Shown here: in pieces, positions 1 to 64,000 of the stretch | How positions within the stretch are numbered: the stretch's first letter is position 1 | Layout of the letters: each line of letters opens with the position of its first letter | Assembly: GCF_002844235.1 (NCBI RefSeq) | Contig: NZ_PGTS01000002.1 | Location: forward strand, 372,001 to 436,000 | Direction of reading: 5' to 3' | Length of the DNA: 64,000 nt | Source: Thalassospira povalilytica | GTDB taxonomy: Bacteria; Pseudomonadota; Alphaproteobacteria; Rhodospirillales; Thalassospiraceae | Made by a program: the position numbers and the translations under genes | The notes under the pieces: generated by a model | What the model saw: only the letters and a program-made list of their open reading frames with translations | Told to the model about the DNA's origin: nothing | Databases searched by the model: none

Positions 1-194
1 AGTTCGACGAGATCGTGGTTGTTGGTCTTGGCGATGTTGCTTGCACACCTTGTGGTGGCTGCCGCCAGAAAATTCGCGAATTTACCGGTTCTGATGCAAC
101 GATCTTTATCATCAATGATGCCGGTGAAACGCTGTTGACCTTGTCGCGTGAAGAACTGATTCCACATTCCTTTGGTCCGGAGAACCTCAAATGA
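1..194 (+). CDS. cdd: Cytidine deaminase, C-terminal part (5' end outside window)
   Basis: Reading from base 3, the frame encodes about 63 residues up to a TGA at 192-194. It contains PCGGCRQ, the zinc-binding Cys-x2-Cys motif of cytidine deaminases, followed by the usual short C-terminal sheet region. The enzyme hydrolyses cytidine or deoxycytidine to uridine or deoxyuridine in the cytoplasm. The catalytic His/Glu segment lies upstream of the window, so activity cannot be judged here. The stop overlaps the start of the next gene (ATGA at 191-194), which indicates translational coupling with punA and deoA in a nucleoside-salvage operon. The family call rests on the zinc motif plus the operon context. 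Confidence 0.85.
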   Translation, partial: FDEIVVVGLGDVACTPCGGCRQKIREFTGSDATIFIINDAGETLLTLSREELIPHSFGPENLK

Positions 195-997
195 GCAACG
201 TAAAAGCTGCATTGGACGTGATCGCCGCAAAGGCACCCGGCTTCAAGGCCGAGGTGGCATTGGTACTTGGAAGTGGTCTTGGCGGGGTTGTTGATGCCGT
301 CAGCGAAGCAATCCGCATTTCCTATGAAGATTTGCCCGGTTTTCCGCGCCCGACCGTTGTCGGACATGGCGGGACGCTGGTCCTTGGCCGGATTGGTGGT
401 GTTTCGGTCGCGGTGATGCAGGGACGGGCGCATTATTACGAACATGGTCGTTCCGATTTGATGGCAGAACCGCTTGAAACCATGCGGGAACTGGGGGCAG
501 AACGCCTTATTCTGACCAATGCCGCCGGATCGTTGCTGCCCGAAGCCGTTCCGGGCAGTCTGATGCTGATTACCGATCATATCAGCCTGTTTGGGCCGAA
601 CCCGCTGATTGGTTATCACGGGAATGACCGCTTTGTCGGCATGGATGTGCCTTATGATCCGGAAATCGGTTCGGGTCTTCATGACACGGCGGCCAAACTG
701 GGGATCAAGCTGTTTGAAGGCACCTATTGCTGGTGCACGGGGCCAAGCTTTGAAACCCCGGCTGAAATCCGCGCGCTCAAGACCCTTGGGGCGGATGCGG
801 TCGGGATGTCGACCGTTCCGGAAAACATTCTTGCGCGTCGCCTTGGCTTCAAGGTTGCAGCAATTTCAAATATCACAAACCTTGCCGCGGGCATGAGCGC
901 AACACCGCTGAGCCACGAGCAGACACTTGAAATGTCCAAAACAGGATCTGCCAATCTTATCAAGATCTTGCTTCAATATTTTTCAGGTGCTGCCTAA
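191..997 (+). CDS. punA: Purine nucleoside phosphorylase (trimeric PNP family)
   Basis: This 268-residue cytoplasmic enzyme is predicted to split purine (deoxy)nucleosides with phosphate into base and (deoxy)ribose-1-phosphate. The phosphate loop GSGLGG is at residues 27-32, with GHGG near 58-61 and the phosphate-contacting His in QGRAHYYEHG at about residue 81. The purine-site segment GPSFETPAE spans 184-192; its second Glu (192) and the Asn of ITNLA (230) match the base-binding Glu/Asn pair of the mammalian-type trimeric enzymes. Length is typical. The ATG overlaps the cdd stop, and deoA follows after 60 bases, so the three genes look like one salvage operon feeding pentose phosphates into central metabolism. 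Confidence 0.93.
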   Translation: MSNVKAALDVIAAKAPGFKAEVALVLGSGLGGVVDAVSEAIRISYEDLPGFPRPTVVGHGGTLVLGRIGGVSVAVMQGRAHYYEHGRSDLMAEPLETMRELGAERLILTNAAGSLLPEAVPGSLMLITDHISLFGPNPLIGYHGNDRFVGMDVPYDPEIGSGLHDTAAKLGIKLFEGTYCWCTGPSFETPAEIRALKTLGADAVGMSTVPENILARRLGFKVAAISNITNLAAGMSATPLSHEQTLEMSKTGSANLIKILLQYFSGAA

Positions 998-1057
998 ACG
1001 CGGCCAAGACCGGAAAACGGTCTGAGACAGTAACGACAAGCGCGCAGGAGACAGCAG

Positions 1058-2398
1058 ATGCTGCCGCAGGAAATTATTCGCCGCAAACGCGAAGGCGAAG
1101 TTCTTACAGACGCAGAAATTGCCTTTTTCGTCAAAGGCATCACCGATGACAGCATTAGCGAGGGACAGGTTGCGGCCCTTGCCATGGCGGTGTTTTTCAA
1201 TGGCATGACCATGGACGAACGTGCCGCACTTACCCGCAATATGCGTGACAGTGGCACCGTCCTTGACTGGAAGGCGCTCGGACTTGACGGACCGGTGGTT
1301 GACAAACATTCGACCGGTGGGGTCGGTGACAAGGTCAGCCTGATGCTGGGGCCGATTGTCGGGGCATGTGGTGCATTTGTTCCGATGATTTCGGGCCGTG
1401 GACTTGGTCACACGGGTGGAACACTTGATAAATTTGATTCCATCCCCGGATACCGCACCACGCCGACCCTTGAAGAATTCGCCAAAGTGACCCGTGAGGT
1501 CGGGTGTGCGATCATTGGTCAGACGTCGGACCTTGCGCCGGCAGATAAACGTTTTTATGGCATCCGCGACGTAACGGCGACGGTCGAAAGCATTCCGCTG
1601 ATTACGGCATCCATCCTGTCAAAGAAACTCGCCGCCGGGCTTGATTCGCTGGTGATGGATGTGAAGTTCGGGTCGGGTGCGTTCATGAATGAATATGATC
1701 GCGCGCGTGAACTGGCGCAAAGCATCACCGAAGTTGCCACCCGCAATGGTGTGCCGACAGTCGCCCTGTTGACTGATATGGAACAGGTTTTGGGCGATAC
1801 GGTTGGCAATGCGCTTGAAATGGTTGAGGCGATCGATTTCCTGACCGGTAAGCATCAGGAACAGCGTGTCTATGATGTGACCATGGCGTTGGCGGCCGAA
1901 ATGCTGGCGGTCAGTGGTGTTGCCACCGATGTGTCCGAAGGTCTGCGTCAGGCGACAGACGCGCTTGAAAGCGGCAAGGCGGCCGAGGTCTTTGGCAAAA
2001 TGGTTGCCAGCCTGGGCGGTCCGAACGACTTTGTCGAAAAACATGCCAACTATCTTGAAGCGGCCCCGATGACCAATGCCGTCACCGCGGCCAAGACCGG
2101 TCGCGTCTTGTCGATGGATGCCCGCAAGGTTGGTCTGGCACTTGTCGCGCTTAAGGGCGGGCGGACGCGTGCCGATCAGAAGATTGATTTCGCCGTCGGC
2201 TTTACCGATTTCATCAAGGTCGGCCAGCCGGTTTCAGCAGAAACGCCCCTGTGTGTCGCGCATACCCGGGATCAGGCGCAACTGGACGAGGCGACCGCAT
2301 TGCTGCGTGAAGCCATCGTGATTGGCGATGGTGACGTTGCCCCGACCGGGTCGGAACCCGCGGTGCGCGAACGCATTGTGGCCAGCCTTAAGGGCTAA
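1058..2398 (+). CDS. deoA: Thymidine phosphorylase
   Basis: This 446-residue enzyme phosphorolyses thymidine or deoxyuridine to the base and 2-deoxyribose-1-phosphate. The substrate motif [10 protein letters not shown] is at residues 83-92 and the family signature [20 protein letters not shown] at 112-131. The order of an N-terminal helical domain, a phosphate-binding alpha/beta domain and a C-terminal domain fits the dimeric pyrimidine phosphorylase family, as does the length. An AGGAGA Shine-Dalgarno sequence precedes the ATG by about seven bases. It is the last gene of the cdd-punA-deoA set and is closed by a strong terminator at 2428-2454. Deoxyuridine made by Cdd is its natural substrate, so neighbouring steps are encoded together. 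Confidence 0.95.
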
Positions 2399-2427
2399 AA
2401 CATCAGGGCATGATCTGTGAAAAAGGA

Positions 2428-2454
2428 AAGCCGGGGATTACCCCGGCTTTTTTT
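2428..2454. terminator. Intrinsic terminator between convergent deoA and GMC gene
   Basis: A nine-base GC-rich stem (AAGCCGGGG / CCCCGGCTT) with an ATTA loop is followed by a T run on the + strand and is preceded by an A run, so it can serve both strands. The T tract touches the stop codon of the convergent oxidoreductase gene. Confidence 0.9.
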
Positions 2455-4054
2455 ATTGTGTTGCAGATGCCTTGATCATCGCGGCGGCCTTTTCCGCGAT
2501 CATGATGGTTGGCGAATTTGTGTTGCCTGACACGATGGTCGGCATGATTGACGCATCGGCAATGCGCAAACCGTCAAGACCGCGCAGTCGCAATTCCGGA
2601 TCAACAACCGATGCCGGATCCGCCCCCATCCGACATGTACCCACCGGATGGAAAATGGTCGTGCCGATATCACCGGCGGCACGTATCAGGTCTTCTTCGC
2701 TATCATAGGCGGGGCCGGGTTTGAATTCTTCGGGGGCATAGGGAGACAGTGCCGGCTGGCTTGCAATTTTGCGCGTCAGGCGGATGGAATCTGCGGCGAC
2801 CTTTTTATCGGCATCCGCGGACAGGTAATTTGGCGCAATGGCAGGCTGCTCGGTGTGATCCGGACTGGTGATATGGATGCTGCCCCGGCTTTGCGGGCGA
2901 AGATTGCAGACACTGGCAGTAAAGGCCGGGAACGGGTGAACCGGTTCGCCGAATTTCTCAAGCGACAGCGGCTGCACATGATATTGCAAATTGGGCGTTT
3001 CAAACGAGGCGTCAGACCGCGTGAAAATGCCCAGCTGGCTTGGCGCCATCGACATCGGGCCGGACTGGTTGAACAGATATTCCAGCGCGATGCTTGCCTT
3101 GCCAAACAGGCTGCTGGCCTTTTCATTCAGGGTTCGAATGCCGCTTACCTTGAATGCGCAGCGCAATTGCAGGTGATCCTGAAGGTTTTCACCGACCTGC
3201 GGGCTGTCGACAGCCTGTTCAATGCCATATTGCTGAAGAATGTCACCACGCCCGATCCCGGAAAGTTCAAGAATTTGCGGGGACCCGACAGAGCCGGCAG
3301 ACAGAACGGTTTCGCGATTGGCATAGACCGTTTCGATATTGCCGCCGCGTTCATATTCAACACCGGTGACACGTCCATCAGCAATGATCAGCCGACGGAC
3401 ATGGGCGTTGGTTCGGACTTCAAGGTTTTTACGATCAAGGGCAGGGCGCAAAAACGCCTTTGATGTGTTCCAGCGAATACCGCGTTTCTGGTTCACATCG
3501 AAATAGGATGATCCTTCGTTGGTGCCACGATTGAAGTCGGGAACCTTGGGAATGCCGGCCTGTTCGGCAGCATCCTGAAAGGCTTCGAGGATTTCCCAGC
3601 GCACGCGAGCCTGTTCGACCCGCCATTCGCCGCCTTCGCCGTGCAATTCGTCAGCACCGCGGTAATAATCTTCGGATTTCTTGAAAAAGGGCAGCACATC
3701 GTCCCAGCCCCAATTTGAACAACCCGATTGACGCCACTGGTCATAATCATTGGCCTGACCGCGCATATAGATCATGCCATTGATCGATGAACAGCCGCCC
3801 AGAACCTTGCCGCGCGGATAGCCAAGCGATCGGCCGTTCAACCCCGGTTCGCGGACGGTGTTGAAACACCAGTCCACGTTCGGGTTGCCAATGCAGTAAA
3901 GGTAGCCGACCGGGATGTGAATCCAGGGATTGCGATCCTTGCCGCCAGCTTCAAGCAACAGGATGCTTGCATCAGCCATCTCCGAAAGACGGTTTGCCAA
4001 TGTGCACCCGGCCGATCCTGCTCCGATAATGATGTAGTCGAATTTTTGCTCCAT
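2453..4054 (-). CDS. GMC-family FAD-dependent oxidoreductase (choline dehydrogenase-like)
   Basis: This 533-residue flavoprotein is predicted to oxidise an alcohol to an aldehyde. The FAD dinucleotide motif GAGSAG is at residues 11-16 and the GMC signature around GKVLGGCSSINGMIYMRG at 82-99. The catalytic His lies in HPVGTCRMG (His469), and the second active-site residue is an Asn in SGNTNSPT (about 511-513). No signal peptide is present, so it is cytoplasmic or membrane-peripheral. It starts 12 bases after livM and is the last gene of the ABC-importer operon, which suggests that it acts on the imported compound or a derivative. The substrate is not determined: choline, polyethylene-glycol-like alcohols and medium-chain alcohols are all used by close relatives of this fold. 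Confidence 0.85.
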   Translation of the reverse strand: MEQKFDYIIIGAGSAGCTLANRLSEMADASILLLEAGGKDRNPWIHIPVGYLYCIGNPNVDWCFNTVREPGLNGRSLGYPRGKVLGGCSSINGMIYMRGQANDYDQWRQSGCSNWGWDDVLPFFKKSEDYYRGADELHGEGGEWRVEQARVRWEILEAFQDAAEQAGIPKVPDFNRGTNEGSSYFDVNQKRGIRWNTSKAFLRPALDRKNLEVRTNAHVRRLIIADGRVTGVEYERGGNIETVYANRETVLSAGSVGSPQILELSGIGRGDILQQYGIEQAVDSPQVGENLQDHLQLRCAFKVSGIRTLNEKASSLFGKASIALEYLFNQSGPMSMAPSQLGIFTRSDASFETPNLQYHVQPLSLEKFGEPVHPFPAFTASVCNLRPQSRGSIHITSPDHTEQPAIAPNYLSADADKKVAADSIRLTRKIASQPALSPYAPEEFKPGPAYDSEEDLIRAAGDIGTTIFHPVGTCRMGADPASVVDPELRLRGLDGLRIADASIMPTIVSGNTNSPTIMIAEKAAAMIKASATQ

Positions 4055-4066
4055 GCGCCTGATACT

Positions 4067-5053
4067 CTATTTGGGGGATTTCAGGCCCAGCTTTACAGCC
4101 AGGTTTGACGCATTAAATTCGCCGACAATCCCGCGACGGAACAATAATACGCAGACGATGAAAATAAGGCCGGTCAGAACGGTGACCGGGAAGCCTGTGG
4201 TCGAGAGGTAGTTTTGGACTGTTACCACAAAGGCCGCGCCAAAAATCGGGCCAAATATGGTACCAATTCCACCCAGCAATGTCATAAGGATCACTTCACC
4301 CGACATCTGCCAGGCAACATCGGTCAGGGTGGCAAACTGGAAAACCAATGCCTTAAGACCACCAGCCAGACCGGCAAGTGCGGCAGACATTACAAAGGCA
4401 CCCAGTTTGTAAAGATTGACCGAATAACCAAGCGAAATTGCACGATTTTCATTTTCCCGAATGGAACGAAGTATCATGCCAAACGGGGAATGAACGATCC
4501 GCCAGACGGCAAAAACGCCAAGAACGAAGACGCCAAGAACAAAGAAATACATGTTCAGGGGCTCGTTAAGATCGATGAAGCGAAGAAGATGTCCGCGCGG
4601 AACCCCTTGAAGCCCGTCTTCACCTTTGGTGAATTCAGCCTGAAGGCAGAAGAAGAAGAACATTTGCGACAATGCCAGGGTGATCATGGCGAAATAGATA
4701 CCTTGGCGGCGAATGGCGAAGAATCCGATCACCAGACCCATGACAGCGGCACCGGCCACACCAAGCAGAATTCCGGCTTCCGGCGAAAAGCCCCATTCCT
4801 TGACCGCATGTGCAGTGAAATAGACGGCACCACCAAAGAAGGCGGCATGGCCAAAGGAAAGAAGCCCCGTAAAGCCCAGCAGAAGGTTAAAGGCGCTGGC
4901 AAACAGTGCAAAGCACAACACCTTCATCAGGAAAACCGGATACAACACGAAGGGCGCAAATATCAGCGCGATCAGCAGTGCGATGATAAGCGCAATCTGG
5001 ACGCGGTTTGCAGTCTGATTGCGTGTTTCGGAGGTCATACTAATTTCAGTCAT
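4067..5053 (-). CDS. livM: LIV-type ABC transporter permease (LivM family)
   Basis: This inner-membrane permease has about ten hydrophobic segments and the LivM-type central region with FTGLLSFGHAAFFGGAVY. A TTG codon at 5071 would give a longer frame, but an ATG at 5053 lies two bases after the livH stop and has GGGA about eight bases upstream, so I prefer it (328 residues). Together with LivH it forms the heterodimeric channel of a HAAT-family importer for branched-chain amino acids, amides, short acids or related compounds. The GMC oxidoreductase gene follows after 12 bases. The last 60 residues are poorly conserved and carry no recognisable extra domain. Substrate specificity cannot be read from the permease. 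Confidence 0.88.
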   Translation of the reverse strand: MTEISMTSETRNQTANRVQIALIIALLIALIFAPFVLYPVFLMKVLCFALFASAFNLLLGFTGLLSFGHAAFFGGAVYFTAHAVKEWGFSPEAGILLGVAGAAVMGLVIGFFAIRRQGIYFAMITLALSQMFFFFCLQAEFTKGEDGLQGVPRGHLLRFIDLNEPLNMYFFVLGVFVLGVFAVWRIVHSPFGMILRSIRENENRAISLGYSVNLYKLGAFVMSAALAGLAGGLKALVFQFATLTDVAWQMSGEVILMTLLGGIGTIFGPIFGAAFVVTVQNYLSTTGFPVTVLTGLIFIVCVLLFRRGIVGEFNASNLAVKLGLKSPK

Positions 5054-5054
5054 A

Positions 5055-5936
5055 TCAAGCATCCCGACCAAACAGACCCGCAGGCCGGATCAACAGTACA
5101 ATGGCCATGATCACAAAGATCACGATGTTGGAGGCTTCCGGATAGAATACTTTGGTCAGGCCTTCCAGAATGCCGAGCATATAGCCCGTAACAATCGCCC
5201 CCATGATAGATCCCATGCCGCCGACAACAACGATGGCAAAAACCACAATAATAAGGTTTGAGCCCATCAGCGGGCTGACCTGATAGATCGGGGCTGCCAT
5301 GATGCCGGCAAGTGCCGCCAGCCCGGCGCCAAGCCCGTAGGTCAGCGTCAGCAGGAACGGGACATTGATGCCGAAAGATTGCACAAGCGTCGGGTTTTCG
5401 GTTGCGGCACGCAAATAGGAACCAAGCTTTGTCTTCTCGATCAACAGCCAGGTACCGATACAAACGATCAGCGAAGCAACAACAACCCAACCGCGGTAAA
5501 TCGGCAAATACATGAAGCCAAGATTGACCCCGCCCGACAGCAATTCGGGTGTCTCGTAGGGTTGGCCGGATGTTCCATAGAAATAGCGGAAGCTGCCTTC
5601 TATCACCAGTGCAAGGCCAAACGTAAACAGCAGACCGTACAAATGATCCAGGTTGTAGAGACGGCGCAAAGCAAACCGTTCAATGACGATCCCGGTCAAG
5701 CCAACAATCACCGGCGCCAGCAAAAGGGCAAACCAGTAATTGACGCCGACCCATGACAGCAGAAGAAAACCTGCGAAAGCGCCCATCATGTATTGTGCGC
5801 CATGCGCGAAATTGATGACACGCAAAAGGCCAAAAATAATCGCCAGCCCAAGACTGAGCATGGCATAGAACGAACCATTGATCAGGCCGATCAGAAGCTG
5901 ACCGAGAAACGCCTGAATTGGGATACCAAAAATCAT
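5055..5936 (-). CDS. livH: LIV-type ABC transporter permease (LivH family)
   Basis: This 293-residue permease has about eight membrane segments. The N-terminal region reads QLLIGLINGSFYAMLSLGLA and is followed by INFAHGAQYMMGAF, the hallmark of LivH proteins. I placed the start at the ATG at 5936, just downstream of the livF stop. A GTG at 5942 is better spaced (nine bases) from the GGGAG sequence at the end of livF and may be the true start. The upstream in-frame extension overlaps livF and is not a plausible start. The stop is two bases from the chosen livM start, which indicates coupling. It is the partner of LivM in the channel fed by LivG and LivF ATPases. Confidence 0.88.
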   Translation of the reverse strand: MIFGIPIQAFLGQLLIGLINGSFYAMLSLGLAIIFGLLRVINFAHGAQYMMGAFAGFLLLSWVGVNYWFALLLAPVIVGLTGIVIERFALRRLYNLDHLYGLLFTFGLALVIEGSFRYFYGTSGQPYETPELLSGGVNLGFMYLPIYRGWVVVASLIVCIGTWLLIEKTKLGSYLRAATENPTLVQSFGINVPFLLTLTYGLGAGLAALAGIMAAPIYQVSPLMGSNLIIVVFAIVVVGGMGSIMGAIVTGYMLGILEGLTKVFYPEASNIVIFVIMAIVLLIRPAGLFGRDA

Positions 5937-5946
5937 AATCACGGCG

Positions 5947-6654
5947 TCATACTCCCAGAACTTCGTGCAGGGTTTCCATTTTCGCGGGCAGTTCCGCCAA
6001 ATCAAAACCGTCTGTCACTTTCCCGTGATCCATAACGTAGAAGCGGTCGGCAATCTTGCTTGCAAAACGGAAGTTCTGTTCAACGAGCAAAATGGTCATG
6101 CCACGTGCTTTTAGGGTTTGCAGCACTTCTCCGATGCGTTGAACAATTACCGGTGCGAGACCTTCGGTCGGTTCATCAAGCAGCAGCATCTTGACGCCGG
6201 TACGCAGCATGCGTGCCATGGCAAGCATCTGTTGTTCACCACCGGAAAGCTTGGTTCCCTGACTGTTACGTCTTTCCTTAAGGTTCGGAAAAAGCTGATA
6301 GATTTCCTCTACCGTCATTCCGGTATCGGAAACGACAGGGGGCAACATAAGATTTTCCTCAACACTGAGAGTCGAGAAAATTCCCCGTTCTTCCGGGACA
6401 AAGCCAATACCCACCCGTGCAGTATGATGAAGCGGGCGGTTCATAAGGTCGGTACCGTCAAAGCTGATGGTGCCGGTACGTTTGCGCAGAATGCCGACGA
6501 TTGAACGCAAGGTGGTTGTCTTACCCATACCGTTGCGACCCAGTATCGTGACGGTTTCGCCTTCACGGACTTCCAGATTTACACCATGCAGGATGTGACT
6601 TTCATCGTACCAGGCATTGAGATCCCGAACGGAGAGAAGAGTTTTATCAGTCAT
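5947..6654 (-). CDS. livF: LIV-type ABC transporter ATP-binding protein (LivF family)
   Basis: This 235-residue cytoplasmic ATPase carries Walker A GRNGMGKTT (about 39-47), the signature LSGGEQQ and Walker B LLLDEPTEGL, the usual LivF form. The ATG at 6654 overlaps the end of livG by eight bases (ATGACTGA), so translation is coupled. An in-frame extension upstream is possible but lies wholly inside livG. It pairs with LivG to power import through LivH and LivM. The family call is firm; the transported compound is open. Confidence 0.9.
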   Translation of the reverse strand: MTDKTLLSVRDLNAWYDESHILHGVNLEVREGETVTILGRNGMGKTTTLRSIVGILRKRTGTISFDGTDLMNRPLHHTARVGIGFVPEERGIFSTLSVEENLMLPPVVSDTGMTVEEIYQLFPNLKERRNSQGTKLSGGEQQMLAMARMLRTGVKMLLLDEPTEGLAPVIVQRIGEVLQTLKARGMTILLVEQNFRFASKIADRFYVMDHGKVTDGFDLAELPAKMETLHEVLGV

Positions 6655-7450
6655 GGTCCGTCCCCATGTAGGCGATCTTGACTTGCTCGTCATTGCTTAC
6701 GGTGGCGTAGTCGCCCTCTGCCAGAATTTCACCGCGTTGCAGGACGGTGATGTGGTCACACAGGTCAGACACAACATTCAGGTTATGCTCGACCATCAGG
6801 ACGGCCCGCGTTTTTGCAACATCTCTTATGAGTTCTGCGACCATTCCGACATCTTCGCCGCCCATACCGGCCATTGGTTCGTCAAGAAGGAGAACCTTCG
6901 GATCAAGTGCCAGCGTGGTCGCGATTTCAAGCACACGCTTGCGTCCATAGGACAGGTCCGCGGCAAGACTGTTGCACTGATTTTGCAAACCGACCGAGGT
7001 CAGAAGTTCCATCGCCCGATCATTTAGAACATCGAGTTTGGACAAAGGCAGCCAGAACTGTGTCGACAAATTACCCGGACGCTGAAGGGCGACGCGTATA
7101 TTTTCCAGTACCGTCAAATGAGGGAAAATTGCCGAAATCTGGAAAGATCGCACCAATCCCATACGCGCGACGCGCGCAGGCGCGGTCTTGGTAATGTCCT
7201 GGCCAAGCAGGGTGATCTTGCCGCTGGTCGGCTGCAGGAATTTTGTCAGAAGATTGAATACGGTGGTTTTGCCTGCGCCATTTGGTCCAATCAGCGCATG
7301 CACTTTGGCGTGATGAACGTCGATATTGACGTTGTTGACCGCAGTAAAGCCGCCAAAATCGCGACGAAGGTCACGAGCGGAAAGAACCACTCGTGACTTT
7401 GTCTCGTTTTGCTGGCTACCGGGTTTCGTGTGAAATTCGGTTGCCGTCAT
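6647..7450 (-). CDS. livG: LIV-type ABC transporter ATP-binding protein (LivG family)
   Basis: This 267-residue ATPase has Walker A GPNGAGKTT, the LivG-type signature region LSYGRKRVLE and Walker B LLLDEPMAG, followed by the MVEHNLNVV switch segment. I chose the ATG at 7450, three bases beyond the stop of the binding-protein gene. A longer reading frame would run into that gene. About 20 polar residues precede the first ABC strand, slightly more than in most LivG proteins. Its place directly after the binding protein and before livF matches the common HAAT operon order with ATPases before permeases. Confidence 0.9.
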   Translation of the reverse strand: MTATEFHTKPGSQQNETKSRVVLSARDLRRDFGGFTAVNNVNIDVHHAKVHALIGPNGAGKTTVFNLLTKFLQPTSGKITLLGQDITKTAPARVARMGLVRSFQISAIFPHLTVLENIRVALQRPGNLSTQFWLPLSKLDVLNDRAMELLTSVGLQNQCNSLAADLSYGRKRVLEIATTLALDPKVLLLDEPMAGMGGEDVGMVAELIRDVAKTRAVLMVEHNLNVVSDLCDHITVLQRGEILAEGDYATVSNDEQVKIAYMGTDHD

Positions 7451-7454
7451 GGTC

Positions 7455-8663
7455 TTATTTCGATGCCAGGCTGCAACCGCTTTCGGCCGGATCGATGAAG
7501 GCCTTGTTGCCAGGAACGGTATCAAGGATGTTGTAGTAGTCCCAGTCGCCCGTCATTTGTTCTGGCGATTTTACTTCCATCAGATACATGTCGTAAATCA
7601 TGCGGCCGTTGGCGCCGACCTTGCCATTGTTGGCAAAAACGTCATTGACCGGCATTTCATGCAGGGCCTTGGCGACAGCTTCGGTTTCGTCAGTGCCGGT
7701 TTTATCAATGGCCTTGAGATACTGAAGAACTGCCGAATAGGTGCCAGCCTGAATCATGTTTGGCATACGACCCGTGCGGTCAAAGAAGCGTTTGCCAAAT
7801 TCGCGGGTTTCGTCATTACGATCCCAATAGAAACCCTCAGTCAGGGTCAGACCCTGGGATGCCTTGGCACCCAGACCATGGACTTCTGCAAGCGTAAAGA
7901 GCAAGGCAGCCAGTCGCTGGCCGCTCTGTACGATACCGAATTCCGATGCCTGTTTGATCGCGTTGGCGGTATCAAGACCAGCATTGGCAAGGCCAATAAC
8001 TTTTGCCCCGGATGCCTGTGCCTGAAGCAGGAAGGAGGAATAGTCGTTCGTTCCAAGAGGATGACGGACTGAACCCGATACGGTGCCGCCGCTTTCCTTT
8101 ACAAAGTTACCGGTCTGTTCTTCGAGTGAATAGCCAAACGCGTAATCGGCAGTAAGAAAGAACCAGCTGTCTCCACCGTTATTGACCAGTGCGCCGCCGG
8201 TGCCAACAGCAAGTGCGTGCGTGTCATATGCCCAGTGGAAACCGTACGGGGAACATTGTTCGCCTGTCAGTGCCGTAGTTGCCGCACCGGTAACGATATC
8301 GATCTTTTTCTTTTCTTTTGAAATGCCTTGCACGGCAAGTGCGACCGAAGACGTCGTCAATTCCATGATGGCATCAACTTGGTCCTGATCATACCATTGA
8401 CGTGCAATGTTGGCCGCAACATCAGGCTTGTTCTGATGGTCAGCTGTAATGACTTCAACCGGCTTTCCCTGAACGGTGCCGCCGAAATCTTCAACGGCCA
8501 TTTTGGCTGCTTCGAATGACCAGACACCGCCGAAGTCGGCATAGACGCCCGACTGATCATTGAGAATGCCGATCTTGACGACGTCATCTGAAATCTCGGC
8601 ATGGGCGGGCAGTGCAGCGGCTGCTGCCATAATTGCAACCGATGCAATCGTGAACTTCTTCAT
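7455..8663 (-). CDS. Periplasmic substrate-binding protein of the LIV-type ABC importer
   Basis: This 402-residue protein has a clear signal peptide (hydrophobic stretch to ALPAHA, predicted cleavage after residue 22). The mature protein has the Peripla_BP_6 fold, beginning with VVKIGILNDQSGVYADFGG. Proteins of this fold bind amino acids, amides, short-chain acids or aromatic acids and deliver them to LivHM. The YYNILDTVPGNKAF ending is typical of the longer, non-leucine members, so leucine is not the obvious ligand. GGGAGGA precedes the ATG. It is the first gene of the operon and is expected to be its most abundant product. The promoter must lie in 8664-8915, shared with the divergent LysR gene. 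Confidence 0.88.
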   Translation of the reverse strand: MKKFTIASVAIMAAAAALPAHAEISDDVVKIGILNDQSGVYADFGGVWSFEAAKMAVEDFGGTVQGKPVEVITADHQNKPDVAANIARQWYDQDQVDAIMELTTSSVALAVQGISKEKKKIDIVTGAATTALTGEQCSPYGFHWAYDTHALAVGTGGALVNNGGDSWFFLTADYAFGYSLEEQTGNFVKESGGTVSGSVRHPLGTNDYSSFLLQAQASGAKVIGLANAGLDTANAIKQASEFGIVQSGQRLAALLFTLAEVHGLGAKASQGLTLTEGFYWDRNDETREFGKRFFDRTGRMPNMIQAGTYSAVLQYLKAIDKTGTDETEAVAKALHEMPVNDVFANNGKVGANGRMIYDMYLMEVKSPEQMTGDWDYYNILDTVPGNKAFIDPAESGCSLASK

Positions 8664-8823
8664 CTAGATTCCTCCCTGATGGAATGAAGTATCCGTCGTC
8701 AAGAATGCGACAACGGACTGTAGGACGTTGTTTGACTGCACATTTTTGTTATGGGTGGACGCAAGTGAAATGTGTCAGTCAAGTATCTGAATTATTGGTA
8801 GTTTTTGTTAGTTTGATTTGGTT

Positions 8824-8839
8824 ATTCAGAACTTTGAAT
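8824..8839. promoter_or_regulatory. Candidate LysR-type binding site between divergent genes
   Basis: ATTCA-N6-TGAAT is a perfect inverted repeat that also contains T-N11-A, the core of LysR-family boxes. It sits 77 bases before the lysR-type gene and about 160 bases before the binding-protein gene, in an AT-rich 252-base intergenic region. Its assignment to this regulator is an inference. Confidence 0.35.
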
Positions 8840-8915
8840 TACGATAACATTGACCAAAACACCTTCAAATATATAATTTTGGACAATGATTGTACAAAAA
8901 TGAACAGGTCGGTGG

Positions 8916-9830
8916 ATGCGTCAATTCTCCTGGGATGATTTGCAGTATTTTCTCGCAGTTGCACAAGAAGGCAAGCTGTCTGCGGCGGCACGCCGGTTGC
9001 GCACCAGCCACGTAACGGTTGCCCGGCGCATTGACCGCCTTGAAGAAGGTATCGGCGCCAAATTGTTTCAACGAAGCGGAACGGGCTATACCCTGACTTT
9101 CATGGGGGAAAAGCTGATGGAGCCGGCCCGGGCGATGTCGATTGAAGCCGACAAGATGCTTGGTGTCGTCGGCGAGGGTACAATACCGCTAAGCGGGGTG
9201 ATCCGGCTAAGTGTTCCGGAAGGATTCGGGAGTTTCTTCATCGCAGACAGGCTTCCGCACTTCGCGTCGCAACATCCGAACCTGACCATTGAAATGGTCA
9301 ATATTCAGCAAATTGTTTCTCTTTCCCGGCGCGAAGCGGACATTTCGATTTCGCTTAATACGCCAAAGGCGGGGGCATACTATTTTGAAAAGATCTGCAG
9401 CTATATACTCTATATCTATGCATCCAAGGATTACCTGAAACAGCACGGCAAAATCGAACGAAGATCGGATTTGGCGAAGCATCCTTTTATTGGCTATATC
9501 GAAGACATGATCTTTACACCCGAACTGAACTATTTGGGTGAGATCGTCCCCGGATTGCGGCCGTCCTATCAAACGTCAAGCGTGTTTGCGCAGGCCAAGG
9601 CGTGTCGTGCGGGGTACGGGTTATGTGTCCTGCCATATTATATGGGCAACATGTTTGATGATATTGTTGCGGTGATGCCCCACAGCATTCCAATCCATCG
9701 GGACTATTTTCTGGTGTGTCACAATGACGTAATTGACGCTGCGCGTATTCGACCACTCATTGATTTTATTCGGGCTGAAACAGCAAAATCGAATGACTGG
9801 TTTGCCGGTTTCCCCAGCCAATTTGTTTAA
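8916..9830 (+). CDS. LysR-family transcriptional regulator
   Basis: This 304-residue regulator has an N-terminal winged helix-turn-helix (residues about 5-62; recognition region AARRLRTSHVTVARRIDRLE) and a LysR-type co-inducer domain from about residue 90. It is divergent from the ABC importer operon with a shared 252-base promoter region, the classical arrangement for a LysR protein controlling the neighbouring transport genes in response to the transported compound. The N-terminus lacks extra sequence and the length is typical. No ligand-specific residues can be assigned by eye. Control of the adjacent operon is an inference from position only. Confidence 0.85.
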   Translation: MRQFSWDDLQYFLAVAQEGKLSAAARRLRTSHVTVARRIDRLEEGIGAKLFQRSGTGYTLTFMGEKLMEPARAMSIEADKMLGVVGEGTIPLSGVIRLSVPEGFGSFFIADRLPHFASQHPNLTIEMVNIQQIVSLSRREADISISLNTPKAGAYYFEKICSYILYIYASKDYLKQHGKIERRSDLAKHPFIGYIEDMIFTPELNYLGEIVPGLRPSYQTSSVFAQAKACRAGYGLCVLPYYMGNMFDDIVAVMPHSIPIHRDYFLVCHNDVIDAARIRPLIDFIRAETAKSNDWFAGFPSQFV

Positions 9831-9968
9831 CCGATTGCCCTGTACTTGAAAAATTGCGACTGAATTTGCACAACTGCGCTTGCAAGACAGGAAAATTCAC
9901 CGCATTTTGATCGGTAACGAAAATTTGCCCGCCAATATGAAAATCAGAAAATATCAGGAGAGAACGGC

Positions 9969-10733
9969 ATGGGAAAACTGGATCGGCGGCGTCGTGAGAT
10001 ACTCGAACTTGTGGCGTCCAACAGCTTTATGACGATTGATTCCCTTGCCGAACATTTTTCCGTAACCCCGCAAACCATCCGTCGAGACATCAACGAGATG
10101 GCCGAAGAGGGGCTGATTGCGCGTTATCACGGTGGCGCGGCAAGCGTGTCCACGACCGAGAATACGGCCTACCAGGACCGTCAGGTTCTCAATCTTGGCA
10201 GTAAACGCGAAATTGCGAAACTGGTTGCCGAACATATTCCCGAAGGTGCATCGCTCTTTATCAATATCGGCACCACCAACGAGGAAGTGGCCCATGCGCT
10301 TTCGGGTCATAAAAGCCTTAAAATCATCACCAACAATCTGCATGTCGCGGAAATTTGTGCCGCTAATCAGGGGTTTGAGGTAATCATTGCCGGCGGTGTT
10401 GTGCGCCAGCGTGACTTTGGCGTGATCGGTGAGGCAACGATAGACTTCATCAACCAGTTCAAGGTCGATTACGCCATTATCGGCATTTCCGGTGTGGATG
10501 AAGACGGCAGTTTGATGGATTTCGATTATCGGGAAGTGCGGGTTGCCCGCGCGATCATTTCCAATGCGCGTCAGACATTCCTGTGTACCGATGCCTCGAA
10601 ATTCGGGCGGCGCGCCATGGTACGTCTGGGGCACCTATCCGAAATTGATGCCCTGTTTACCGATCGTCATCCCGGGCCAATCTGGTCGGACGTGATCCGT
10701 GAAGCCGATGTGTCGGTCTATACCGCTAACTGA
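9969..10733 (+). CDS. glpR: DeoR-family repressor, GlpR-like
   Basis: This 254-residue protein has a DeoR helix-turn-helix (TIDSLAEHFSVTPQTIRRDI, about 22-41) followed by ARYHGGAA, then a sugar-phosphate sensor domain. The effector region includes FINIGTTNEEVAHAL, ITNNLHVA, GGVVRQRDFGVIGEAT and FDYREVRVARAI. These track the Escherichia coli glycerol-3-phosphate repressor closely in order and spacing, which is why I name it GlpR. The family binds operator DNA until a phosphorylated sugar or glycerol-3-phosphate is present. No glycerol genes are adjacent in this window: a LysR gene lies upstream and an ABC ATPase on the other strand downstream. Its targets are therefore elsewhere, or it regulates a different sugar phosphate. 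Confidence 0.82.
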   Translation: MGKLDRRRREILELVASNSFMTIDSLAEHFSVTPQTIRRDINEMAEEGLIARYHGGAASVSTTENTAYQDRQVLNLGSKREIAKLVAEHIPEGASLFINIGTTNEEVAHALSGHKSLKIITNNLHVAEICAANQGFEVIIAGGVVRQRDFGVIGEATIDFINQFKVDYAIIGISGVDEDGSLMDFDYREVRVARAIISNARQTFLCTDASKFGRRAMVRLGHLSEIDALFTDRHPGPIWSDVIREADVSVYTAN

Positions 10734-10796
10734 TCAAGAGTAATAATTGCGGCCGGTCTGAGCGGTGCGTGATTTGGCGTGAGGCAAGGAACGGGA

Positions 10797-11615
10797 TCAG
10801 GCGAAGATGCCGTCTTCGCGTTTGCCGGTCCGCATGGTGATCGGGCCTTGCGATGAACCATCTAGCATCTGGGTCAGATGGGCGTTGTGGGCATCGTCAA
10901 TATCGTCCGTCTTGCCGGACCAATAGACTTTGCCATCATGCATCATCATCAGGTTTTGATACCGGGTGCGGGCGATTTGCATATCGTTGGTGATCGAAAT
11001 GACGGTGGTGCCGCGCTGTGTCGCGATCTTTGAAATCATCAGTTCGATATGGTTCGACAAAACCGGATCCAGCCCCGCAGTCGGATTATCAAGCAACAGA
11101 AGTTCCGGATCGGTTGAGATTGCGCGCGCAATTCCGACGCGCTTTTGCATGCCACCCGACAGATCGCTTGGTGTCAGTTCCGCACTTTCTTGGGCCAGCC
11201 CGACAAGTCCAAGCAGTTCGACAGCCCGTTCTTTGGCGGCCTTGCGGCTAAGTGTGCCCAGTTCAATCTGACGAAAACAGATATTTTCCCAGACCGTCAG
11301 GCTGTCAAACAGGGCGTTTTGCTGAAACAGCATGCCGATCTTTGCCGCCCATTTCGGACGTTCGGGGGCGTTGGTATCGCTGACATCATCCTGATCAAGG
11401 TAAATGGTACCTTCATCGGCACCATAAATGCCCACCAGGCATTTCATCAAAACACTTTTCCCGGCCGCGGACGGCCCGATAATCGCCAGTGTTTCGCCCC
11501 GCGAAAGGGTCAGATCGACATTGTTGACGGCAACCACAGACCCGAAGCGTTTGGTAAGTTTTTTAACGGCAACAAAGGCCGTGCTGTCCGAATGAGAAGA
11601 TGCAGCTTGGGTCAT
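10797..11615 (-). CDS. ABC transporter ATPase, MlaF-like, without partner genes
   Basis: This 272-residue ATPase has Walker A GPSAAGKSVLMK, signature LSGGMQKRVGIARA and Walker B LLLDNPTAGLDP. The GKSVLMK and GGMQKRV forms are characteristic of MlaF/Ttg2A-type ATPases of phospholipid-trafficking systems, not of amino-acid importers. Note DNPTAGL where most relatives have DEPTAGL: the Walker B glutamate that activates hydrolytic water appears to be Asn. I prefer the ATG at 11615; an upstream extension would use poorly coding sequence. No MlaE permease, MlaD or MlaC gene is next to it, so it is either a solitary subunit serving a complex encoded elsewhere or a degenerate copy. The gene ends 63 bases from glpR on the opposite strand. 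Confidence 0.78.
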   Translation of the reverse strand: MTQAASSHSDSTAFVAVKKLTKRFGSVVAVNNVDLTLSRGETLAIIGPSAAGKSVLMKCLVGIYGADEGTIYLDQDDVSDTNAPERPKWAAKIGMLFQQNALFDSLTVWENICFRQIELGTLSRKAAKERAVELLGLVGLAQESAELTPSDLSGGMQKRVGIARAISTDPELLLLDNPTAGLDPVLSNHIELMISKIATQRGTTVISITNDMQIARTRYQNLMMMHDGKVYWSGKTDDIDDAHNAHLTQMLDGSSQGPITMRTGKREDGIFA

Positions 11616-11695
11616 TGAAATTCCGGTTGTGATCCAGTTTGCGCAGAGTTTCGGCAATTGGCGGGCAGGGGGCAAGCATCAATTTCACAAAAATG

Positions 11696-11721
11696 AAAAC
11701 GGCCCCGATCGGGGCCGTTTT
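11696..11721 (-). terminator. Intrinsic terminator of the aap operon
   Basis: An eleven-base perfect stem (arms AAAACGGCCCC and GGGGCCGTTTT, GATC loop) lies just downstream of aapP on the - strand and ends in a T run. It separates aapP from the MlaF-like gene, so the latter probably needs its own promoter. Confidence 0.88.
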
Positions 11722-11750
11722 GCATAAGGTCGTGAAGTCTGAAAATCCGC

Positions 11751-12536
11751 TTAGTGCGAAAGAATCTGGCTGAGGAACAGCTTGGTACGTTCGCTTTTCG
11801 GATTGTCGAAGAATTCATGCGGACCAGCCATTTCAATGATCTGGCCGGCATCCATAAAGATCACGCGATCGGCGACCTCTTTGGCAAAGCCCATTTCGTG
11901 GGTCACGCACAGCATGGTCATGCCTTCTTTTGCAAGTTCGACCATAACGTCGAGAACTTCCTTGACCATTTCCGGGTCAAGGGCCGAGGTCGGCTCATCA
12001 AACAGCATGATTTTCGGCTGCATGCAGAGCGAACGGGCAATGGCCACACGCTGCTGCTGGCCACCGGAAAGCTGACCCGGATATTTGTGGGCCTGCTCGG
12101 CGATGCGGACACGCTCAAGATAGTGCATGGCCAGATCATTGGCTTCTTTCTTGGGCATCTTGCGAACCCAGATCGGTGCCAGTGTCAGGTTTTCAAGCAC
12201 AGTCATGTGCGGGAACAGGTTGAAGTGCTGGAACACCATGCATACTTCGCGACGAACGGCTTCGATGTTTTTGACATCGTCACCCAGAAGGATGCCATCC
12301 ACGGTGATTTCGCCGGTCTGATAGGTTTCCAGACGGTTCATCGTACGGATCAGTGTCGATTTACCCGAACCCGACGGGCCACAGATAACGATACGCTCAC
12401 CCTTGCGAACGGTAAGGTCAATATCCCGCAGAACGTGGAAATTGCCGTACCATTTGTTCATCTTGTTGACGACGATGACATCTTCCTCGCTCGGAGAAGG
12501 CACAGCGCCGGTAGTGGTTTCAGTTGCTACAGTCAT
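11751..12536 (-). CDS. aapP: General L-amino acid ABC transporter ATP-binding protein
   Basis: This 261-residue ATPase has Walker [19 protein letters not shown], signature [15 protein letters not shown] and Walker [16 protein letters not shown], as in the GlnQ/AapP group. It starts with about 25 extra residues before the first ABC strand, as in other AapP proteins. It lies 17 bases after aapM as the last gene of aapJQMP and drives uptake of a broad range of L-amino acids. The strong terminator at 11696-11721 closes the operon. Confidence 0.93.
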
Positions 12537-12553
12537 TGTTCTTTCCTCACTCC

Positions 12554-13657
12554 TTACCTGCGTTCGCCTTTGCGAAGTTCTTTTTCAAGATAGGCGGAAT
12601 ATTTCGCCATCGAGAAACAGATCAGGAAGAAAATTGCCGCGGCGAAGGCATAACCTTCGACGTAATACTTGGTCCAGGCCGGGTCACTGCGCAGTGCCAG
12701 CTTCACGGTGCCAAGGAAGTCAAACAGGCCGATAATCACGACCAGCGTGGTATCCTTGAACATCGAGATGAAGCTGTTCACGGTTGGCGGAATAACCAGA
12801 CGCAGTGCCTGCGGCAGGATGATCAGGCGCATGGACTGCCAATAGGACAGTGCAAGGCTGTCACCTGCTTCAAACTGGCCACGCGGAACGGCCTGCAATC
12901 CACCACGGAATACCTCGGCAAGGTAGGCGGCGGTAAACAGGATGATACCGATCTGTGCACGCAGCAACTTGTCGATGGTAACCCCATCAGGCAGGAACAG
13001 CGGGAACATGACCGATGCCATGAACAGAACCGTAATCAGCGGCACACCACGAATGACTTCGATATAGACCACGGACATGGTTTTGATGGCCGGCATGTGA
13101 GACTGGCGACCCAGTGCAAGAAGCAAACCGAACGGAAAGGCAAAGATCACACCGATTGATGACAGGATCAGGGTCAGCGGCAGGCCGCCCCAATAGCTGT
13201 TCTGGACATAGGTAAGACCCAGAACACCGCCCCACATCAGAATGGCAATGATCGGTACACCGATCACCCACATCGGGATAATTGCCTTGCGCAAACCGGG
13301 ATACTTAACCGCGCCAAGGCTGCCGCAGATGATGCCCATCAAAATGATCATGGCCAGCAGCGGGCGCCACTGTTCATCATACGGGTAGGTGCCAAACAGG
13401 ATCAGCCGCAAGTTGGCATTCACAAAGCCCCAGCAGGCACCGCTGACTTCTTTACAGCCCTCGATGGTCGGTTCCAGAGTTGCGTTGACAATGCCCCATT
13501 CAATGATCGGCGGGATCAACCACAGCAGAAAGGCGATCGCGCCAATCGTCAGGATGGAATTGAACCAGCCGTCAAACAGGTTCTTCTTCGACCAGGAAAC
13601 GGCACGTTCGGCAAAGGTGCCGGTAGGAAGAGGAGGTGATTTTGCGTTATCGGACAT
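12554..13657 (-). CDS. aapM: General L-amino acid ABC transporter permease AapM
   Basis: This 367-residue inner-membrane permease is longer than a GlnP-type subunit because it has an N-terminal extension with several membrane segments, as known for AapM/BztC. The C-terminal half has the BPD-transport core, including [20 protein letters not shown], the EAA loop that contacts AapP, preceded by [19 protein letters not shown]. The ATG lies one base after the aapQ stop, so the two permease genes are translationally coupled. With AapQ it forms the channel of the general amino-acid importer. Confidence 0.93.
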
Positions 13658-13658
13658 A

Positions 13659-14855
13659 TTACCTCTCCACCAGTGCCATTTTCTTGTTGAACCAGTTCAT
13701 AAAGAGCGAGGTCAACAAGGACAAACCAAGATAGATCGACATGAAGATCGAGATGGCCTCGATCGCCTGACCTGTCTGGTTCATGGTCGTGTTGGAAACA
13801 GAAACCAGATCCGGATAACCAACCGCAACCGCAAGCGAGCTGTTTTTGGTCAGGTTCAGATACTGGTTGGTGAGCGGCGGGATCGCAACGCGCATGGATT
13901 GCGGCAGGATCACTTTGCGAAGGGCGACAGAACGCTTGATGCCAAGACTGTCGGCCGCTTCCCACTGGCCACTCGGAACAGCCTGGATACCGGAACGGAC
14001 AACCTCGGCAACATAGGTCGAGGTATAGACAGTCAGGCCGATCAGAACCGCCAGGAATTCCGGCGAAATGTTATAACCGCCACGAATGTTGAAGCCTTTG
14101 AGTTCCGGCATGCTCATTTCGGTCGGTGCACCACCTGCCAGATAGGCAAGCAACACAAGACCGACAAAAATGCCAAGACCGGTCAGGAACATCGGGAATG
14201 GTTGCCCGGTTGCATCCTGACGTTTCTTCGCCCAGCGTTTGATGAAGAAGATCGCAACAAGTGCGATGATCGCGGCAATTCCCATCAGGGTATAGGCCGT
14301 ATCAGCCACCGGAACCGGCATATACATGCCGCGCGACGTGAAAAGCACACCCGGAAGAGGTTCCAGCGCATCACGCGGGTGGGGGAACGCCCCGGGGATC
14401 AGCGCGTACCAGAAGAACAGCTGAAGCAGGACCGGGATGTTACGGAAGGTTTCAACGTAAACCGTTGCCAGTTTCCGTACGATCCAGTTTGACGAAAGGC
14501 GTGCGACGCCAAAAATCGTCCCAATGATCGTGCAAAGAACGATGCCAAGCACCGAGACCTTTACGGTGTTGAGAAGACCGACGACCAGTGCTGTCGCATA
14601 ATTGCTTTTGGCACTGTAATCAATCATGGTCTCGCTGATCTCGAAGGATGCTTCAAGATCAAGGAACCCGTAGCCGGTAGAGATGTTCTGCTGCGCGAGG
14701 TTGTACAGGGTGTTCGACACCAGGTACCAACCAGCCAGAATGATAAGACCGATCGCGACGATCTGGTAAAGCACGGCGCGAACGTTCTCGTCATTCAGGT
14801 AATCGACGAGGCTCTTGGAGCGAACATCCCCCTGGGCATTTTGAGGCTTACTCAT
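13659..14855 (-). CDS. aapQ: General L-amino acid ABC transporter permease AapQ
   Basis: This 398-residue permease has an N-terminal membrane segment at about residues 28-48, a long periplasmic loop and a C-terminal transport core. The EAA loop WEAADSLGIKRSVALRKVIL follows TYVAEVVRSGIQAVPSGQ, and the N-terminal core motif is LLNTVKVSVLGIVLCTIIGT. The large insert between the first membrane segments is the usual AapQ/BztB feature. It lies 117 bases after aapJ, and that gap holds a stable hairpin (14905-14942) that probably protects the aapJ message and reduces read-through. It partners AapM. Confidence 0.93.
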   Translation of the reverse strand: MSKPQNAQGDVRSKSLVDYLNDENVRAVLYQIVAIGLIILAGWYLVSNTLYNLAQQNISTGYGFLDLEASFEISETMIDYSAKSNYATALVVGLLNTVKVSVLGIVLCTIIGTIFGVARLSSNWIVRKLATVYVETFRNIPVLLQLFFWYALIPGAFPHPRDALEPLPGVLFTSRGMYMPVPVADTAYTLMGIAAIIALVAIFFIKRWAKKRQDATGQPFPMFLTGLGIFVGLVLLAYLAGGAPTEMSMPELKGFNIRGGYNISPEFLAVLIGLTVYTSTYVAEVVRSGIQAVPSGQWEAADSLGIKRSVALRKVILPQSMRVAIPPLTNQYLNLTKNSSLAVAVGYPDLVSVSNTTMNQTGQAIEAISIFMSIYLGLSLLTSLFMNWFNKKMALVER

Positions 14856-14904
14856 ATGACCCTCAGGTGTAGATTGTATCCAAAATCAGTAGCCACCTAA
14901 CGAA

Positions 14905-14942
14905 AAGCTCCGCCCATGCGTTCAGGCAGTGGGGCGGAGCTT
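14905..14942 (-). terminator. Intercistronic hairpin between aapJ and aapQ
   Basis: Eleven-base arms (AAGCTCCGCCC / GGGCGGAGCTT) enclose a 16-base loop directly after aapJ. The stem is followed on the - strand by TTCG, not a long T run, so it is better read as a partial attenuator or mRNA-stabilising hairpin than as a full stop. Binding-protein genes commonly have such elements to raise their share of product. Confidence 0.7.
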
Positions 14943-14972
14943 CGTAGGTTTTAGCGTACGGTTGCTATCGTA

Positions 14973-15995
14973 TTAGCGAACCGGCCATGCGTACTGCAGG
15001 CCACCATCGGTCCACAGAGCGTTCAGACCACGCTCGAGGCCAAGCTTGGCGGTAACGTTTTTCTCGTAGCTTTCGCCGTAGTTACCAACGTTCTTGATGA
15101 TGCGGTAAGCCCACTCTTCGTCAAGACCAAGAGCTTCGCCCATGCCCGGCGATACGCCCAACAGACGCTGGATGCCCGGGTTGGTGCTGTTTGCTTTCAT
15201 GTCGTCAACATTTTCCATGGTGACGCCAAGCTCTTCTGCTTCGACCATTGCGGTCAGCGCCCAACGAGCTACGTCCGACCACTGTTCGTCACCCTGGGCG
15301 ACAACCGGGCCAAGCGGCTCTTTGGAGATGATTTCCGGAAGGATCATGTAATCATCCGGGTTTTCCGCCATGGTGGTGCGGATCGAAGCAAGACCCGAAG
15401 CATCCGTGGTGTAAACGTCGCAACGGCCCGAGAAGAAGGCTGCGGTTGCTTCGTTGATGTTTTCGATAACGACCGGCTCGAAGCTCATGCCTTTCGCGCG
15501 GAAGTAATCAGCCAGGTTCAGCTCGGTCGTGGTGCCCGGCTCAACGCAGACGGTTGCGCCGTCAAGCTCGGTCGCGCTTTTAACGCCAAGAGCTTTCGGG
15601 ATCAGGAAGCCCTGACCGTCATAGTAGTTGATGCCGACAAAGGTCAGACCCAGTTTCGCGTCACGAGTGGTGGTTGCCGTGGTGTTACGCGACAGAATGT
15701 CGATTTCACCAGACTGCAGAGCGGTGAAACGCTGTGCGGCGGTCAGCGGGGTGTACTGAACGCTGTTTGCGTCACCGAGAACTGCTGCTGCAATTGCACG
15801 GCAAACATCAACGTCAATGCCTTCCCACTTACCTTCGGCATTGGCAGCGGAGAAACCCGGAAGACCGGTGTTCACGCCACACTGAACGAAACCTTTGGCC
15901 TTAATGCCGTCAAGCACGGCACCAGCCTGTGCATTCTGCGCGGCAACGGCTGCAACGGTCATTGCGCCTGCGGCAAGGATCGTTTTGATTTTCAT
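14973..15995 (-). CDS. aapJ: General L-amino acid-binding periplasmic protein AapJ
   Basis: This 340-residue periplasmic protein has a signal peptide (predicted cleavage after NAQA, residue 24) and a SBP_bac_3 fold starting with GVLDGI-like AVLDGIKAKGFVQCGVN. The ligand region contains GKWEGIDVDVCRAIAAAVLG, the amino-acid-binding signature. The length is about 80 residues more than GlnH-type proteins, as in AapJ/BztA. It delivers diverse L-amino acids to AapQM. GGGAG lies a few bases before the ATG. It is the first gene of the operon, with promoter elements in 15996-16125. Confidence 0.93.
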   Translation of the reverse strand: MKIKTILAAGAMTVAAVAAQNAQAGAVLDGIKAKGFVQCGVNTGLPGFSAANAEGKWEGIDVDVCRAIAAAVLGDANSVQYTPLTAAQRFTALQSGEIDILSRNTTATTTRDAKLGLTFVGINYYDGQGFLIPKALGVKSATELDGATVCVEPGTTTELNLADYFRAKGMSFEPVVIENINEATAAFFSGRCDVYTTDASGLASIRTTMAENPDDYMILPEIISKEPLGPVVAQGDEQWSDVARWALTAMVEAEELGVTMENVDDMKANSTNPGIQRLLGVSPGMGEALGLDEEWAYRIIKNVGNYGESYEKNVTAKLGLERGLNALWTDGGLQYAWPVR

Positions 15996-16064
15996 AGATG
16001 AGCTCCCTTATTAGCAAAGCATTGTTTTTAGCTTTTGTACCACCCTGGATACGCGATGTAGCAT

Positions 16065-16125
16065 ATCCATCTATCCAAATAGATTGGATTGCCAAATTAA
16101 GAAATTTTAGGCCGCTATGTGTCAA
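16065..16125 (-). promoter_or_regulatory. Candidate aap promoter with a 25-base dyad
   Basis: On the - strand a perfect TTGACA box (16125-16120) is followed after 17 bases by a weak TCTTAA element. Downstream of it, at 16089-16065, lies an imperfect dyad: arms ATCTAT / ATAGAT around CCAA, flanked by ATCC / GGAT, with a second register ATCCAA-N5-TTGGAT (16073-16089). The position next to the expected start site is typical of a repressor operator. The rest of the 494-base gap 15996-16489 shows nothing else except the terminator at its far end. Confidence 0.5.
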
Positions 16126-16444
16126 GTGCGAAAAATTTTATACTGGTCGGGCCAAAGCCGATTTGGTCGGAAAATCGCCGGTTTTTGGCTGTTGGTCGCG
16201 GTATGAATGTTTGAACTTCTATAAATGGCGAGTTGAGAATTGTCTGTTATATCAGTAATTTAACGGATGAATTGACAGTGCATGGGGATGCTTTTGCAGA
16301 TTGCACGAACTTTTTTCGCGCAGAATGAACAACTGTTTAAAAAAAGGTCAATATTTCACCCTGTGTAAAAATGATGCACTTCGCGGTGCGGAATCGGACG
16401 GGAATGACTCCGGCTTCTTTCCGCTAGGCCCGCGTGACGCCGCA

Positions 16445-16483
16445 AAAGAAAAACACCTCCTGACCGGCTGATCAGGAGGTGTT
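16445..16483 (-). terminator. Intrinsic terminator of the acetoacetyl-CoA synthetase gene
   Basis: A twelve-base perfect stem (AACACCTCCTGA / TCAGGAGGTGTT) with an eight-base loop lies seven bases past the stop on the - strand and is followed by TTTCTTTTG. Confidence 0.88.
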
Positions 16484-16489
16484 GCGCAT

Positions 16490-18442
<1,953 letters not shown>

Positions 18443-18858
18443 GATGGGGCCTCTGTTTCCTGCCTGTTTGTGATTGTTTGATAGCGTCCAAATGGGGCGC
18501 TAATTTGGTATCTTCATACCGTTTTTCTACGGTGAAAAATGTCGGGCGGCAAGCAGAGTAACGTCGATGTCGAATATTGGTAATACCAATGATGTCAAAA
18601 ATCTTGCAGTATAAGATTGAGATACATTGATAATCAATTGATAACTAATGACATGTTTTAAAATAATTAGCTGTAAAAAATCTTTACCGTGATTGGTGGT
18701 TATTTGCGCGGTTTGCTAATTAAATGACAAAAATCAATGTGATTTTGGTCGATCATGATTCGGCGCACGCAATCAAAATGTCGGTTGTTATGAAAAGGCT
18801 TGCACATCAAATGCGGCGTACTAGTTTGATCTGGCCACAAAAAAGTCGGGAGGTCAGT
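18443..18858. other. AT-rich divergent regulatory gap (aacS / moaB)
   Basis: No gene is supported here. Three copies of ATTGA(T/G)A begin at 18616, 18626 and 18637, that is, about one helical turn apart. The last overlaps a candidate -35 TTGATA (18638-18643), which has AATAAT 18 bases downstream (18662-18667), a possible moaB promoter. The surrounding 18590-18720 is markedly AT-rich compared with the flanks. Confidence 0.45.
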
Positions 18859-19389
18859 TTGGCCGGGATAGATGAAAGCAAGCCGTTTGTATCGATCAAC
18901 ATTGCCGTTTTAACGGTCAGTGATACGCGAACGGCCGCGAATGACACATCGGGTGATGTTCTTGTCAGTCGCATCGAAGAAAACGGTCATCGCGTGTTTG
19001 ATCGGAAAATCTTGCCAGATGATCAGGGCGCATTGCGCGACCAATTGGCAAGCTGGTGCGAGAACCCGGAAATTGATGTGATCATCACGACGGGTGGCAC
19101 GGGTGTTACCGGGCGTGACGTTACGGTCGAAGCCCATCGTGCCCTTTACGAAAAGGAAATCCCGGGTTTTGGGGAACTGTTCCGCTGGATTTCGTTCCAG
19201 AAGATCGGGACATCAACCGTGCAATCCCGGGCAACAGCCGGGGTTTGCAAGGGTACCTATATGTTCGCGCTGCCGGGCTCGACCGGTGCTTGCAAGGATG
19301 CGTGGGATGAAATCCTGACCTATCAACTCGATATTCGCCATCGCCCCTGCAATTTCGTCGAATTGATGCCGCGTCTTACCGAACGTTGA
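18859..19389 (+). CDS. moaB: MoaB-type molybdenum cofactor biosynthesis protein
   Basis: This 176-residue cytoplasmic protein belongs to the MoaB/Mog fold that binds molybdopterin and supports its adenylylation. Diagnostic segments are INIAVLTVSDTR near the start, TTGGTGVTGRDVT (about 77-89) and the C-terminal FALPGSTGACKDAWDEIL. I chose a TTG start at 18859 because it has a good GGGAGG ribosome site five bases upstream and gives the normal family length. The in-frame ATG at 18724 would add 45 residues without family similarity. No other molybdenum genes are adjacent. It is followed after 77 bases by a TSUP carrier. Confidence 0.88.
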   Translation: MAGIDESKPFVSINIAVLTVSDTRTAANDTSGDVLVSRIEENGHRVFDRKILPDDQGALRDQLASWCENPEIDVIITTGGTGVTGRDVTVEAHRALYEKEIPGFGELFRWISFQKIGTSTVQSRATAGVCKGTYMFALPGSTGACKDAWDEILTYQLDIRHRPCNFVELMPRLTER

Positions 19390-19466
19390 AGATCGCGCCA
19401 AAGGGGCTGCTTAACGGCCCTTGGTAATCTTTTCATCACTGACCTAACCTGTCTCAGGGAAATTCC

Positions 19467-20234
19467 ATGGATTTCATCACAGATCCGTTCTTTTATGCGG
19501 TCGCAGTGCCGGCTGTTCTGATTGCCGGGGTCTCAAAAAGCGGATTTGGTGGCGGGTTGGGGGTGATCGCCGTGCCATTGATGGCATTGGCCGTATCGCC
19601 ACAAGCCGCCGCAGCAATCATGTTGCCGATCCTGTGTTTGATGGATGTTGCCAATGTCTGGGCCTATCGCAATCGGTGGGACCGGCGCAATATGCTTATT
19701 CTGGTGCCCGCAGCACTTGTCGGGATACTGGTTGGTGTCTTGACCTTCAGTTATCTGAGTGTGGCGGCTGTCAAACTGATCATCGCACTGATTGCCATTG
19801 TCTTTACCCTTGATCACTGGCTGCGTGGCAAGAAAACAGGCGACACGCCAAAAGAAGCAACCTGGGGAAAAGGATCGGTCCTGGGGAGCCTTGCGGGGTT
19901 CACAAGCTTTGTCGCCCACGCGGGCGGGCCGCCGGTTTCGGTCTTTTTGTTGCCGCAGCGGATGGACAAGTCGATTTTTGTCGGCACCACGGTGATGTTT
20001 TTCATCGTCGTCAATTACGTCAAACTCGTACCGTACTGGTTCCTGGGCCAGTTCAGCAGTGCAAACCTTGGAACGTCAGCCGTGCTGATACCTGTTGCAT
20101 TGTTCGGCACCTGGGTGGGGCTGTGGGCGCATGACAAGGTGAATGTCGTGCTGTTTTACAGGGTTTGCTATGCATTGCTGTTCCTGACCGGGATCAAGCT
20201 GCTTTGGGATGCGGTCGTTCTGTTTTCGGCGTGA
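19467..20234 (+). CDS. TSUP (TauE/SafE) family membrane protein
   Basis: This 255-residue inner-membrane protein has about eight hydrophobic segments. Its N-terminal repeat ISKSGFGGG-like sequence GVSKSGFGGGLGVIAVPLMA and the later GFTSFVAHAGGPPVSVFLLP are the two signature motifs of TauE/SafE carriers. Members export or import small organosulfur or carboxylate anions such as sulfite, sulfoacetate or taurine-derived compounds; the substrate here is unknown. AGGGA precedes the ATG. A strong terminator at 20267-20297 ends the unit. Linkage to the upstream moaB is loose (77 bases). Confidence 0.88.
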   Translation: MDFITDPFFYAVAVPAVLIAGVSKSGFGGGLGVIAVPLMALAVSPQAAAAIMLPILCLMDVANVWAYRNRWDRRNMLILVPAALVGILVGVLTFSYLSVAAVKLIIALIAIVFTLDHWLRGKKTGDTPKEATWGKGSVLGSLAGFTSFVAHAGGPPVSVFLLPQRMDKSIFVGTTVMFFIVVNYVKLVPYWFLGQFSSANLGTSAVLIPVALFGTWVGLWAHDKVNVVLFYRVCYALLFLTGIKLLWDAVVLFSA

Positions 20235-20266
20235 TGTACCAATCACCGATGTCTGAACTGAAATTT

Positions 20267-20297
20267 TGCGGGCATCGATTGCGATGTCCGCATTTTT
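20267..20297 (+). terminator. Intrinsic terminator after the TSUP gene
   Basis: An eleven-base stem with one G-T pair (TGCGGGCATCG / CGATGTCCGCA), ATTG loop, followed by five T bases. Confidence 0.85.
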
Positions 20298-20416
20298 AAT
20301 GGGCGGACCATTGCAAAGTGGTTCATGCTTGCCCGCGTTCGGCAAACCATATAGCGATACAGTCAATTTGTTGATAAATTGTCATTAAGTGACTTTTGTG
20401 CGCGAGGTGCCCGAAC

Positions 20417-21229
20417 GTGGAACTGATACTGGCCAAACTGAGTGTCTCGGTTGGAATGGTTCTTGGTCTGTCCTTTCTGGCAGAACGCGCAGGCCCGCGT
20501 GCCGCAGGTATCCTGTCGGGTTATCCATTGGGGACGGCAATTTTGCTTTATTTCATCGCAGTAGAGCAGGGCATTGCCTTTGCCAGTGAAAGTGCCGTCT
20601 ATGCGATGCCGGGGCTGATTGCCACGCTGGCATTTCTGTATGGCTATTTTCATGCATCATGTCGCTTGGTGCGTTTGCCCGTGATCCCGCAGATTGTGCT
20701 AAGTTCGCTTGCGGCCTTTGCTGTGTATCTTGCGGTGTCGTGGTTATTCCAATTGACATCAATGACCCTGACGCAGGCTGCGATCATTTTGCTGTTTGCG
20801 ATTTTTGCCGCTCTCGTCCTGTTCCGAAAAATCGAGAATGTCAAAATTCTCAACCGGGTGCGGGTTACCAAACGCGTTATCCTGTTCCGGGCCGGACTGG
20901 CGTCGGTGATCGTGCTGATTATCAGTGGTCTGGCAGCGTGGATTGGCCCACGGTGGTCAGGGTTGCTTTCGGGTTTTCCGGTTGCGCTTTATCCGACAAT
21001 GATCATTTTGCATTTCAGTTACGGGGCGGCACCTGTTCATACACTGGTGCGGAATTTCCCGCGCGGCATGGGGGCACTTTGGACATATATCCTGGCCGTA
21101 TCGCTGAGCTATCCTGTGCTCGGGCTTAATGTCGGGACGCTGGTTTCGTTTGCAGCAGCAACGGTTTACCTTGTTACATATTCCACTTTCGTTTGGATGA
21201 AGCAAAAGTCCGTGCGCCCAATAGAATGA
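20417..21229 (+). CDS. Membrane protein with internal tandem duplication, function unknown
   Basis: This protein of about 270 residues has eight or so hydrophobic segments. It looks like two homologous halves: the first contains AERAGPRAAGILSGYPLGTA and the second AAWIGPRWSGLLSGFPVALY, both of the pattern GPR-x2-G-(I/L)-LSG-(Y/F)-P. I chose the GTG at 20417, which has GAGG about nine bases upstream. A TTG at 20396 in the same frame is the alternative. I do not recognise a named transporter family. The two-repeat design with conserved Gly/Pro loops resembles carriers with inverted or parallel repeats. It lies between a TSUP carrier and an IclR regulator in the same direction, 70 bases before the latter. 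Confidence 0.72.
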   Translation: MELILAKLSVSVGMVLGLSFLAERAGPRAAGILSGYPLGTAILLYFIAVEQGIAFASESAVYAMPGLIATLAFLYGYFHASCRLVRLPVIPQIVLSSLAAFAVYLAVSWLFQLTSMTLTQAAIILLFAIFAALVLFRKIENVKILNRVRVTKRVILFRAGLASVIVLIISGLAAWIGPRWSGLLSGFPVALYPTMIILHFSYGAAPVHTLVRNFPRGMGALWTYILAVSLSYPVLGLNVGTLVSFAAATVYLVTYSTFVWMKQKSVRPIE

Positions 21230-21299
21230 TCCCATAATATCACTGACAATGGTGAAATAGCGGTCCGTTAAACGGGCCAGTTCAGGGAGACGTATCTGC

Positions 21300-22061
21300 A
21301 TGCAGCAGGTTCAATCACTGGTCAGGGCGTTAAGCATCCTTAATGCGCTTGCAGAAAGCGATGATGGCATGACGCTGACCGAAATTGCGCAACAGGTGAA
21401 GTTGCCTCCATCAACCGCCCACAGGTTGCTGACAACCATGCAACACGAACGCTATGTGTCGTTTGATGGCGAACGGACATTGTGGTTTGTAGGTGTTCAG
21501 GCCTTCAGTGTGGGAAATGCATTTACGAAAAACCGCAATCTGAGCCAGATTGCCCGTCCCTATATGCGGGCATTGATGGAAGATAGCGGTGAAACAGTTA
21601 ATCTGGCCGTCGCCGACGGCGGGGAGGTCATTTTCCTGTCACAGGTCGAATGCCGCAAAATGATGCGCGCTCTGGTCACGCCGGGACGCCGCGCATTGAT
21701 GCATTGTTCCGGTGTCGGCAAGGCGCTGCTGGCGTTCCTGCCGGAATCCGAACTGAAATCCGTCGTTGCCAAGCATGGATTGCCAAAAATCACGGAACGG
21801 ACACTGGTTTCGTCCGGTGCACTTGAAAAGGATCTGGAACGCGCCCGCCAGCGTGGCTACGCCCTTGATGACGAGGAACATGCCGTTGGCCTGCGATGTG
21901 TCGCAGGGGTGGTTCGCGATGAAACCGGAAGTCCGATCGCAGCCCTTTCCCTGTCAGGGCCGGCTGCACGTATTCCAAACGATCACATCGAACAGCTTGG
22001 GCTTAAGGTTCGGCGTGTTTGTGCCGATCTCAGCCGTGAATATGGCGGGAAGCCGGTATAA
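21300..22061 (+). CDS. IclR-family transcriptional regulator
   Basis: This 253-residue regulator has an N-terminal winged helix (about 5-65) with TLTEIAQQVKLPPSTAHRLL and a C-terminal IclR effector domain with GKALLAFLPE and GYALDDEEHAVGLRCVAGVV. That last motif is the conserved effector-pocket segment. Family members control catabolic genes for glyoxylate, aromatic or sugar-acid substrates. No catabolic operon is beside it, so the targets are unclear; the preceding membrane protein is the nearest candidate. AGGGAGA lies about nine bases before the ATG. Its terminator (22118-22147) is embedded in the coding end of the convergent gene. Confidence 0.88.
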   Translation: MQQVQSLVRALSILNALAESDDGMTLTEIAQQVKLPPSTAHRLLTTMQHERYVSFDGERTLWFVGVQAFSVGNAFTKNRNLSQIARPYMRALMEDSGETVNLAVADGGEVIFLSQVECRKMMRALVTPGRRALMHCSGVGKALLAFLPESELKSVVAKHGLPKITERTLVSSGALEKDLERARQRGYALDDEEHAVGLRCVAGVVRDETGSPIAALSLSGPAARIPNDHIEQLGLKVRRVCADLSREYGGKPV

Positions 22062-22087
22062 ACCGGCAAAGCCCGCAGCTTGTTCAG

Positions 22088-23533
22088 CTATTCGGTACGT
22101 GAACGGTTGTTTGTCGCAAAGCGGAAGGTGTTCCTTCCGCTTTTTTTCGCGGCATACATTGCATCATCCGCCGCGGCAATCAATTCATCGACGGTTTCGC
22201 CGTGATCGGGATAAAGCGCGATGCCAATGGATGCTGTCACCGTATAGGGTGAGAGGTCATCACCAAATTCAATGGCGCTGCCCGATAGGGCGGTTTGCAG
22301 TTTGCGCGCAACAAGTTCGGCGTCTTCGGGCGTCTCGGTGCCGGGCAGAATAATGGTGAATTCATCACCGCCAATGCGGGCAACAGTATCGACATTGCGC
22401 AATGTGCCGGTCAGTCGCTTGGCAATTTCATCAAGTGCCTTGTCGCCTGTGGAATGGCCACCGGTATCATTCAGCGACTTGAATTCATCAATATCGATGA
22501 ACATCAGGGCAAAGCATTCACGCCGTCGCTTTGACAGTTTGATCGCAAAGTTCAGCCGATCCATGAACAAATAGCGGTTCGGAAGGGATGTCAGCGCATC
22601 ATGATTGGCCTGGAAACGAATTTGTTCCTCTGTGAATTTGCGATCCGAGATATTGGTAAAGCTGGTCAGCCGCAAAGTCTGGCCTTGGACAACGACGTTT
22701 CTGCCATTGATTTCACAGGGAAACTTGCTGCCATCCTTGCAAACAGCAATCGCCTCGTAGGGTTTGTCATATCCCGAGCGGATATTGGCCATGACAAGCG
22801 GCAAGGTTTCGCTTGAGATAATGTCCGCTGCACTCAGCAACAGAAGTTCGGAACGATCATAACCGAACATGCGTTCGGCGGCGTTATTGGTATCGATGCA
22901 TTTCCCGCCATCATGCAGAAAAATTGCTTCGTTGCTCAGGGTTTCAAGGATCTTGAGCCGTTCTTCGCTTTCCTGGCGGCGGTTGCGTTCCTCGACCAGT
23001 TCGGTGATGTCCCAGATGATGCAATCGATCTGACAATCCGGGGTGATCGGCGGTAAAGCACGCATTTGAATACGCACCCAGCGTTGTTCACCGTGATTGG
23101 TTTTTACAGTCATTTCGGTCGTTTGAATTTCGCCTTTGGCCTCGATTGCCGCCCGGCGAAGGTTCATCAGGGCTTCATGGTCAAAAATCTGATTGCGCAG
23201 GCTGTCCGTAATCGATGCACCGGCCCAGTTAAGACCCTGGTCCGATGCAAATTCGATCTTGCCGAACTCATCAATGCGGAACACCAGCCCGGGCAGGCGG
23301 GCAAAGAACCGCTGCCGTGATTTGGCGTTTCGGCGCACCATGAAATGCACGATCGCAAGCAATCCGGCAACGGACAGGAAAAAGACAAGTGATGTCGAAA
23401 GCGGGGGGAATGTCGCGTCACTATAGGTCAGGGCAAGGGCATATTCAATGCCGCCGCATAACCAAAGTCCCAGTAGCCACCAGGATATATGCAGGCCGAT
23501 AAAGTATCGGTCTTTCAAAAACGGACCCGGCAT
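22088..23533 (-). CDS. Membrane-bound PAS-PAS diguanylate cyclase
   Basis: This 481-residue protein is predicted to make cyclic di-GMP from two GTP. Two hydrophobic segments (about 10-35 and 45-67) anchor it, with only a short periplasmic loop. A PAS-like region spans about 78-185 and a clear PAS domain about 190-310 (FLHDGGKCIDTNNAAERMFG). The GGDEF domain covers about 320-475 with an intact GGDEF active-site motif at 388-392. RNVD at 379-382 is the RxxD inhibitory site five residues before it, so product inhibition is expected. There is no EAL domain. Its last codons overlap a hairpin that reads as a terminator for the convergent IclR gene. Confidence 0.9.
   Translation of the reverse strand: MPGPFLKDRYFIGLHISWWLLGLWLCGGIEYALALTYSDATFPPLSTSLVFFLSVAGLLAIVHFMVRRNAKSRQRFFARLPGLVFRIDEFGKIEFASDQGLNWAGASITDSLRNQIFDHEALMNLRRAAIEAKGEIQTTEMTVKTNHGEQRWVRIQMRALPPITPDCQIDCIIWDITELVEERNRRQESEERLKILETLSNEAIFLHDGGKCIDTNNAAERMFGYDRSELLLLSAADIISSETLPLVMANIRSGYDKPYEAIAVCKDGSKFPCEINGRNVVVQGQTLRLTSFTNISDRKFTEEQIRFQANHDALTSLPNRYLFMDRLNFAIKLSKRRRECFALMFIDIDEFKSLNDTGGHSTGDKALDEIAKRLTGTLRNVDTVARIGGDEFTIILPGTETPEDAELVARKLQTALSGSAIEFGDDLSPYTVTASIGIALYPDHGETVDELIAAADDAMYAAKKSGRNTFRFATNNRSRTE
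22118..22147 (+). terminator. Terminator for the IclR gene inside convergent coding sequence
   Basis: Perfect eleven-base arms (AAAGCGGAAGG / CCTTCCGCTTT), TGTT loop and seven T bases on the + strand, 57 bases past the IclR stop. The same bases encode the SGRNTFRF segment near the C-terminus of the diguanylate cyclase on the other strand. Confidence 0.8.
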
Positions 23534-23662
23534 ATCTCTTTGTATATCCTTTGCCTACCAATCAAGCCAAAGAATATACCGGTCATGAAATATGACAAGC
23601 ATCTGATTTGTCGATAGCAGACGCGATGCGGTCCGTTTTTGAAGACAGGTCAAATTCGGCTT

Positions 23663-24307
23663 TTACATACCGGGGCAGGAAACCCCGGTGCCGCCTAGTC
23701 CGCAATATCCATCAGGATTTTTGTGCAGATACTGCTGATGGAAATCTTCGGCGTAATAGAATGTCGGCGCATCGGAAATTTCGGTGGTGATCCCGCCCTG
23801 ACCAGCGGTATCAAGGGCTGCGTGATATGCATCGCGCGATGCAATTGCCGCTGCTTTTTGATCGGGGTTGGTCGTGTAGATCACCGAACGATACTGTGTA
23901 CCGATGTCATTGCCCTGACGCATGCCCTGGGTCGGGTCATGATTTTCCCAAAACAGCTTCAGCAGTTGCTGATAGGAAGTCACAGCCGGGTCGAAAACAA
24001 CCATTACAACTTCGGCATGGCCGGTCATGCCACTACACACTTCGCGGTATGTCGGATTGCGGGTATAGCCGCCGGCATAGCCAACAGTGGTGGTCCAGAC
24101 GCCGTCCGCTTTCCAGAACAGGCGCTCGGCCCCCCAAAAACATCCCATGCCAAAGACAGCAACTTCGAGATTGTCGGGGAAGGGACCCACCATCGGGTTT
24201 CCGGTCACAACGTTACGTTCTGCGACGGCAATGGCATCGTCGCGACCGGGCAATGCGGTATCTGCGGATGGCATTTGTGCCTTGTCTGTTTTAAGGGCGG
24301 AAAGCAT
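23663..24307 (-). CDS. msrA: Peptide methionine-S-sulfoxide reductase MsrA
   Basis: This 214-residue enzyme repairs methionine S-sulfoxide in proteins. The catalytic Cys lies in GCFWG (Cys56) and two recycling cysteines sit in the C-terminal [11 protein letters not shown] segment (about Cys202 and Cys211), the same three-cysteine layout as the E. coli enzyme. The [18 protein letters not shown] and GHAEVV motifs are intact. I chose the ATG at 24307, which has AGGTG upstream, over an earlier in-frame start that adds 21 unrelated residues. No signal peptide is present, so it is cytoplasmic. It lies upstream of the diguanylate cyclase on the same strand with 129 bases between. Confidence 0.93.
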
Positions 24308-24472
24308 GTCTTTCACCTGATGAGTTTGGAATTTCTGACTGCAATGTAACCCAGTGCACGACAATAGCAATTCCCCTGTTGATCAAATGTCTTTGAACAT
24401 TCTTTTGGTGGGGCACGACAGGCCATAGATAATGCGCGCAACAAAGCGGTTGTCGGGAAACAAGGTTTCGTC

Positions 24473-24778
24473 GTGCGCAGACTGTCGAATTTGAAATCAA
24501 TGGCTTTGATCCTGATCGGGGGGCTTTGTTTGTTGATCGGATTGGTGTTTTTGCCATTGCCGCCGCCATTTTTCGGCATGGTGTTCATTGCGCTGGGCCT
24601 GCCATTGCTGGCGGCCGGCTCAAAACGAACTCGCCGCCTGATCCAGCATCTGCGATGGCGGTATTATCGACATAATGCAAAAATCGAATATCTGCTGGCG
24701 CGCTTGCCGGGCTTTTTACGCCGTCACGGCCACAAGACGCGGCCAGATGTGCTTGTGCGACTCAATAAAAAGCGTTAG
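24473..24778 (+). CDS. Small two-segment membrane protein (PGPGW-like)
   Basis: This protein of about 101 residues starts at a GTG (24473). It has a hydrophobic hairpin (about 10-48: ALILIGGLCLLIGLVFLPLP, then FFGMVFIALGLPLLAAG) followed by a basic, helical cytoplasmic tail rich in Arg and His. The Leu-Pro-rich turn PLPPPFFG between the two membrane segments recalls the PGPGW family of small transmembrane proteins. An ATG at 24500 would give a shorter protein starting directly at the membrane segment. Function is unknown. It stands alone between msrA (divergent) and the SPOR gene (convergent). Confidence 0.65.
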   Translation: MRRLSNLKSMALILIGGLCLLIGLVFLPLPPPFFGMVFIALGLPLLAAGSKRTRRLIQHLRWRYYRHNAKIEYLLARLPGFLRRHGHKTRPDVLVRLNKKR

Positions 24779-24847
24779 GCAAGGTTGGACCGTTGATTGT
24801 TAAGCGTGCGGCTATCTCAGGCATATCGTCAAAGCAGGCCCGGGTAC

Positions 24848-26257
24848 TCAGCGTTCCACACGGCGGATCAGGCAATCAACGCCGGCTGATTTAAGCTGGT
24901 TACAGGCTTGGGCGGCCTCTGACTGACGCGCATATGTTCCGGTCAGAAGACGGAAAAACAAACCCTTGCCCTCAATTGCGATACTGACAACCTCATGATC
25001 AGCGTTTGTCAGCATTCCCCGAGATGAATTCTGAAATTTCGGCCAAGCATCTTCGGCACGACCGCGCGACCGGTATGCTGCCAATTGAACAGCATAATAG
25101 GGGCCCGACCGGGTTGCAGACGAGGCCGCCGGTGCAGATGTCGAAGCGGGAGCAGGTGCGGTTCTTTCTGCAACACTTGGTGTGCTGCGCGGTGCGGGCG
25201 CCGGCGTGGATTGCGATGCCATCGGCAATTCGATCATCGTGCTTGATGGTTCGCGATCAATGATTTCGAGTTCCCCTTGCTCAACCGGCCGGGAATTGGT
25301 GGCAACAACTGCACCCTGATGGTCGACATCGGCCGCTGTTCCGGCGATTGTCGGTGCCTCGGTCACCGGTGCTTTTGCCGCTTTGGAGGCTGCCGCAGGC
25401 ATCTGTTCCGCAACAGGTGCCGGTTGCACGGGGATGACCGGAATAATCGTTGGCTGCGAAGCCGCTGTTGCCGGTGCCGCCACGGTGCCCGGACTTGTCA
25501 TCGCAGCCGATGGCGTCGATGTGGTTTGCGGTTGTGATACACGGCGTTCAACACGGGTGAGCTGGGCCGTGTTTTCACTAACCGGCATGTCCATACGTTC
25601 GATCGGCTTGGTACTGTCTTCGGGTTCGGCAGTAACAACGCCACCGGTTTCATAGAAACGACGATCACGCTCCACCTTGGGCGGATCGGGAAGATCAGGG
25701 CCCGGTGCGACGGTTGCGGCCGCCACGACCGATTCAATTTCGCTTGAACGGGCAAATTGCGGGGCAATTTCATCAAGTGCAACCAATCGACGCTGGGCGA
25801 GGGCGTTGACATTGCCGGTCAGCTTGATGCCCTGACCACAATCAAGATTGATTTTGTTTTCAGGCGGGGATGCTGTCAGCCAGACATACAATTTACGCGC
25901 ATTTTCGTAATTTCCATTGATGTCATAGGCAATGGCCTGCATCAGGTTTTCTTGCGGGGTGCGCGTAAGCGAAATCTCGGTAGCAGCAATATGCGATACT
26001 TCGGCGGGCGTGGTCTTGCCGAAAAACAATCCGCATGCTGCACGGTTCAAGTCATAGCCGGTTTGCGGACTGTCCGTCGCAGGGCCGTCAACCGATGATG
26101 GCTGCATTGCTGAGACATCGCTGGATGAAGTTCCAAACCACAGCCCGGAAAAATCATCGGTGCTGCAGGCGCCAAGAAGCGGCAATAGTGCTGCGGCGGC
26201 AAACCAGCCCTTTTTAAGCGGGGCGTTCTTTTTTCTTGTCGCAGCTCTGATTTTCAC
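24848..26257 (-). CDS. SPOR-domain lipoprotein
   Basis: This 469-residue envelope protein has a basic N-terminus, a hydrophobic stretch and a lipobox LLGAC (lipidated Cys at residue 31). The middle (about 180-385) is a low-complexity linker rich in Ala, Pro, Thr and Ser. The C-terminal 80 residues are a SPOR domain, with YYAVQLAAYRSRGRAEDAW and LFFRLLTGTYARQSEAAQAC. SPOR domains bind denuded glycan strands in septal peptidoglycan, so a role in division or cell-wall remodelling is likely. The conserved region at about 60-150 (DLNRAACGLFFGKTTPAEV and following) may be an alpha-helical repeat, but I do not recognise it. Monocistronic. Confidence 0.82.
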   Translation of the reverse strand: MKIRAATRKKNAPLKKGWFAAAALLPLLGACSTDDFSGLWFGTSSSDVSAMQPSSVDGPATDSPQTGYDLNRAACGLFFGKTTPAEVSHIAATEISLTRTPQENLMQAIAYDINGNYENARKLYVWLTASPPENKINLDCGQGIKLTGNVNALAQRRLVALDEIAPQFARSSEIESVVAAATVAPGPDLPDPPKVERDRRFYETGGVVTAEPEDSTKPIERMDMPVSENTAQLTRVERRVSQPQTTSTPSAAMTSPGTVAAPATAASQPTIIPVIPVQPAPVAEQMPAAASKAAKAPVTEAPTIAGTAADVDHQGAVVATNSRPVEQGELEIIDREPSSTMIELPMASQSTPAPAPRSTPSVAERTAPAPASTSAPAASSATRSGPYYAVQLAAYRSRGRAEDAWPKFQNSSRGMLTNADHEVVSIAIEGKGLFFRLLTGTYARQSEAAQACNQLKSAGVDCLIRRVER

Positions 26258-26425
26258 GCTTCACCTGATGATCATATTATCAGCGTAAGTTATAGCCAGC
26301 AGGAAGGCCCGGAGCAACTGTTACAAGCCGCCCCGGTGCTGTCAAGCATCCAGAAAAATCAGAAGGATATGGCGCCCCATCTGTAAGATTGGGCTGATCT
26401 GCCTGCCGTCAGGCCGGTGGTGGTT

Positions 26426-26815
26426 CTATCGGGAAATCAGCGGGACCATGATGCCGATCAAAAGGACAAGCACGGTAATCGCAATAACGATGTTGATTAC
26501 GCTTTTGGAGGCCTGGTTTGCTGTTTCGCGCGATATGCCGGGATTGGCCTTGCGCGCACGCGTGCCCGATCCCCCGGAACTGCCAGATGCACTTTCCGCA
26601 GTCAGGATTTTGATAACCTGTTTTTTGTCCTTGCGGCTGGCCTGGTCGTATTTGCTTTCGACAATCCGTACTTCGGTATTGTTCTTGTTTGTCAGAGCTT
26701 CTTTTGCCGAATTAAGCGCCGCCCCATAATCGGAAACCGTCTGCAAATCCATCTGCTGCCCGGTCGCACGGACGCAAACGACGGTGTAGCTTTTGCGCAT
26801 AATTGCGTCAGACAT
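26426..26815 (-). CDS. Predicted tail-anchored membrane protein, function unknown
   Basis: This 129-residue protein starts at the ATG at 26815 (MSDAIMRKSY). The first 70 residues form a small mixed alpha/beta region with SYTVVCVRATGQQMDL and EVRIVESKYDQASRKDKKQV. A Gly/Ser linker follows, then a basic stretch, and a single C-terminal hydrophobic segment (about 107-126, VINIVIAITVLVLLIGIMVP). With no N-terminal signal this looks tail-anchored, with the globular part in the cytoplasm. It is not a family I can name. It lies 133 bases after the TPR gene on the same strand and could be cotranscribed. Confidence 0.6.
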   Translation of the reverse strand: MSDAIMRKSYTVVCVRATGQQMDLQTVSDYGAALNSAKEALTNKNNTEVRIVESKYDQASRKDKKQVIKILTAESASGSSGGSGTRARKANPGISRETANQASKSVINIVIAITVLVLLIGIMVPLISR

Positions 26816-26948
26816 ATCTTTAATCACTCTTCAAACGTCAGCCTTGCGGCGACATATGACCTCTTCAGGCGTAAATAAAAAGATATCCTAACGAATAGGG
26901 CGGGCTATTTTTCCGAATGATGGATGAAATGGCGGCGCAGAAATTCGA

Positions 26949-27413
26949 TCAGTTGGCGATCTTGCCTGCCAGTTCCTTGTATTCTGCGCAATCTGTTCCG
27001 CAAATCTGTTCAAGTCGCGCCAGGTTTTCCTGTGCGAGTTCAGGCTTTCCGGTTTTAAGAAACAGCTCGCCCTGATATTCCAGCGCACCGACATGTTCCG
27101 GGTTGATCATAAGCGCGCGTTCATAATTTTGCCCGGCGCTGTCATAGTCGCCCAGATTGCGCTGGCTATAGGCAAGGTAGTTATACAGATCGGCATTATC
27201 CGGATCGTCTTTGAGCATGGTTTCGATCTTGTCGACGGCCATATCATACATGCCGGTATCGACCAGTTCGGAAACGGCAGACAAATCGGTGCCGTCAGAC
27301 GTCCAGGTGTTTGAACTTCCCATGGCAAGGGCGCTTGTGGTTGTCGCCCCGGTCAAAAATACAAACATCGCACATGACGAGGTGATTTTAGGTGTTTTAC
27401 CCTTGCGGTTCAT
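26949..27413 (-). CDS. Exported TPR-repeat protein
   Basis: This protein of about 154 residues has an N-terminal signal-like segment (SSCAMFVFLTGATTTSALA) and roughly three tetratricopeptide repeats: DTGMYDMAVDKIETMLKDDP, NLGDYDSAGQNYERALMINP and KTGKPELAQENLARLEQICG. Two Cys residues near the end (CGTDC) could form a disulfide in the periplasm. Three in-frame ATGs lie within 18 bases (27428, 27419, 27413); I chose the last because AAAGG is spaced seven bases from it. TPR proteins act as scaffolds; the partner is unknown. Confidence 0.75.
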   Translation of the reverse strand: MNRKGKTPKITSSCAMFVFLTGATTTSALAMGSSNTWTSDGTDLSAVSELVDTGMYDMAVDKIETMLKDDPDNADLYNYLAYSQRNLGDYDSAGQNYERALMINPEHVGALEYQGELFLKTGKPELAQENLARLEQICGTDCAEYKELAGKIAN

Positions 27414-27539
27414 CGTCATACCTTTCATTGATCAACATATGGCATCAACAGGTGCGTCGGGACGCGTCAACTTGTGATTTATCACAATCACCGGGTTGTC
27501 GTAATCACTTGTTGGTGAAGAATATGTCAATGAAAGGGC

Positions 27540-28253
27540 GTGTCATTGGGAGTTGTTGAAACACTTGCTCTGAGCATGGGCGGTGCTTGGGCCAGCGGCG
27601 TCAATCTGTACGGGACAGTGGTTGTTCTGGGGATGATGGATAATTTCGGCTTTATCGATCTTCCACCCGATTTACAGATTTTGGCCAGTTGGTGGGTGCT
27701 GGCAATTGCGATCTTCCTGTATCTGATCGAATTCGTTGCCGACAAAATTCCTGTTGTTGACAGTCTTTGGGACGCCCTGCACACCTTTATCCGCATTCCG
27801 GCCGGTGCCTTGCTGGCCGCCGGTGCCGTAAGCGGACTTGATCTTGGACTGGGGGATGAGGCCCAAACTGTGATCAGCCTTCTTGTCGGTGGAACCATCG
27901 CAGCCGGAAGCCATTTCACAAAGGCCGGAAGCCGTGCAGCGATCAATACATCACCCGAACCGGTGACCAACAGTGTGGCGTCTGTGACCGAAGATATTGC
28001 CGTGTTCGGCGCCCTTTACACCGTGGTGTTCCATCCGGTTGTGTTCTTTGTGTTGCTGGCGGTTTTTGTGTTGCTGTTGGTCTGGCTGGTGCCAAAAATC
28101 TGGCGGTTCATTGGTGACGTATTTGGCAATGCGCGCCACCCGGCCGCCGCATACGGGCAGGCACGGGCCCAGCATGGCGGCGCAAACAGTGGACAGTTCG
28201 GCAAAATCAGTTTGTCCGGCACCCGGGGAAAACACCAAACTGCCCAAGAATGA
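27540..28253 (+). CDS. DUF4126 family membrane protein
   Basis: This 237-residue membrane protein has about five hydrophobic segments. The start region MGGAWASGVNLYGTVVVLG and the later FVADKIPVVDSLWDALHTFI match the conserved core of DUF4126 proteins, whose role is not known. The C-terminus after residue 195 is a basic, polar tail. The start is a GTG at 27540, with a weak AAGGG upstream. It faces thrS convergently, and a strong bidirectional terminator lies between them. Confidence 0.78.
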   Translation: MSLGVVETLALSMGGAWASGVNLYGTVVVLGMMDNFGFIDLPPDLQILASWWVLAIAIFLYLIEFVADKIPVVDSLWDALHTFIRIPAGALLAAGAVSGLDLGLGDEAQTVISLLVGGTIAAGSHFTKAGSRAAINTSPEPVTNSVASVTEDIAVFGALYTVVFHPVVFFVLLAVFVLLLVWLVPKIWRFIGDVFGNARHPAAAYGQARAQHGGANSGQFGKISLSGTRGKHQTAQE

Positions 28254-28301
28254 TCCGAAATTGCCACCACAATAAAGCGCACGTCATCACCATCGGAACC
28301 A

Positions 28302-28335
28302 AAAAAGCCCGCAAGCATATGCCTGCGGGCTTTTT
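28302..28335. terminator. Bidirectional terminator between DUF4126 gene and thrS
   Basis: AAAAAGCCCGCA / TGCGGGCTTTTT arms with a ten-base loop; A and T runs flank both sides, so both convergent genes can use it. Confidence 0.9.
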
Positions 28336-28362
28336 ATTTGGTCGTTTGGGCAGAAACCGTTC

Positions 28363-30300
28363 CTAGAACTCTGCCTCGATCACGCGATCACGGATTTCAG
28401 TTGCCATCGCGTTGGCAAGTTCTTCAATCCCAAAGGTCTTCTGGTGTTTGAAGCCGATGCGGCGCACAGAAGCTGTTTTTTCTTCTGCTTCGCGTTTGCC
28501 AAGCGCCAGGATCATCGGAACCTTGGCGTGGCTGTGTTCGCGGACCTTGTAGTTGATCTTCTCGTTACGAAGATCGAGCTCAACATTAAGGCCCTTTGCT
28601 TCAAGGGCGGCTTTGACCTCGTGGGCGTAATCATCGGCTTCGTTAGTGATCGAACAGATCACTGCATGAACCGGTGACAGCCACAGCGGCAGGCGACCGG
28701 CATAGTTTTCGATCAGAATGCCGATGAAGCGTTCAAGGGATCCAAGGATTGCACGGTGCAGCATGACCGGGCGATGCTTTTCGCCGTCTTCACCCATATA
28801 GGACGCATCAAGACGTTCCGGCAGAACAAAGTCGGCCTGAAGCGTGCCGCACTGCCAGTCACGACCGATGGCATCACGCAGAACAAATTCAAGCTTCGGC
28901 CCATAGAACGCGCCTTCGCCCGGGTTGATTTCAAGCGCAAGACCGGCTTCTTCGGCCGCTTCGCGAAGGGCTGCTTCTGCCTTGTCCCAGATTTCATCGG
29001 AACCGGCACGAACTTCCGGACGGTCCGAGAATTTGACAAGAATGTCGGTGAAGCCGAAATCCTTGTAAACGGACTTCAGAAGGTCACAGAAAATCTTGGT
29101 TTCCGAGACAATCTGATCTTCGGTGCAGAAGATATGCGCGTCATCCTGAATGAACTGGCGTACACGCATGATGCCATGCAGGCCGCCAGACGGCTCGTTC
29201 CGGTGACAGCAACCGAATTCTGCCATACGCAGCGGCAAGTCACGATAAGACTTGCTGCCCAGACGGAAAATCTGAACATGGCACGGACAGTTCATCGGCT
29301 TAAGGGCCAGAACCTTTTCGGGATCATCTTCATCCGGGGTGGTGGTGAACATGTTCTCGCGGAACTTTTCCCAGTGACCGGACTTTTCCCAAAGCACACG
29401 GTCGACAAGCTGCGGCGTGCGCACTTCCTGATATCCTGCATCGTCAAGACGATCACGGATATAGTTTTCGACCTTGCGATAAAGCTTCAGCCCCTTGTCA
29501 TGCCAGAAGACCGACCCTTGGGCTTCTTCCTGCATGTGGAACAGGTCCATTTCGCGGCCAAGGCGACGGTGATCACGCTTTTCGGCTTCTTCAAGCATGT
29601 GCAGATACGCATCAAGGTCTTCCTTGCTTTCCCAGCAAGTGCCATAGATGCGCTGAAGCATCTCGTTATCCGAGTTGCCACGCCAATAGGCACCGGCAAC
29701 CTTCATCAGTTTGAAGGCCTTGCCGATTTTGCCGGTCGACGGTGCGTGCGGACCACGGCACAGATCAATGAAGTCACCCTGGCGATAGCATGTGATCGTC
29801 TCGGTTTCCGGAAGATCACGGATAATCTCGGCTTTGTACTTTTCACCCTTATCAAGGAAGAACTTGATCGCCTCGTTACGATCCCAGACTTCGCGAACAA
29901 TCGGTTCGTTCCGTTCGATGATCTTGTGCATCTGCTTTTCGATCTTGACCAGATCGTCGGGCGTGAACGGGGTCGCGCGTGCAAAGTCGTAATAGAAACC
30001 GTTTTCAATGGACGGGCCGATGGTGACCTGAGTGTCAGGATAAAGTTCTTGGACAGCTTCGGCCATCACATGGGCACAGTCGTGACGGATCAGCGGCAGA
30101 ACCTCGTCATGGCCCTTGGTCACGATTTCGATAGTCGCGTCAGTGTCAATCTCGCGCGAAAGGTCGCGTACTTCACCGTTAACGATGATGGCAAAGGATT
30201 TCTTTGCCAGCGAAGAACTGATGCTTTTTGCGACATCAAAACCCGATACAGGGCCGTCAAATTCGCGTACGGCGCCATCGGGAAGGGTCAGGGCAATCAT
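28363..30300 (-). CDS. thrS: Threonyl-tRNA synthetase
   Basis: This 645-residue enzyme charges tRNA-Thr. It has an N-terminal TGS domain (about 1-62), then an editing domain with HDCAH (about 73-77) and the HxH-like sequences that remove mischarged Ser. The class II catalytic core contains [10 protein letters not shown], which supplies a zinc Cys, motif 2 around [15 protein letters not shown], and motif 3 ending in [14 protein letters not shown]. The C-terminal anticodon-binding domain (about 545-645) is complete. Length matches E. coli ThrRS (642). No infC or rpmI follows, unlike in enterobacteria. The 388-base upstream region is described separately. Confidence 0.96.
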
Positions 30301-30688
30301 GGTTGGCTCAACTCTGCTTTATCTGCGGGCATAATTCAGTAATGCACATATACGACCCGCATATTTACGCGGGGTAAAGGCACAAGAAAAGGAATTTCAG
30401 GATGAGGTCAAGTTCGCTCTTTGAAAAAAGCGACTTTCGGGACAGCACAAATCACCGTGCCACCATGATGGTGTCCGGAGATTGTGTTGGTGATCAAGTT
30501 TTTCTCGGCCATGCCGTGCATTGATACTATCCCGTTGCGTGAAGAGCCAATATAACAGTTGAGACCTTAAGGGCAAGGCTCAACCACATGACAATGGCCG
30601 ATATTCCGGACTTCATTGCCGTGATCTGGGTGCCTTGTCGCAATTTAGAAAATAATGGCGCCACCATCGCCAAAATCGGGAGCCCCAC
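30301..30688. other. Intergenic region with possible alternative thrS leader hairpins
   Basis: No gene is supported here. Read on the - strand towards thrS, CCCGC (30373-30369) can pair with GCGGG (30360-30356), and the same GCGGG can instead pair with CCCGC (30329-30325). The two stems exclude each other, and the second lies about 24 bases before the thrS ATG, where no clear ribosome site is seen. The remaining 30374-30688 towards the divergent MFS gene shows nothing I can name. Confidence 0.3.
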
Positions 30689-31876
30689 ATGTCCAACCCG
30701 GAAGTTCGCCGGAACATCATGATCCTTAGTTTATGCGTCGCACTTTCTGCCAGTGCGATGTCGCTGATCTTCACTGTTGCCGCGGTGATCGGGTATTCGC
30801 TGGCGACAGACAAGTCACTTTCGACCTTGCCGGTGGCCTTCATGATGATCGCCATGATGGCGATGACAGCACCATCGGCCATGGTGATGGCGAAATTCGG
30901 ACGCCGGTTCGGCTTCTGGATGGGGGCCGGGATTGCAATGATGGGCGCGGTTTCGGGCATGGGAGCCGTTTATTACGGCAATTTCTGGCTGCTATGTGTG
31001 GCCTGCGCCTGTATCGGGGCAGGCAATGCGATCGCCATGCAATACCGGTTCGCCGCCGCCGAAGCAGCACCCGCAGAATTCCGTGCGCGCGCCATTTCCT
31101 ATACCATGCTGGGCGGGCTTGCATCGGCATTTATCGGACCGAATTTGGCAAGTTTTGCACGTAACTGGTTTGAAACTGTACCTTTTCTTGGAACGTTTGT
31201 TGCGCTGATTGGTTTGCAAATCCTGTTGGTGATTGCGATCGGACAGCTTCGTCTTCCCGATATGCGCGGCCGTGTTCATGATGAACCGGCCCGGCCGCTG
31301 AAAACCGTTTTGGGGCAGCCCGCCGTAATGGTGGCGATTTTTGCAGGCGCACTTGGCTATGCCGTCATGAGCTTTGTGATGACCGCAACGCCACTGGCGA
31401 TCCTTGATTGTGATTATGCGTTCGGGGATGCGGCATTCATCATTCAATGGCACGTGGTCGGGATGTACGCGCCGGGATTCTTTACAGGCAATCTGATCAA
31501 ACGGTTCGGGGCGTTGAAAATCATTCAGGTGGGCGCACTTCTGAACTTTGCCTGTCTGGCAGTCGGTTTGTCGGGGCAGGACCTGATGGGGAATTTCTGG
31601 ATATCGCTGGTTCTGTTGGGGATTGCCTGGAACTTCATGTTTGTCGGGGCAACGACCTTCCTGACCGAGAATTATCGCCCCTCCGAGCAGGCGCGGGTTC
31701 AGGCAATCAATGAATTTGCGGTGTTTGGCACGGTTGCGGTGGCTTCCCTGTCAGCCGGATCGATCTATGCGGGATCGGGTTGGGTGACGCTGCTATACAG
31801 TGCAGCAGTACCGGTGGGACTGGTGCTGGTGATTGTCGCCGGATATGCCATCCGGCGCAAAACCCAGACGGTGTGA
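30689..31876 (+). CDS. MFS transporter
   Basis: This 395-residue inner-membrane carrier has about twelve hydrophobic segments in two six-helix halves. The loop between segments 2 and 3, AKFGRRFGFWMG, is a shortened form of the MFS signature. The N-terminal cytoplasmic end is short (SNPEVRRNIMI), as in drug or metabolite exporters of the YcaD/YnfM kind. The FLTENYRPSEQARVQAINE loop in the C-terminal half is typical of a poorly studied MFS branch in proteobacteria. The substrate is unknown. It is divergent from thrS and ends at a terminator at 31893-31919. Confidence 0.82.
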   Translation: MSNPEVRRNIMILSLCVALSASAMSLIFTVAAVIGYSLATDKSLSTLPVAFMMIAMMAMTAPSAMVMAKFGRRFGFWMGAGIAMMGAVSGMGAVYYGNFWLLCVACACIGAGNAIAMQYRFAAAEAAPAEFRARAISYTMLGGLASAFIGPNLASFARNWFETVPFLGTFVALIGLQILLVIAIGQLRLPDMRGRVHDEPARPLKTVLGQPAVMVAIFAGALGYAVMSFVMTATPLAILDCDYAFGDAAFIIQWHVVGMYAPGFFTGNLIKRFGALKIIQVGALLNFACLAVGLSGQDLMGNFWISLVLLGIAWNFMFVGATTFLTENYRPSEQARVQAINEFAVFGTVAVASLSAGSIYAGSGWVTLLYSAAVPVGLVLVIVAGYAIRRKTQTV

Positions 31877-31892
31877 CGCACCGATCAATGAC

Positions 31893-31919
31893 AAAAGGGC
31901 TGCGATTGCGGCCCTTTTT
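31893..31919 (+). terminator. Terminator after the MFS gene
   Basis: AAAAGGGC / GCCCTTTT arms with a ten-base loop and a five-T tract, 16 bases past the stop. Confidence 0.8.
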
Positions 31920-31953
31920 CGTGACGGGGTTTCTGCGACGAATTCGGTTGGGC

Positions 31954-32643
31954 TCAATGATGTCCGGTCAGAATTTCCAGCGCATGCGAGCGGAATTCGC
32001 GATTGTAAAGAACCAGCGTTACCCAGGTCGCACAAATGATGAAAGCAACCGGATGATAAAACCAGGCCAGGGCCGACAGGGCGAAAAAGTATGCGCGGAT
32101 GCCACGGTTGAAATTGTGGGCAGACATCATGCTCATGCGTGATGCACGTGCGGCTGCACGCGCAGCATCCGGTTCGCTTGGGTCCGGGGCGGCACCAATC
32201 AGGATCGAACAATAGTTCGACAGTCGGAATGCCCAAGTGAACTTGAAAAAGGCATAGATGAAAATCACGATCAGCAACACCACCTTGCATTCCCAAACGC
32301 CAGGCGTGGTGATGGCGGCAAAGGGCAGGGCAGCGACCGTTTCGATCGCCTTGTCAGTATAGCCAAGCAACGCGACAAGACCGATCAGCACCAGAATGGT
32401 GGTTGATGAAAAGAAACTGATACCGGTAATCAGGTTGCCGGCGATCGATGTATCAACCATCCGGATATTGCGTTTAAGCATCTGTTCCATCCAGCGATGG
32501 CGATTGCGCGCCATATGGGCTGATATGGAATTGCGTCGACGCGGCCCGGCATCGGCAAAGATCGTGTAACCGATCCACCATGAAAGAGCCCAGCAAATTG
32601 CGACGATATCGATGACGTTGAATGCGGGCATTGAATGGTCCAT
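31954..32643 (-). CDS. DUF599 family membrane protein
   Basis: This 229-residue membrane protein has four or five hydrophobic segments. The pattern MARNRHRWMEQMLKRNIRMVD followed by TSIAGNLITGISFFSSTTIL and FKFTWAFRLSNYCSILIGA is the signature of the DUF599 family. The conserved cytoplasmic loop is rich in Arg and His, and the central loop in Ala and Asp. Function is unknown; some DUF599 members are annotated as possible channels or carriers. No partner gene is evident; the next gene (32844) is divergent. Confidence 0.82.
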   Translation of the reverse strand: MDHSMPAFNVIDIVAICWALSWWIGYTIFADAGPRRRNSISAHMARNRHRWMEQMLKRNIRMVDTSIAGNLITGISFFSSTTILVLIGLVALLGYTDKAIETVAALPFAAITTPGVWECKVVLLIVIFIYAFFKFTWAFRLSNYCSILIGAAPDPSEPDAARAAARASRMSMMSAHNFNRGIRAYFFALSALAWFYHPVAFIICATWVTLVLYNREFRSHALEILTGHH

Positions 32644-32843
32644 GCGTGTTATGCCGAAGGTTCAAGCGGGTTTGGAATTGTTTTATATCCTACTGACATT
32701 GCGTTATTCTTCGCAATCCTCTTTCCATGGCCCTATATCGTCGAAATGTGGATCCTGCATAGCTGATCATCTTGTCGCCAGCGCGGGTTGAGTTTTCCAT
32801 CAATCCAGAGTATCAGCAGCGCAAATTTTCATTGGAGACCGAC

Positions 32844-33329
32844 ATGAGCGATCTTGAAAACGATCTTGGCGAAGATATCGACTTCGAAGAATTCGAAGCC
32901 CACACCGAAAAATTGCTGGAAGAAGGTCGTACCAAAGACGATCTGTTCGAATTTGTTGGCTTCATGAATATCAATGAAGTCGGCACGCATATGATTGCGG
33001 CTGAAATGGTTCTGGACGAAGACGCCATCGACCAGATGAGCGAGAACCTGCGCAAGCTTGATATCGATCTGTCACCGCTGGGCGAGTTGACCGGCGGCCT
33101 TAAAGGCGGCGAAGACGTCAAACGTGCACTGGGTGCATTGTTCCTGGAACTGGTTGAGCTTTGCGAACTTGATGAAGATGACGAAGACGCCGGCGAGCTT
33201 TCCGAAGAAGCCCTTCTTCTGTTGAACTTCATCAAACGGTTCAATCCGCAGATGCGTCGCCTGACGGTTGCGCTGACCGATACCGACGATGATGATGTGT
33301 CGTGCGAGTATGAAGTGACCAACTGGTAA
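32844..33329 (+). CDS. Acidic cytoplasmic protein, function unknown
   Basis: This 161-residue protein starts at the ATG at 32844, which has GGAGA seven bases upstream; an in-frame GTG/ATG region at 32772 lacks a ribosome site. It is strongly acidic, with Asp/Glu-rich stretches at both ends (DLENDLGEDIDFEEFE; ELDEDDEDAGELSEE), and mostly helical in the middle (VGTHMIAAEMVLDEDAIDQM, VKRALGALFLELVEL). It has no signal peptide or membrane segment and I do not recognise the family. A terminator at 33367-33400 isolates it from the M23 gene. Confidence 0.7.
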   Translation: MSDLENDLGEDIDFEEFEAHTEKLLEEGRTKDDLFEFVGFMNINEVGTHMIAAEMVLDEDAIDQMSENLRKLDIDLSPLGELTGGLKGGEDVKRALGALFLELVELCELDEDDEDAGELSEEALLLLNFIKRFNPQMRRLTVALTDTDDDDVSCEYEVTNW

Positions 33330-33366
33330 GCTGGTACTTGCCGATCAGGCAGATAATCATGTAGGC

Positions 33367-33400
33367 AAAAGGCGGGGAACCAACCCTGCCTTTTTCTTTT
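33367..33400 (+). terminator. Terminator after the acidic protein gene
   Basis: AAAAGGCGGGG pairs with CCCTGCCTTTT (one G-T pair) around an AACCAA loop, followed by further T bases. The next gene's GTG is only 15 bases beyond. Confidence 0.75.
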
Positions 33401-33414
33401 ACGGAGCCATCATT

Positions 33415-34209
33415 GTGCCTGCCACCATGCCGATCAATGCGACCAAGCGATTGCAGACCTATCACGACCGTCATGCGCGCGGGCTTGAACCCTTTGAAGA
33501 TGCCGCATTGTTGCGCGACTGGATTTCCGGTCATGGCGACCAGTTTCATTCTGTTGTGGAATGTGATCTGAAACGTTGCCCGAAGATCGTTTATGATTTT
33601 TCAGCAAACGGTGATGTGGTGATCGGCGGCACGAGCGACCCGGCACGTCAGACAGAAATCATGTGGCAACAACTGGCCGCGGCAGACGCGCCGGTCGGGA
33701 TCGGCCGATATCGCGAAGACCGTGTCTGTTATCAATCCGAACAGTTCAAAAACGACGGTGAAGCCCGAAGCCAGCATCTGGGCATCGATCTGTTTGCAGC
33801 CGCCTATACGCCGGTATTTGCGCCCCTTGATGGCGTCGTGCACAGCTTTGCAGACAACAATTTGCATCTTGATTACGGGCCGACCATCATCTTGCAACAT
33901 GAACCGGCGGGTGGCGTGCGCTTTTACACCCTGTATGGTCATCTGAGCAGACCGTCCCTTGAAGGACTTTATAAAGGCAAGGAAATCCGCGCCGGCGAGC
34001 TGTTTTGCCGGTTTGGCGATTTTCCGATCAATGGTGACTGGATTCCGCATCTGCATTTTCAGATCATTTTTGACATGCTGGGCCGGGAAGGGGACTATTT
34101 CGGGGCGGCAAAACCATCGGAATGGGATATCTGGACAAGCATTTGCCCGGACCCGAACCTGATGTTGCAGATGCCTGAAAATGTTGTCGCCAGCCGGGAT
34201 GGCAAATAG
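33415..34209 (+). CDS. M23-type metallopeptidase domain protein without signal peptide
   Basis: This 264-residue protein has a LytM/M23 domain at about 110-235. The zinc-site motifs are HLGIDLF (H-x3-D) and HLHF (H-x-H), with FYTLYGHLS between them. M23 enzymes cut peptidoglycan cross-links, yet there is no signal peptide, lipobox or membrane segment here, so the protein appears cytoplasmic. Its sequence also resembles the M23-like middle domain found fused to class III aminotransferases in large phosphotransferase-peptidase-aminotransferase proteins, which is why a cell-wall role is not certain. The N-terminal 100 residues are not recognised. The start is a GTG at 33415 with ACGGAG eight bases upstream. 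It abuts the DUF1491 gene with no gap. Confidence 0.75.
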   Translation: MPATMPINATKRLQTYHDRHARGLEPFEDAALLRDWISGHGDQFHSVVECDLKRCPKIVYDFSANGDVVIGGTSDPARQTEIMWQQLAAADAPVGIGRYREDRVCYQSEQFKNDGEARSQHLGIDLFAAAYTPVFAPLDGVVHSFADNNLHLDYGPTIILQHEPAGGVRFYTLYGHLSRPSLEGLYKGKEIRAGELFCRFGDFPINGDWIPHLHFQIIFDMLGREGDYFGAAKPSEWDIWTSICPDPNLMLQMPENVVASRDGK

Positions 34210-34560
34210 ATGCAGCCCCGTTTGAAAGCAGGACTTTGGGTTCGTGGCCAGATTGCCATTTGCCAGTCAAACCTGATCACGGCCATGGTGCTCCATAAGG
34301 GCAACGAGGATGCGGGGGCGGTTTTGTTGAAGCTGAATCGGTTCGATGCCGGGTGTTTCGTCTATTCCCGGGTTACGACACTGGACGGCGATCTTGGCTG
34401 GATGCTGGTTGCAGGCGGTCCAGATGGCGGGCGTGAAACCGAATTTGCCTGTGATACCTATTGGCGCAAGCAAATCGACTTTGACCGCGATGTCTGGGTT
34501 CTCGAAATCGAAGACCATAAAGGCCAATACGAACTTGATGCACCCGTCGTCGATTATTAG
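34210..34560 (+). CDS. DUF1491 family protein
   Basis: This 116-residue cytoplasmic protein matches the DUF1491 pattern in alphaproteobacteria: LKAGLWVRGQIAICQSNLI near the start, a central VYSRVTTLDGDLGWM segment and a C-terminal RKQIDFDRDVWVLEIED. No catalytic motif is evident. Its ATG directly follows the stop of the M23-like gene, so the two are almost surely cotranslated. Function is unknown. Confidence 0.82.
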   Translation: MQPRLKAGLWVRGQIAICQSNLITAMVLHKGNEDAGAVLLKLNRFDAGCFVYSRVTTLDGDLGWMLVAGGPDGGRETEFACDTYWRKQIDFDRDVWVLEIEDHKGQYELDAPVVDY

Positions 34561-34609
34561 AGCGCGGATCGTCAGTTCCGGTAAAGGTGCGCCACAATAC
34601 CGATTCACC

Positions 34610-34644
34610 AAAAGAAAAAGGCTGGCGCCAATGTGCCAGCCTTT
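34610..34644 (-). terminator. Terminator between DUF1491 and parvulin genes
   Basis: AAAGGCTGGC / GCCAGCCTTT ten-base stem, eight-base loop. On the - strand it is followed by TTCTTTTGG, matching the parvulin gene; the + side has only a short T run. Confidence 0.82.
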
Positions 34645-34664
34645 GTTCTGATCGCAGCGCGGGA

Positions 34665-34985
34665 TCAGGCGGTGCGCTGAAGCAGGTGGTAACCGAAATC
34701 GGTTTCAACCACGTCAGAGGTCGCACCGACATCCATGCTGAATGCAGCAGCATCGAATTCCGGAACCATCATGCCACGGCCAAAGAAGCCAAGATCGCCG
34801 CCCTGCTGGCCGGACGGGCAATCGGAATTAGCTTTTGCCAGTTCTGCAAAATCGGAACCGTTTGCGATCTGGTCTTTAAGGGCATTGATTTCGTTCAATG
34901 CTTCTTCTTTGGTGCGGGTGGCGGTCGAACGTGCCGAACCGGCATACATCAGAAGAATGTGCGACGCGCGAACTTGTTCACTCAT
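34665..34985 (-). CDS. Parvulin-type peptidyl-prolyl cis-trans isomerase
   Basis: This 106-residue protein is a stand-alone parvulin domain, with no signal peptide, so it acts in the cytoplasm. Diagnostic segments are RASHILLMY at the start, FAELAKANSDCPSGQQGGDL in the middle, FFGRGMMVPEFDAAAFSM and the end VETDFGYHLLQRT. These cover the usual catalytic His/Cys surface of PpiC-like enzymes, which speed cis-trans isomerisation of peptidyl-prolyl bonds in protein folding. The Cys in NSDCPS corresponds to the catalytic-site Cys of parvulins. Confidence 0.9.
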   Translation of the reverse strand: MSEQVRASHILLMYAGSARSTATRTKEEALNEINALKDQIANGSDFAELAKANSDCPSGQQGGDLGFFGRGMMVPEFDAAAFSMDVGATSDVVETDFGYHLLQRTA

Positions 34986-35179
34986 AACTGGTCCTTTCTT
35001 CCGCCAAGGCTTGCGCCAGACGGATTTTCTGCAAGATTAGAAGTTTATGGATAAAGCCAAGGGTCCAAATCCATGCACAGTCGTATACACCTGTACATGG
35101 GCTTGGGCCCTAGACATTGTCCATGCCTTGTGGCTTGTTACGACAAATTGAACCGAGATGAAAGAGAAGAGGCAGATTG

Positions 35180-35956
35180 ATGCTTGCTGTTGTGTCCCCG
35201 GCCAAGAAGCTGGATTTCGAAACGGACGTGCCGGAAATGGCCGTTTCCCAACCGGCGTTTCTCGATGACACGGAAGAATTGATTGAAGTTGCACGGAAAA
35301 AGAGCCGTGGCGATTTGATGAAGCTGATGGGGATCAGTGAAAACCTTGCGGATCTGAATTATCAGCGCTTCCAGCATTTTTCACGGCCTTTTGATCGCAG
35401 CAACGCAAAACCGGCGATCTTTGCCTTTCGTGGTGATACCTATGTCGGCCTTGATGCCGACACCATGAAGGATGCCGATATCGACTGGGCCGAGGACCAT
35501 TTTCGGATGCTGTCGGGGCTTTATGGTCTGTTGAAGCCGCGTGATCTGATGCAGCCTTATCGCCTTGAAATGGGTACACGGCTTGAAAATCCGCGTGGCA
35601 AGGACCTTTATGCGTTTTGGGGTGACAAGATCGCCAAAGAGATCAACAAGCTTACCGAAGGTCACAAAGACCGCAGCCTGATCAATCTGGCATCCAACGA
35701 ATATTTCAAGTCGGTCAAGACCAAGCTGCTTGATGGACCGGTCATCACACCGGTCTTTAAGGAAGTCAAAGGCGGTGCTGCCAAGGTTGTCGGCTTCTCA
35801 GCGAAGCGTGCGCGTGGCATGATGGCGCGTTACATGATCGACAATCGACTGGAAAACCCGCAAGACCTTAAGAAATTCAATGTTGACGGTTATTGCTACC
35901 AGGATGACCTGTCAAACGAGACGGAGTGGGTCTTTACCCGCGTCCATGACCAGTAA
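35180..35956 (+). CDS. yaaA: YaaA/DUF328 peroxide-stress protein
   Basis: This 258-residue protein matches YaaA throughout: SPAKKLDFE near the start, LMGISENLADLNYQRFQ, GLYGLLKPRDLMQPYRLEMG, LINLASNEYFKSV and KRARGMMARYMI. E. coli YaaA lowers free intracellular iron during peroxide stress and binds DNA. The ATG at 35180 gives standard length; a TTG immediately before it is not needed. The next gene (TrpD2-like) follows 23 bases later and may be cotranscribed. Confidence 0.93.
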   Translation: MLAVVSPAKKLDFETDVPEMAVSQPAFLDDTEELIEVARKKSRGDLMKLMGISENLADLNYQRFQHFSRPFDRSNAKPAIFAFRGDTYVGLDADTMKDADIDWAEDHFRMLSGLYGLLKPRDLMQPYRLEMGTRLENPRGKDLYAFWGDKIAKEINKLTEGHKDRSLINLASNEYFKSVKTKLLDGPVITPVFKEVKGGAAKVVGFSAKRARGMMARYMIDNRLENPQDLKKFNVDGYCYQDDLSNETEWVFTRVHDQ

Positions 35957-35979
35957 CGACAATTTTTCGGTGAGTACGT

Positions 35980-37044
35980 ATGACCGACGAGCATCTTGAA
36001 CAGCTCGAGGAAGAAAATCATTTACCCGAATCTCATCCGTTTTCCGGGTATTTGAGAACGTTCTTTCGGGGGCCGGGCCGTTCACGCAGCCTGACGCGCG
36101 AAGAGGCATTTGATGCCTTTTCAATGATCCTGCGCGATGAGGTCGAGCCGATCCAGCTTGGCGCGTTTTTGCTTATGCTGCGCTATCGGGCGGAAACGCC
36201 GGAAGAACTCGCAGGCATGATCGAAGCCGTGCGCAAAGCCGCAAGGCTTGATGCGGATGATGGACAGGACGCCAACCCGGTGGGCCGCCCCATGCTTGAT
36301 TGGCCGTCATATGCGGCGGGTCGAACACGTGGTCTTCCGTGGTTTGTATTGTCGGCACATTTGATATCGCAGAACGGTGTTCCGGTTCTGATGCACGGTT
36401 ATAACTCGCATCTGGTCAATGGTCTTGGAACCGAGGCCGCAATCAAGGCGCTTAAGCTGCCGATCGCGATGTCGGCCGAAGAAGCCCGTTCGGATATTGC
36501 CGCAAAGGGGTTTGCTTATTTGCCGCTGCGCCATATGCATCCGAAATTGCAGGAACTGATCGGGCTGCGGTCGCTTTTGGGGCTGCGCAGCCCGGTGAAT
36601 ACCCTGTTGCGGTTGCTAAACCCGTTACAGGCACGGGCCGCGTTCCTGGGGGTGTTTCATCCGGCGTTTCTGGATGTGCATCGCGAAACCGGCAAGCTTC
36701 TTGAACTGCCGCGAATTGGTGTGATCAAGGGCGGGGGCGGCGAAGCAGAACGCACACCGTTCAAACATGTTGATCTTCGGATGCTTGATAACGGCGAGCT
36801 TTGTGACGTCCGGTGGCCGGCACTTTTGCCAAAAACCGAAAAAGAAATCGACGATCAAAGCCCGGTGACTCTCAAACACTTCCTTGCCGTTTGGCGCGGC
36901 GAGGTCGAGGATGCCCCGGCCGAAGCCAGGATCAAAGGCAGTGCAGCGATGGCGGCATTCCTTGCCGGTAAAGCCGATTATATGGACGAAGCCGAATCCC
37001 TGGTGCAGGGGTGGTGGGATAATCGCGATCGCGATATCGGTTGA
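35980..37044 (+). CDS. TrpD2/YbiB-like glycosyltransferase-family protein
   Basis: This 354-residue protein has the anthranilate phosphoribosyltransferase fold: an N-terminal helical domain with SLTREEAFDAFSMILRDEVE and EELAGMIEAVRKAAR, then a catalytic-like domain. It lacks the glycine-rich phosphoribosyl-pyrophosphate loop of true TrpD (the GTGGD motif is missing; the region reads RTRGLPWFVLSAHLI). It does have the basic YbiB-type segment GGGGEAERTPFKH. YbiB-type proteins bind nucleic acid and are linked to the SOS response, not tryptophan synthesis. A terminator follows at 37079-37105. Confidence 0.82.
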   Translation: MTDEHLEQLEEENHLPESHPFSGYLRTFFRGPGRSRSLTREEAFDAFSMILRDEVEPIQLGAFLLMLRYRAETPEELAGMIEAVRKAARLDADDGQDANPVGRPMLDWPSYAAGRTRGLPWFVLSAHLISQNGVPVLMHGYNSHLVNGLGTEAAIKALKLPIAMSAEEARSDIAAKGFAYLPLRHMHPKLQELIGLRSLLGLRSPVNTLLRLLNPLQARAAFLGVFHPAFLDVHRETGKLLELPRIGVIKGGGGEAERTPFKHVDLRMLDNGELCDVRWPALLPKTEKEIDDQSPVTLKHFLAVWRGEVEDAPAEARIKGSAAMAAFLAGKADYMDEAESLVQGWWDNRDRDIG

Positions 37045-37078
37045 TATCGCGTTTTCGCATTGAATGATCTTATGAAAG

Positions 37079-37105
37079 CGGGACGGAATGCCGTCCCGTT
37101 TTTCG
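37079..37105. terminator. Terminator between TrpD2-like and DUF924 genes
   Basis: CGGGACGG / CCGTCCCG arms with an AATG loop and a five-T tract on the + strand. The stop of the convergent DUF924 gene is three bases beyond. Confidence 0.85.
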
Positions 37106-37107
37106 TT

Positions 37108-37650
37108 CTAGAATGACGAGCCGGGTTCTTTGAGAAACGCGATTTCTTCTGGCGTGGATGTCCGTCCAAGGATGTCATTGCGGTGCGGATAACGCCCGAA
37201 CCGGTCGATGATTTTCTTGTGTTTGATTTCAAAGCCGTAATTGTGTTCAAGCCCGGGCTGATCAAACAGGGTCATGGCAATTTCATGGATCATTTCGGAT
37301 TCTGAGTGCATGTAGGGCATGTACAGAAACGCCCGCTGTTCTGGTGATCCAAGTTCCTTGTCCTTACCCAACGATACGGCTTCCTGTGCGAGAACAAGCG
37401 CGATCGGATCGGCAGCAAATGATTGCGGTGTGTCGCGGTACATGTTGCGCGAAAACTGATCCAGAACGATGATTTCGGCAAGGCGCCCCGATGCGGTGTT
37501 GCGCCAGGTGAAAAGTTCACCGGCGAGGGCCGCGGCATGAATGTCGGAAAATCGTTCGGCAATGTGGGTATCAAGTGCAGTATCCTTGATAAACCATTGC
37601 TTTTGTTCGAGTTCCTTGAACCAGAAGTCCAGGACTGTTTCAGGAGCCAT
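37108..37650 (-). CDS. DUF924 family protein
   Basis: This 180-residue cytoplasmic, mainly helical protein matches DUF924: VLDFWFKEL near the start, LAEIIVLDQFSRNMYRDTP, RAFLYMPYMHSES and the C-terminal FGRYPHRNDILGRTSTPEE. The family has a TPR-like helical fold and no known enzymatic role. I start at the ATG at 37650; a second ATG nine bases earlier is possible. It is divergent from the cobalt locus. Confidence 0.88.
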   Translation of the reverse strand: MAPETVLDFWFKELEQKQWFIKDTALDTHIAERFSDIHAAALAGELFTWRNTASGRLAEIIVLDQFSRNMYRDTPQSFAADPIALVLAQEAVSLGKDKELGSPEQRAFLYMPYMHSESEMIHEIAMTLFDQPGLEHNYGFEIKHKKIIDRFGRYPHRNDILGRTSTPEEIAFLKEPGSSF

Positions 37651-37778
37651 CATTTCCAACCCATTCCATGTAAGGCCAATCGCAAAAATGTGCGATGTGT
37701 TTGCTGATCTTTGCCGCGGGAAGGGCGAAGGTCAAGCAATGGCGCGAAAAGATAATCCGTTCGGATGCGGGCAAAGAG

Positions 37779-37807
37779 TTGACAGGTGTTTGCCGCCCAT
37801 GGAATAT
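37779..37807 (+). promoter_or_regulatory. Candidate sigma70-like promoter of the cobalt operon
   Basis: A perfect TTGACA at 37779-37784 is followed after 17 bases by GAATAT at 37802-37807, just before the conserved riboswitch sequence. The -10 element is weak, so the start point is tentative. Confidence 0.5.
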
Positions 37808-37814
37808 GAACGCG

Positions 37815-37977
37815 TCTTGGGTGTTGATCCATTGGATCGGCTTAAAAGGGAACGTGGTGCGTTACGACAATGCCACGGCTGCCCCCGCAACTGTAAGTGG
37901 TCCGAGCATTACCTATGCCACTGGTGACAAACCGGGAAGGCGTAATGCTTTTGAAACCACGAGCCAGGAGACCTGCC
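37815..37977 (+). ncRNA. Cobalamin (AdoCbl) riboswitch
   Basis: The classical conserved blocks appear in order: GGGAACGTGGTGC, then CCACGGCTGCCCCCGCAACTG, then CCACTGG, GGGAAGG and the B12 box GCCAGGAGACCTGCC (37963-37977). A peripheral helix AGCATTAC / GTAATGCT (37905-37912 with 37942-37949) is perfectly paired. Binding of adenosylcobalamin is expected to shut off the downstream cobalt importer. The following 190 bases hold a CCGGACA / TGTCCGG hairpin (37986-38004). The ribosome site AAGAGA of the first gene lies in the loop of a small ATCGT / ACGAT stem (38142-38163), so control may act on translation; that part is an inference. Confidence 0.95.
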
Positions 37978-38166
37978 TTTGACTGCCGGACACGGCTTGT
38001 CCGGTACTGAACTGTTGGACGCCGGGGTGAGCGTCAGGTTGCAGGGAAAAGGCGGTCTCGTCGTGAAACCGGTATCTTGCTTCCAGCCATCCTATCGTTC
38101 TTGATCCTAACTCTGTGCGTCGGGAAACTTTTCTGACGTGCATCGTTCGTGAAAAGAGACGATTAC

Positions 38167-38964
38167 ATGTTTAAAACTCTTGGCAAGCTTGCGATTGCAA
38201 GTGCCTGTTTCGCGTTCGCGTCACAAAGTGCGCACGCCCATTTTCAATTGGCCTATACACCGGAAGTCAATGTGACCGCCCCCGGCGAACTGCCGGTGAA
38301 ACTGATATTCTGGCATCCGTTCGAAAACGGACATGTCATGGATATGAAAAAGCCGGTGGCGTTTTACGCAATCCATCGCGGTGATAAAATTGATTTATCT
38401 TCAACGCTTTCTGAGGTGACCTTCACAGGGAAGGAGAATACCGCCAAGGCGTATGACGGTACTTTGACCCTTAAGCGCAGTGGCGATTACGTGATGGTGG
38501 TGGTGCCCGAACCCTATTACGAAGAAAGCGAAGATATCTTCATTCAGCAGATCACCAAGTCCTATGTGAACCGCAACGAAATCCCGACCGACTGGATGGA
38601 GGCACAGGGACTTGTGACCGAAATTCTGCCGTTAAACCGGCCGACCAACATTGTCGCAGGTTCGACCTTTACCGGTCGTGTGCTGAGTAATGGTGAACCG
38701 GTATCCGGGGTCGAGGTTGAAATCGAATATATGGCAGCCGAACCCGATATGGACCGTAACGCGCCCAAGGAACCGACAGCAGGACCGATGCCCGGTGGGG
38801 CGATTGTCGCGATTACCGATGCCAACGGGTATTTTACGTTCGGGATCCCCAAGGCCGGATTTTGGGGTTTTGCGGCCCTTGGCAGTGGGCCGGACAAAGA
38901 ATTTCAGGGAAAAGAGCTTTCACAGGATGCAGTCCTGTGGGTTCGCGCCTATGATGTGCAATAG
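38167..38964 (+). CDS. Periplasmic DUF4198 protein (NikK-like) of the cobalt/nickel importer
   Basis: This 265-residue exported protein has a signal peptide ending SAHA, so the mature form should begin HFQLAY (His25). DUF4198 proteins, called NikK in nickel ECF systems, are beta-rich periplasmic partners of NikM/CbiM-type importers and are thought to deliver or help bind the metal. Other features are FWHPFENGHVMDMKKP, a possible metal-ligand cluster with His and Met, and a C-terminal Ig-like domain with VSGVEVEIEYM. The ATG at 38167 has AAGAGA upstream. As the first gene after the B12 riboswitch it is the leader of the K-M-L-Q-O operon. A homologue is encoded at 44042-44827. Confidence 0.85.
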   Translation: MFKTLGKLAIASACFAFASQSAHAHFQLAYTPEVNVTAPGELPVKLIFWHPFENGHVMDMKKPVAFYAIHRGDKIDLSSTLSEVTFTGKENTAKAYDGTLTLKRSGDYVMVVVPEPYYEESEDIFIQQITKSYVNRNEIPTDWMEAQGLVTEILPLNRPTNIVAGSTFTGRVLSNGEPVSGVEVEIEYMAAEPDMDRNAPKEPTAGPMPGGAIVAITDANGYFTFGIPKAGFWGFAALGSGPDKEFQGKELSQDAVLWVRAYDVQ

Positions 38965-38981
38965 GCTTGGGGACAAAATAG

Positions 38982-39656
38982 ATGCATATTGTTGACGGGG
39001 CACTGGCCCCAGAGGTGCTGATTGGCGGTGGCGTGCTTGCAGTCGCGGGGCTTGGCCTTGGATTGCGCAAACTGCCAATCGATAAAATTCCGGCGACGGG
39101 GGTGTTGTCGGCGACGTTCTTCGTCGCCTCCCTGATCCACGTGCCGGTCGGTCCGTCGAGCGTGCATCTGATTATGAGTGGCCTGGCCGGGCTTGTGCTT
39201 GGCTGGACCGCATTCCCGGCACTTTTTGTCGGGCTTTTGTTGCAGGCCATCTTTTTCGGATTTGGCGGTTTGACTGTATTGGGGGTCAATACCGTCAATA
39301 TTGCGTTTCCTGCGGTGATTGCCGGTTTCATGTTTCGCGGATTGGTGTCGCGAAGCAATCCAACCTTTGCGGCAATCTGGGGCGGGTGTGCCGGTGCGCT
39401 TTCAATTGCGCTGACCACCTTGTTCGTGGCCATTTCCCTTGGTCTGAGCGGGGAAGGGTTTGTACCGGCGGCCAAGCTTGTTTTCTTTGCTCATATTCCA
39501 ATCATGGCGGTCGAAGGTCTGGTGTCTGCAGCAGCGGTTTATCTGATCATGAAGGTCAAGCCGGCCTTGCTGATGGCCGATGCCCGGATCAGCCGATATG
39601 ACGCACAAAGCCCCGCGATCCTGGCCGAACAGGTGAACGAGGCCAACAATGGCTAA
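38982..39656 (+). CDS. cbiM: Cobalt/nickel ECF transporter S component CbiM
   Basis: This 224-residue membrane protein has about seven hydrophobic segments and begins MHIVDGALAP. In CbiM/NikM the second-position His of the free N-terminus is a metal ligand buried in the membrane, so this motif strongly supports a metal role. Further motifs are GPSSVHLIMSGLAGLVLGW, with the conserved inner His, and ALFVGLLLQAIFFGFGGLTV. The length corresponds to CbiM alone, without a fused CbiN. Its stop overlaps the next gene by eight bases. The B12 riboswitch indicates cobalt as the main substrate. Confidence 0.95.
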   Translation: MHIVDGALAPEVLIGGGVLAVAGLGLGLRKLPIDKIPATGVLSATFFVASLIHVPVGPSSVHLIMSGLAGLVLGWTAFPALFVGLLLQAIFFGFGGLTVLGVNTVNIAFPAVIAGFMFRGLVSRSNPTFAAIWGGCAGALSIALTTLFVAISLGLSGEGFVPAAKLVFFAHIPIMAVEGLVSAAAVYLIMKVKPALLMADARISRYDAQSPAILAEQVNEANNG

Positions 39657-40266
39657 GCTTGCAACAGGAGTGTTTCTGGCAGGCCTTCTGTTCGGAATGC
39701 AGGCCGCCCAGGCCCATAAGGTGATTGCATCGGTTTTTCCGAGCGGCACAGCTGTCGAAGGGGAGATCGGGTTTTCCAATGGCGATATGGCTGCGGACAC
39801 GCTGGTCGAAGTTTTCGACCGGCAGGGAAACAAGATCGATGAAATCAGAACGGATGCTGACGGTTTCTTTGTCTATACGCCAAGCCGGAAAGTTGACCTT
39901 GTCTTTCGGGCCGATCTGGGGGCAGGGCATGTTGCAGAAGCCAGTTTTGATATTGCCGACCTGACGGGAATTTCAGGGCCAGGCAGCATTGCCGCAGTTT
40001 CTTCGGATGATAGCGCTAACATCACTGTGGATGGGGCAGTTGTCGGGGATAATGCAACCAAAACTGCAATCACCCGCGAACAGGAAGAAGTCATTGCCGC
40101 GATCGTTCGTGATGAATTGCGGCCATTGCGTCGGGAAATTACCGCCTACAAGGAAAAGAACGATCTTCAATCGATTCTGGGCGGTATTGGTTATATATTC
40201 GGGTTCTTCGGGATTGCCTATTATCTGGCAGCAAGACGTTTGAGAGCCAAAGCAACCAAATCATGA
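39649..40266 (+). CDS. NikL-like accessory protein of the cobalt/nickel ECF importer
   Basis: This 205-residue protein has a signal peptide ending AAQA, so the mature N-terminus is HKVIAS (His23). A beta-sandwich, carboxypeptidase-regulatory-like domain spans about 25-100 (EGEIGFSNGDMAADTLVEVF). It is followed by a helical region (EEVIAAIVRDELRPLRREI) and one C-terminal membrane segment (about 178-196, ILGGIGYIFGFFGIAYYLAA). This architecture is that of NikL, which takes the place of CbiN in KMLQO systems. It overlaps cbiM by eight bases and cbiQ by four, so it is an integral part of the operon. A homologue is encoded at 43302-43952. Confidence 0.85.
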   Translation: MAKLATGVFLAGLLFGMQAAQAHKVIASVFPSGTAVEGEIGFSNGDMAADTLVEVFDRQGNKIDEIRTDADGFFVYTPSRKVDLVFRADLGAGHVAEASFDIADLTGISGPGSIAAVSSDDSANITVDGAVVGDNATKTAITREQEEVIAAIVRDELRPLRREITAYKEKNDLQSILGGIGYIFGFFGIAYYLAARRLRAKATKS

Positions 40267-41060
40267 GCCATCTTTTCGGGCATGACCAACCATTAAGCGT
40301 TCAGGGAGGCGGGCAACGACCGTCTTCCTTTGTCGGATCGTTTGATCCGCGTGTTCGGGTGGTGGCGGCCGGTCTGTTTTCGGTGATGGTCGTTTCCCTG
40401 CATCAGATCGAATTCGCGCTTGCTGCCTTTTTTGCGGCAGTGGCGACGATGTTCATGACTGATTTGCCATTGCGTCTGACCCTGAAACGTATGGCAGCAA
40501 TGGACGGGTTCATCATCGTGATGCTGGTGATGTTGCCATTCACAACGCCGGGAACCGCCATGTTTACCGTCCTGGGTGCCGAGGCCAGCAAGGAAGGATT
40601 GCAACATGCGGTCCTGATCGGCATTCGCGCCAATGCGGTTGTTTTGATGATGCTTAGCCTGCTTGCCGGGTTAACGCCGGTGGGACTTGGGCATACATTA
40701 TACCGGCTGCGTTGCCCAGCAGCCCTGGTGCATCTCATGATGTTTACGGTGCGCTATATTTCGGTTCTTCATGATGAATATCATCGACTGCGCATGGCCA
40801 TGAAATTGCGTGGCTTCAAGGCGCGCAACAGCATTCATACCTATCGGTCGCTGGGGTATCTTTTCGGGATGTTGCTTGTCAGGTCCCTTGAACGTGCCGA
40901 ACGGGTTCTTGAGGCCATGAAATGCCGCGGATTTAGTGGCCATTTCCCGATGATTGATCATCTTGTGTTCCGGCAACGTGATGCCCTTTTCGGGGTGGGG
41001 TTTCTGATGCTGGTTTCCGTGTTTGTTATTCTGGATCGTTTTTATGTCGTCGCTTATTGA
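40263..41060 (+). CDS. cbiQ: Cobalt/nickel ECF transporter T component CbiQ
   Basis: This 265-residue membrane protein has five or six hydrophobic segments. The two coupling motifs that contact the ATPase are present: AMKLRGFKAR (about 181-190) and EAMKCRGFSGHF (about 218-229), the Ala-Arg-Gly-type helices of EcfT proteins. An FDPRVRVVAAGLFSV start is typical. It connects CbiM to the ATPase in the energy-coupling module. It overlaps the NikL-like gene by four bases (ATGA) and cbiO by 17. Confidence 0.95.
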   Translation: MSHLFGHDQPLSVQGGGQRPSSFVGSFDPRVRVVAAGLFSVMVVSLHQIEFALAAFFAAVATMFMTDLPLRLTLKRMAAMDGFIIVMLVMLPFTTPGTAMFTVLGAEASKEGLQHAVLIGIRANAVVLMMLSLLAGLTPVGLGHTLYRLRCPAALVHLMMFTVRYISVLHDEYHRLRMAMKLRGFKARNSIHTYRSLGYLFGMLLVRSLERAERVLEAMKCRGFSGHFPMIDHLVFRQRDALFGVGFLMLVSVFVILDRFYVVAY

Positions 41061-41781
41061 ACTAAACGATATTTCATACGGATACCGCGCCGGGCAAAAT
41101 GTTCTGGACCGTGTCAGCCTGTCGCTTGAGGCCAATGAAAGATTGTTCATTACTGGTCCGAATGGGGCTGGCAAAAGCACGTTGTTGCGCATTCTGGTCG
41201 GTCTGATCAAACCGTTTGGCGGCGAAATCAGGGCGTTTGGAATACCGCGTGTAACGGACAAGGATTTCCATGATCTGCGCTGTCGGGTCGGGTTTATTGT
41301 CCAGGACCCCGATGATCAGCTGTTTTGTCCGACCGTGGTCGAAGATATCGCTTTTGGTCCGCTTAATCTTGGGGCCAGCCGCGAAGAGGCACTGGCGATT
41401 GTTGACGAGGTTCTTGATCAACTTCATCTCAGACATTTGCGCGAACGCATCACCCACGAGCTTTCAGGCGGGGAAAAGAGGCTGGTTTCTGTGGCGGCGG
41501 TTCTTGCCATGAAGCCCGATGTTCTTTTGCTTGATGAGCCGACGAACGCGCTGGACGAAGAAAACCTTCACCGGCTTGAGGAGATCTTGCTGGAACTGCC
41601 GCAAGCCATGATTCTGGTGTCGCATGACCCGCATTTCCGCCGGAAACTGGCTACCCGGACGCTGGAGTTGCGCGCCGGGAAAATGTCGCAGGCCAAGGAA
41701 CTTGCACCAAAAAAATGTACCGCATCCGATCGCGCCCGGCAAAATGCCAAGGCCGATGATCATTCATTTGAAAGTCTTTGA
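41044..41781 (+). CDS. cbiO: Cobalt/nickel ECF transporter ATPase CbiO
   Basis: This 245-residue ATPase has Walker A GPNGAGKSTLLRILVGLI, a Q-loop with VGFIVQDPDDQLFCPTVVED, which is the CbiO-type sequence, the signature LSGGEKRLVSVAAVLA and Walker B VLLLDEPTNALD. I use the ATG at 41044 because the earlier in-frame start lies deep within cbiQ. The C-terminal 30 residues after the switch His are Lys- and Ala-rich and not conserved. It energises CbiMQ. The NreB-like gene begins 48 bases after its stop. Confidence 0.94.
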   Translation: MSSLIELNDISYGYRAGQNVLDRVSLSLEANERLFITGPNGAGKSTLLRILVGLIKPFGGEIRAFGIPRVTDKDFHDLRCRVGFIVQDPDDQLFCPTVVEDIAFGPLNLGASREEALAIVDEVLDQLHLRHLRERITHELSGGEKRLVSVAAVLAMKPDVLLLDEPTNALDEENLHRLEEILLELPQAMILVSHDPHFRRKLATRTLELRAGKMSQAKELAPKKCTASDRARQNAKADDHSFESL

Positions 41782-41828
41782 CGGTTTAAGATAGGGTGTA
41801 AGGCGACACACAGCCCGGATGCCCCAAC

Positions 41829-43292
41829 ATGTCGCCATTTTCCATTTCGGCCTTTCGACATCTTTTTGCTGCCCAGATCACGTCCCTGATCGGGACAGGA
41901 TTAACCACGGTCGCCCTGTCACTTCTGGCGTTTGATCTGGCCGGGGCGGATGCGGGACGGGTATTGGGATCCATTCTGGTTTTGAAGATGGTCGCGTATC
42001 TGGTGATCGCCCCGATTGCCGGTGGGATGGCGCATTTGTTGCCGCGCCGGACATGGCTTGTCGGGCTTGATATCTTGCGTGCTGCAATTGTTCTGTGTTT
42101 GCCCTTTGTCGATCAGATCTGGCAGATTTTTGTTCTGGTCTTTGTTGTCAATGCCGCGTCAGCCGCGTTCACACCGGTCTTTCAGGCCATTATCCCGGAA
42201 ATTCTCGAAGATGAGAAATCCTATACCAAGGGCCTTTCCTATGCCCGCTTGGCCTATGATCTGGAAAACCTGATCAGTCCGGCACTTGCAGCCGCCTTGT
42301 TGTTCGTCTGGTCGTTTGACAGTCTGTTTATCGTCAACAGCCTGACATTTGCACTTTCGGCCGCTCTGATTGTGACAACAACAGTGCCGCGCGCCGCCGC
42401 GACGGATCGCGAAGGCGGCATTTACGCCAATACGCGGTTTGGGGTGGTGGCATATCTTAAAACACCAAGGCTACGCGGACTTCTGGCCGTTCATTTTGCG
42501 GTTTCCTGCGTCGGGGCGATGATCATCGTCAATACGGTTGTTTTGACGCGGTCGATCCTTGGCGGGTCTGAAATCCTGACCACGGTGTTTCTTGCCTGTG
42601 CCGGTGGCGGATCAATGGTTGCGGCATTCGTCATGCCCAAGATCATTGATACAGTGGGTGAACGCCGATTGATGATGGCCGGAATTGTCGCCGCATCCCT
42701 GGCGATGGTGGCAGGTGCCGTGATCATGAGGGCGGGCATTCGCGATGTTGCCGCCTTTGCGCTGCTTTGGGTGTTTGCCGGGGCCGGAACCACATTTGCG
42801 CAGACGCCAGGTGGACGGTTGGTACAACGATCAGCCGGTGCAGGGGATCGTTCCGCATTCTTTGCCGCCAATTTTGCACTGTCGCATGGTGGATGGTTGA
42901 TTGCATATGGGGTAATTGGATGGATTGGCAGTCTGGCCGATATTTCGGTAGCGTTCTGGGTGTCGGGCGGGCTTGCATTTTGCTGTGCTGTGATGGCGCG
43001 CGTTCTTTGGCCCAAACAAGACCAGCTTGAACTTCAGCACAGCCATCCCGGTTTCTGGCATGAACATCCCCACGATCATGCCGATGAACACCATGGACAT
43101 GTCCATCCCGCCGAAGCAGCCGCGACGTCGTCGAACGATGCAAAGCATCATGATGACGGTCACCAGCACGCGGAAGAAGACCGGTCAAAGCACCGGCACC
43201 GCCATTATCATCCGCCGGTCAGCCACAAACATCGCTTCGTGATTGACAGTCACCATACCCGCTGGCCGGTGGAAAGTGGTGAAATGGTCTGA
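41829..43292 (+). CDS. NreB-like MFS nickel/cobalt exporter with His-rich tail
   Basis: This 487-residue protein has a twelve-segment MFS core (about 1-398) and an 88-residue cytoplasmic tail with 22 His, including HEHPHDHADEHHGHVH and KHRHRHYH. The core (FRHLFAAQITSLIGTGLTTV near the start) resembles NreB and related efflux pumps that give nickel resistance; their His tails bind metal. The gene lies 48 bases after cbiO in the same direction, with no terminator between, so it may be cotranscribed with the importer under B12 control or may have its own promoter. No strong ribosome site is seen before the ATG. The metal is inferred (Ni or Co). Confidence 0.85.
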   Translation: MSPFSISAFRHLFAAQITSLIGTGLTTVALSLLAFDLAGADAGRVLGSILVLKMVAYLVIAPIAGGMAHLLPRRTWLVGLDILRAAIVLCLPFVDQIWQIFVLVFVVNAASAAFTPVFQAIIPEILEDEKSYTKGLSYARLAYDLENLISPALAAALLFVWSFDSLFIVNSLTFALSAALIVTTTVPRAAATDREGGIYANTRFGVVAYLKTPRLRGLLAVHFAVSCVGAMIIVNTVVLTRSILGGSEILTTVFLACAGGGSMVAAFVMPKIIDTVGERRLMMAGIVAASLAMVAGAVIMRAGIRDVAAFALLWVFAGAGTTFAQTPGGRLVQRSAGAGDRSAFFAANFALSHGGWLIAYGVIGWIGSLADISVAFWVSGGLAFCCAVMARVLWPKQDQLELQHSHPGFWHEHPHDHADEHHGHVHPAEAAATSSNDAKHHDDGHQHAEEDRSKHRHRHYHPPVSHKHRFVIDSHHTRWPVESGEMV

Positions 43293-43301
43293 TTGCGGTT
43301 G

Positions 43302-43952
43302 TTAGACAGATGTCTGTTTACGGGCGCGGACCCACGCCAAGATTCCGAAAATACCAATAATCACACCGATGCCGCCCATGATATCGGACATACGAACATC
43401 ATTGCGATAGGCGTTTACTTCCTCGCGAAGCGGGCCGATCTGTCGTGCGACGGCATGATTGATCAAGCTGGTCAATTCGTCGCGCGTCAGGGCCTTTAGC
43501 CCGATTGGGGCGGTTGCCGATGATGACGGCGTGGTCATGGTCGGGGCGACCGCGGCATCGGGGGTGTTATCGGTCACAAAGCTTGCCGTGATGTCCGATG
43601 CATTTTTCGCGGGTGGAAGGTTTTCGGAAAACTCGTCCTCGGTCAGGGTGAATGTGGCGACATGACCATCGCCGGTATTGGCCTGAACGACATAGGGCGT
43701 CCGGTGGCTGACGCGGATAGCAAAGGCACCGTTTTGATCAGTGCGGGCCGCCGCCACTACCGCGCCATCATCGGCATGAAGTTCAATTTCAGCAGTACGG
43801 GCGCGCGTCCCGCCAGTGAAATAGACATATCCTTCAATAGTGTCGCCGGTGCTTATGGCAAAGACATTAAGGTTGTGGGCCTGTGCGGCAGAAACGCCAA
43901 AAGCACAGAAAAGCAAAATGAAAAGACCAAAGCTGCGCAAACGACTTGTCAT
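43302..43952 (-). CDS. Second NikL-like accessory protein
   Basis: This protein of about 216 residues has a signal peptide ending AAQA and a mature start of HNLNVFAIS (His26). It has the same layout as the NikL-like protein of the cobalt operon: a beta-sandwich (DTIEGYVYFTGGTRARTAEI), a Ser/Thr-rich linker, a helix with ELTSLINHAVARQIGPLREE and a C-terminal membrane segment (about 190-208). The two proteins align best in the PLR(E/R)E and IMGGIG/ILGGIG regions. I use the ATG at 43952. It ends ten bases from the convergent NreB-like gene. No M, Q or O gene accompanies it, so it probably serves the nearby importer or an importer elsewhere. Confidence 0.8.
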   Translation of the reverse strand: MTSRLRSFGLFILLFCAFGVSAAQAHNLNVFAISTGDTIEGYVYFTGGTRARTAEIELHADDGAVVAAARTDQNGAFAIRVSHRTPYVVQANTGDGHVATFTLTEDEFSENLPPAKNASDITASFVTDNTPDAAVAPTMTTPSSSATAPIGLKALTRDELTSLINHAVARQIGPLREEVNAYRNDVRMSDIMGGIGVIIGIFGILAWVRARKQTSV

Positions 43953-44041
43953 GGGGGCAGGCCAATCGATTAAGGATGAATGCAATTTCAATAGCAGAAC
44001 TTACGAACGGGTAAGTGGCCCGGACCACTTACCCGCTGGGT

Positions 44042-44827
44042 TCAGTTCATCTGATCGGTTTTGACCCACAGCACACCGCCGCGTTCGACCGGAACCTGGC
44101 TGCCGCTGTCAGGTGCGGTCATTGTGCCGTCTTCGATCAAGGCTGCAAACACCCACCAACCTTCCTTGGGCATTGCATAATGGAAGATGCCATTCGCATC
44201 AGCTTTGATGACCTGTGTGGCAAAAGTCGCATTGGGAAGGGTGATACTGCCGTCACTGGCATATTCAACTTCAACTTCGGCAAAGGGAACAGGATCGCCA
44301 TTGTGGCGCACCATTCCGGAAAAGATATTGCCGGTCCAGATGCCGTACGGGCGCGTAAGGGGTTCTATTTCCACCGGGAATCCGACCATCTGGTCCCAGT
44401 CTTCACCGGAATCATAGGCATCAATGATGGTTTTGGTGTACTGGATAATGAACTTGCCTTCGGCCGGTTCAAAATACGGCACCGGTTCAAGATAGAAGGC
44501 ATATCCACCCGGTGCCTTCAAGGTGACCTCGGCGTTGAAGGCCGATTTTCCATCCACTGTTTTGGCTTCAAGACTTTGGCGCAAATCGATCTTTTGGTCA
44601 TTGTATTGCATGCCAAACTGAACTGGCGGTGCCATTTCCATTGCCGGACCATTGGTCATCGGATGGGTAAATGTCAGATCAAGCTTTACTGTGCGGCCGG
44701 TATTCTGATCGACCACATTGGTTGACGGAACCATCTTTTGGAAATGTGCCGATGCAGATGATGCGACGATTGATGTGAGAAGCAGTGACAATGATGCCTT
44801 TGAAAGCAACCGGGAGGCGAGGGACAT
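44042..44827 (-). CDS. Second periplasmic DUF4198 (NikK-like) protein
   Basis: This protein of about 261 residues has a signal peptide ending SASA and a mature start of HFQKMVPS (His28). It shares the order of segments with the protein at 38167-38964: DLTFTHPMTNGPAMEMAPP near residue 70, FYLEPVPYFEPAEGKFI and a C-terminal FAEVEVEYASDG domain. The THPM...MEM run of His and Met recalls metal-handling proteins. I start at the ATG at 44827; an upstream TTG extension is not supported. It leads a two-gene unit with the NikL-like gene. Overlapping palindromes at 44901-44932 lie in its promoter region. Confidence 0.82.
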   Translation of the reverse strand: MSLASRLLSKASLSLLLTSIVASSASAHFQKMVPSTNVVDQNTGRTVKLDLTFTHPMTNGPAMEMAPPVQFGMQYNDQKIDLRQSLEAKTVDGKSAFNAEVTLKAPGGYAFYLEPVPYFEPAEGKFIIQYTKTIIDAYDSGEDWDQMVGFPVEIEPLTRPYGIWTGNIFSGMVRHNGDPVPFAEVEVEYASDGSITLPNATFATQVIKADANGIFHYAMPKEGWWVFAALIEDGTMTAPDSGSQVPVERGGVLWVKTDQMN

Positions 44828-44900
44828 TGCAAAGTCCTTTGTTGGAAAAATCAATATCGTCGTCAATCTGACGCATGGCGATGCACTGATTTAGAATATT

Positions 44901-44932
44901 TCATACGAAATTGCAAAAACGTATGACGTTTT
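44901..44932. promoter_or_regulatory. Overlapping inverted repeats upstream of the second NikK-like gene
   Basis: TCATACG-N12-CGTATGA (44901-44926) is a perfect seven-base inverted repeat. The second arm also lies within AAAACGT-ATG-ACGTTTT (44916-44932), another perfect palindrome. They sit about 75-105 bases before the ATG. A metal- or stress-responsive regulator is plausible. The half-site TCATAC/GTATGA is shared with the E. coli NikR operator but is arranged the other way round and with different spacing. Confidence 0.45.
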
Positions 44933-45089
44933 ATCTGCCACCTTCAGGCCTGCATCGCAGATCGCGGCCCCGAACCAGCGTCACGAACAGCCCTGTTCCC
45001 CGTCAATTCATCGATCCAAAACAGATACTTGGACAAATACGCTTTTAATGTATCGTTGAGCGACACAACAAAAAAACAGGGGCAAACGC

Positions 45090-46580
45090 ATGGAAGTTAT
45101 CTACGTATCGCACGATGGCGGGACGCACTGGATTGATGCAAAGCAGCGCGAAACCAAAACGCTTGAGGTCGCAATCAGTCAAAGTCAGCCCGGACATCTT
45201 ATCCGGTTGATTGCCGGGACATACAATATAAGTCAGCCATTGCGTTTGCCGCGAAGTGGCACGGTCGATCAACCGATTGTTATTCGTGGCGATAGTGGTG
45301 TGGTCCTGGATGGCAACAGGGGCCCGGATGCGACCGTTTCGGCGACCAATCCGGGGGCGTCGCGGTTTGCAGTCTTCCAACTGATCGATGTTGATCATAT
45401 CCGCATCGAAGAAATTGTGATCCGGCGTGCGTGGCCATCAGCTGTGTATATTGAAAACAGCTGTGACCTTTCATTTGCCGGACTTGATATTTCCGATGGG
45501 ACCTATGCCTTTTATGCCAATGGTCCGCGCACCGAACGTATCCGTATCCGGGCCTGTCGATGGGTTCAGGATGTTGCGATCTGGCGCACCATTCGCTGGG
45601 ACGAAATCCATGACGGCAAAGATGAAGACGGCAATGTGATCAAGGTGCCGTATCGGTATCTTAACGGCGCATTTTTCGGATCGGATGATATTGCAGGCGA
45701 AGTCGAGATTTCAAATAACGACATTCGCGACTGTTATAACGGCATCAGGATGGATGTGTCGGCGGACAATGTTGGTGCGCCAGTCGGCACGTTTAATCGC
45801 GATGTTCGCATTCTCGATAACCGGTTTAGCTATATACGTGATAATCCCGTGGAACCCGAAGCGATCGCCGTCGGGTGGTGGATTGGCCGAAACCGGTTCT
45901 TTAATTGCCACAAGCTGTTTTCCCAGGACGGGGTCAGGGGTGGTTTCTGGTATTACTTTGGCAATATTTGCTGGTTTGACAGCCGCCCGGGACCCGAGGG
46001 GGACGAATATAACGGCGGTGCAGTATTCAAGCTGGGCAAAGGTGGAAGCGTACCTCAGCCCGACTATGTTTCGGCCTGCTTGCACAACAGTTTCTTCCTG
46101 CGGCAGAAATACATCAAAAAGGGCACCACACGCGGCTTGATCAATGCGCGCAACGCGATTGACCATGCGGACCCAACCGCTTTGCCCGATCAGATGATGC
46201 CACTTGATCAGTCCTTTCTGGGCAAGCAGGAAGATATTCAATTGTCGGCAAGTCCACCATTGCCGGTGCGGTTCGAAGGTGATCTGGCCAACCATCCGAC
46301 CTATCCAGCAGTATTCGATCCTTATGACGGGGTGCTTCATGATCCAAGACCAGCCGAAGGCCCGTTATTTGAAAACAGCTTGGCGGGGCAATTTGATTTG
46401 GCCGAATGTCATCGGGTTCCATATTCCTGCGGGTTGGAAATCCCGTTGCCGGATGGGACCACGTGGCATAGTCCGCGCGCGTATTGGCCCGGGGCGATTA
46501 CAAACGGGCGTGTTATATTCGGGCCGGAATATGTGCCGGTGGATATTGAATATGTTCGATCCTTGCCGATCCCGGGATAA
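45090..46580 (+). CDS. Right-handed beta-helix protein without signal peptide
   Basis: This 496-residue protein has the repeated short-strand pattern of pectate-lyase-like beta-helices: RIRACRWVQDVAIW, VEISNNDIRDCYNGIRMD, DVRILDNRFSYIRDNPVE and GRNRFFNCHKLFSQDG. The N-terminus contains GTYNISQPLRLPRSGTVDQP, the Asn/Pro-rich cap seen in DUF1565-type or Beta_helix proteins. There is no signal peptide, so it is not secreted by the general pathway. The last 100 residues look like a separate beta domain. No catalytic residues can be identified by eye; a polysaccharide- or glycan-related role is only a guess. The CAGGGG ribosome site precedes the ATG, and the next gene is a MerR regulator. Confidence 0.72.
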   Translation: MEVIYVSHDGGTHWIDAKQRETKTLEVAISQSQPGHLIRLIAGTYNISQPLRLPRSGTVDQPIVIRGDSGVVLDGNRGPDATVSATNPGASRFAVFQLIDVDHIRIEEIVIRRAWPSAVYIENSCDLSFAGLDISDGTYAFYANGPRTERIRIRACRWVQDVAIWRTIRWDEIHDGKDEDGNVIKVPYRYLNGAFFGSDDIAGEVEISNNDIRDCYNGIRMDVSADNVGAPVGTFNRDVRILDNRFSYIRDNPVEPEAIAVGWWIGRNRFFNCHKLFSQDGVRGGFWYYFGNICWFDSRPGPEGDEYNGGAVFKLGKGGSVPQPDYVSACLHNSFFLRQKYIKKGTTRGLINARNAIDHADPTALPDQMMPLDQSFLGKQEDIQLSASPPLPVRFEGDLANHPTYPAVFDPYDGVLHDPRPAEGPLFENSLAGQFDLAECHRVPYSCGLEIPLPDGTTWHSPRAYWPGAITNGRVIFGPEYVPVDIEYVRSLPIPG

Positions 46581-46621
46581 CGCACGACGTCATCGTTATC
46601 ATTGGAATGGCATGTTTCGAG

Positions 46622-46637
46622 TTTACGTATGCGTAAA
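46622..46637 (+). promoter_or_regulatory. Palindrome upstream of the MerR-type regulator
   Basis: TTTACGTATGCGTAAA has perfect six-base arms (TTTACG / CGTAAA) around TATG, 66 bases before the regulator's ATG. Sites of this form are used by LiuR-like MerR regulators, so autoregulation is likely but inferred. Confidence 0.55.
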
Positions 46638-46702
46638 TATGTTGACTGGAATGTCGGAATGTTGCGATGTTGGCATATTGCAGTCAACAAACAAGAAAAA
46701 CC

Positions 46703-47140
46703 ATGAACGACAAGCTTTACAGCATTACAGAACTGGCCGAAGAGTTCGACATTACGCCACGCGCCATCCGGTTTTACGAAACCAAGAACCTGCTCGCACC
46801 GCAACGGGCCGGGGCGACGCGTGTCTATAATTATCGTGACCGGGCGCGGCTGATGCTTGTCCTTCGCGGCAAACGTCTTGGATTCTCGCTGGAAGATATC
46901 AAGGAATATATTGATCTCTATGATGCGGACCGCACCCGGACCGAGCAACTTGCACATTTGATGCTTGTCGGGCGGCGCAGGATTGCGGAACTCGAACAGC
47001 AACTTGAAGATGTTCAGACCACGCTTGCAGAGCTTCGCAAAATCGAAGGCGAGGCTGTCGAAAGCCTGCGTGAAAAGGGTATTGATCCGGAAAAGGCGGT
47101 CGCAGACATCAAGGCCAAACTGGTTGCCGAGGGCGCCTGA
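46703..47140 (+). CDS. MerR-family regulator (LiuR-like)
   Basis: This 145-residue protein has an N-terminal MerR winged helix (YSITELAEEFDITPRAIRFY, about 5-24, then ETKNLLAPQRAGATRVYNYR) and a long C-terminal coiled coil (RIAELEQQLEDVQTTLAELR). It lacks Cys residues, so it is not a mercury- or metal-type sensor, and the short form resembles LiuR-type regulators of branched-chain amino-acid or fatty-acid catabolism. Its targets are not in this window, except perhaps itself. The ATG at 46703 is preferred over an earlier start that lacks family similarity. A strong terminator follows at 47161-47195. Confidence 0.85.
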   Translation: MNDKLYSITELAEEFDITPRAIRFYETKNLLAPQRAGATRVYNYRDRARLMLVLRGKRLGFSLEDIKEYIDLYDADRTRTEQLAHLMLVGRRRIAELEQQLEDVQTTLAELRKIEGEAVESLREKGIDPEKAVADIKAKLVAEGA

Positions 47141-47160
47141 CAAATCCAGTTATCGATGAA

Positions 47161-47195
47161 AAAAAAAGCCCGGCCATAAATGCCGGGCTTTTTTT
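47161..47195. terminator. Bidirectional terminator between merR-type and PatZ-like genes
   Basis: Fourteen-base arms (AAAAAAAGCCCGGC / GCCGGGCTTTTTTT) around a seven-base loop, with A and T tracts on both sides; it can serve both convergent genes. Confidence 0.92.
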
Positions 47196-47211
47196 GTTTG
47201 TGGTCAGATCA

Positions 47212-49902
47212 TCATTCCGCATCACGCTGAAGTGGCAGGGTGACTTCAAATACATCCTCGTCAGGAATGTATTTTCGACTAAATCCAAGCTTTTCACAAA
47301 GTGTCAGCATGCGCCGGTTGCTTGGCAAAACCTGGCCGATAAAGGTTTCGGTTCCTTTGCGCCGGCAATAGGCGATCATTTGTTCCATCAGAACCCGCCC
47401 CAGTCCGCGACCCTTGATGTCGGAGCGGACCATGATGGCATATTCGGCATGTTCATTATTCGGATCGATCACGACCTGAACGATGCCATGTATTTGCCCC
47501 TGTTCAGGCCCGTCGGGCACCACAGCAAGGAAGGCCATGTCCCGGTCGTAATCAAGCTGGGTCTGACGGGCCATTTCGGAATGGGGAAGTTCACGCACAG
47601 AGCCAAAGAACCGGAAATGGATATCTTCAGGGGTCAGCCGTGACATGAACTCGTAGTGGGCCGGCTCGTCTTCGGGTTTGATCGGGCGCAGAAGATAGGT
47701 CGTGCCATCATCCATCACCAGTTCCTGTTTCAGGTGCCTTGGATAAGGATGAATGGCAAGGCGTTTGTCATCGCTGACGACTTTCGGGGTTACCTTGATA
47801 CGGGCATCAAGGGCAATGACACCGTGCTGATCGGCAAGAAGCGGGTTCATATCAAGCTCAACCACTTCGCCAAGATGCACCACCAATTGCGATAGCCGCA
47901 CCAGCGTCATGTAAAGGTCTTCCAGATTGACCGGCGGGACGTCCCGATAACCTTTTAGAAGCTTGTAGATGCGGGTGCCTTCGACCAATTCGCGGGCGAG
48001 CTTCATGTTCAGCGGGGGCAGGGCCATGGCACGGTCACGGACCACTTCGACCTCGACACCGCCATGACCAAACAGGATCACCGGACCGAAAATCGGATCG
48101 GTGGTCATGCCGACAATCAGTTCACGTGCCCCGGCACGGGTGACCATTTCCTGAATGGTAAAGCCGCGTAGTCGCGCCTTTGGGAACTTTTGGGCGATGG
48201 TGCGCTGCATCTTGGTCGCAGCGGCACGAACCTCGTCACTGCTGTCAAGATTAAGTACAACGCCGCCAACGTCTGACTTGTGGCTGATATCATCAGACAG
48301 AATCTTAAGAGCGATCGGATAACCTATATCATCGGCGGTACGAACGGCTTCTTCGACGTCACTTGCCGCAATCGTTTTGACCGTATTGATCCCATAGCAT
48401 TCCAGAACGGCTTTTGCTTCCGGTTCGGTCAGCATGTCACGCCCGGCGTGAATGGCACTGTGAATGATGCTGCGTGCCTTGTCGGTTTGGGGCGTGTAAT
48501 CGCGCGGAACGGATGGCGGCGTTTCCATCAGCAGGTCCTGCAATTTGCGATAATTGACCATATGCTGAAAAGCAGCGACCGCATTTTCCGGCGTGCGATA
48601 GGTTGGAATGCCTGCCGCATAGAACATGTTTCGGGCTTCTGCGACGGTGGCCTCGCCGACCCAGTTGGTCAGGATGTTCTTTTTGCTGTCCTTGATCTTG
48701 TCAATCACGCCGCGCGCGACTTCGACCGGATCGGTAATGGCGGTTGGTGCGTGCATGACAAGCAGACTGTCGATATTGCTGTCGGTCAGAACTGTTTCGA
48801 TGGCCTTGGCATAACGTTCACCAGGGGCATCACCGATAATGTCCACGGGGTTGGCGCGTGACCATGTCGGGGGCAGGACCTTGTCGAGTTCGGCGATCGT
48901 GCTGTCGTCAAGTTGTGCCAGATGTCCCTGTCGTTCGATCAGGGCATCAACGGCAAGAACGCCGATACCGCCGCCATTGGTGACGATGCCAAGCTTGTCA
49001 CCACGGAACGGACGCATGCGCGACAGGGTTTCCGCCGCCGAGAACATTTCACTGACGGTATAAACGCGCAGCACGCCAGCCCGTTTGATAGCGGCATCAA
49101 ATACGTCATCGGCCCCGGCCAGCGCACCGGTATGCGATGCCGCAGCAGCCGCACCCTCGGCAAAGCGGCCGGACTTGATGCACAGGATCGGCTTGTTACG
49201 CGATGCTGCGCGGGCAGCCGAGATAAAGCTTCGGCGTTCATGGATGGATTCGATATAAAGCATGATCGCGCGGGTGTTGGGATCAGACCCGAGATAGTCG
49301 ATCACATCCCCGAAATCGACATCATCACATTCGCCAAGCGATATAAAGTGCGAGAACCCGATTCCGCGTGCCGCAGCCCAATCGAGAACCGCCGTACATA
49401 ACGCGCCGGATTGCGAGACAAAGGCAATTTTACCACTGCCGATATTCTGGTGGCTGAAACTGGCATTCAATCCGATGCCCGGCACCATCAACCCAAGACA
49501 GTTCGGTCCCAGAAGGCGCATCTTGCGTTGGGCGGCGATATCGAGCATCGCCTGTTTGACTGTGCGTTTGTCATCGTACTGTTCGGCACCAAGGCCCGCG
49601 GTCAGAACAATGGCCGCCAGGCAGCCTTTTTCCGCAAGGCATTCCATGACCGGGACAACTGCTTTGGGCGGAACGCAGATCACGGCCAGTTCGGGCACAA
49701 CCGGAAGGCTGTTGACGTCAGGATAGGCAAGTACGCCGCCGATCGACTGGCTGCGCGGATTGACCGGCATGATCGGCCCGTCAAATCCCCCTGCAAGCAG
49801 GTTTCGCATCAGCACATGGCCAACCGAATGGGGTCGGTTGGATGCACCAATCACGGCGACCGATTTGGGTTTGAACAGATGATCCAGATTAATTGTGCTC
49901 AT
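47212..49902 (-). CDS. ADP-forming acyl-CoA synthetase fused to GNAT acetyltransferase (PatZ-like)
   Basis: This 896-residue protein has a CoA-binding domain (about 5-130, with VAVIGASNRPHSVG), a succinyl-CoA-synthetase-like domain (about 145-450; GKIAFVSQSGALCTAVLDW), an ATP-grasp domain (about 480-700) and a C-terminal GNAT domain (about 730-890), whose acetyl-CoA loop is RSDIKGRGLGRVLMEQMI. This is the layout of the protein acetyltransferases Pat/PatZ, which acetylate the catalytic Lys of acyl-CoA synthetases. The active-site His of functional NDP-forming synthetases may be absent, as in Pat, but I cannot confirm this by eye. The ATG at 49902 gives normal length. A substrate such as AacS is encoded nearby. 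Monocistronic. Confidence 0.88.
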   Translation of the reverse strand: MSTINLDHLFKPKSVAVIGASNRPHSVGHVLMRNLLAGGFDGPIMPVNPRSQSIGGVLAYPDVNSLPVVPELAVICVPPKAVVPVMECLAEKGCLAAIVLTAGLGAEQYDDKRTVKQAMLDIAAQRKMRLLGPNCLGLMVPGIGLNASFSHQNIGSGKIAFVSQSGALCTAVLDWAAARGIGFSHFISLGECDDVDFGDVIDYLGSDPNTRAIMLYIESIHERRSFISAARAASRNKPILCIKSGRFAEGAAAAASHTGALAGADDVFDAAIKRAGVLRVYTVSEMFSAAETLSRMRPFRGDKLGIVTNGGGIGVLAVDALIERQGHLAQLDDSTIAELDKVLPPTWSRANPVDIIGDAPGERYAKAIETVLTDSNIDSLLVMHAPTAITDPVEVARGVIDKIKDSKKNILTNWVGEATVAEARNMFYAAGIPTYRTPENAVAAFQHMVNYRKLQDLLMETPPSVPRDYTPQTDKARSIIHSAIHAGRDMLTEPEAKAVLECYGINTVKTIAASDVEEAVRTADDIGYPIALKILSDDISHKSDVGGVVLNLDSSDEVRAAATKMQRTIAQKFPKARLRGFTIQEMVTRAGARELIVGMTTDPIFGPVILFGHGGVEVEVVRDRAMALPPLNMKLARELVEGTRIYKLLKGYRDVPPVNLEDLYMTLVRLSQLVVHLGEVVELDMNPLLADQHGVIALDARIKVTPKVVSDDKRLAIHPYPRHLKQELVMDDGTTYLLRPIKPEDEPAHYEFMSRLTPEDIHFRFFGSVRELPHSEMARQTQLDYDRDMAFLAVVPDGPEQGQIHGIVQVVIDPNNEHAEYAIMVRSDIKGRGLGRVLMEQMIAYCRRKGTETFIGQVLPSNRRMLTLCEKLGFSRKYIPDEDVFEVTLPLQRDAE

Positions 49903-50145
49903 CGCCGGATTCCCGCGTTTTGATGTGGGCTTGTATGGTGGCAGCGTCATCGGTCCGCACATTGCCGTGCGGGCAGGGCAGTGAATAGCCACGCATGAAG
50001 TTGCGCGATGTTAAGTCAGCACTGATTATATTGATTTGCTGTGCATCAATAAAGCACTGAGGCCACGAAGTTTTTATGGCACGCGTGGCGCGCTTTTCCA
50101 GCATCGGTTCAAATTCGGGAAATCGGGGCCGGACGGGGCGTGATA

Positions 50146-50463
50146 TTAATGAAGATGACCGTGGTGATCGTCATCGTCATAGCGTTCGGAATCTTCGATC
50201 CATTGTTCGACTTCGCCAGCCGATGTCATTGCCAGCGCAATTTCCAGATCATTCTGGACATGGGCGAGACTATCGAACATCGGGCACCAGCCAAATGCCT
50301 GAATGCGGGGGTCCGTGGTCGATGAAATGGTGAAAAGATCACCGTCAATCGGGTGCACCATACCGTGAATGACTTCATTTTCACCGGTGATCAGCCAGCC
50401 GCGTGTTTCGCCGGAAAGAGTGGCCAGCTTTACTTCGCGCAATTCAATTTTGACGGTTTTCAT
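50146..50463 (-). CDS. Small protein with Asp/His-rich tail, function unknown
   Basis: This protein of about 105 residues starts at the ATG at 50463 (MKTVKIELREVKLATL). The main part has alternating strands and resembles a small OB- or SH3-like domain (GWLITGENEVIHGMVHPIDG). Its C-terminus is an acidic and His-rich tail, YDDDDHHGHLH, which could bind a divalent metal. It has no signal peptide. It lies downstream of the tRNA genes on the same strand, after a terminator, and 243 bases before the PatZ-like gene. I do not recognise the family. Confidence 0.62.
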   Translation of the reverse strand: MKTVKIELREVKLATLSGETRGWLITGENEVIHGMVHPIDGDLFTISSTTDPRIQAFGWCPMFDSLAHVQNDLEIALAMTSAGEVEQWIEDSERYDDDDHHGHLH

Positions 50464-50497
50464 GATGCGGTGCCTCAATCTGCGACGTATCAAAAAC

Positions 50498-50530
50498 AAA
50501 AGGGACCGAACATAATGTTCGGTCCCTTTT
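50498..50530 (-). terminator. Terminator of the single tRNA-Asn gene
   Basis: A fourteen-base perfect stem (arms AAAAGGGACCGAAC and GTTCGGTCCCTTTT, ATAAT loop) lies four bases after the tRNA 3' end on the - strand and continues into TTTTGTTTTTG. Confidence 0.92.
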
Positions 50531-50534
50531 TAAT

Positions 50535-50610
50535 TGGCTCCGGCAGCAGGACTCGAACCTGCGACCCAATGATTAACAGTCATTTGCTCTACCAACTGAG
50601 CTATGCCGGA
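50535..50610 (-). tRNA. tRNA-Asn (anticodon GTT)
   Basis: The 76-base gene folds into a standard cloverleaf: acceptor TCCGGCA / TGCCGGA, D arm with AGCTCAGTTGGTAGAGC, anticodon loop CTGTTAA (GTT), T arm GGTTCGAGTCC, with an encoded CCA. It is identical to the copy at 50973-51048. A promoter at 50646-50674 and the terminator at 50498-50530 make it a separate unit. Confidence 0.97.
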
Positions 50611-50645
50611 TCAGGCGTTGCGCTCCGTCCGAAGCGCGTGGAGGG

Positions 50646-50674
50646 TGTATAATCAAACGGCCCGAACGCCGCAA
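50646..50674 (-). promoter_or_regulatory. Promoter of the single tRNA-Asn gene
   Basis: On the - strand TTGCGG is followed after 17 bases by TATACA, about 36 bases before the tRNA 5' end. The -10 box is the same as in the Cys-Asn promoter. Confidence 0.6.
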
Positions 50675-50942
50675 GACCTTTTTTACGAAAAAAAGACCAA
50701 AATTTCGTCTTTTTGGCATTGGAATGCCGTTGTGCGACTGTGGGTTAACCACCATGCGAAGTTAATCGCAAAAAGGTTGGTGCACGGTCACAAAAGGCGG
50801 TGACTGAATATGTGGAATTTCACATCAATACCGAGCAGGAAACCGCGTCCACCATCCATGGATAGTCAAACGGCGCTGGATGACCAAAGATCGTAATGGG
50901 CAGGTGGCGTGGTGCAGGAAGATCGGGAAGGGTACAAAGCAA

Positions 50943-50971
50943 AAACCCCCGGAACAGAGTTCCAGGGGTTT
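50943..50971 (-). terminator. Terminator of the tRNA Cys-Asn unit
   Basis: AAACCCC-C-GGAAC pairs with GTTCC-A-GGGGTTT around an AGA loop, one base after the tRNA-Asn 3' end; on the - strand it continues in a T run. Confidence 0.85.
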
Positions 50972-50972
50972 A

Positions 50973-51048
50973 TGGCTCCGGCAGCAGGACTCGAACCTGC
51001 GACCCAATGATTAACAGTCATTTGCTCTACCAACTGAGCTATGCCGGA
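50973..51048 (-). tRNA. tRNA-Asn (anticodon GTT), second copy
   Basis: Identical to the gene at 50535-50610, including the encoded CCA. It follows tRNA-Cys after four bases, so both should come from one transcript and need processing between them. Confidence 0.97.
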
Positions 51049-51052
51049 TCAG

Positions 51053-51127
51053 TGGAGGCGCGAGCCGGAATCGAACCGGCGTGCAAGGATTTGCAGTCCT
51101 CTGCGTAACCACTCCGCCATCGCGCCT
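51053..51127 (-). tRNA. tRNA-Cys (anticodon GCA)
   Basis: The 75-base gene has acceptor AGGCGCG / CGCGCCT, anticodon loop with GCA (ACTGCAAA), T arm GGTTCGATTCC and an encoded CCA. It is the first gene of a Cys-Asn transcript starting from the promoter at 51146-51175. Confidence 0.97.
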
Positions 51128-51145
51128 TCGCGTTGGCTGGAGCGG

Positions 51146-51175
51146 TGTATAGCCTCATAGAATACGACCCGTCAA
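51146..51175 (-). promoter_or_regulatory. Promoter of the tRNA Cys-Asn unit
   Basis: On the - strand TTGACG is followed after 18 bases by TATACA, 18 bases before the tRNA-Cys 5' end, a good distance for a short-leader stable-RNA promoter. Confidence 0.75.
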
Positions 51176-51231
51176 GCACCCAATTTTACATTTTTTAAAC
51201 AGCGGCTTGATTATCCGCCTGAAAGTAGACG

Positions 51232-51260
51232 AACCGCCCGAGAAATGATCCCGGGCGGTT
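51232..51260 (-). terminator. Possible weak terminator of the chemoreceptor gene
   Basis: AACCGCCCG / CGGGCGGTT nine-base stem with an eleven-base loop, 36 bases after the stop on the - strand. No T run follows, so it may stabilise the message and not end it. Confidence 0.45.
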
Positions 51261-51295
51261 TGATGTTCGTAAGCGACATACCTTGAAAGGGCACG

Positions 51296-53731
51296 TTATT
51301 CGGCGGTCTTCTTGCCAAATTTGCGTTCAATCCACGGGGCGATTTTTTCTTCGCGGATCTTGCTGGGCGCAAAATCAAGGTTGGCAATCGTATCAAGGAC
51401 GTGTTCGACCTTGAACGGCAAGGTCGCATTCGGGCCTTCGATCATGATTTCACCGCTTGCACCTTCCGGGATCGGTTCTGCGAGCGATACTTTCACCCCG
51501 CCGACCGAAAGGTCGATGGTCTGTCCGCGGACCGATTTACCGCCGATTTTGACCGTGACAGCCAACTGGACATCATATCGCGGATCTTTGCGACGGTTGA
51601 CTTCCGGGGTGGCTGTACGAACGATTCGAACAAGGCTGGCGCGGAGTTCGGCTATGCTTTCGTCGACTTCCTCGGCGATTTTGTTCATCTGTGCTGCACG
51701 TTCGAGGTTGTCTTGTGCCTCGGATGCGACATGGCCGATTTTTTCGGTCACCTCGTTTGAGGCCTCGGCTGTCTGAACGACGTTTCGGGCAATTTCCTGC
51801 GTTGCGTCATCCTGCTGGCGTACGTTGACGGCAACGTTGGACGCAACTTCGTCAACGCGGCGGATGCTTGCCGTCATTTGCTGAACTGTCGAGACGACAG
51901 AGCTGGTGACATTCTGGATTTCACCAAGCTGGCGCGAGATTTCCTCGGTCGATTTGGATGTCTGGTTTGCAAGGTTTTTGACTTCCTGTGCGACCACGGC
52001 AAAGCCTTTGCCTGCGTCACCGGCACGTGCGGCTTCGATCGTCGCGTTCAAAGCCAGCAGGTTGGTTTGGGCTGCGATGTCGCTGATAAGCTCGGCGACC
52101 TCGCCAATCTTGCTGACACTGTCCTGAAGCGAATTAACCGTGTGTTCGGCACTTTCACCGGCCTGGTTGGCTTCGGCGGTCAGTGTCGTGGCTTCTTCGA
52201 TCTGACGGGTGATTTCGCGGATCGATGCGGCCAGTTCCTCGGATGCACCCGACACGGTTTCCGCGTTGGCCAGGGCCTCGTGTGCGGCTGCGGCCACACT
52301 TTCCGAGTTTTCGGAAACGCGTTCGGAGGATCCGGCCATCTCGCCGGCTGCCGAATTCAGGCGATGCGTCTGGTCAATGATGGACTGAACGACTTTCTGA
52401 AGTTCCTGTTCGACCGTTTCCGCCAATCCGCGCAGGGCGCCAACGCGTTGGGAATTCGCCTTTGCTTCGTTTTCTTCACGTTCGAGTTTCGCATAGCAGA
52501 GCCTTGCATGAAGGCCACGAAGCTGCTGAATCGCCGGTTTGAAGTCCGTCACCTTTGGCATGTTGATGACATAGCTGGTGTCGTTGGCTTCAATCGCGTT
52601 GAAATGGGTTTCCATCTGTTTAAGCGGTTGCGTCAGGCGACGTGTCATCCAGACGCCATAGGCAATGGTCAAGGCGACCGCGGCAATGAAAATGGCAATC
52701 TCGAAGATCACGGCCTTCAGGAAGGCGCCCTCGGCGCTGGCGATGCGTTGACTTGCGACTTCGTTCTGAACAACCGTCAGGGTGATGACCTGTTGCATCA
52801 CCGGATCAAGATTTTGATAAAGCTCGTCGGTGACCAGTGCATCAAGTGCGGCCATGTCTTTGGCTACCATGGCCTGACGCAGGCGATCCATCACCCCGTT
52901 GGCAGCGGGGAGAAGTTTCTGGATTTCTTGCACAACCGGGGCCTCACGCGGGCCAAGCTCACGTTTTACATAGGTCTCAAGGTTTTCGTTGATTCGCGCT
53001 TTGGCTGTGTCGATGCTTTCAATGGCTTGCTGCCAGTCCATGCTGCCAGCGCGGACCTTGTGAGACGCATCAATCACCGACATGGAATAGTCTGATGAAA
53101 TCTGTTTGAGCAAACGCAACGGTTTGACCCGGTTTTCATACAGGTTTTCCAGATTCTTTTCGGTCTGATATTCGGCGTACAATCCATACCCGCTAAGCAA
53201 CATCATCAGCAGGATCATTGTCGCGAATGCCGCAGTCAGGCTGCCCCGGATGCTTGACATAAAGCCCGGTGTTTTTGCCTTGTGGGTGATCTCGCCATAT
53301 TCAAGCGAGACATCCTTGGCCTTTCCGGCCCGCATATTGGTATAGACGCGCTCGGCTGTTTTCTTTTCTTCATCCGTCGGCTTTGTCCGGATAGAGATAA
53401 AACCGGCGATTTTGCCGTTTTCGACCGTTGGCGTGACATTGGCGCGTACCCAGTAATGGTCGCCGTTCTTTGCCCGGTTTTTGACAAGTCCCTGCCATGG
53501 CAAGCCGGCCTTGATCGTCTGCCACAGATTTGCAAAGGCCTCTTTGGGCATGTCGCTGTGACGGACAATATTATGGGGAGAGCCAAGCAGTTCTTCCTCG
53601 GTAAAGCCACTGATCTCGACGAAGGACTTGTTGGTAAAGGTAATTTTCCCGCCGGAATCGGTTTTTGAGACAAGGATATCCTTGTCCTTCATCAGAACTT
53701 CGCGGTTGGTTACCGGTCCATTGTCACGCAT
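51296..53731 (-). CDS. Chemoreceptor with PAS, MCP and PilZ domains
   Basis: This 811-residue membrane protein begins with an Aer-type PAS domain (about 8-120; [20 protein letters not shown]). Two membrane segments follow (about 162-185 and 338-362), with a roughly 150-residue four-helix periplasmic sensor between them. Then come a HAMP region and a cytoplasmic signalling tip with [20 protein letters not shown] (about 575-594). The C-terminal 110 residues form a PilZ domain: RRKDPR and DLSVGG match the c-di-GMP-binding motifs. It therefore combines redox- or ligand-sensing PAS input, chemotaxis output through CheW/CheA, and a c-di-GMP input. It starts a monocistronic unit with CAGGGG upstream. 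Confidence 0.9.
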
Positions 53732-54246
53732 TGTATTCCCCTGGATGTCACAAGTAAGTTCAGTTGGGTCGTGTCCGACTGGAAATCGGGTTGCACTTGA
53801 TCTGAGGGCAGGGGCAGCTCATCGGCGAAGTGGCGCTTTGAGGTTATCCTTGTCCCACTTTGGCATATGTTTACGTGCGATCTTTGCTTTTCAAGTAACG
53901 GTTGCGCATATTTTCGCGTAATTCGTACTGTAAAAATGCCGTGTAAATGTTTGAGATGCATCAAATAACAAGGTGACGCTTGCACTTTTGCCAGGTTTTG
54001 AACGGGCAAAATGCCGGTTTAAAATAGCGCCGGATTTTTGCATTTGACCGAACTGCGGGTGGATGACGGGTGGAAATGGTCAATCATTTAGCGCGGTCAA
54101 TGCGTTAAAATCCAAGTCACACATTGATCCGATGTTGTCAGGTGCTTATGTGCTGACTATAAACAGGGCAATTACCGCAACCGTCTTTGGGGACAAAAAG
54201 GATTGTTGCGGTTTCTTTCTCGCGAGAATTTTCAGGTCAGATAATC
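53732..54246. other. Long intergenic region between chemoreceptor and pcm-like gene
   Basis: No gene is supported. The right part carries the pcm promoter (54135-54163). The left part, towards the chemoreceptor, is AT-rich at 53870-53980 but shows no clear flagellar-type (sigma28) promoter. A 69-codon frame at 54063-54272 has no ribosome site and overlaps pcm. Confidence 0.6.
54135..54163 (+). promoter_or_regulatory. Promoter of the pcm-like gene
   Basis: TTGTCA (54135-54140), 17-base spacer and TATAAA (54158-54163). The ATG is 84 bases beyond the -10 box. Confidence 0.7.
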
Positions 54247-54900
54247 ATGGATTACCAAATCGCGCGCCATAACATGGTGGAAAATCAGGTTCGGACCAAC
54301 AAGGTTACCGATCCGCTGGTCATCGCTGCGATGGAGGAAGTTCCGCGCGAACTGTTCCTGCCTGAAGGCAAACGCGGCATTGCATATGTTGATGAAGATA
54401 TCCCGGTTGGCGATGGTCGCTTTGCCATGGAGCCGATGGTCATTGCCCGTTTGATGCAGAGCGCACAAATCGCGGAAACGGATGTGGCTCTCGTGATCGG
54501 GGCAGGTTTCGGATATGGCAGCGCACTGATTTCGCGCGTCGCAGAAACCGTGGTTGCCGTTGAAAGCAACAAGGAAATGTCCGCAGCAGCCGAAGCCGCG
54601 TTCCAGAAGGTCAACTATGACAACGTAATCGTCGTCGAAGGTGATCTTGCAGCAGGCTACGCCAAGCAGGCGCCGTATAACGTGATCATTTTCGATGGTG
54701 CTGTTAGCGAAGTGCCGGCAGGCATTCTTGACCAGGTTGCAGAAGGTGGTCGTCTTCTGGCGGTTGTCCGCGAAGCAGGCAAGGTCGGTGTCGCACGTCT
54801 GTATGAGCGCGAAAACGGCGTTATCGGTCATCGTGATCTGTTCGATGCAAACATTCCGTATCTTCCGGGCTTTGAGCCGGCGGAAAGCTTTGTATTCTGA
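54247..54900 (+). CDS. pcm: Protein-L-isoaspartate O-methyltransferase-like protein
   Basis: This 217-residue cytoplasmic protein has a methyltransferase fold of the PCMT family. ARHNMVENQVRTNKVTDPLV starts the helical cap; the SAM-binding region is ALVIGAGFGYGSALIS (about 81-96), followed by VVAVESNKEM; and YNVIIFDGAV is the post-II region. PCMT repairs isoaspartyl residues in aged proteins. The short form without the canonical GTGSGY motif (GAGFGY here) belongs to the branch found beside rhodanese and tolC in many Rhodospirillales. The ATG at 54247 gives standard length. A terminator at 54911-54942 follows. Confidence 0.85.
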   Translation: MDYQIARHNMVENQVRTNKVTDPLVIAAMEEVPRELFLPEGKRGIAYVDEDIPVGDGRFAMEPMVIARLMQSAQIAETDVALVIGAGFGYGSALISRVAETVVAVESNKEMSAAAEAAFQKVNYDNVIVVEGDLAAGYAKQAPYNVIIFDGAVSEVPAGILDQVAEGGRLLAVVREAGKVGVARLYERENGVIGHRDLFDANIPYLPGFEPAESFVF

Positions 54901-54910
54901 TTCTTGAAAT

Positions 54911-54942
54911 TGCCCGGTTCATGCCGGGCATTTCTTTTTTTT
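54911..54942 (+). terminator. Terminator after the pcm-like gene
   Basis: TGCCCGG / CCGGGCA stem, six-base loop and a twelve-base T-rich tail (eleven T, one C). Confidence 0.85.
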
Positions 54943-54977
54943 AAGCACATAGAACATATCCAACTGATCAGGGTTTC

Positions 54978-55301
54978 ATGGTTCAGGAGCTTTCATGCCG
55001 CGATTTGGCGGAACAACTCGATCAGAAGAAGCCAATTATACTTCTGGATGTGCGTGAAGACTGGGAAGTCGAAATCTGTATGATCGGGGACTCCTTGCAT
55101 ATTCCGTTGTCGGAATTGCCGGGGAGACGGGCGGAATTGCCTGATGATAAACCAATTGCGATCATCTGCCACCACGGGGTGCGCAGTCGCCATGCGGGAA
55201 TTTTCCTTGAAGAATATGGATTTAAAGATGTTTTTAATGTTACTGGCGGTATAGATGTCTGGGCGCTTGAAATTGCGCCGGATATGACACGCTACGATTG
55301 A
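54978..55301 (+). CDS. Single-domain rhodanese
   Basis: This 107-residue protein is one rhodanese domain with the catalytic Cys64 in CHHGVRS, the six-residue active loop of GlpE-like sulfurtransferases. LLDVREDWEVEICMIGDSLH is the conserved CH2A-type region, and VFNVTGGIDVW is near the end. It transfers sulfane sulfur to thiol acceptors in the cytoplasm; the physiological acceptor is unknown. It lies between pcm and tolC, an order common in related alphaproteobacteria. Confidence 0.9.
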   Translation: MVQELSCRDLAEQLDQKKPIILLDVREDWEVEICMIGDSLHIPLSELPGRRAELPDDKPIAIICHHGVRSRHAGIFLEEYGFKDVFNVTGGIDVWALEIAPDMTRYD

Positions 55302-55444
55302 TTGCCGTAACGACCGGAAAACGGGGCGAATACTTTTTTGGGTTCCAAATGCCTCTTTTCTTGGAAAATTTTGTTTCCGTCGTTACCATACGTGAAACTG
55401 CGCCGGGGTCGGGACTTGGTGTAGGATTTTACAAGGGTAGATAA

Positions 55445-56797
55445 ATGATAAAACGGTTCTTGCTGACCTGCAGTATTCTGGCGACCGGCGGATTGGTCGC
55501 TGGTGGCGCATCTGCAGAAAGTCTTGAGGACGCTCTCATCAAGGCATATCAGAGCAACCCGACACTCGAAGCGGGTCGTGCGTCTTTGCGTTCGACCGAC
55601 GAAGAGATTTCGGCAGCGCTGTCAAACTGGCGTCCGAGTGTTACGCTTTCTGGTGATGCCGGTTTCCGTGAATACAATACCGAAGTCAACGGATCGGAAA
55701 CGGAAAACAGTCTGACACCCTATACTGTTGGTCTGAACGTTACCCAGCCGCTGTATCGTGGTGGTCGTACGACGGCCCAGACCGAACGCGCAGAAGCCCG
55801 TATCAAGGCAGCGCGTGCGGCACTTCGTTCTACCGAACAGGATGTGATGTTGCAGGTCGCGACAGCCTATTTCAACGTTCTGCGTGACACGGCCGTTGTC
55901 GAACTGAACCAGAACAACGTTCGCGTGCTTGAGCGTCAGCTTGAAGCAACCCGCGACCGTTTTGCTGTTGGTGAAGTAACCCGTACGGACGTCTCGCAGG
56001 CCGAGGCGCGCCTTGCCGGTGCGAAGGCCGATCTGATTTCAGCCCAGGGTGCACTTGCCAATACGCGTGCACAGTATGAGCGACTGGTCGGCAATCCGCC
56101 GACCGATCTTGAGATTCCGAACCCGCTTGCAGGTCTTCCGACCAGTGTGACCGATGTTCTGTCGATCGCACAGGGTCAGCATCCGGACGTATTGCAGGCA
56201 CTTTATACCGAAGAAGCAGCCCAGTCGGACATACGTCTGAATGAAGGGTCGCTTTATCCGGAAGTAAACCTGTCGGCAGGTGTCGAACGTGCCCATGAAG
56301 GGTCGACCGAAGATTTCACTGCCGATAGCGCCGATATCATCGCATCGGTATCCGTGCCGCTTTATCAGAAGGGCGCTGTTTTCTCTGGCGTTCGTGCTGC
56401 CAAGCAGACCGCAGGTCAGGCGCGGATCCAGGTTGATGAAGCACGCCGTGCTGTGATTGAAAATGCAACCAGTGCCTGGGAAACCCTTGTGACGGCACGT
56501 GCAAGCATTGAGTCCCAGCAGGCGCAGGTATCTTCGGCGGAAGTCGCCCTGGACGGTGTTCAGCGTGAAGCATCTGTCGGTTCGCGTACTGTTCTTGATG
56601 TCCTTGATCAGGAACAGGAACTGTTGCAGGCACGTGTCGATCTTGTCGGGTCGCGCCGTGATGCGGCAGTCGCCGAATTCCAGGTCAAGGCCGCAATGGG
56701 CGCGCTTAATGCGCAGGTCCTCGGCCTGCCGGTCGAAGTTTACGACACTGAGTCCAACTACAATAAAGTCAAGGACCAGTGGTGGGGAACAGACTGA
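55445..56797 (+). CDS. tolC: TolC-family outer-membrane efflux protein
   Basis: This 450-residue protein has a signal peptide (cleavage after GASA, residue 24) and the TolC repeat structure: LEDALIKAYQSNPTLEAGRA and VEPD-like repeats of coiled-coil helices, with strand segments LNVTQPLYRGGRTTAQTER and ASVSVPLYQKGAVFSGVRAA at the two outer-membrane repeats. The last helix ends with FQVKAAMGALNAQVLGLPV. It forms the trimeric exit duct for type I secretion and multidrug efflux. No partner pump is encoded beside it, as usual for the housekeeping copy. It precedes popZ by 94 bases. Confidence 0.94.
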   Translation: MIKRFLLTCSILATGGLVAGGASAESLEDALIKAYQSNPTLEAGRASLRSTDEEISAALSNWRPSVTLSGDAGFREYNTEVNGSETENSLTPYTVGLNVTQPLYRGGRTTAQTERAEARIKAARAALRSTEQDVMLQVATAYFNVLRDTAVVELNQNNVRVLERQLEATRDRFAVGEVTRTDVSQAEARLAGAKADLISAQGALANTRAQYERLVGNPPTDLEIPNPLAGLPTSVTDVLSIAQGQHPDVLQALYTEEAAQSDIRLNEGSLYPEVNLSAGVERAHEGSTEDFTADSADIIASVSVPLYQKGAVFSGVRAAKQTAGQARIQVDEARRAVIENATSAWETLVTARASIESQQAQVSSAEVALDGVQREASVGSRTVLDVLDQEQELLQARVDLVGSRRDAAVAEFQVKAAMGALNAQVLGLPVEVYDTESNYNKVKDQWWGTD

Positions 56798-56891
56798 CCT
56801 TTTGAATGTTCAGGGCAGGGTGGTCGTCATCCTGTCCTGAGCGCGCTTTCGGATCGGTCTGGTTAAATGACACTAGTGCGGAATTTTAATT

Positions 56892-57548
56892 ATGAGTGAC
56901 GGGCAACAAGAACCTTCAATGGAGGATATCCTCCAGTCCATCCGCAAGATTCTTGCAGATGAGGGGGACGAAGAAAAACAGGAAGCCGCTCCTGAACCCG
57001 AACCGACGCCAGAACCCGAGCCGGAACCTGAGCCCGAGCCAGAACCCGAGCCGGAACCGGAAGAAGAAATTGACGAACTCGTTCTTGACGATGAACCCGA
57101 AGAACTTGAGTTCGACGATGAACCGGAAGAGCTTGAACTCGACGAGCCTGAAGAAGAGCTCGAACTTGATGACATGCTCGATTTCGATGAGACTCCGCTT
57201 GAGGATGACCCGGAACCGTTAGAAGACGAATTCGACGAGCCGGAACCCGAACCCGAGCCTGAACCGGCGATGCCGGCACTTTATGACGATGATGATGACG
57301 AACCGCTGATTTCGAACATGACGGAATCCTCGGCGACCGGCACCATCTCGGAACTGGCGCAAGCTGTTGCAAAGAAACGCGCAGTTGCGCTTGGCATCAA
57401 TGCAGGACATGCCACCCTTGAGGATCTGGTACGTGATATGTTGCGTCCGTTGCTTAAGGAATGGCTTGACGAAAACCTGCCCTATATGATCGAACGCCTT
57501 GTGAAGAAGGAAATCGAGCGGATTGTGAACCGCGCCGAAGACCTGTAG
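56892..57548 (+). CDS. popZ: PopZ-type polar organising protein (DUF2497)
   Basis: This 218-residue protein has the three-part PopZ design. An N-terminal helix EPSMEDILQSIRKILADE binds client proteins. A long linker rich in Pro and Glu follows (about 30-130), including an EP-repeat stretch at about 36-57. The C-terminal helices DLVRDMLRPLLKEWLDENLP and IERLVKKEIERIV mediate oligomerisation. In Caulobacter PopZ forms a condensate at the cell poles that anchors the chromosome origin and signalling proteins. The acidic linker sets condensate fluidity. The gene lies between tolC and valS, as in many alphaproteobacteria. Confidence 0.92.
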   Translation: MSDGQQEPSMEDILQSIRKILADEGDEEKQEAAPEPEPTPEPEPEPEPEPEPEPEPEEEIDELVLDDEPEELEFDDEPEELELDEPEEELELDDMLDFDETPLEDDPEPLEDEFDEPEPEPEPEPAMPALYDDDDDEPLISNMTESSATGTISELAQAVAKKRAVALGINAGHATLEDLVRDMLRPLLKEWLDENLPYMIERLVKKEIERIVNRAEDL

Positions 57549-57568
57549 GCGAGCCGATAGTTGATTTG

Positions 57569-57599
57569 AAGCGGCGCGCCCGGGGTGCGCCGCTTTTTC
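57569..57599 (+). terminator. Terminator after popZ
   Basis: AAGCGGCGC / GCGCCGCTT stem, nine-base loop, then five further bases of T run. valS begins 40 bases beyond. Confidence 0.88.
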
Positions 57600-57638
57600 T
57601 TTGTATGATTGATTAAACCCGCAGCGGATCAAAAGACC

Positions 57639-60305
57639 ATGTTGGAGAAGACCTACAGCCCGGCCGAAGTGGAAGGCAGACTTTACGATAAATGGGAAAA
57701 ATCGGGGGCCTTTGCCTGCGATACGGCGTCAAGCGCCAATCCCTATGTCATCATGATGCCGCCGCCCAACGTGACCGGCAGCCTCCATATGGGGCATGCG
57801 CTTACTTTCACGCTTCAGGATATCCTGATCCGGTACAACCGGATGAATGGCAAGGATACCCTTTGGCAGCCCGGCACCGACCATGCCGGTATCGCGACCC
57901 AGATGGTCGTTGAGCGCCAGTTGGGTGAACAGAATGTCACGCGCCATGACCTTGGCCGCGAAAAGTTCGTGGAAAAGGTGTGGGAGTGGAAAGAAAAGTC
58001 AGGCGGGACCATTACCAATCAGCTGCGTCGCCTTGGCGCATCCCCCGATTGGGACCGCGAACGGTTTACCATGGACGAAGGCCTTTCGGCAGCCGTACGC
58101 AAGGTGTTCGTTACCCTGCACAAGCAAGGTCTGATTTACCGTGACAAACGTCTGGTCAACTGGGACCCGAAACTGCTGACCGCAATTTCGGATCTTGAAG
58201 TTGTTCAGAAAGAGGTCAAAGGCCATTACTGGCACTTCAAATATCCGATCGAAGGCCGCGACGGCGAATTCATCACCGTTGCCACCACACGCCCGGAAAC
58301 CATGCTTGGCGATACCGGTGTGGCAGTTCATCCCGATGATGAGCGTTACAAGGACCTGATCGGGCAGTATTGCATTCTGCCGATCGTCGGACGTCGCATC
58401 AAAATCGTGGCCGATGAATATGCCGATCCGGAAAAAGGGTCGGGTGCAGTGAAAATCACCCCGGCGCACGATTTCAATGACTTTGAAGTCGGTAAACGTG
58501 GTGGTCTTGATCAGATCAATATCATGGATGACCATGCGCGCATCAATGACAATGCGCCGGAAGAATACCGTGGTCTTGACCGGTTCGAAGCCCGCAAGCA
58601 GATCGTGGCCAAGATGGATGAACTGGGTCTTCTTGAGAAGATCGAAGATACCGTTCACATGGTTCCCTATGGTGATCGTTCCAACGTTGTGATCGAGCCG
58701 TATCTGACCGATCAATGGTTCGTGAATGCCGAAGTGCTGGCAAAACCGGCGACCGAGGCGGTCGAAGATGGCCGGATCCGCTTTGTTCCGAAAAACTGGG
58801 AAAACACCTATTTCGAGTGGATGCGCAACATCCAGCCATGGTGCATTTCCCGTCAGCTTTGGTGGGGGCATCGCATCCCGGCCTGGTTCGGTCCGGATGG
58901 CGAGATTTTCGTCGAGGAAACCGAAGAAGAAGCAATTGCCGCAGCCAAAGCACATTACGGCAAGGATGTTGAACTGACGCAGGAAACCGACGTTCTTGAT
59001 ACGTGGTTCTCATCTGCCTTGTGGCCGTTTTCGACCCTTGGATGGCCGGAAAAGACCCCGGAACTTGGCAAATATTATCCGGGTGATGTTCTGGTTACCG
59101 GGTTTGACATCATCTTCTTCTGGGTTGCCCGCATGATCATGATGGGCATGCATTTCATGGACGGTAAAATCCCGTTCAAGGATATTTATATCCATGCGCT
59201 GGTCCGTGATGAAAACGGGCAGAAGATGTCGAAATCCAAGGGCAATGTGATCGACCCGCTGGAAATCATCGACGAGTACGGCTGTGATGCGCTGCGCTTT
59301 ACCCTGACCGCGCTTGCGGCACAGGGCCGTGACATCAAGCTTGCAGCATCACGCGTTGAAGGGTATCGCAACTTCGCGACCAAGCTTTGGAACGCGGCGC
59401 GCTTTGCGGAAATGAACGAATGCAAGCCGGTCGAAGGCTTTGACCCGGCATCGGTCAAATCCACCCTTGCGCGCTGGATTGTCGGAAAAACCGTCGAGGC
59501 CGCCAAGGCTGTCGGGACGGGGATCGAGACCTATCGCTTCAACGATGCGGCAAGCAGCGCCTACCAGTTCGTTTGGGGTTCATTCTGTGACTGGTATCTG
59601 GAACTGGCAAAGCCGGTTCTGATGGGACAGGACGAGGAAGCCAAAGCAGAAATCCGTGCCGTTACCGCATGGGTTCTTGATCAGATTCTTCTGATCTTGC
59701 ATCCGGTAATGCCCTATATCACCGAGGAACTTTGGGAAAAGATTTCCGAGAACCGCAGCAAGATGCTGATTTCGGAAAGCTATCCGCAATTCGATGAATC
59801 CTTGATCGATCGTACGGCCGAAGCCGAGGTTGATCTTGCCATTCGTCTGATTGGTAACATTCGTGGTGTTCGTTCTGAAATGAATGTTCCGCCGGCCGCA
59901 GAAGTGCCGATCTATCTTGTTGATGCGACCGACGCGATGAAAGCGGCAGTCACCGCGCAGGAAGCACAGGTCAAACGTCTGGCACGTGTCGCCGATATTG
60001 CCTTTAAGGGGCAGGGCGATGTCGAAGCCATCGCCAAGGGCGCAATCCAGACCGTTGTCGACGGTGTTGCGGTCTTCGTTTCGGTTGCGGACTTTATCGA
60101 TGTCGCGGCGGAAAAATCGCGTCTCGAAAAGGAAATGCAGGACAAAACGAAGTACATCAAGGCACAGGAAGGCAAACTGTCGAACGAGAAATTCGTCAGC
60201 CGCGCGCCGGAACATATCGTTGCGACCGAAAAGGCCAAACTTGAGGAAGCCCGCGATACTCTGGCAAAACTGACAGAGGCCTATGACCGGATTGCTTCGA
60301 TGTAA
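57639..60305 (+). CDS. valS: Valyl-tRNA synthetase
   Basis: This 888-residue class I enzyme charges tRNA-Val. The ATP-binding signature PPPNVTGSLHMGHA (HMGH version of HIGH) is at about residues 39-52, and the KMSKS loop is in GQKMSKSKGNVIDP (about 536-549). The editing CP1 domain contains TTRPETMLGDTGVAVHPDDE. The C-terminal anticodon-binding domain is followed by a coiled-coil tail, EKEMQDKTKYIKAQEGKLSN, typical of ValRS. I start at the ATG at 57639; a TTG 30 bases earlier is in frame but adds unconserved residues. It sits downstream of popZ and its terminator. Confidence 0.96.
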   Translation: MLEKTYSPAEVEGRLYDKWEKSGAFACDTASSANPYVIMMPPPNVTGSLHMGHALTFTLQDILIRYNRMNGKDTLWQPGTDHAGIATQMVVERQLGEQNVTRHDLGREKFVEKVWEWKEKSGGTITNQLRRLGASPDWDRERFTMDEGLSAAVRKVFVTLHKQGLIYRDKRLVNWDPKLLTAISDLEVVQKEVKGHYWHFKYPIEGRDGEFITVATTRPETMLGDTGVAVHPDDERYKDLIGQYCILPIVGRRIKIVADEYADPEKGSGAVKITPAHDFNDFEVGKRGGLDQINIMDDHARINDNAPEEYRGLDRFEARKQIVAKMDELGLLEKIEDTVHMVPYGDRSNVVIEPYLTDQWFVNAEVLAKPATEAVEDGRIRFVPKNWENTYFEWMRNIQPWCISRQLWWGHRIPAWFGPDGEIFVEETEEEAIAAAKAHYGKDVELTQETDVLDTWFSSALWPFSTLGWPEKTPELGKYYPGDVLVTGFDIIFFWVARMIMMGMHFMDGKIPFKDIYIHALVRDENGQKMSKSKGNVIDPLEIIDEYGCDALRFTLTALAAQGRDIKLAASRVEGYRNFATKLWNAARFAEMNECKPVEGFDPASVKSTLARWIVGKTVEAAKAVGTGIETYRFNDAASSAYQFVWGSFCDWYLELAKPVLMGQDEEAKAEIRAVTAWVLDQILLILHPVMPYITEELWEKISENRSKMLISESYPQFDESLIDRTAEAEVDLAIRLIGNIRGVRSEMNVPPAAEVPIYLVDATDAMKAAVTAQEAQVKRLARVADIAFKGQGDVEAIAKGAIQTVVDGVAVFVSVADFIDVAAEKSRLEKEMQDKTKYIKAQEGKLSNEKFVSRAPEHIVATEKAKLEEARDTLAKLTEAYDRIASM

Positions 60306-60327
60306 TCATGCGATTTTTTTGAATGTC

Positions 60328-60356
60328 AAAGGCCAGCCACAGCGGTTGGCCTTTTT
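60328..60356 (+). terminator. Terminator after valS
   Basis: AAAGGCCA / TGGCCTTT stem with an eleven-base loop and a T run, 22 bases past the stop. Confidence 0.85.
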
Positions 60357-60507
60357 CATTTTGACCCGCTGTTTAATCGAAGGTGACGCAAATTTTTCAC
60401 CGGACGGGATGCGAATCGCGTAAATTTCCATTCCCTGCCGCGTGCCGGAATTGATGCCCGACCATTTGCCGGACATTGATCGTATTTCCCGAACGAATGC
60501 GTTTTGA

Positions 60508-61911
60508 ATGCTGATTGAAGAATGCCCCTATATTGAGCCTGTCGATGCGTATGGTGCGTTTGCGCCTTATGCGGACAGTCATTTCCTTGATTCTGCCGAT
60601 CGGGATCGCTTTTCCTATATCGTTGTGTCGCCGCTTCATAAGCTGACGGCGAAAAATGGTCAGGTCACCCTGGACGGGTTTCCGTTTCCCGGAAATCCGT
60701 TTGATGTGCTGGGGGATCTTCTGGCGCGTTATCCGCAAACCAGACGTGATGATTTGCCACCGTTTCAGGGTGGGGCCGTCGGATATTTTGGATATGAGCT
60801 GGCCCATCAGACCGAAACCCTGCCCAAGGCCGCCGATGACTGGCTGGGCATGCCTGATATGGCGATCGGAATCTATGATCTTGTGATTGCCTTTGATCAG
60901 GAAGATCGCAAGATGTGGCTGATTTCAACGGGTATGCCGGAACGTATCGGGGCGGCACGCGCGCAACGTGCAGAAGAACGCATGGGGTTGCTGCGCAAAT
61001 ATTTGCGTCTTGCCAGACCGCTACATGACAGCCCGGGTGTTCCGCATGCGCCAGCGATCCGGAAATGGACGTCAAATTTTGACCGCGCCGGGTTTGAAAC
61101 CAGTGTGCAAAAGGTCATTGATTACATCTTTGCTGGCGACATTTTCCAGGCAAACCTGTCGCAAAGCATCCGGGCGGAATATCCGCGTGATGCCATCCCT
61201 GAACGGTTCGGGCTTTATCGGCGCCTGCGCGATATCAGTTCCGCGCCATTTGGGGCCTTTTTGAATTTTGGTGAATTTGCAGTTCTGTCGAACTCGCCGG
61301 AACGGTTCCTTAAAGTAGCCGAAGGACAGGTTGAAACCAAACCGATCAAGGGAACGCGACCACGCGGAGAAACCCCGCTCAGCGATGCGGAACTTGCACA
61401 GCAATTAATGCGATCCCCAAAGGACCGCGCAGAAAACATTATGATCGTTGATCTTTTGCGCAACGATCTGTCGAAGGTCTGCAAACCGCATTCCGTGCAC
61501 ACGCCAGCAATCTGTGCCTTGGAAAGTTATGCGAACGTGCATCACCTTGTTTCAACCGTCACCGGTGAATTGCGTGACGGCAAAACAGCAGTGGACCTTT
61601 TGAAGGCAAGTTTCCCGGGCGGCTCGATCACGGGTGCCCCGAAAATTCGGGCGATGGAAATTATCACCGAACTGGAACAGACAACGCGCGGGGCCTATTG
61701 CGGTGCGATCGGGTTTATCGGGTTTGATGGCAGCATGGATACAAATATCGCCATTCGTTCGCTATGTGTGAATGGCGGGCGCATGGCATTCAATGTTGGC
61801 GGCGGCATTGTTGCTGATAGTGATCCGGCGCTTGAATATGAAGAAACACTGGTCAAGGCGACCAAGATGTTCGAGCTGTTCGGGATCGATGGGCAGGATG
61901 TTGTGTCATGA
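60508..61911 (+). CDS. pabB: Aminodeoxychorismate synthase component I
   Basis: This 467-residue enzyme converts chorismate and ammonia (from PabA) to 4-amino-4-deoxychorismate, on the way to p-aminobenzoate and folate. The TKPIKGTRPRG motif carries the Lys that distinguishes PabB from the Ala-type TrpE sequence. The C-terminal catalytic region contains GGSITGAPKIRAMEIITELE and GGGIVADSDPALEYEETLVK. Its stop overlaps the pabA start (ATGA). The N-terminal region is complete. Length is typical. Confidence 0.93.
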   Translation: MLIEECPYIEPVDAYGAFAPYADSHFLDSADRDRFSYIVVSPLHKLTAKNGQVTLDGFPFPGNPFDVLGDLLARYPQTRRDDLPPFQGGAVGYFGYELAHQTETLPKAADDWLGMPDMAIGIYDLVIAFDQEDRKMWLISTGMPERIGAARAQRAEERMGLLRKYLRLARPLHDSPGVPHAPAIRKWTSNFDRAGFETSVQKVIDYIFAGDIFQANLSQSIRAEYPRDAIPERFGLYRRLRDISSAPFGAFLNFGEFAVLSNSPERFLKVAEGQVETKPIKGTRPRGETPLSDAELAQQLMRSPKDRAENIMIVDLLRNDLSKVCKPHSVHTPAICALESYANVHHLVSTVTGELRDGKTAVDLLKASFPGGSITGAPKIRAMEIITELEQTTRGAYCGAIGFIGFDGSMDTNIAIRSLCVNGGRMAFNVGGGIVADSDPALEYEETLVKATKMFELFGIDGQDVVS

Positions 61912-62477
61912 TCCTTCTGATTGATAATTACGATTCATTTGTTTTCAATCTGGCCCGCTATATCGAGGAACTCGGTCACAATGTCATTGTGGTTCGCAAC
62001 GATGAAATTGGTCCAAACCAGGTCCGCAAACTGCATCCCGACGCCATCATCTTTTCGCCCGGTCCATGTGGGCCGGATGAAGCCGGTAACAGCCTGACAC
62101 TGATTGATACCCTGAAATCGGAATATCCGATGTTGGGGGTTTGTCTTGGGCATCAGTCAATCGCCCAGGTTTTTGGCGGCAAGGTCAAACGTGCCAAGCG
62201 CCCCGTGCACGGAATGACATCTGAAATCCATCACAGTGGTACGGAATTGTTTTCGGGATTAAAGAATCCTTTGCAAGTAACGCGTTATCACTCCTTAATC
62301 GTTGAATTGCCTGAAGATGGAAGTCTGATTGAACTGGCCCGTGGCCCCGAAGGTGAAATCATGGCGTTTGCACATAAAGATTTTCCGTTGTTTGGTGTAC
62401 AGTTCCATCCGGAAGCCGTATTGACCGAGCAAGGACATGATTTGTTGGCAAACTTCCTGAAGCGGGCTTCTTCATAA
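61908..62477 (+). CDS. pabA: Aminodeoxychorismate synthase glutamine amidotransferase component
   Basis: This 189-residue class I glutaminase supplies ammonia to PabB. The nucleophile is Cys79 in GVCLGHQS; the His167/Glu169 pair is in FHPEAVLTE. IDNYDSFVFNLARYIEELG and IIFSPGPCGPDEAG are the expected conserved segments. It overlaps pabB by four bases, so subunits are made in a coupled way. The protein may also serve TrpE, as in some bacteria with one shared amidotransferase; that is not decided by the sequence. Confidence 0.94.
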   Translation: MILLIDNYDSFVFNLARYIEELGHNVIVVRNDEIGPNQVRKLHPDAIIFSPGPCGPDEAGNSLTLIDTLKSEYPMLGVCLGHQSIAQVFGGKVKRAKRPVHGMTSEIHHSGTELFSGLKNPLQVTRYHSLIVELPEDGSLIELARGPEGEIMAFAHKDFPLFGVQFHPEAVLTEQGHDLLANFLKRASS

Positions 62478-62503
62478 GGCACAAAAACAGAAGGGACGGC
62501 GTG

Positions 62504-63361
62504 ATGCAGGTATGGATGAACGGGAGCTTTCGTGACCTTGACGAGGCATCTATCCCGGTAACGGATCGCGGATTTTTGCTGGGTGACGGCTTTTTTGAAA
62601 CCATGCGTGCCCACGAAGGCAAGATCGCCTGGATCGATGCCCATATGGAGCGCCTGGACTATCACGCCGAACAAATCGAGTTTCCGGTTGATCTGTTGCC
62701 GGCAACCGATGAAGTGGCAAATGTGGTTTCCACCCTGTTTGAACAGATTCATCGCAAGGATGCGGTCGTGCGCCTGACGGTGTCGCGCGGTTCCGGGGAA
62801 CGGGGGCTTTTGCCGCCAGCCGATCCGGATCCGACCATCCTGATTACCGTTTCACCGTTTGAACCCGTCGAACCGGCAGTCGGGATGAAGCTGTTTACAT
62901 CCCAGAAAGTACGTCGGAACGCACATTCGGTTGCGGGCGGGATCAAAAGCATCAATTACCTTGATAACATTGCAGCCAAACAGGAAGCGCAATCATATGG
63001 CGGTGACGATGCCCTGATTTTGTCTTCGGACGGCAATGTTGCCGAGACCACGGTTGCCAATATTTTCGGGATCAAGGGTGAAACTCTTTGGACACCGGAT
63101 GAGGATACCGGAATTCTGTGCGGGCTGGCGCGTGATTTCATTTTGGAATGGGCCGAAGAAACCGGCCGGGACGTTGAATTTGAAGCCAAAACACCCGATA
63201 TGCTCAAAGAATTCGATGCTATTTTTACAGCGAATGCCCTTCAGGGATTGCGGGTTGTTGATATGGTGGACGGTCTTGTGATCGGTGTGCCGGCAATGAC
63301 ATTCTTTGCAGAACTTGCTCAAACGGTGGAAACATCGCTATGCGAAAGTATAGTTCTTTAG
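62504..63361 (+). CDS. pabC: Aminodeoxychorismate lyase
   Basis: This 285-residue fold-type IV pyridoxal-phosphate enzyme cleaves aminodeoxychorismate to p-aminobenzoate and pyruvate. The PLP lysine is in GGIKSINYLDN (Lys148), and a Glu in ILSSDGNVAETTVANIFGI contacts the cofactor. Class IV aminotransferases such as IlvE and D-amino acid transaminase share this fold, but the pabB-pabA context supports PabC. The start is the ATG at 62504 with GAAGGGACGG upstream; a GTG three bases earlier is possible. Confidence 0.87.
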   Translation: MQVWMNGSFRDLDEASIPVTDRGFLLGDGFFETMRAHEGKIAWIDAHMERLDYHAEQIEFPVDLLPATDEVANVVSTLFEQIHRKDAVVRLTVSRGSGERGLLPPADPDPTILITVSPFEPVEPAVGMKLFTSQKVRRNAHSVAGGIKSINYLDNIAAKQEAQSYGGDDALILSSDGNVAETTVANIFGIKGETLWTPDEDTGILCGLARDFILEWAEETGRDVEFEAKTPDMLKEFDAIFTANALQGLRVVDMVDGLVIGVPAMTFFAELAQTVETSLCESIVL

Positions 63362-63418
63362 GGTAAATTAACCCTGCATCTGCATGATCATGGGCAATGA
63401 CCTGTTACAGGATTGCCT

Positions 63419-64000
63419 ATGACCGCCCAAACCACAAAACCCGCACTGACACTTAACCGGTTTATCGAAGGACTGCGCAAAAACGCGGCCAATGGTAAAA
63501 CGCCGCATTTGGGTGTTCTGAACATCCCGCCAGACTTGCGTCTTGGGGCCGAAGATTATCAGGCAATCAGCCGTGATGCTTTTCATCACTTGCCCGAAAA
63601 CACACAGATCCACCGTCTTGAAAACGGGATGGTGGCCTGTGTGCGCGGCACGAAATGGACCGAAGACGATTCCAGTTTTGTCGAGCATGTCCGCGAAACA
63701 CTTGAAGAAGTGATCGAACGACAAGGCCTTGGCACGATTCCCAAAAATCTGTGGAGCCGTTTTCGTTGGCCCGAAGATGACGAACGACTTGGCCAGTTGC
63801 TTGGCATTCCGTTATCAGAACGGCTGATGGGGGATGGCTGGGCGCGTTTCGATATGTCAGAAATGCTGCGCGGCGCGATCACTATAGAAGCCGTGTTTGA
63901 CTCCTGCCGACGTCAAGCGATCCTGAGTTTCGATGACACCCGTCGGCAGATCCTTGGTCATGAAATCTATTGTTCGCTTGATTATTTGCGCCAGCACCAC
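63419..64000 (+). CDS. Unrecognised protein, 5' part (runs off the right edge)
   Basis: An uninterrupted frame of 194 codons starts at an ATG with CAGGA about seven bases upstream and continues to the window edge. It begins MTAQTTKPALTLNRFIEGLR, contains the conserved-looking segment PHLGVLNIPPDLRLGAEDYQ and an acidic, helical stretch (EDDSSFVEHVRETLEEVIER). No signal peptide or membrane segment is seen. I cannot assign a family. It follows pabC by 57 bases in the same direction, so it may belong to that unit. Most bases match the codon use of the neighbouring genes. Confidence 0.7.
   Translation, partial: MTAQTTKPALTLNRFIEGLRKNAANGKTPHLGVLNIPPDLRLGAEDYQAISRDAFHHLPENTQIHRLENGMVACVRGTKWTEDDSSFVEHVRETLEEVIERQGLGTIPKNLWSRFRWPEDDERLGQLLGIPLSERLMGDGWARFDMSEMLRGAITIEAVFDSCRRQAILSFDDTRRQILGHEIYCSLDYLRQHH

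Follow-up and report, generated by a model that had tools for sequence, protein, structure and literature searches.

The locus described here is best explained as a KMLQO-type ECF importer for cobalt, led by a B12 riboswitch and accompanied by an extra K-L pair. It lies in the window, by which we mean the whole 64,000-nucleotide stretch of DNA that was analysed. The exported accessory proteins K and L carry a histidine directly after the predicted end of the signal peptide (His1), and this residue is retained almost without exception in both families. We consider it probable that both K and L bind metal through His1. A classical solute-binding protein is lacking in metal ECF importers, and the route by which a scarce ion reaches CbiM is at issue.

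Organization of the locus

A cobalamin riboswitch (RF00174; 37802..37994, + strand; Rfam score 111.8 bits against a gathering threshold of 31.5, E 6.3e-28) lies upstream of K1 and is followed by an operon in the order K1, CbiM, L1, CbiQ and CbiO. K1 (38167..38964, +) is an exported NikK/CbiK-like DUF4198 protein (PF10670, 174.8 bits, cut-off 34), with its His1 codon at 38239-38241 and the codon of a second conserved histidine, His26 of the mature protein, at 38314-38316. The S component CbiM (38982..39656, +; PF01891, E 5e-51, 173.9 bits) starts with Met-His, the His2 codon being at 38985-38987. The PF01891 match and the His as residue 2 identify it as a cobalt S component, and PF01891 matches no other protein encoded in the genome. 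L1 (39649..40266, +) is a membrane-tethered NikL-like protein according to its NF058648 score (185.4 bits, cut-off 100), its histidine columns and an AF2 model; the codons of His1 and of the conserved His72 are at 39715-39717 and 39928-39930. The closest relatives of L1 among titled records are from Thalassospira, and the host is a Thalassospira-like alphaproteobacterium. The T component CbiQ (40263..41060, +; PF02361, E 3.9e-34) is followed by the ATPase CbiO (41044..41781, +; PF00005, E 2.8e-30; TIGR01166, E 3.4e-52, which is under TIGR01166's own cut-off). The start of CbiO is taken as an internal ATG, the open frame as listed starting with TTG at 41023. An MFS transporter gene encoding a His-rich C-terminal tail (41829..43292, +; PF07690, E 5.7e-30) starts 47 bases 3' of cbiO, with which it possibly shares a transcript; homologues of this transporter are present in 14 of the 80 loci described below.

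The second pair is encoded on the opposite strand. L2 (43302..43952, -; NF058648, 170.3 bits, cut-off 100) is read from the ATG at 43952, the listed open frame running from TTG 43991, and has its His1 codon at 43877-43875 and that of its second histidine (mature His72) at 43664-43662. K2 (44042..44827, -; PF10670, E 2.7e-53, 181.6 bits, cut-off 34) groups in a clade with NikR-linked operons; its His1 codon is at 44746-44744 and the codon of the second histidine (mature His28) at 44665-44663. K1 and K2 therefore belong to DUF4198/NikK, and L1 and L2 to NikL (NCBIfam NF058648), each above the curated cut-off of its family. L1 is encoded together with CbiM, CbiQ and CbiO, whereas L2 adjoins the cobalt operon but has no M, Q and O components of its own.

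The initial annotation had pointed to an AxA junction followed by His in all four accessory proteins and to a CbiM that begins MHIVDG, and both observations are borne out by the sequences. The hydrophobic signal peptide ends in AxA immediately before a histidine in K1 (SQSAHA/HFQLAY), L1 (MQAAQA/HKVIAS), L2 (VSAAQA/HNLNVF) and K2 (ASSASA/HFQKMV).

Conservation of His1 and of a second histidine

Judged from the sequences, His1 is under strong constraint in both K and L. We examined 80 loci, taken from 223 confirmed relatives that were gathered with two search patterns, one of which contains the second histidine of L (GAGH) and neither of which contains His1. In an alignment of 87 K rows and 88 L rows, built without any motif assumption, the His1 column is H in 86 of the K rows and 87 of the L rows, and both exceptions are gapped fragments without an N-terminus. 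Alanine occupies position -1 in every row that has this position (86/86 K, 87/87 L) and position -3 in 79 K and 85 L rows, the remainder having S, V or G. The sole further histidine among the columns conserved at 93% or above corresponds to K1 His26 (86/87, the K row without it being a fragment) and to L1 His72 (88/88). The aligned members reach down to 37% (K) and 26% (L) identity with the window protein.

We further analysed 40 stretches from the same phylum as the window, 20 of them from the class of G162 and 20 from a phylum sample and the window's own genome. At E 1e-20, His1, Ala at -1 and the second histidine were all present in 21/21 K rows and 27/27 L rows, although 7 of these 27 L rows were also members of A3, a profile that includes both histidine columns and was used in the further searches. 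When the L threshold was relaxed to E 1e-5, 39 of 40 rows retained the three residues; the exception, from locus L180, has Gln at both histidine positions. A third set gave both histidines in 16 of 20 rows, at least 4 of these 16 being shared with the earlier sets (L201, L214, L215 and L218) and one of them, L217, having Gly rather than Ala at -1. Its four exceptions are two rows gapped at His1, a long open frame with Lys at His1 (L211) and a row that carries Glu and Tyr. Both histidines are missing together in L180 and the Glu/Tyr row, which fits a single site to which the two residues would contribute, although these are remote relatives. Taken together, these counts do not refute the initial proposal, as a lack of His1 conservation among homologues from KMLQO operons would have done; the relatives sampled were Pseudomonadota.

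The N-terminus of CbiM was inspected in 106 CbiM-like frames. The start codon is followed directly by His in 100 of them and by Ala-His in two (L169 and L179). Provided that the initiator Met is taken off when Ala follows, as the general rule has it, His would be residue 2 in those two proteins as well. The frame of L151 reads Ile-Ala-His from an ATC codon; among the three unclassified frames, that of L092 reads MHIMDG by eye and the other two come from one interrupted frame in L093. Residues 1 and 2 of NikM/CbiM have been reported to participate in substrate binding (PMC6828968, PMC5037267).

K and L as probable metal-binding proteins

The initial annotation had assigned a metal-binding role to the N-terminal histidine of both families. 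For the family to which K belongs, this half of the proposal is already published: in a DUF4198 protein, Ni2+ is held by His1 and His18 with a Kd of 18 nM, the protein is thermally stabilised by Ni (+7.0 C), Zn (+4.6) and Co (+4.0), and an N-terminal His occurs in 79% of the wider family (PMC12537917). The cobalt selectivity of K1 is unaccounted for by this published preference, which puts Ni and Zn above Co. The predicted folds of K1 and K2 match the Ni-bound structure 9GCB, with the beta-sandwich aligned from residue 1, and the PDB chain name of 9GCB is 'Nickel ECF transporter, additional periplasmic component NikK'. NikL, ECF and CbiM do not occur in the main text of PMC12537917, though Ni/Co ABC transporter operons are cited there. 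A link of K1 to CopC came down to one weak phmmer match in the signal-peptide region (E 0.37) and was not used.

For L, metal binding via His1 is a supported prediction from conservation and modelling. In the AF2 model of L1, His1 and the second conserved histidine each stand at the beginning of a separate strand within an Ig-like domain. Overall, the initial interpretation finds partial support. Our literature search found neither a NikL structure nor NikL binding data, and no N-terminal metal site of L in print. The PDB yielded no solved NikL, the best matches of the profile being Ig-like or CnaB-like repeats (E 0.0076 and 0.0083). Foldseek gave a best E of 4.1e-3 and ranked the copper protein CueP third (E 6.9e-3, TM 0.26), and VIA-align returned general Ig/MG1-like folds. 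Ang-1 and CopC are absent among the structure matches listed for L, which carries no weight as evidence. CopC was discarded as a parent of L, the Pfam matches of L1 and L2 at E 0.1 including no CopC family.

Linkage to CbiM and the likely metal of each pair

Among 27 stretches with L at E 1e-20, CbiM was found in 25 (not in L153 or L159) and K in 19. L is thus tied to CbiM more closely than K is, although some of the stretches are short. Six of the 25 stretches that combine L with CbiM (L147, L150, L161, L162, L166 and L167) yielded no K, which is therefore not a constant companion of the two.

We constructed a K tree with FastTree from 59 of the 106 K rows; the rows of L061-L116 were omitted except for six, several rows form long branches (L158, L152, L149, L172 and L170), and only the two deep forks, with support of 100, are used here. 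The tree has two deep sides, and K1 and K2 fall on different ones. On the K1 side, Rfam detected a cobalamin riboswitch in the window, in 8/8 titled loci (of which only L052 is a tree row) and in 5/5 others (L143, L145, L152, L164 and L168), and NikR was absent from all seven other genomes searched. On the K2 side, Rfam found no riboswitch in the four stretches tested (L146, L151, L154 and L158), and NikR is encoded in 11 of 13 genomes; its distance to K or L, measured in 12 cases, is at most 1.5 kb in 7. By this pattern, K1/L1 resemble components for cobalt and K2/L2 components for nickel, and His1 is the same in the two pairs. A B12-box expression, whose motif occurs in 41/77 K1 and 1/8 K2 frames, was abandoned as too strict, since eight of the loci that it missed were examined with Rfam and all have a cobalamin riboswitch. 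K2/L2 accompany the operon in at least 6 of the 80 loci (L039, L040, L044, L046, L047 and L049), some loci ending early. The window's genome encodes urease and HupE, and a search of it for NiFe hydrogenase gave no match. Because the metal seems to differ between the pairs and K2/L2 have no CbiM of their own, the initial supposition of a single relay for all four proteins need not hold.

The His1 architecture also extends beyond this operon. A third, more distant K-L pair, with N-termini AHEF and AHGA, is encoded elsewhere in the genome beside nikR; an EamA-like transporter gene adjoins it, and CbiM, CbiQ and CbiO were not found in the 19 kb stretch around it. At locus L182, the neighbours of a K (AHT) and a small L (AHF) are ZnuA, an ABC ATPase and an ABC-3 permease, a TonB receptor is encoded close by, and L173, L174 and L175 resemble L182 by their reading frames. 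Since His1 pairs thus stand beside a ZnuABC-type operon, the K-L pair seems to be a module that serves more than one kind of metal system.

These outlying pairs, together with a K2/L2 that lacks its own CbiM in a genome with a single one, are what might be expected if K and L were periplasmic metal buffers, sensors or stores independent of the importer, their operon linkage reflecting shared regulation only. The presence of CbiM in 25 of the 27 stretches with L argues against such independence, as does the reported occurrence of NikK and NikL in such systems where NikN is absent (PMC2667541). Moreover, deletion of the whole nikKLMQO cluster in Synechocystis, which did not separate the subunits, lowered hydrogenase to about 1/10 and urease below detection (PMC5904137). 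We therefore regard an importer-independent role as rather unlikely, and favour K and L as His1 metal proteins that work with the importer.

Predicted cleavage before His1

Cleavage directly before His was predicted with a crude, home-made score, with weights for positions -3 and -1, in the K and L open frames of the 80 loci. The best cut fell immediately before His in 63/85 K and 74/86 L frames and elsewhere in 22/85 and 12/86, respectively; 28 of these 34 frames have their best site 2-3 residues earlier. By this score, the expected exposure of His1 holds for the majority of frames in each family and fails for a minority. Conservation is the stronger evidence for the predicted His1.

L might also retain its signal peptide as an N-terminal membrane anchor. 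It would then have two membrane helices and a CbiN/NikN-like topology, leaving His1 as a periplasmic residue like any other, without a free N-terminus. Cleavage of L is a prediction, NikL has been termed an integral membrane protein (PMC2868824), amino-terminal transmembrane segments have been stated for NikK and NikL (PMC545781), and CbiN/NikN have two membrane segments (PMC2667541). However, Ala at -1 in 87/87 and at -3 in 85/87 L rows is characteristic of signal peptidase I sites and would not have to be retained by an anchor that stays uncut, and His follows the cleavage site without insertion despite hydrophobic stretches that differ. An uncut L thus appears improbable, and a mature L that begins with His1 is the preferred reading.

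As a control, we collected signal-peptide-like open frames other than K and L from the same 80 loci. At three score cut-offs, each stricter than the last, His occupied position +1 in 2/218, 1/97 and 1/27 of the control frames and in 106/135, 90/114 and 40/45 of the K and L frames. Although AxA is the commonest cleavage motif, so that AxA-His might be expected by chance, the idea that the pattern is accidental or purely structural, with AH as a habit of signal-peptide junctions in these genomes, is exceedingly improbable, a chance origin being rejected on the strength of the control frames (2/218) and at odds with retention of the pattern in two families down to 26% (L) and 37% (K) identity.

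Proposed mechanism

Based on these findings, we propose that K and L are two separate exported metal-binding families whose signal peptides would be cut right before His. The free amine and the ring of His1, together with a further histidine (His26 in K1, His72 in L1), may form a histidine-brace-like site. K, a soluble beta-sandwich by its predicted fold, most likely would collect Co2+ in the periplasm. The predicted fold of L comprises an Ig-like domain, a helical stalk and a C-terminal membrane helix, an arrangement that would hold its His1 site near CbiM. Taking the place of CbiN, L most likely would present or gate Co2+ at CbiM, and the metal site of CbiM itself uses the first two residues of that protein. 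K2/L2 would constitute a nickel-type pair without its own CbiM. The operons suggest that K or L may contact CbiM, and, from operon linkage and analogy, hand-over from K to L to CbiM is a reasonable hypothesis.

A wider reading is tentative and, taken as a whole, doubtful. Co or Ni would pass along three sites built on an N-terminal amine: those at His1 in K and then in L, which only cleavage of the signal peptide would expose, and that at Met1-His2 in CbiM/NikM. The K-L pair would be a portable periplasmic delivery module that has been combined with NikR-linked and ZnuABC-type zinc systems as well. The spare K2/L2 may feed the same CbiMQO another metal.

If NikL is indeed a second His1 metal protein, the KMLQO importer would have two dedicated periplasmic metal sites. 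Each of them could be disabled by one residue change, which would make delivery directly testable, and such tests are easy to set up because a structure has been solved for a relative on the K side (9GCB).

Comparison with known systems

The importer has the same five subunits as the NikKMLQO/NikKLMQO ECF transporters (PMC545781, PMC2667541, PMC2868824, PMC5904137). A 2004 study suggested that NikK and NikL are periplasmic components with a possible part in nickel binding (PMC545781), and riboswitch-linked KMLQO systems in five proteobacteria, as well as orphan NikK/NikL, were described in 2009 (Zhang et al., PMC2667541). We found no mention of an N-terminal His of K or L in the available text of these four papers. 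The window differs from the systems that they describe in that an extra nickel-type K2/L2, without its own CbiM, accompanies a cobalt operon.

IsDUF4198 from Ideonella sakaiensis (PDB 9GCB, PMC12537917) resembles K1 and K2 in its PF10670 domain, in His1 after a signal peptide and in one further conserved histidine. It prefers Ni, however, whereas K1 is under a cobalamin riboswitch. Zcp (PDB 9MHI-9MHO), at 18% identity, was compared by titles only.

Compared by description rather than by sequence, L resembles the Ang-1/Ang-2 'anglerase' domains of HupE/UreJ-type permeases (PMC12537917), which are likewise exported His1 domains tethered at a metal permease, and Ang-1 has an Ig-like fold such as is predicted for L. 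Ang domains are fused to the permease, whereas NikL is a separate subunit, and the mono-histidine brace of Ang-1 includes an Asn, in contrast to the second conserved His of NikL.

Variation at the N-terminal histidines

The histidine positions vary in a few of the relatives' stretches. CbiM opens with Met-Ala-His, not Met-His, in L169 and L179, where loss of the Met would put His back at residue 2. In L093, a stretch from a metagenome assembly, the CbiM open frame (8222-8979) is split into two pieces and reads MYIVDG; this broken frame may be an assembly error. The NikL-like protein of another relative (L180, 7330-8748) carries Gln both at His1 and at the second conserved histidine of its family, a double replacement that possibly reflects the joint loss of one site. 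We also observed operons of alphaproteobacterial look in loci titled Stygiobacter (L072) and Enemella (L081), the former clustering with Magnetospirillum in the K tree, and it is possible that both assemblies are contaminated.

Genomic contexts of the K and L genes

The window's own genome holds a third K-L pair (7984-9902 of stretch L163, C5), with N-termini AHEF and AHGA. It is adjoined by a divergent nikR (NikR_C E-value of 2.7e-27) and by an EamA-like transporter gene, and a search of the 19 kb of L163 for CbiM, Q and O found none of them. Genes for His1-type DUF4198 and small NikL-like proteins were further found in L182 (4059-11886), L173, L174 and L175, neighboured by genes for ZnuA, an ABC ATPase, an ABC-3 permease, DUF6162, DUF2271, PepSY and a TonB receptor, the Pfam assignments covering only L182 and the K protein of L173.

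Within the window, an MFS transporter gene (41829-43292) starts 47 bases past cbiO and encodes a strongly His-rich C-terminal tail; homologues occur in 14 of the 80 loci compared. The gene may share a transcript with cbiO, and its product may export cobalt or serve as a balancing pump. Divergent from K2 lies a gene for a right-handed beta-helix protein (45090-46580, PF13229), followed by that of a MerR-family regulator (46667-47140), whose nearest model is ZntR, with a score under the ZntR cut-off. In Haemophilus, NikLMQO is regulated by the MerR-type NimR (PMC7055735).
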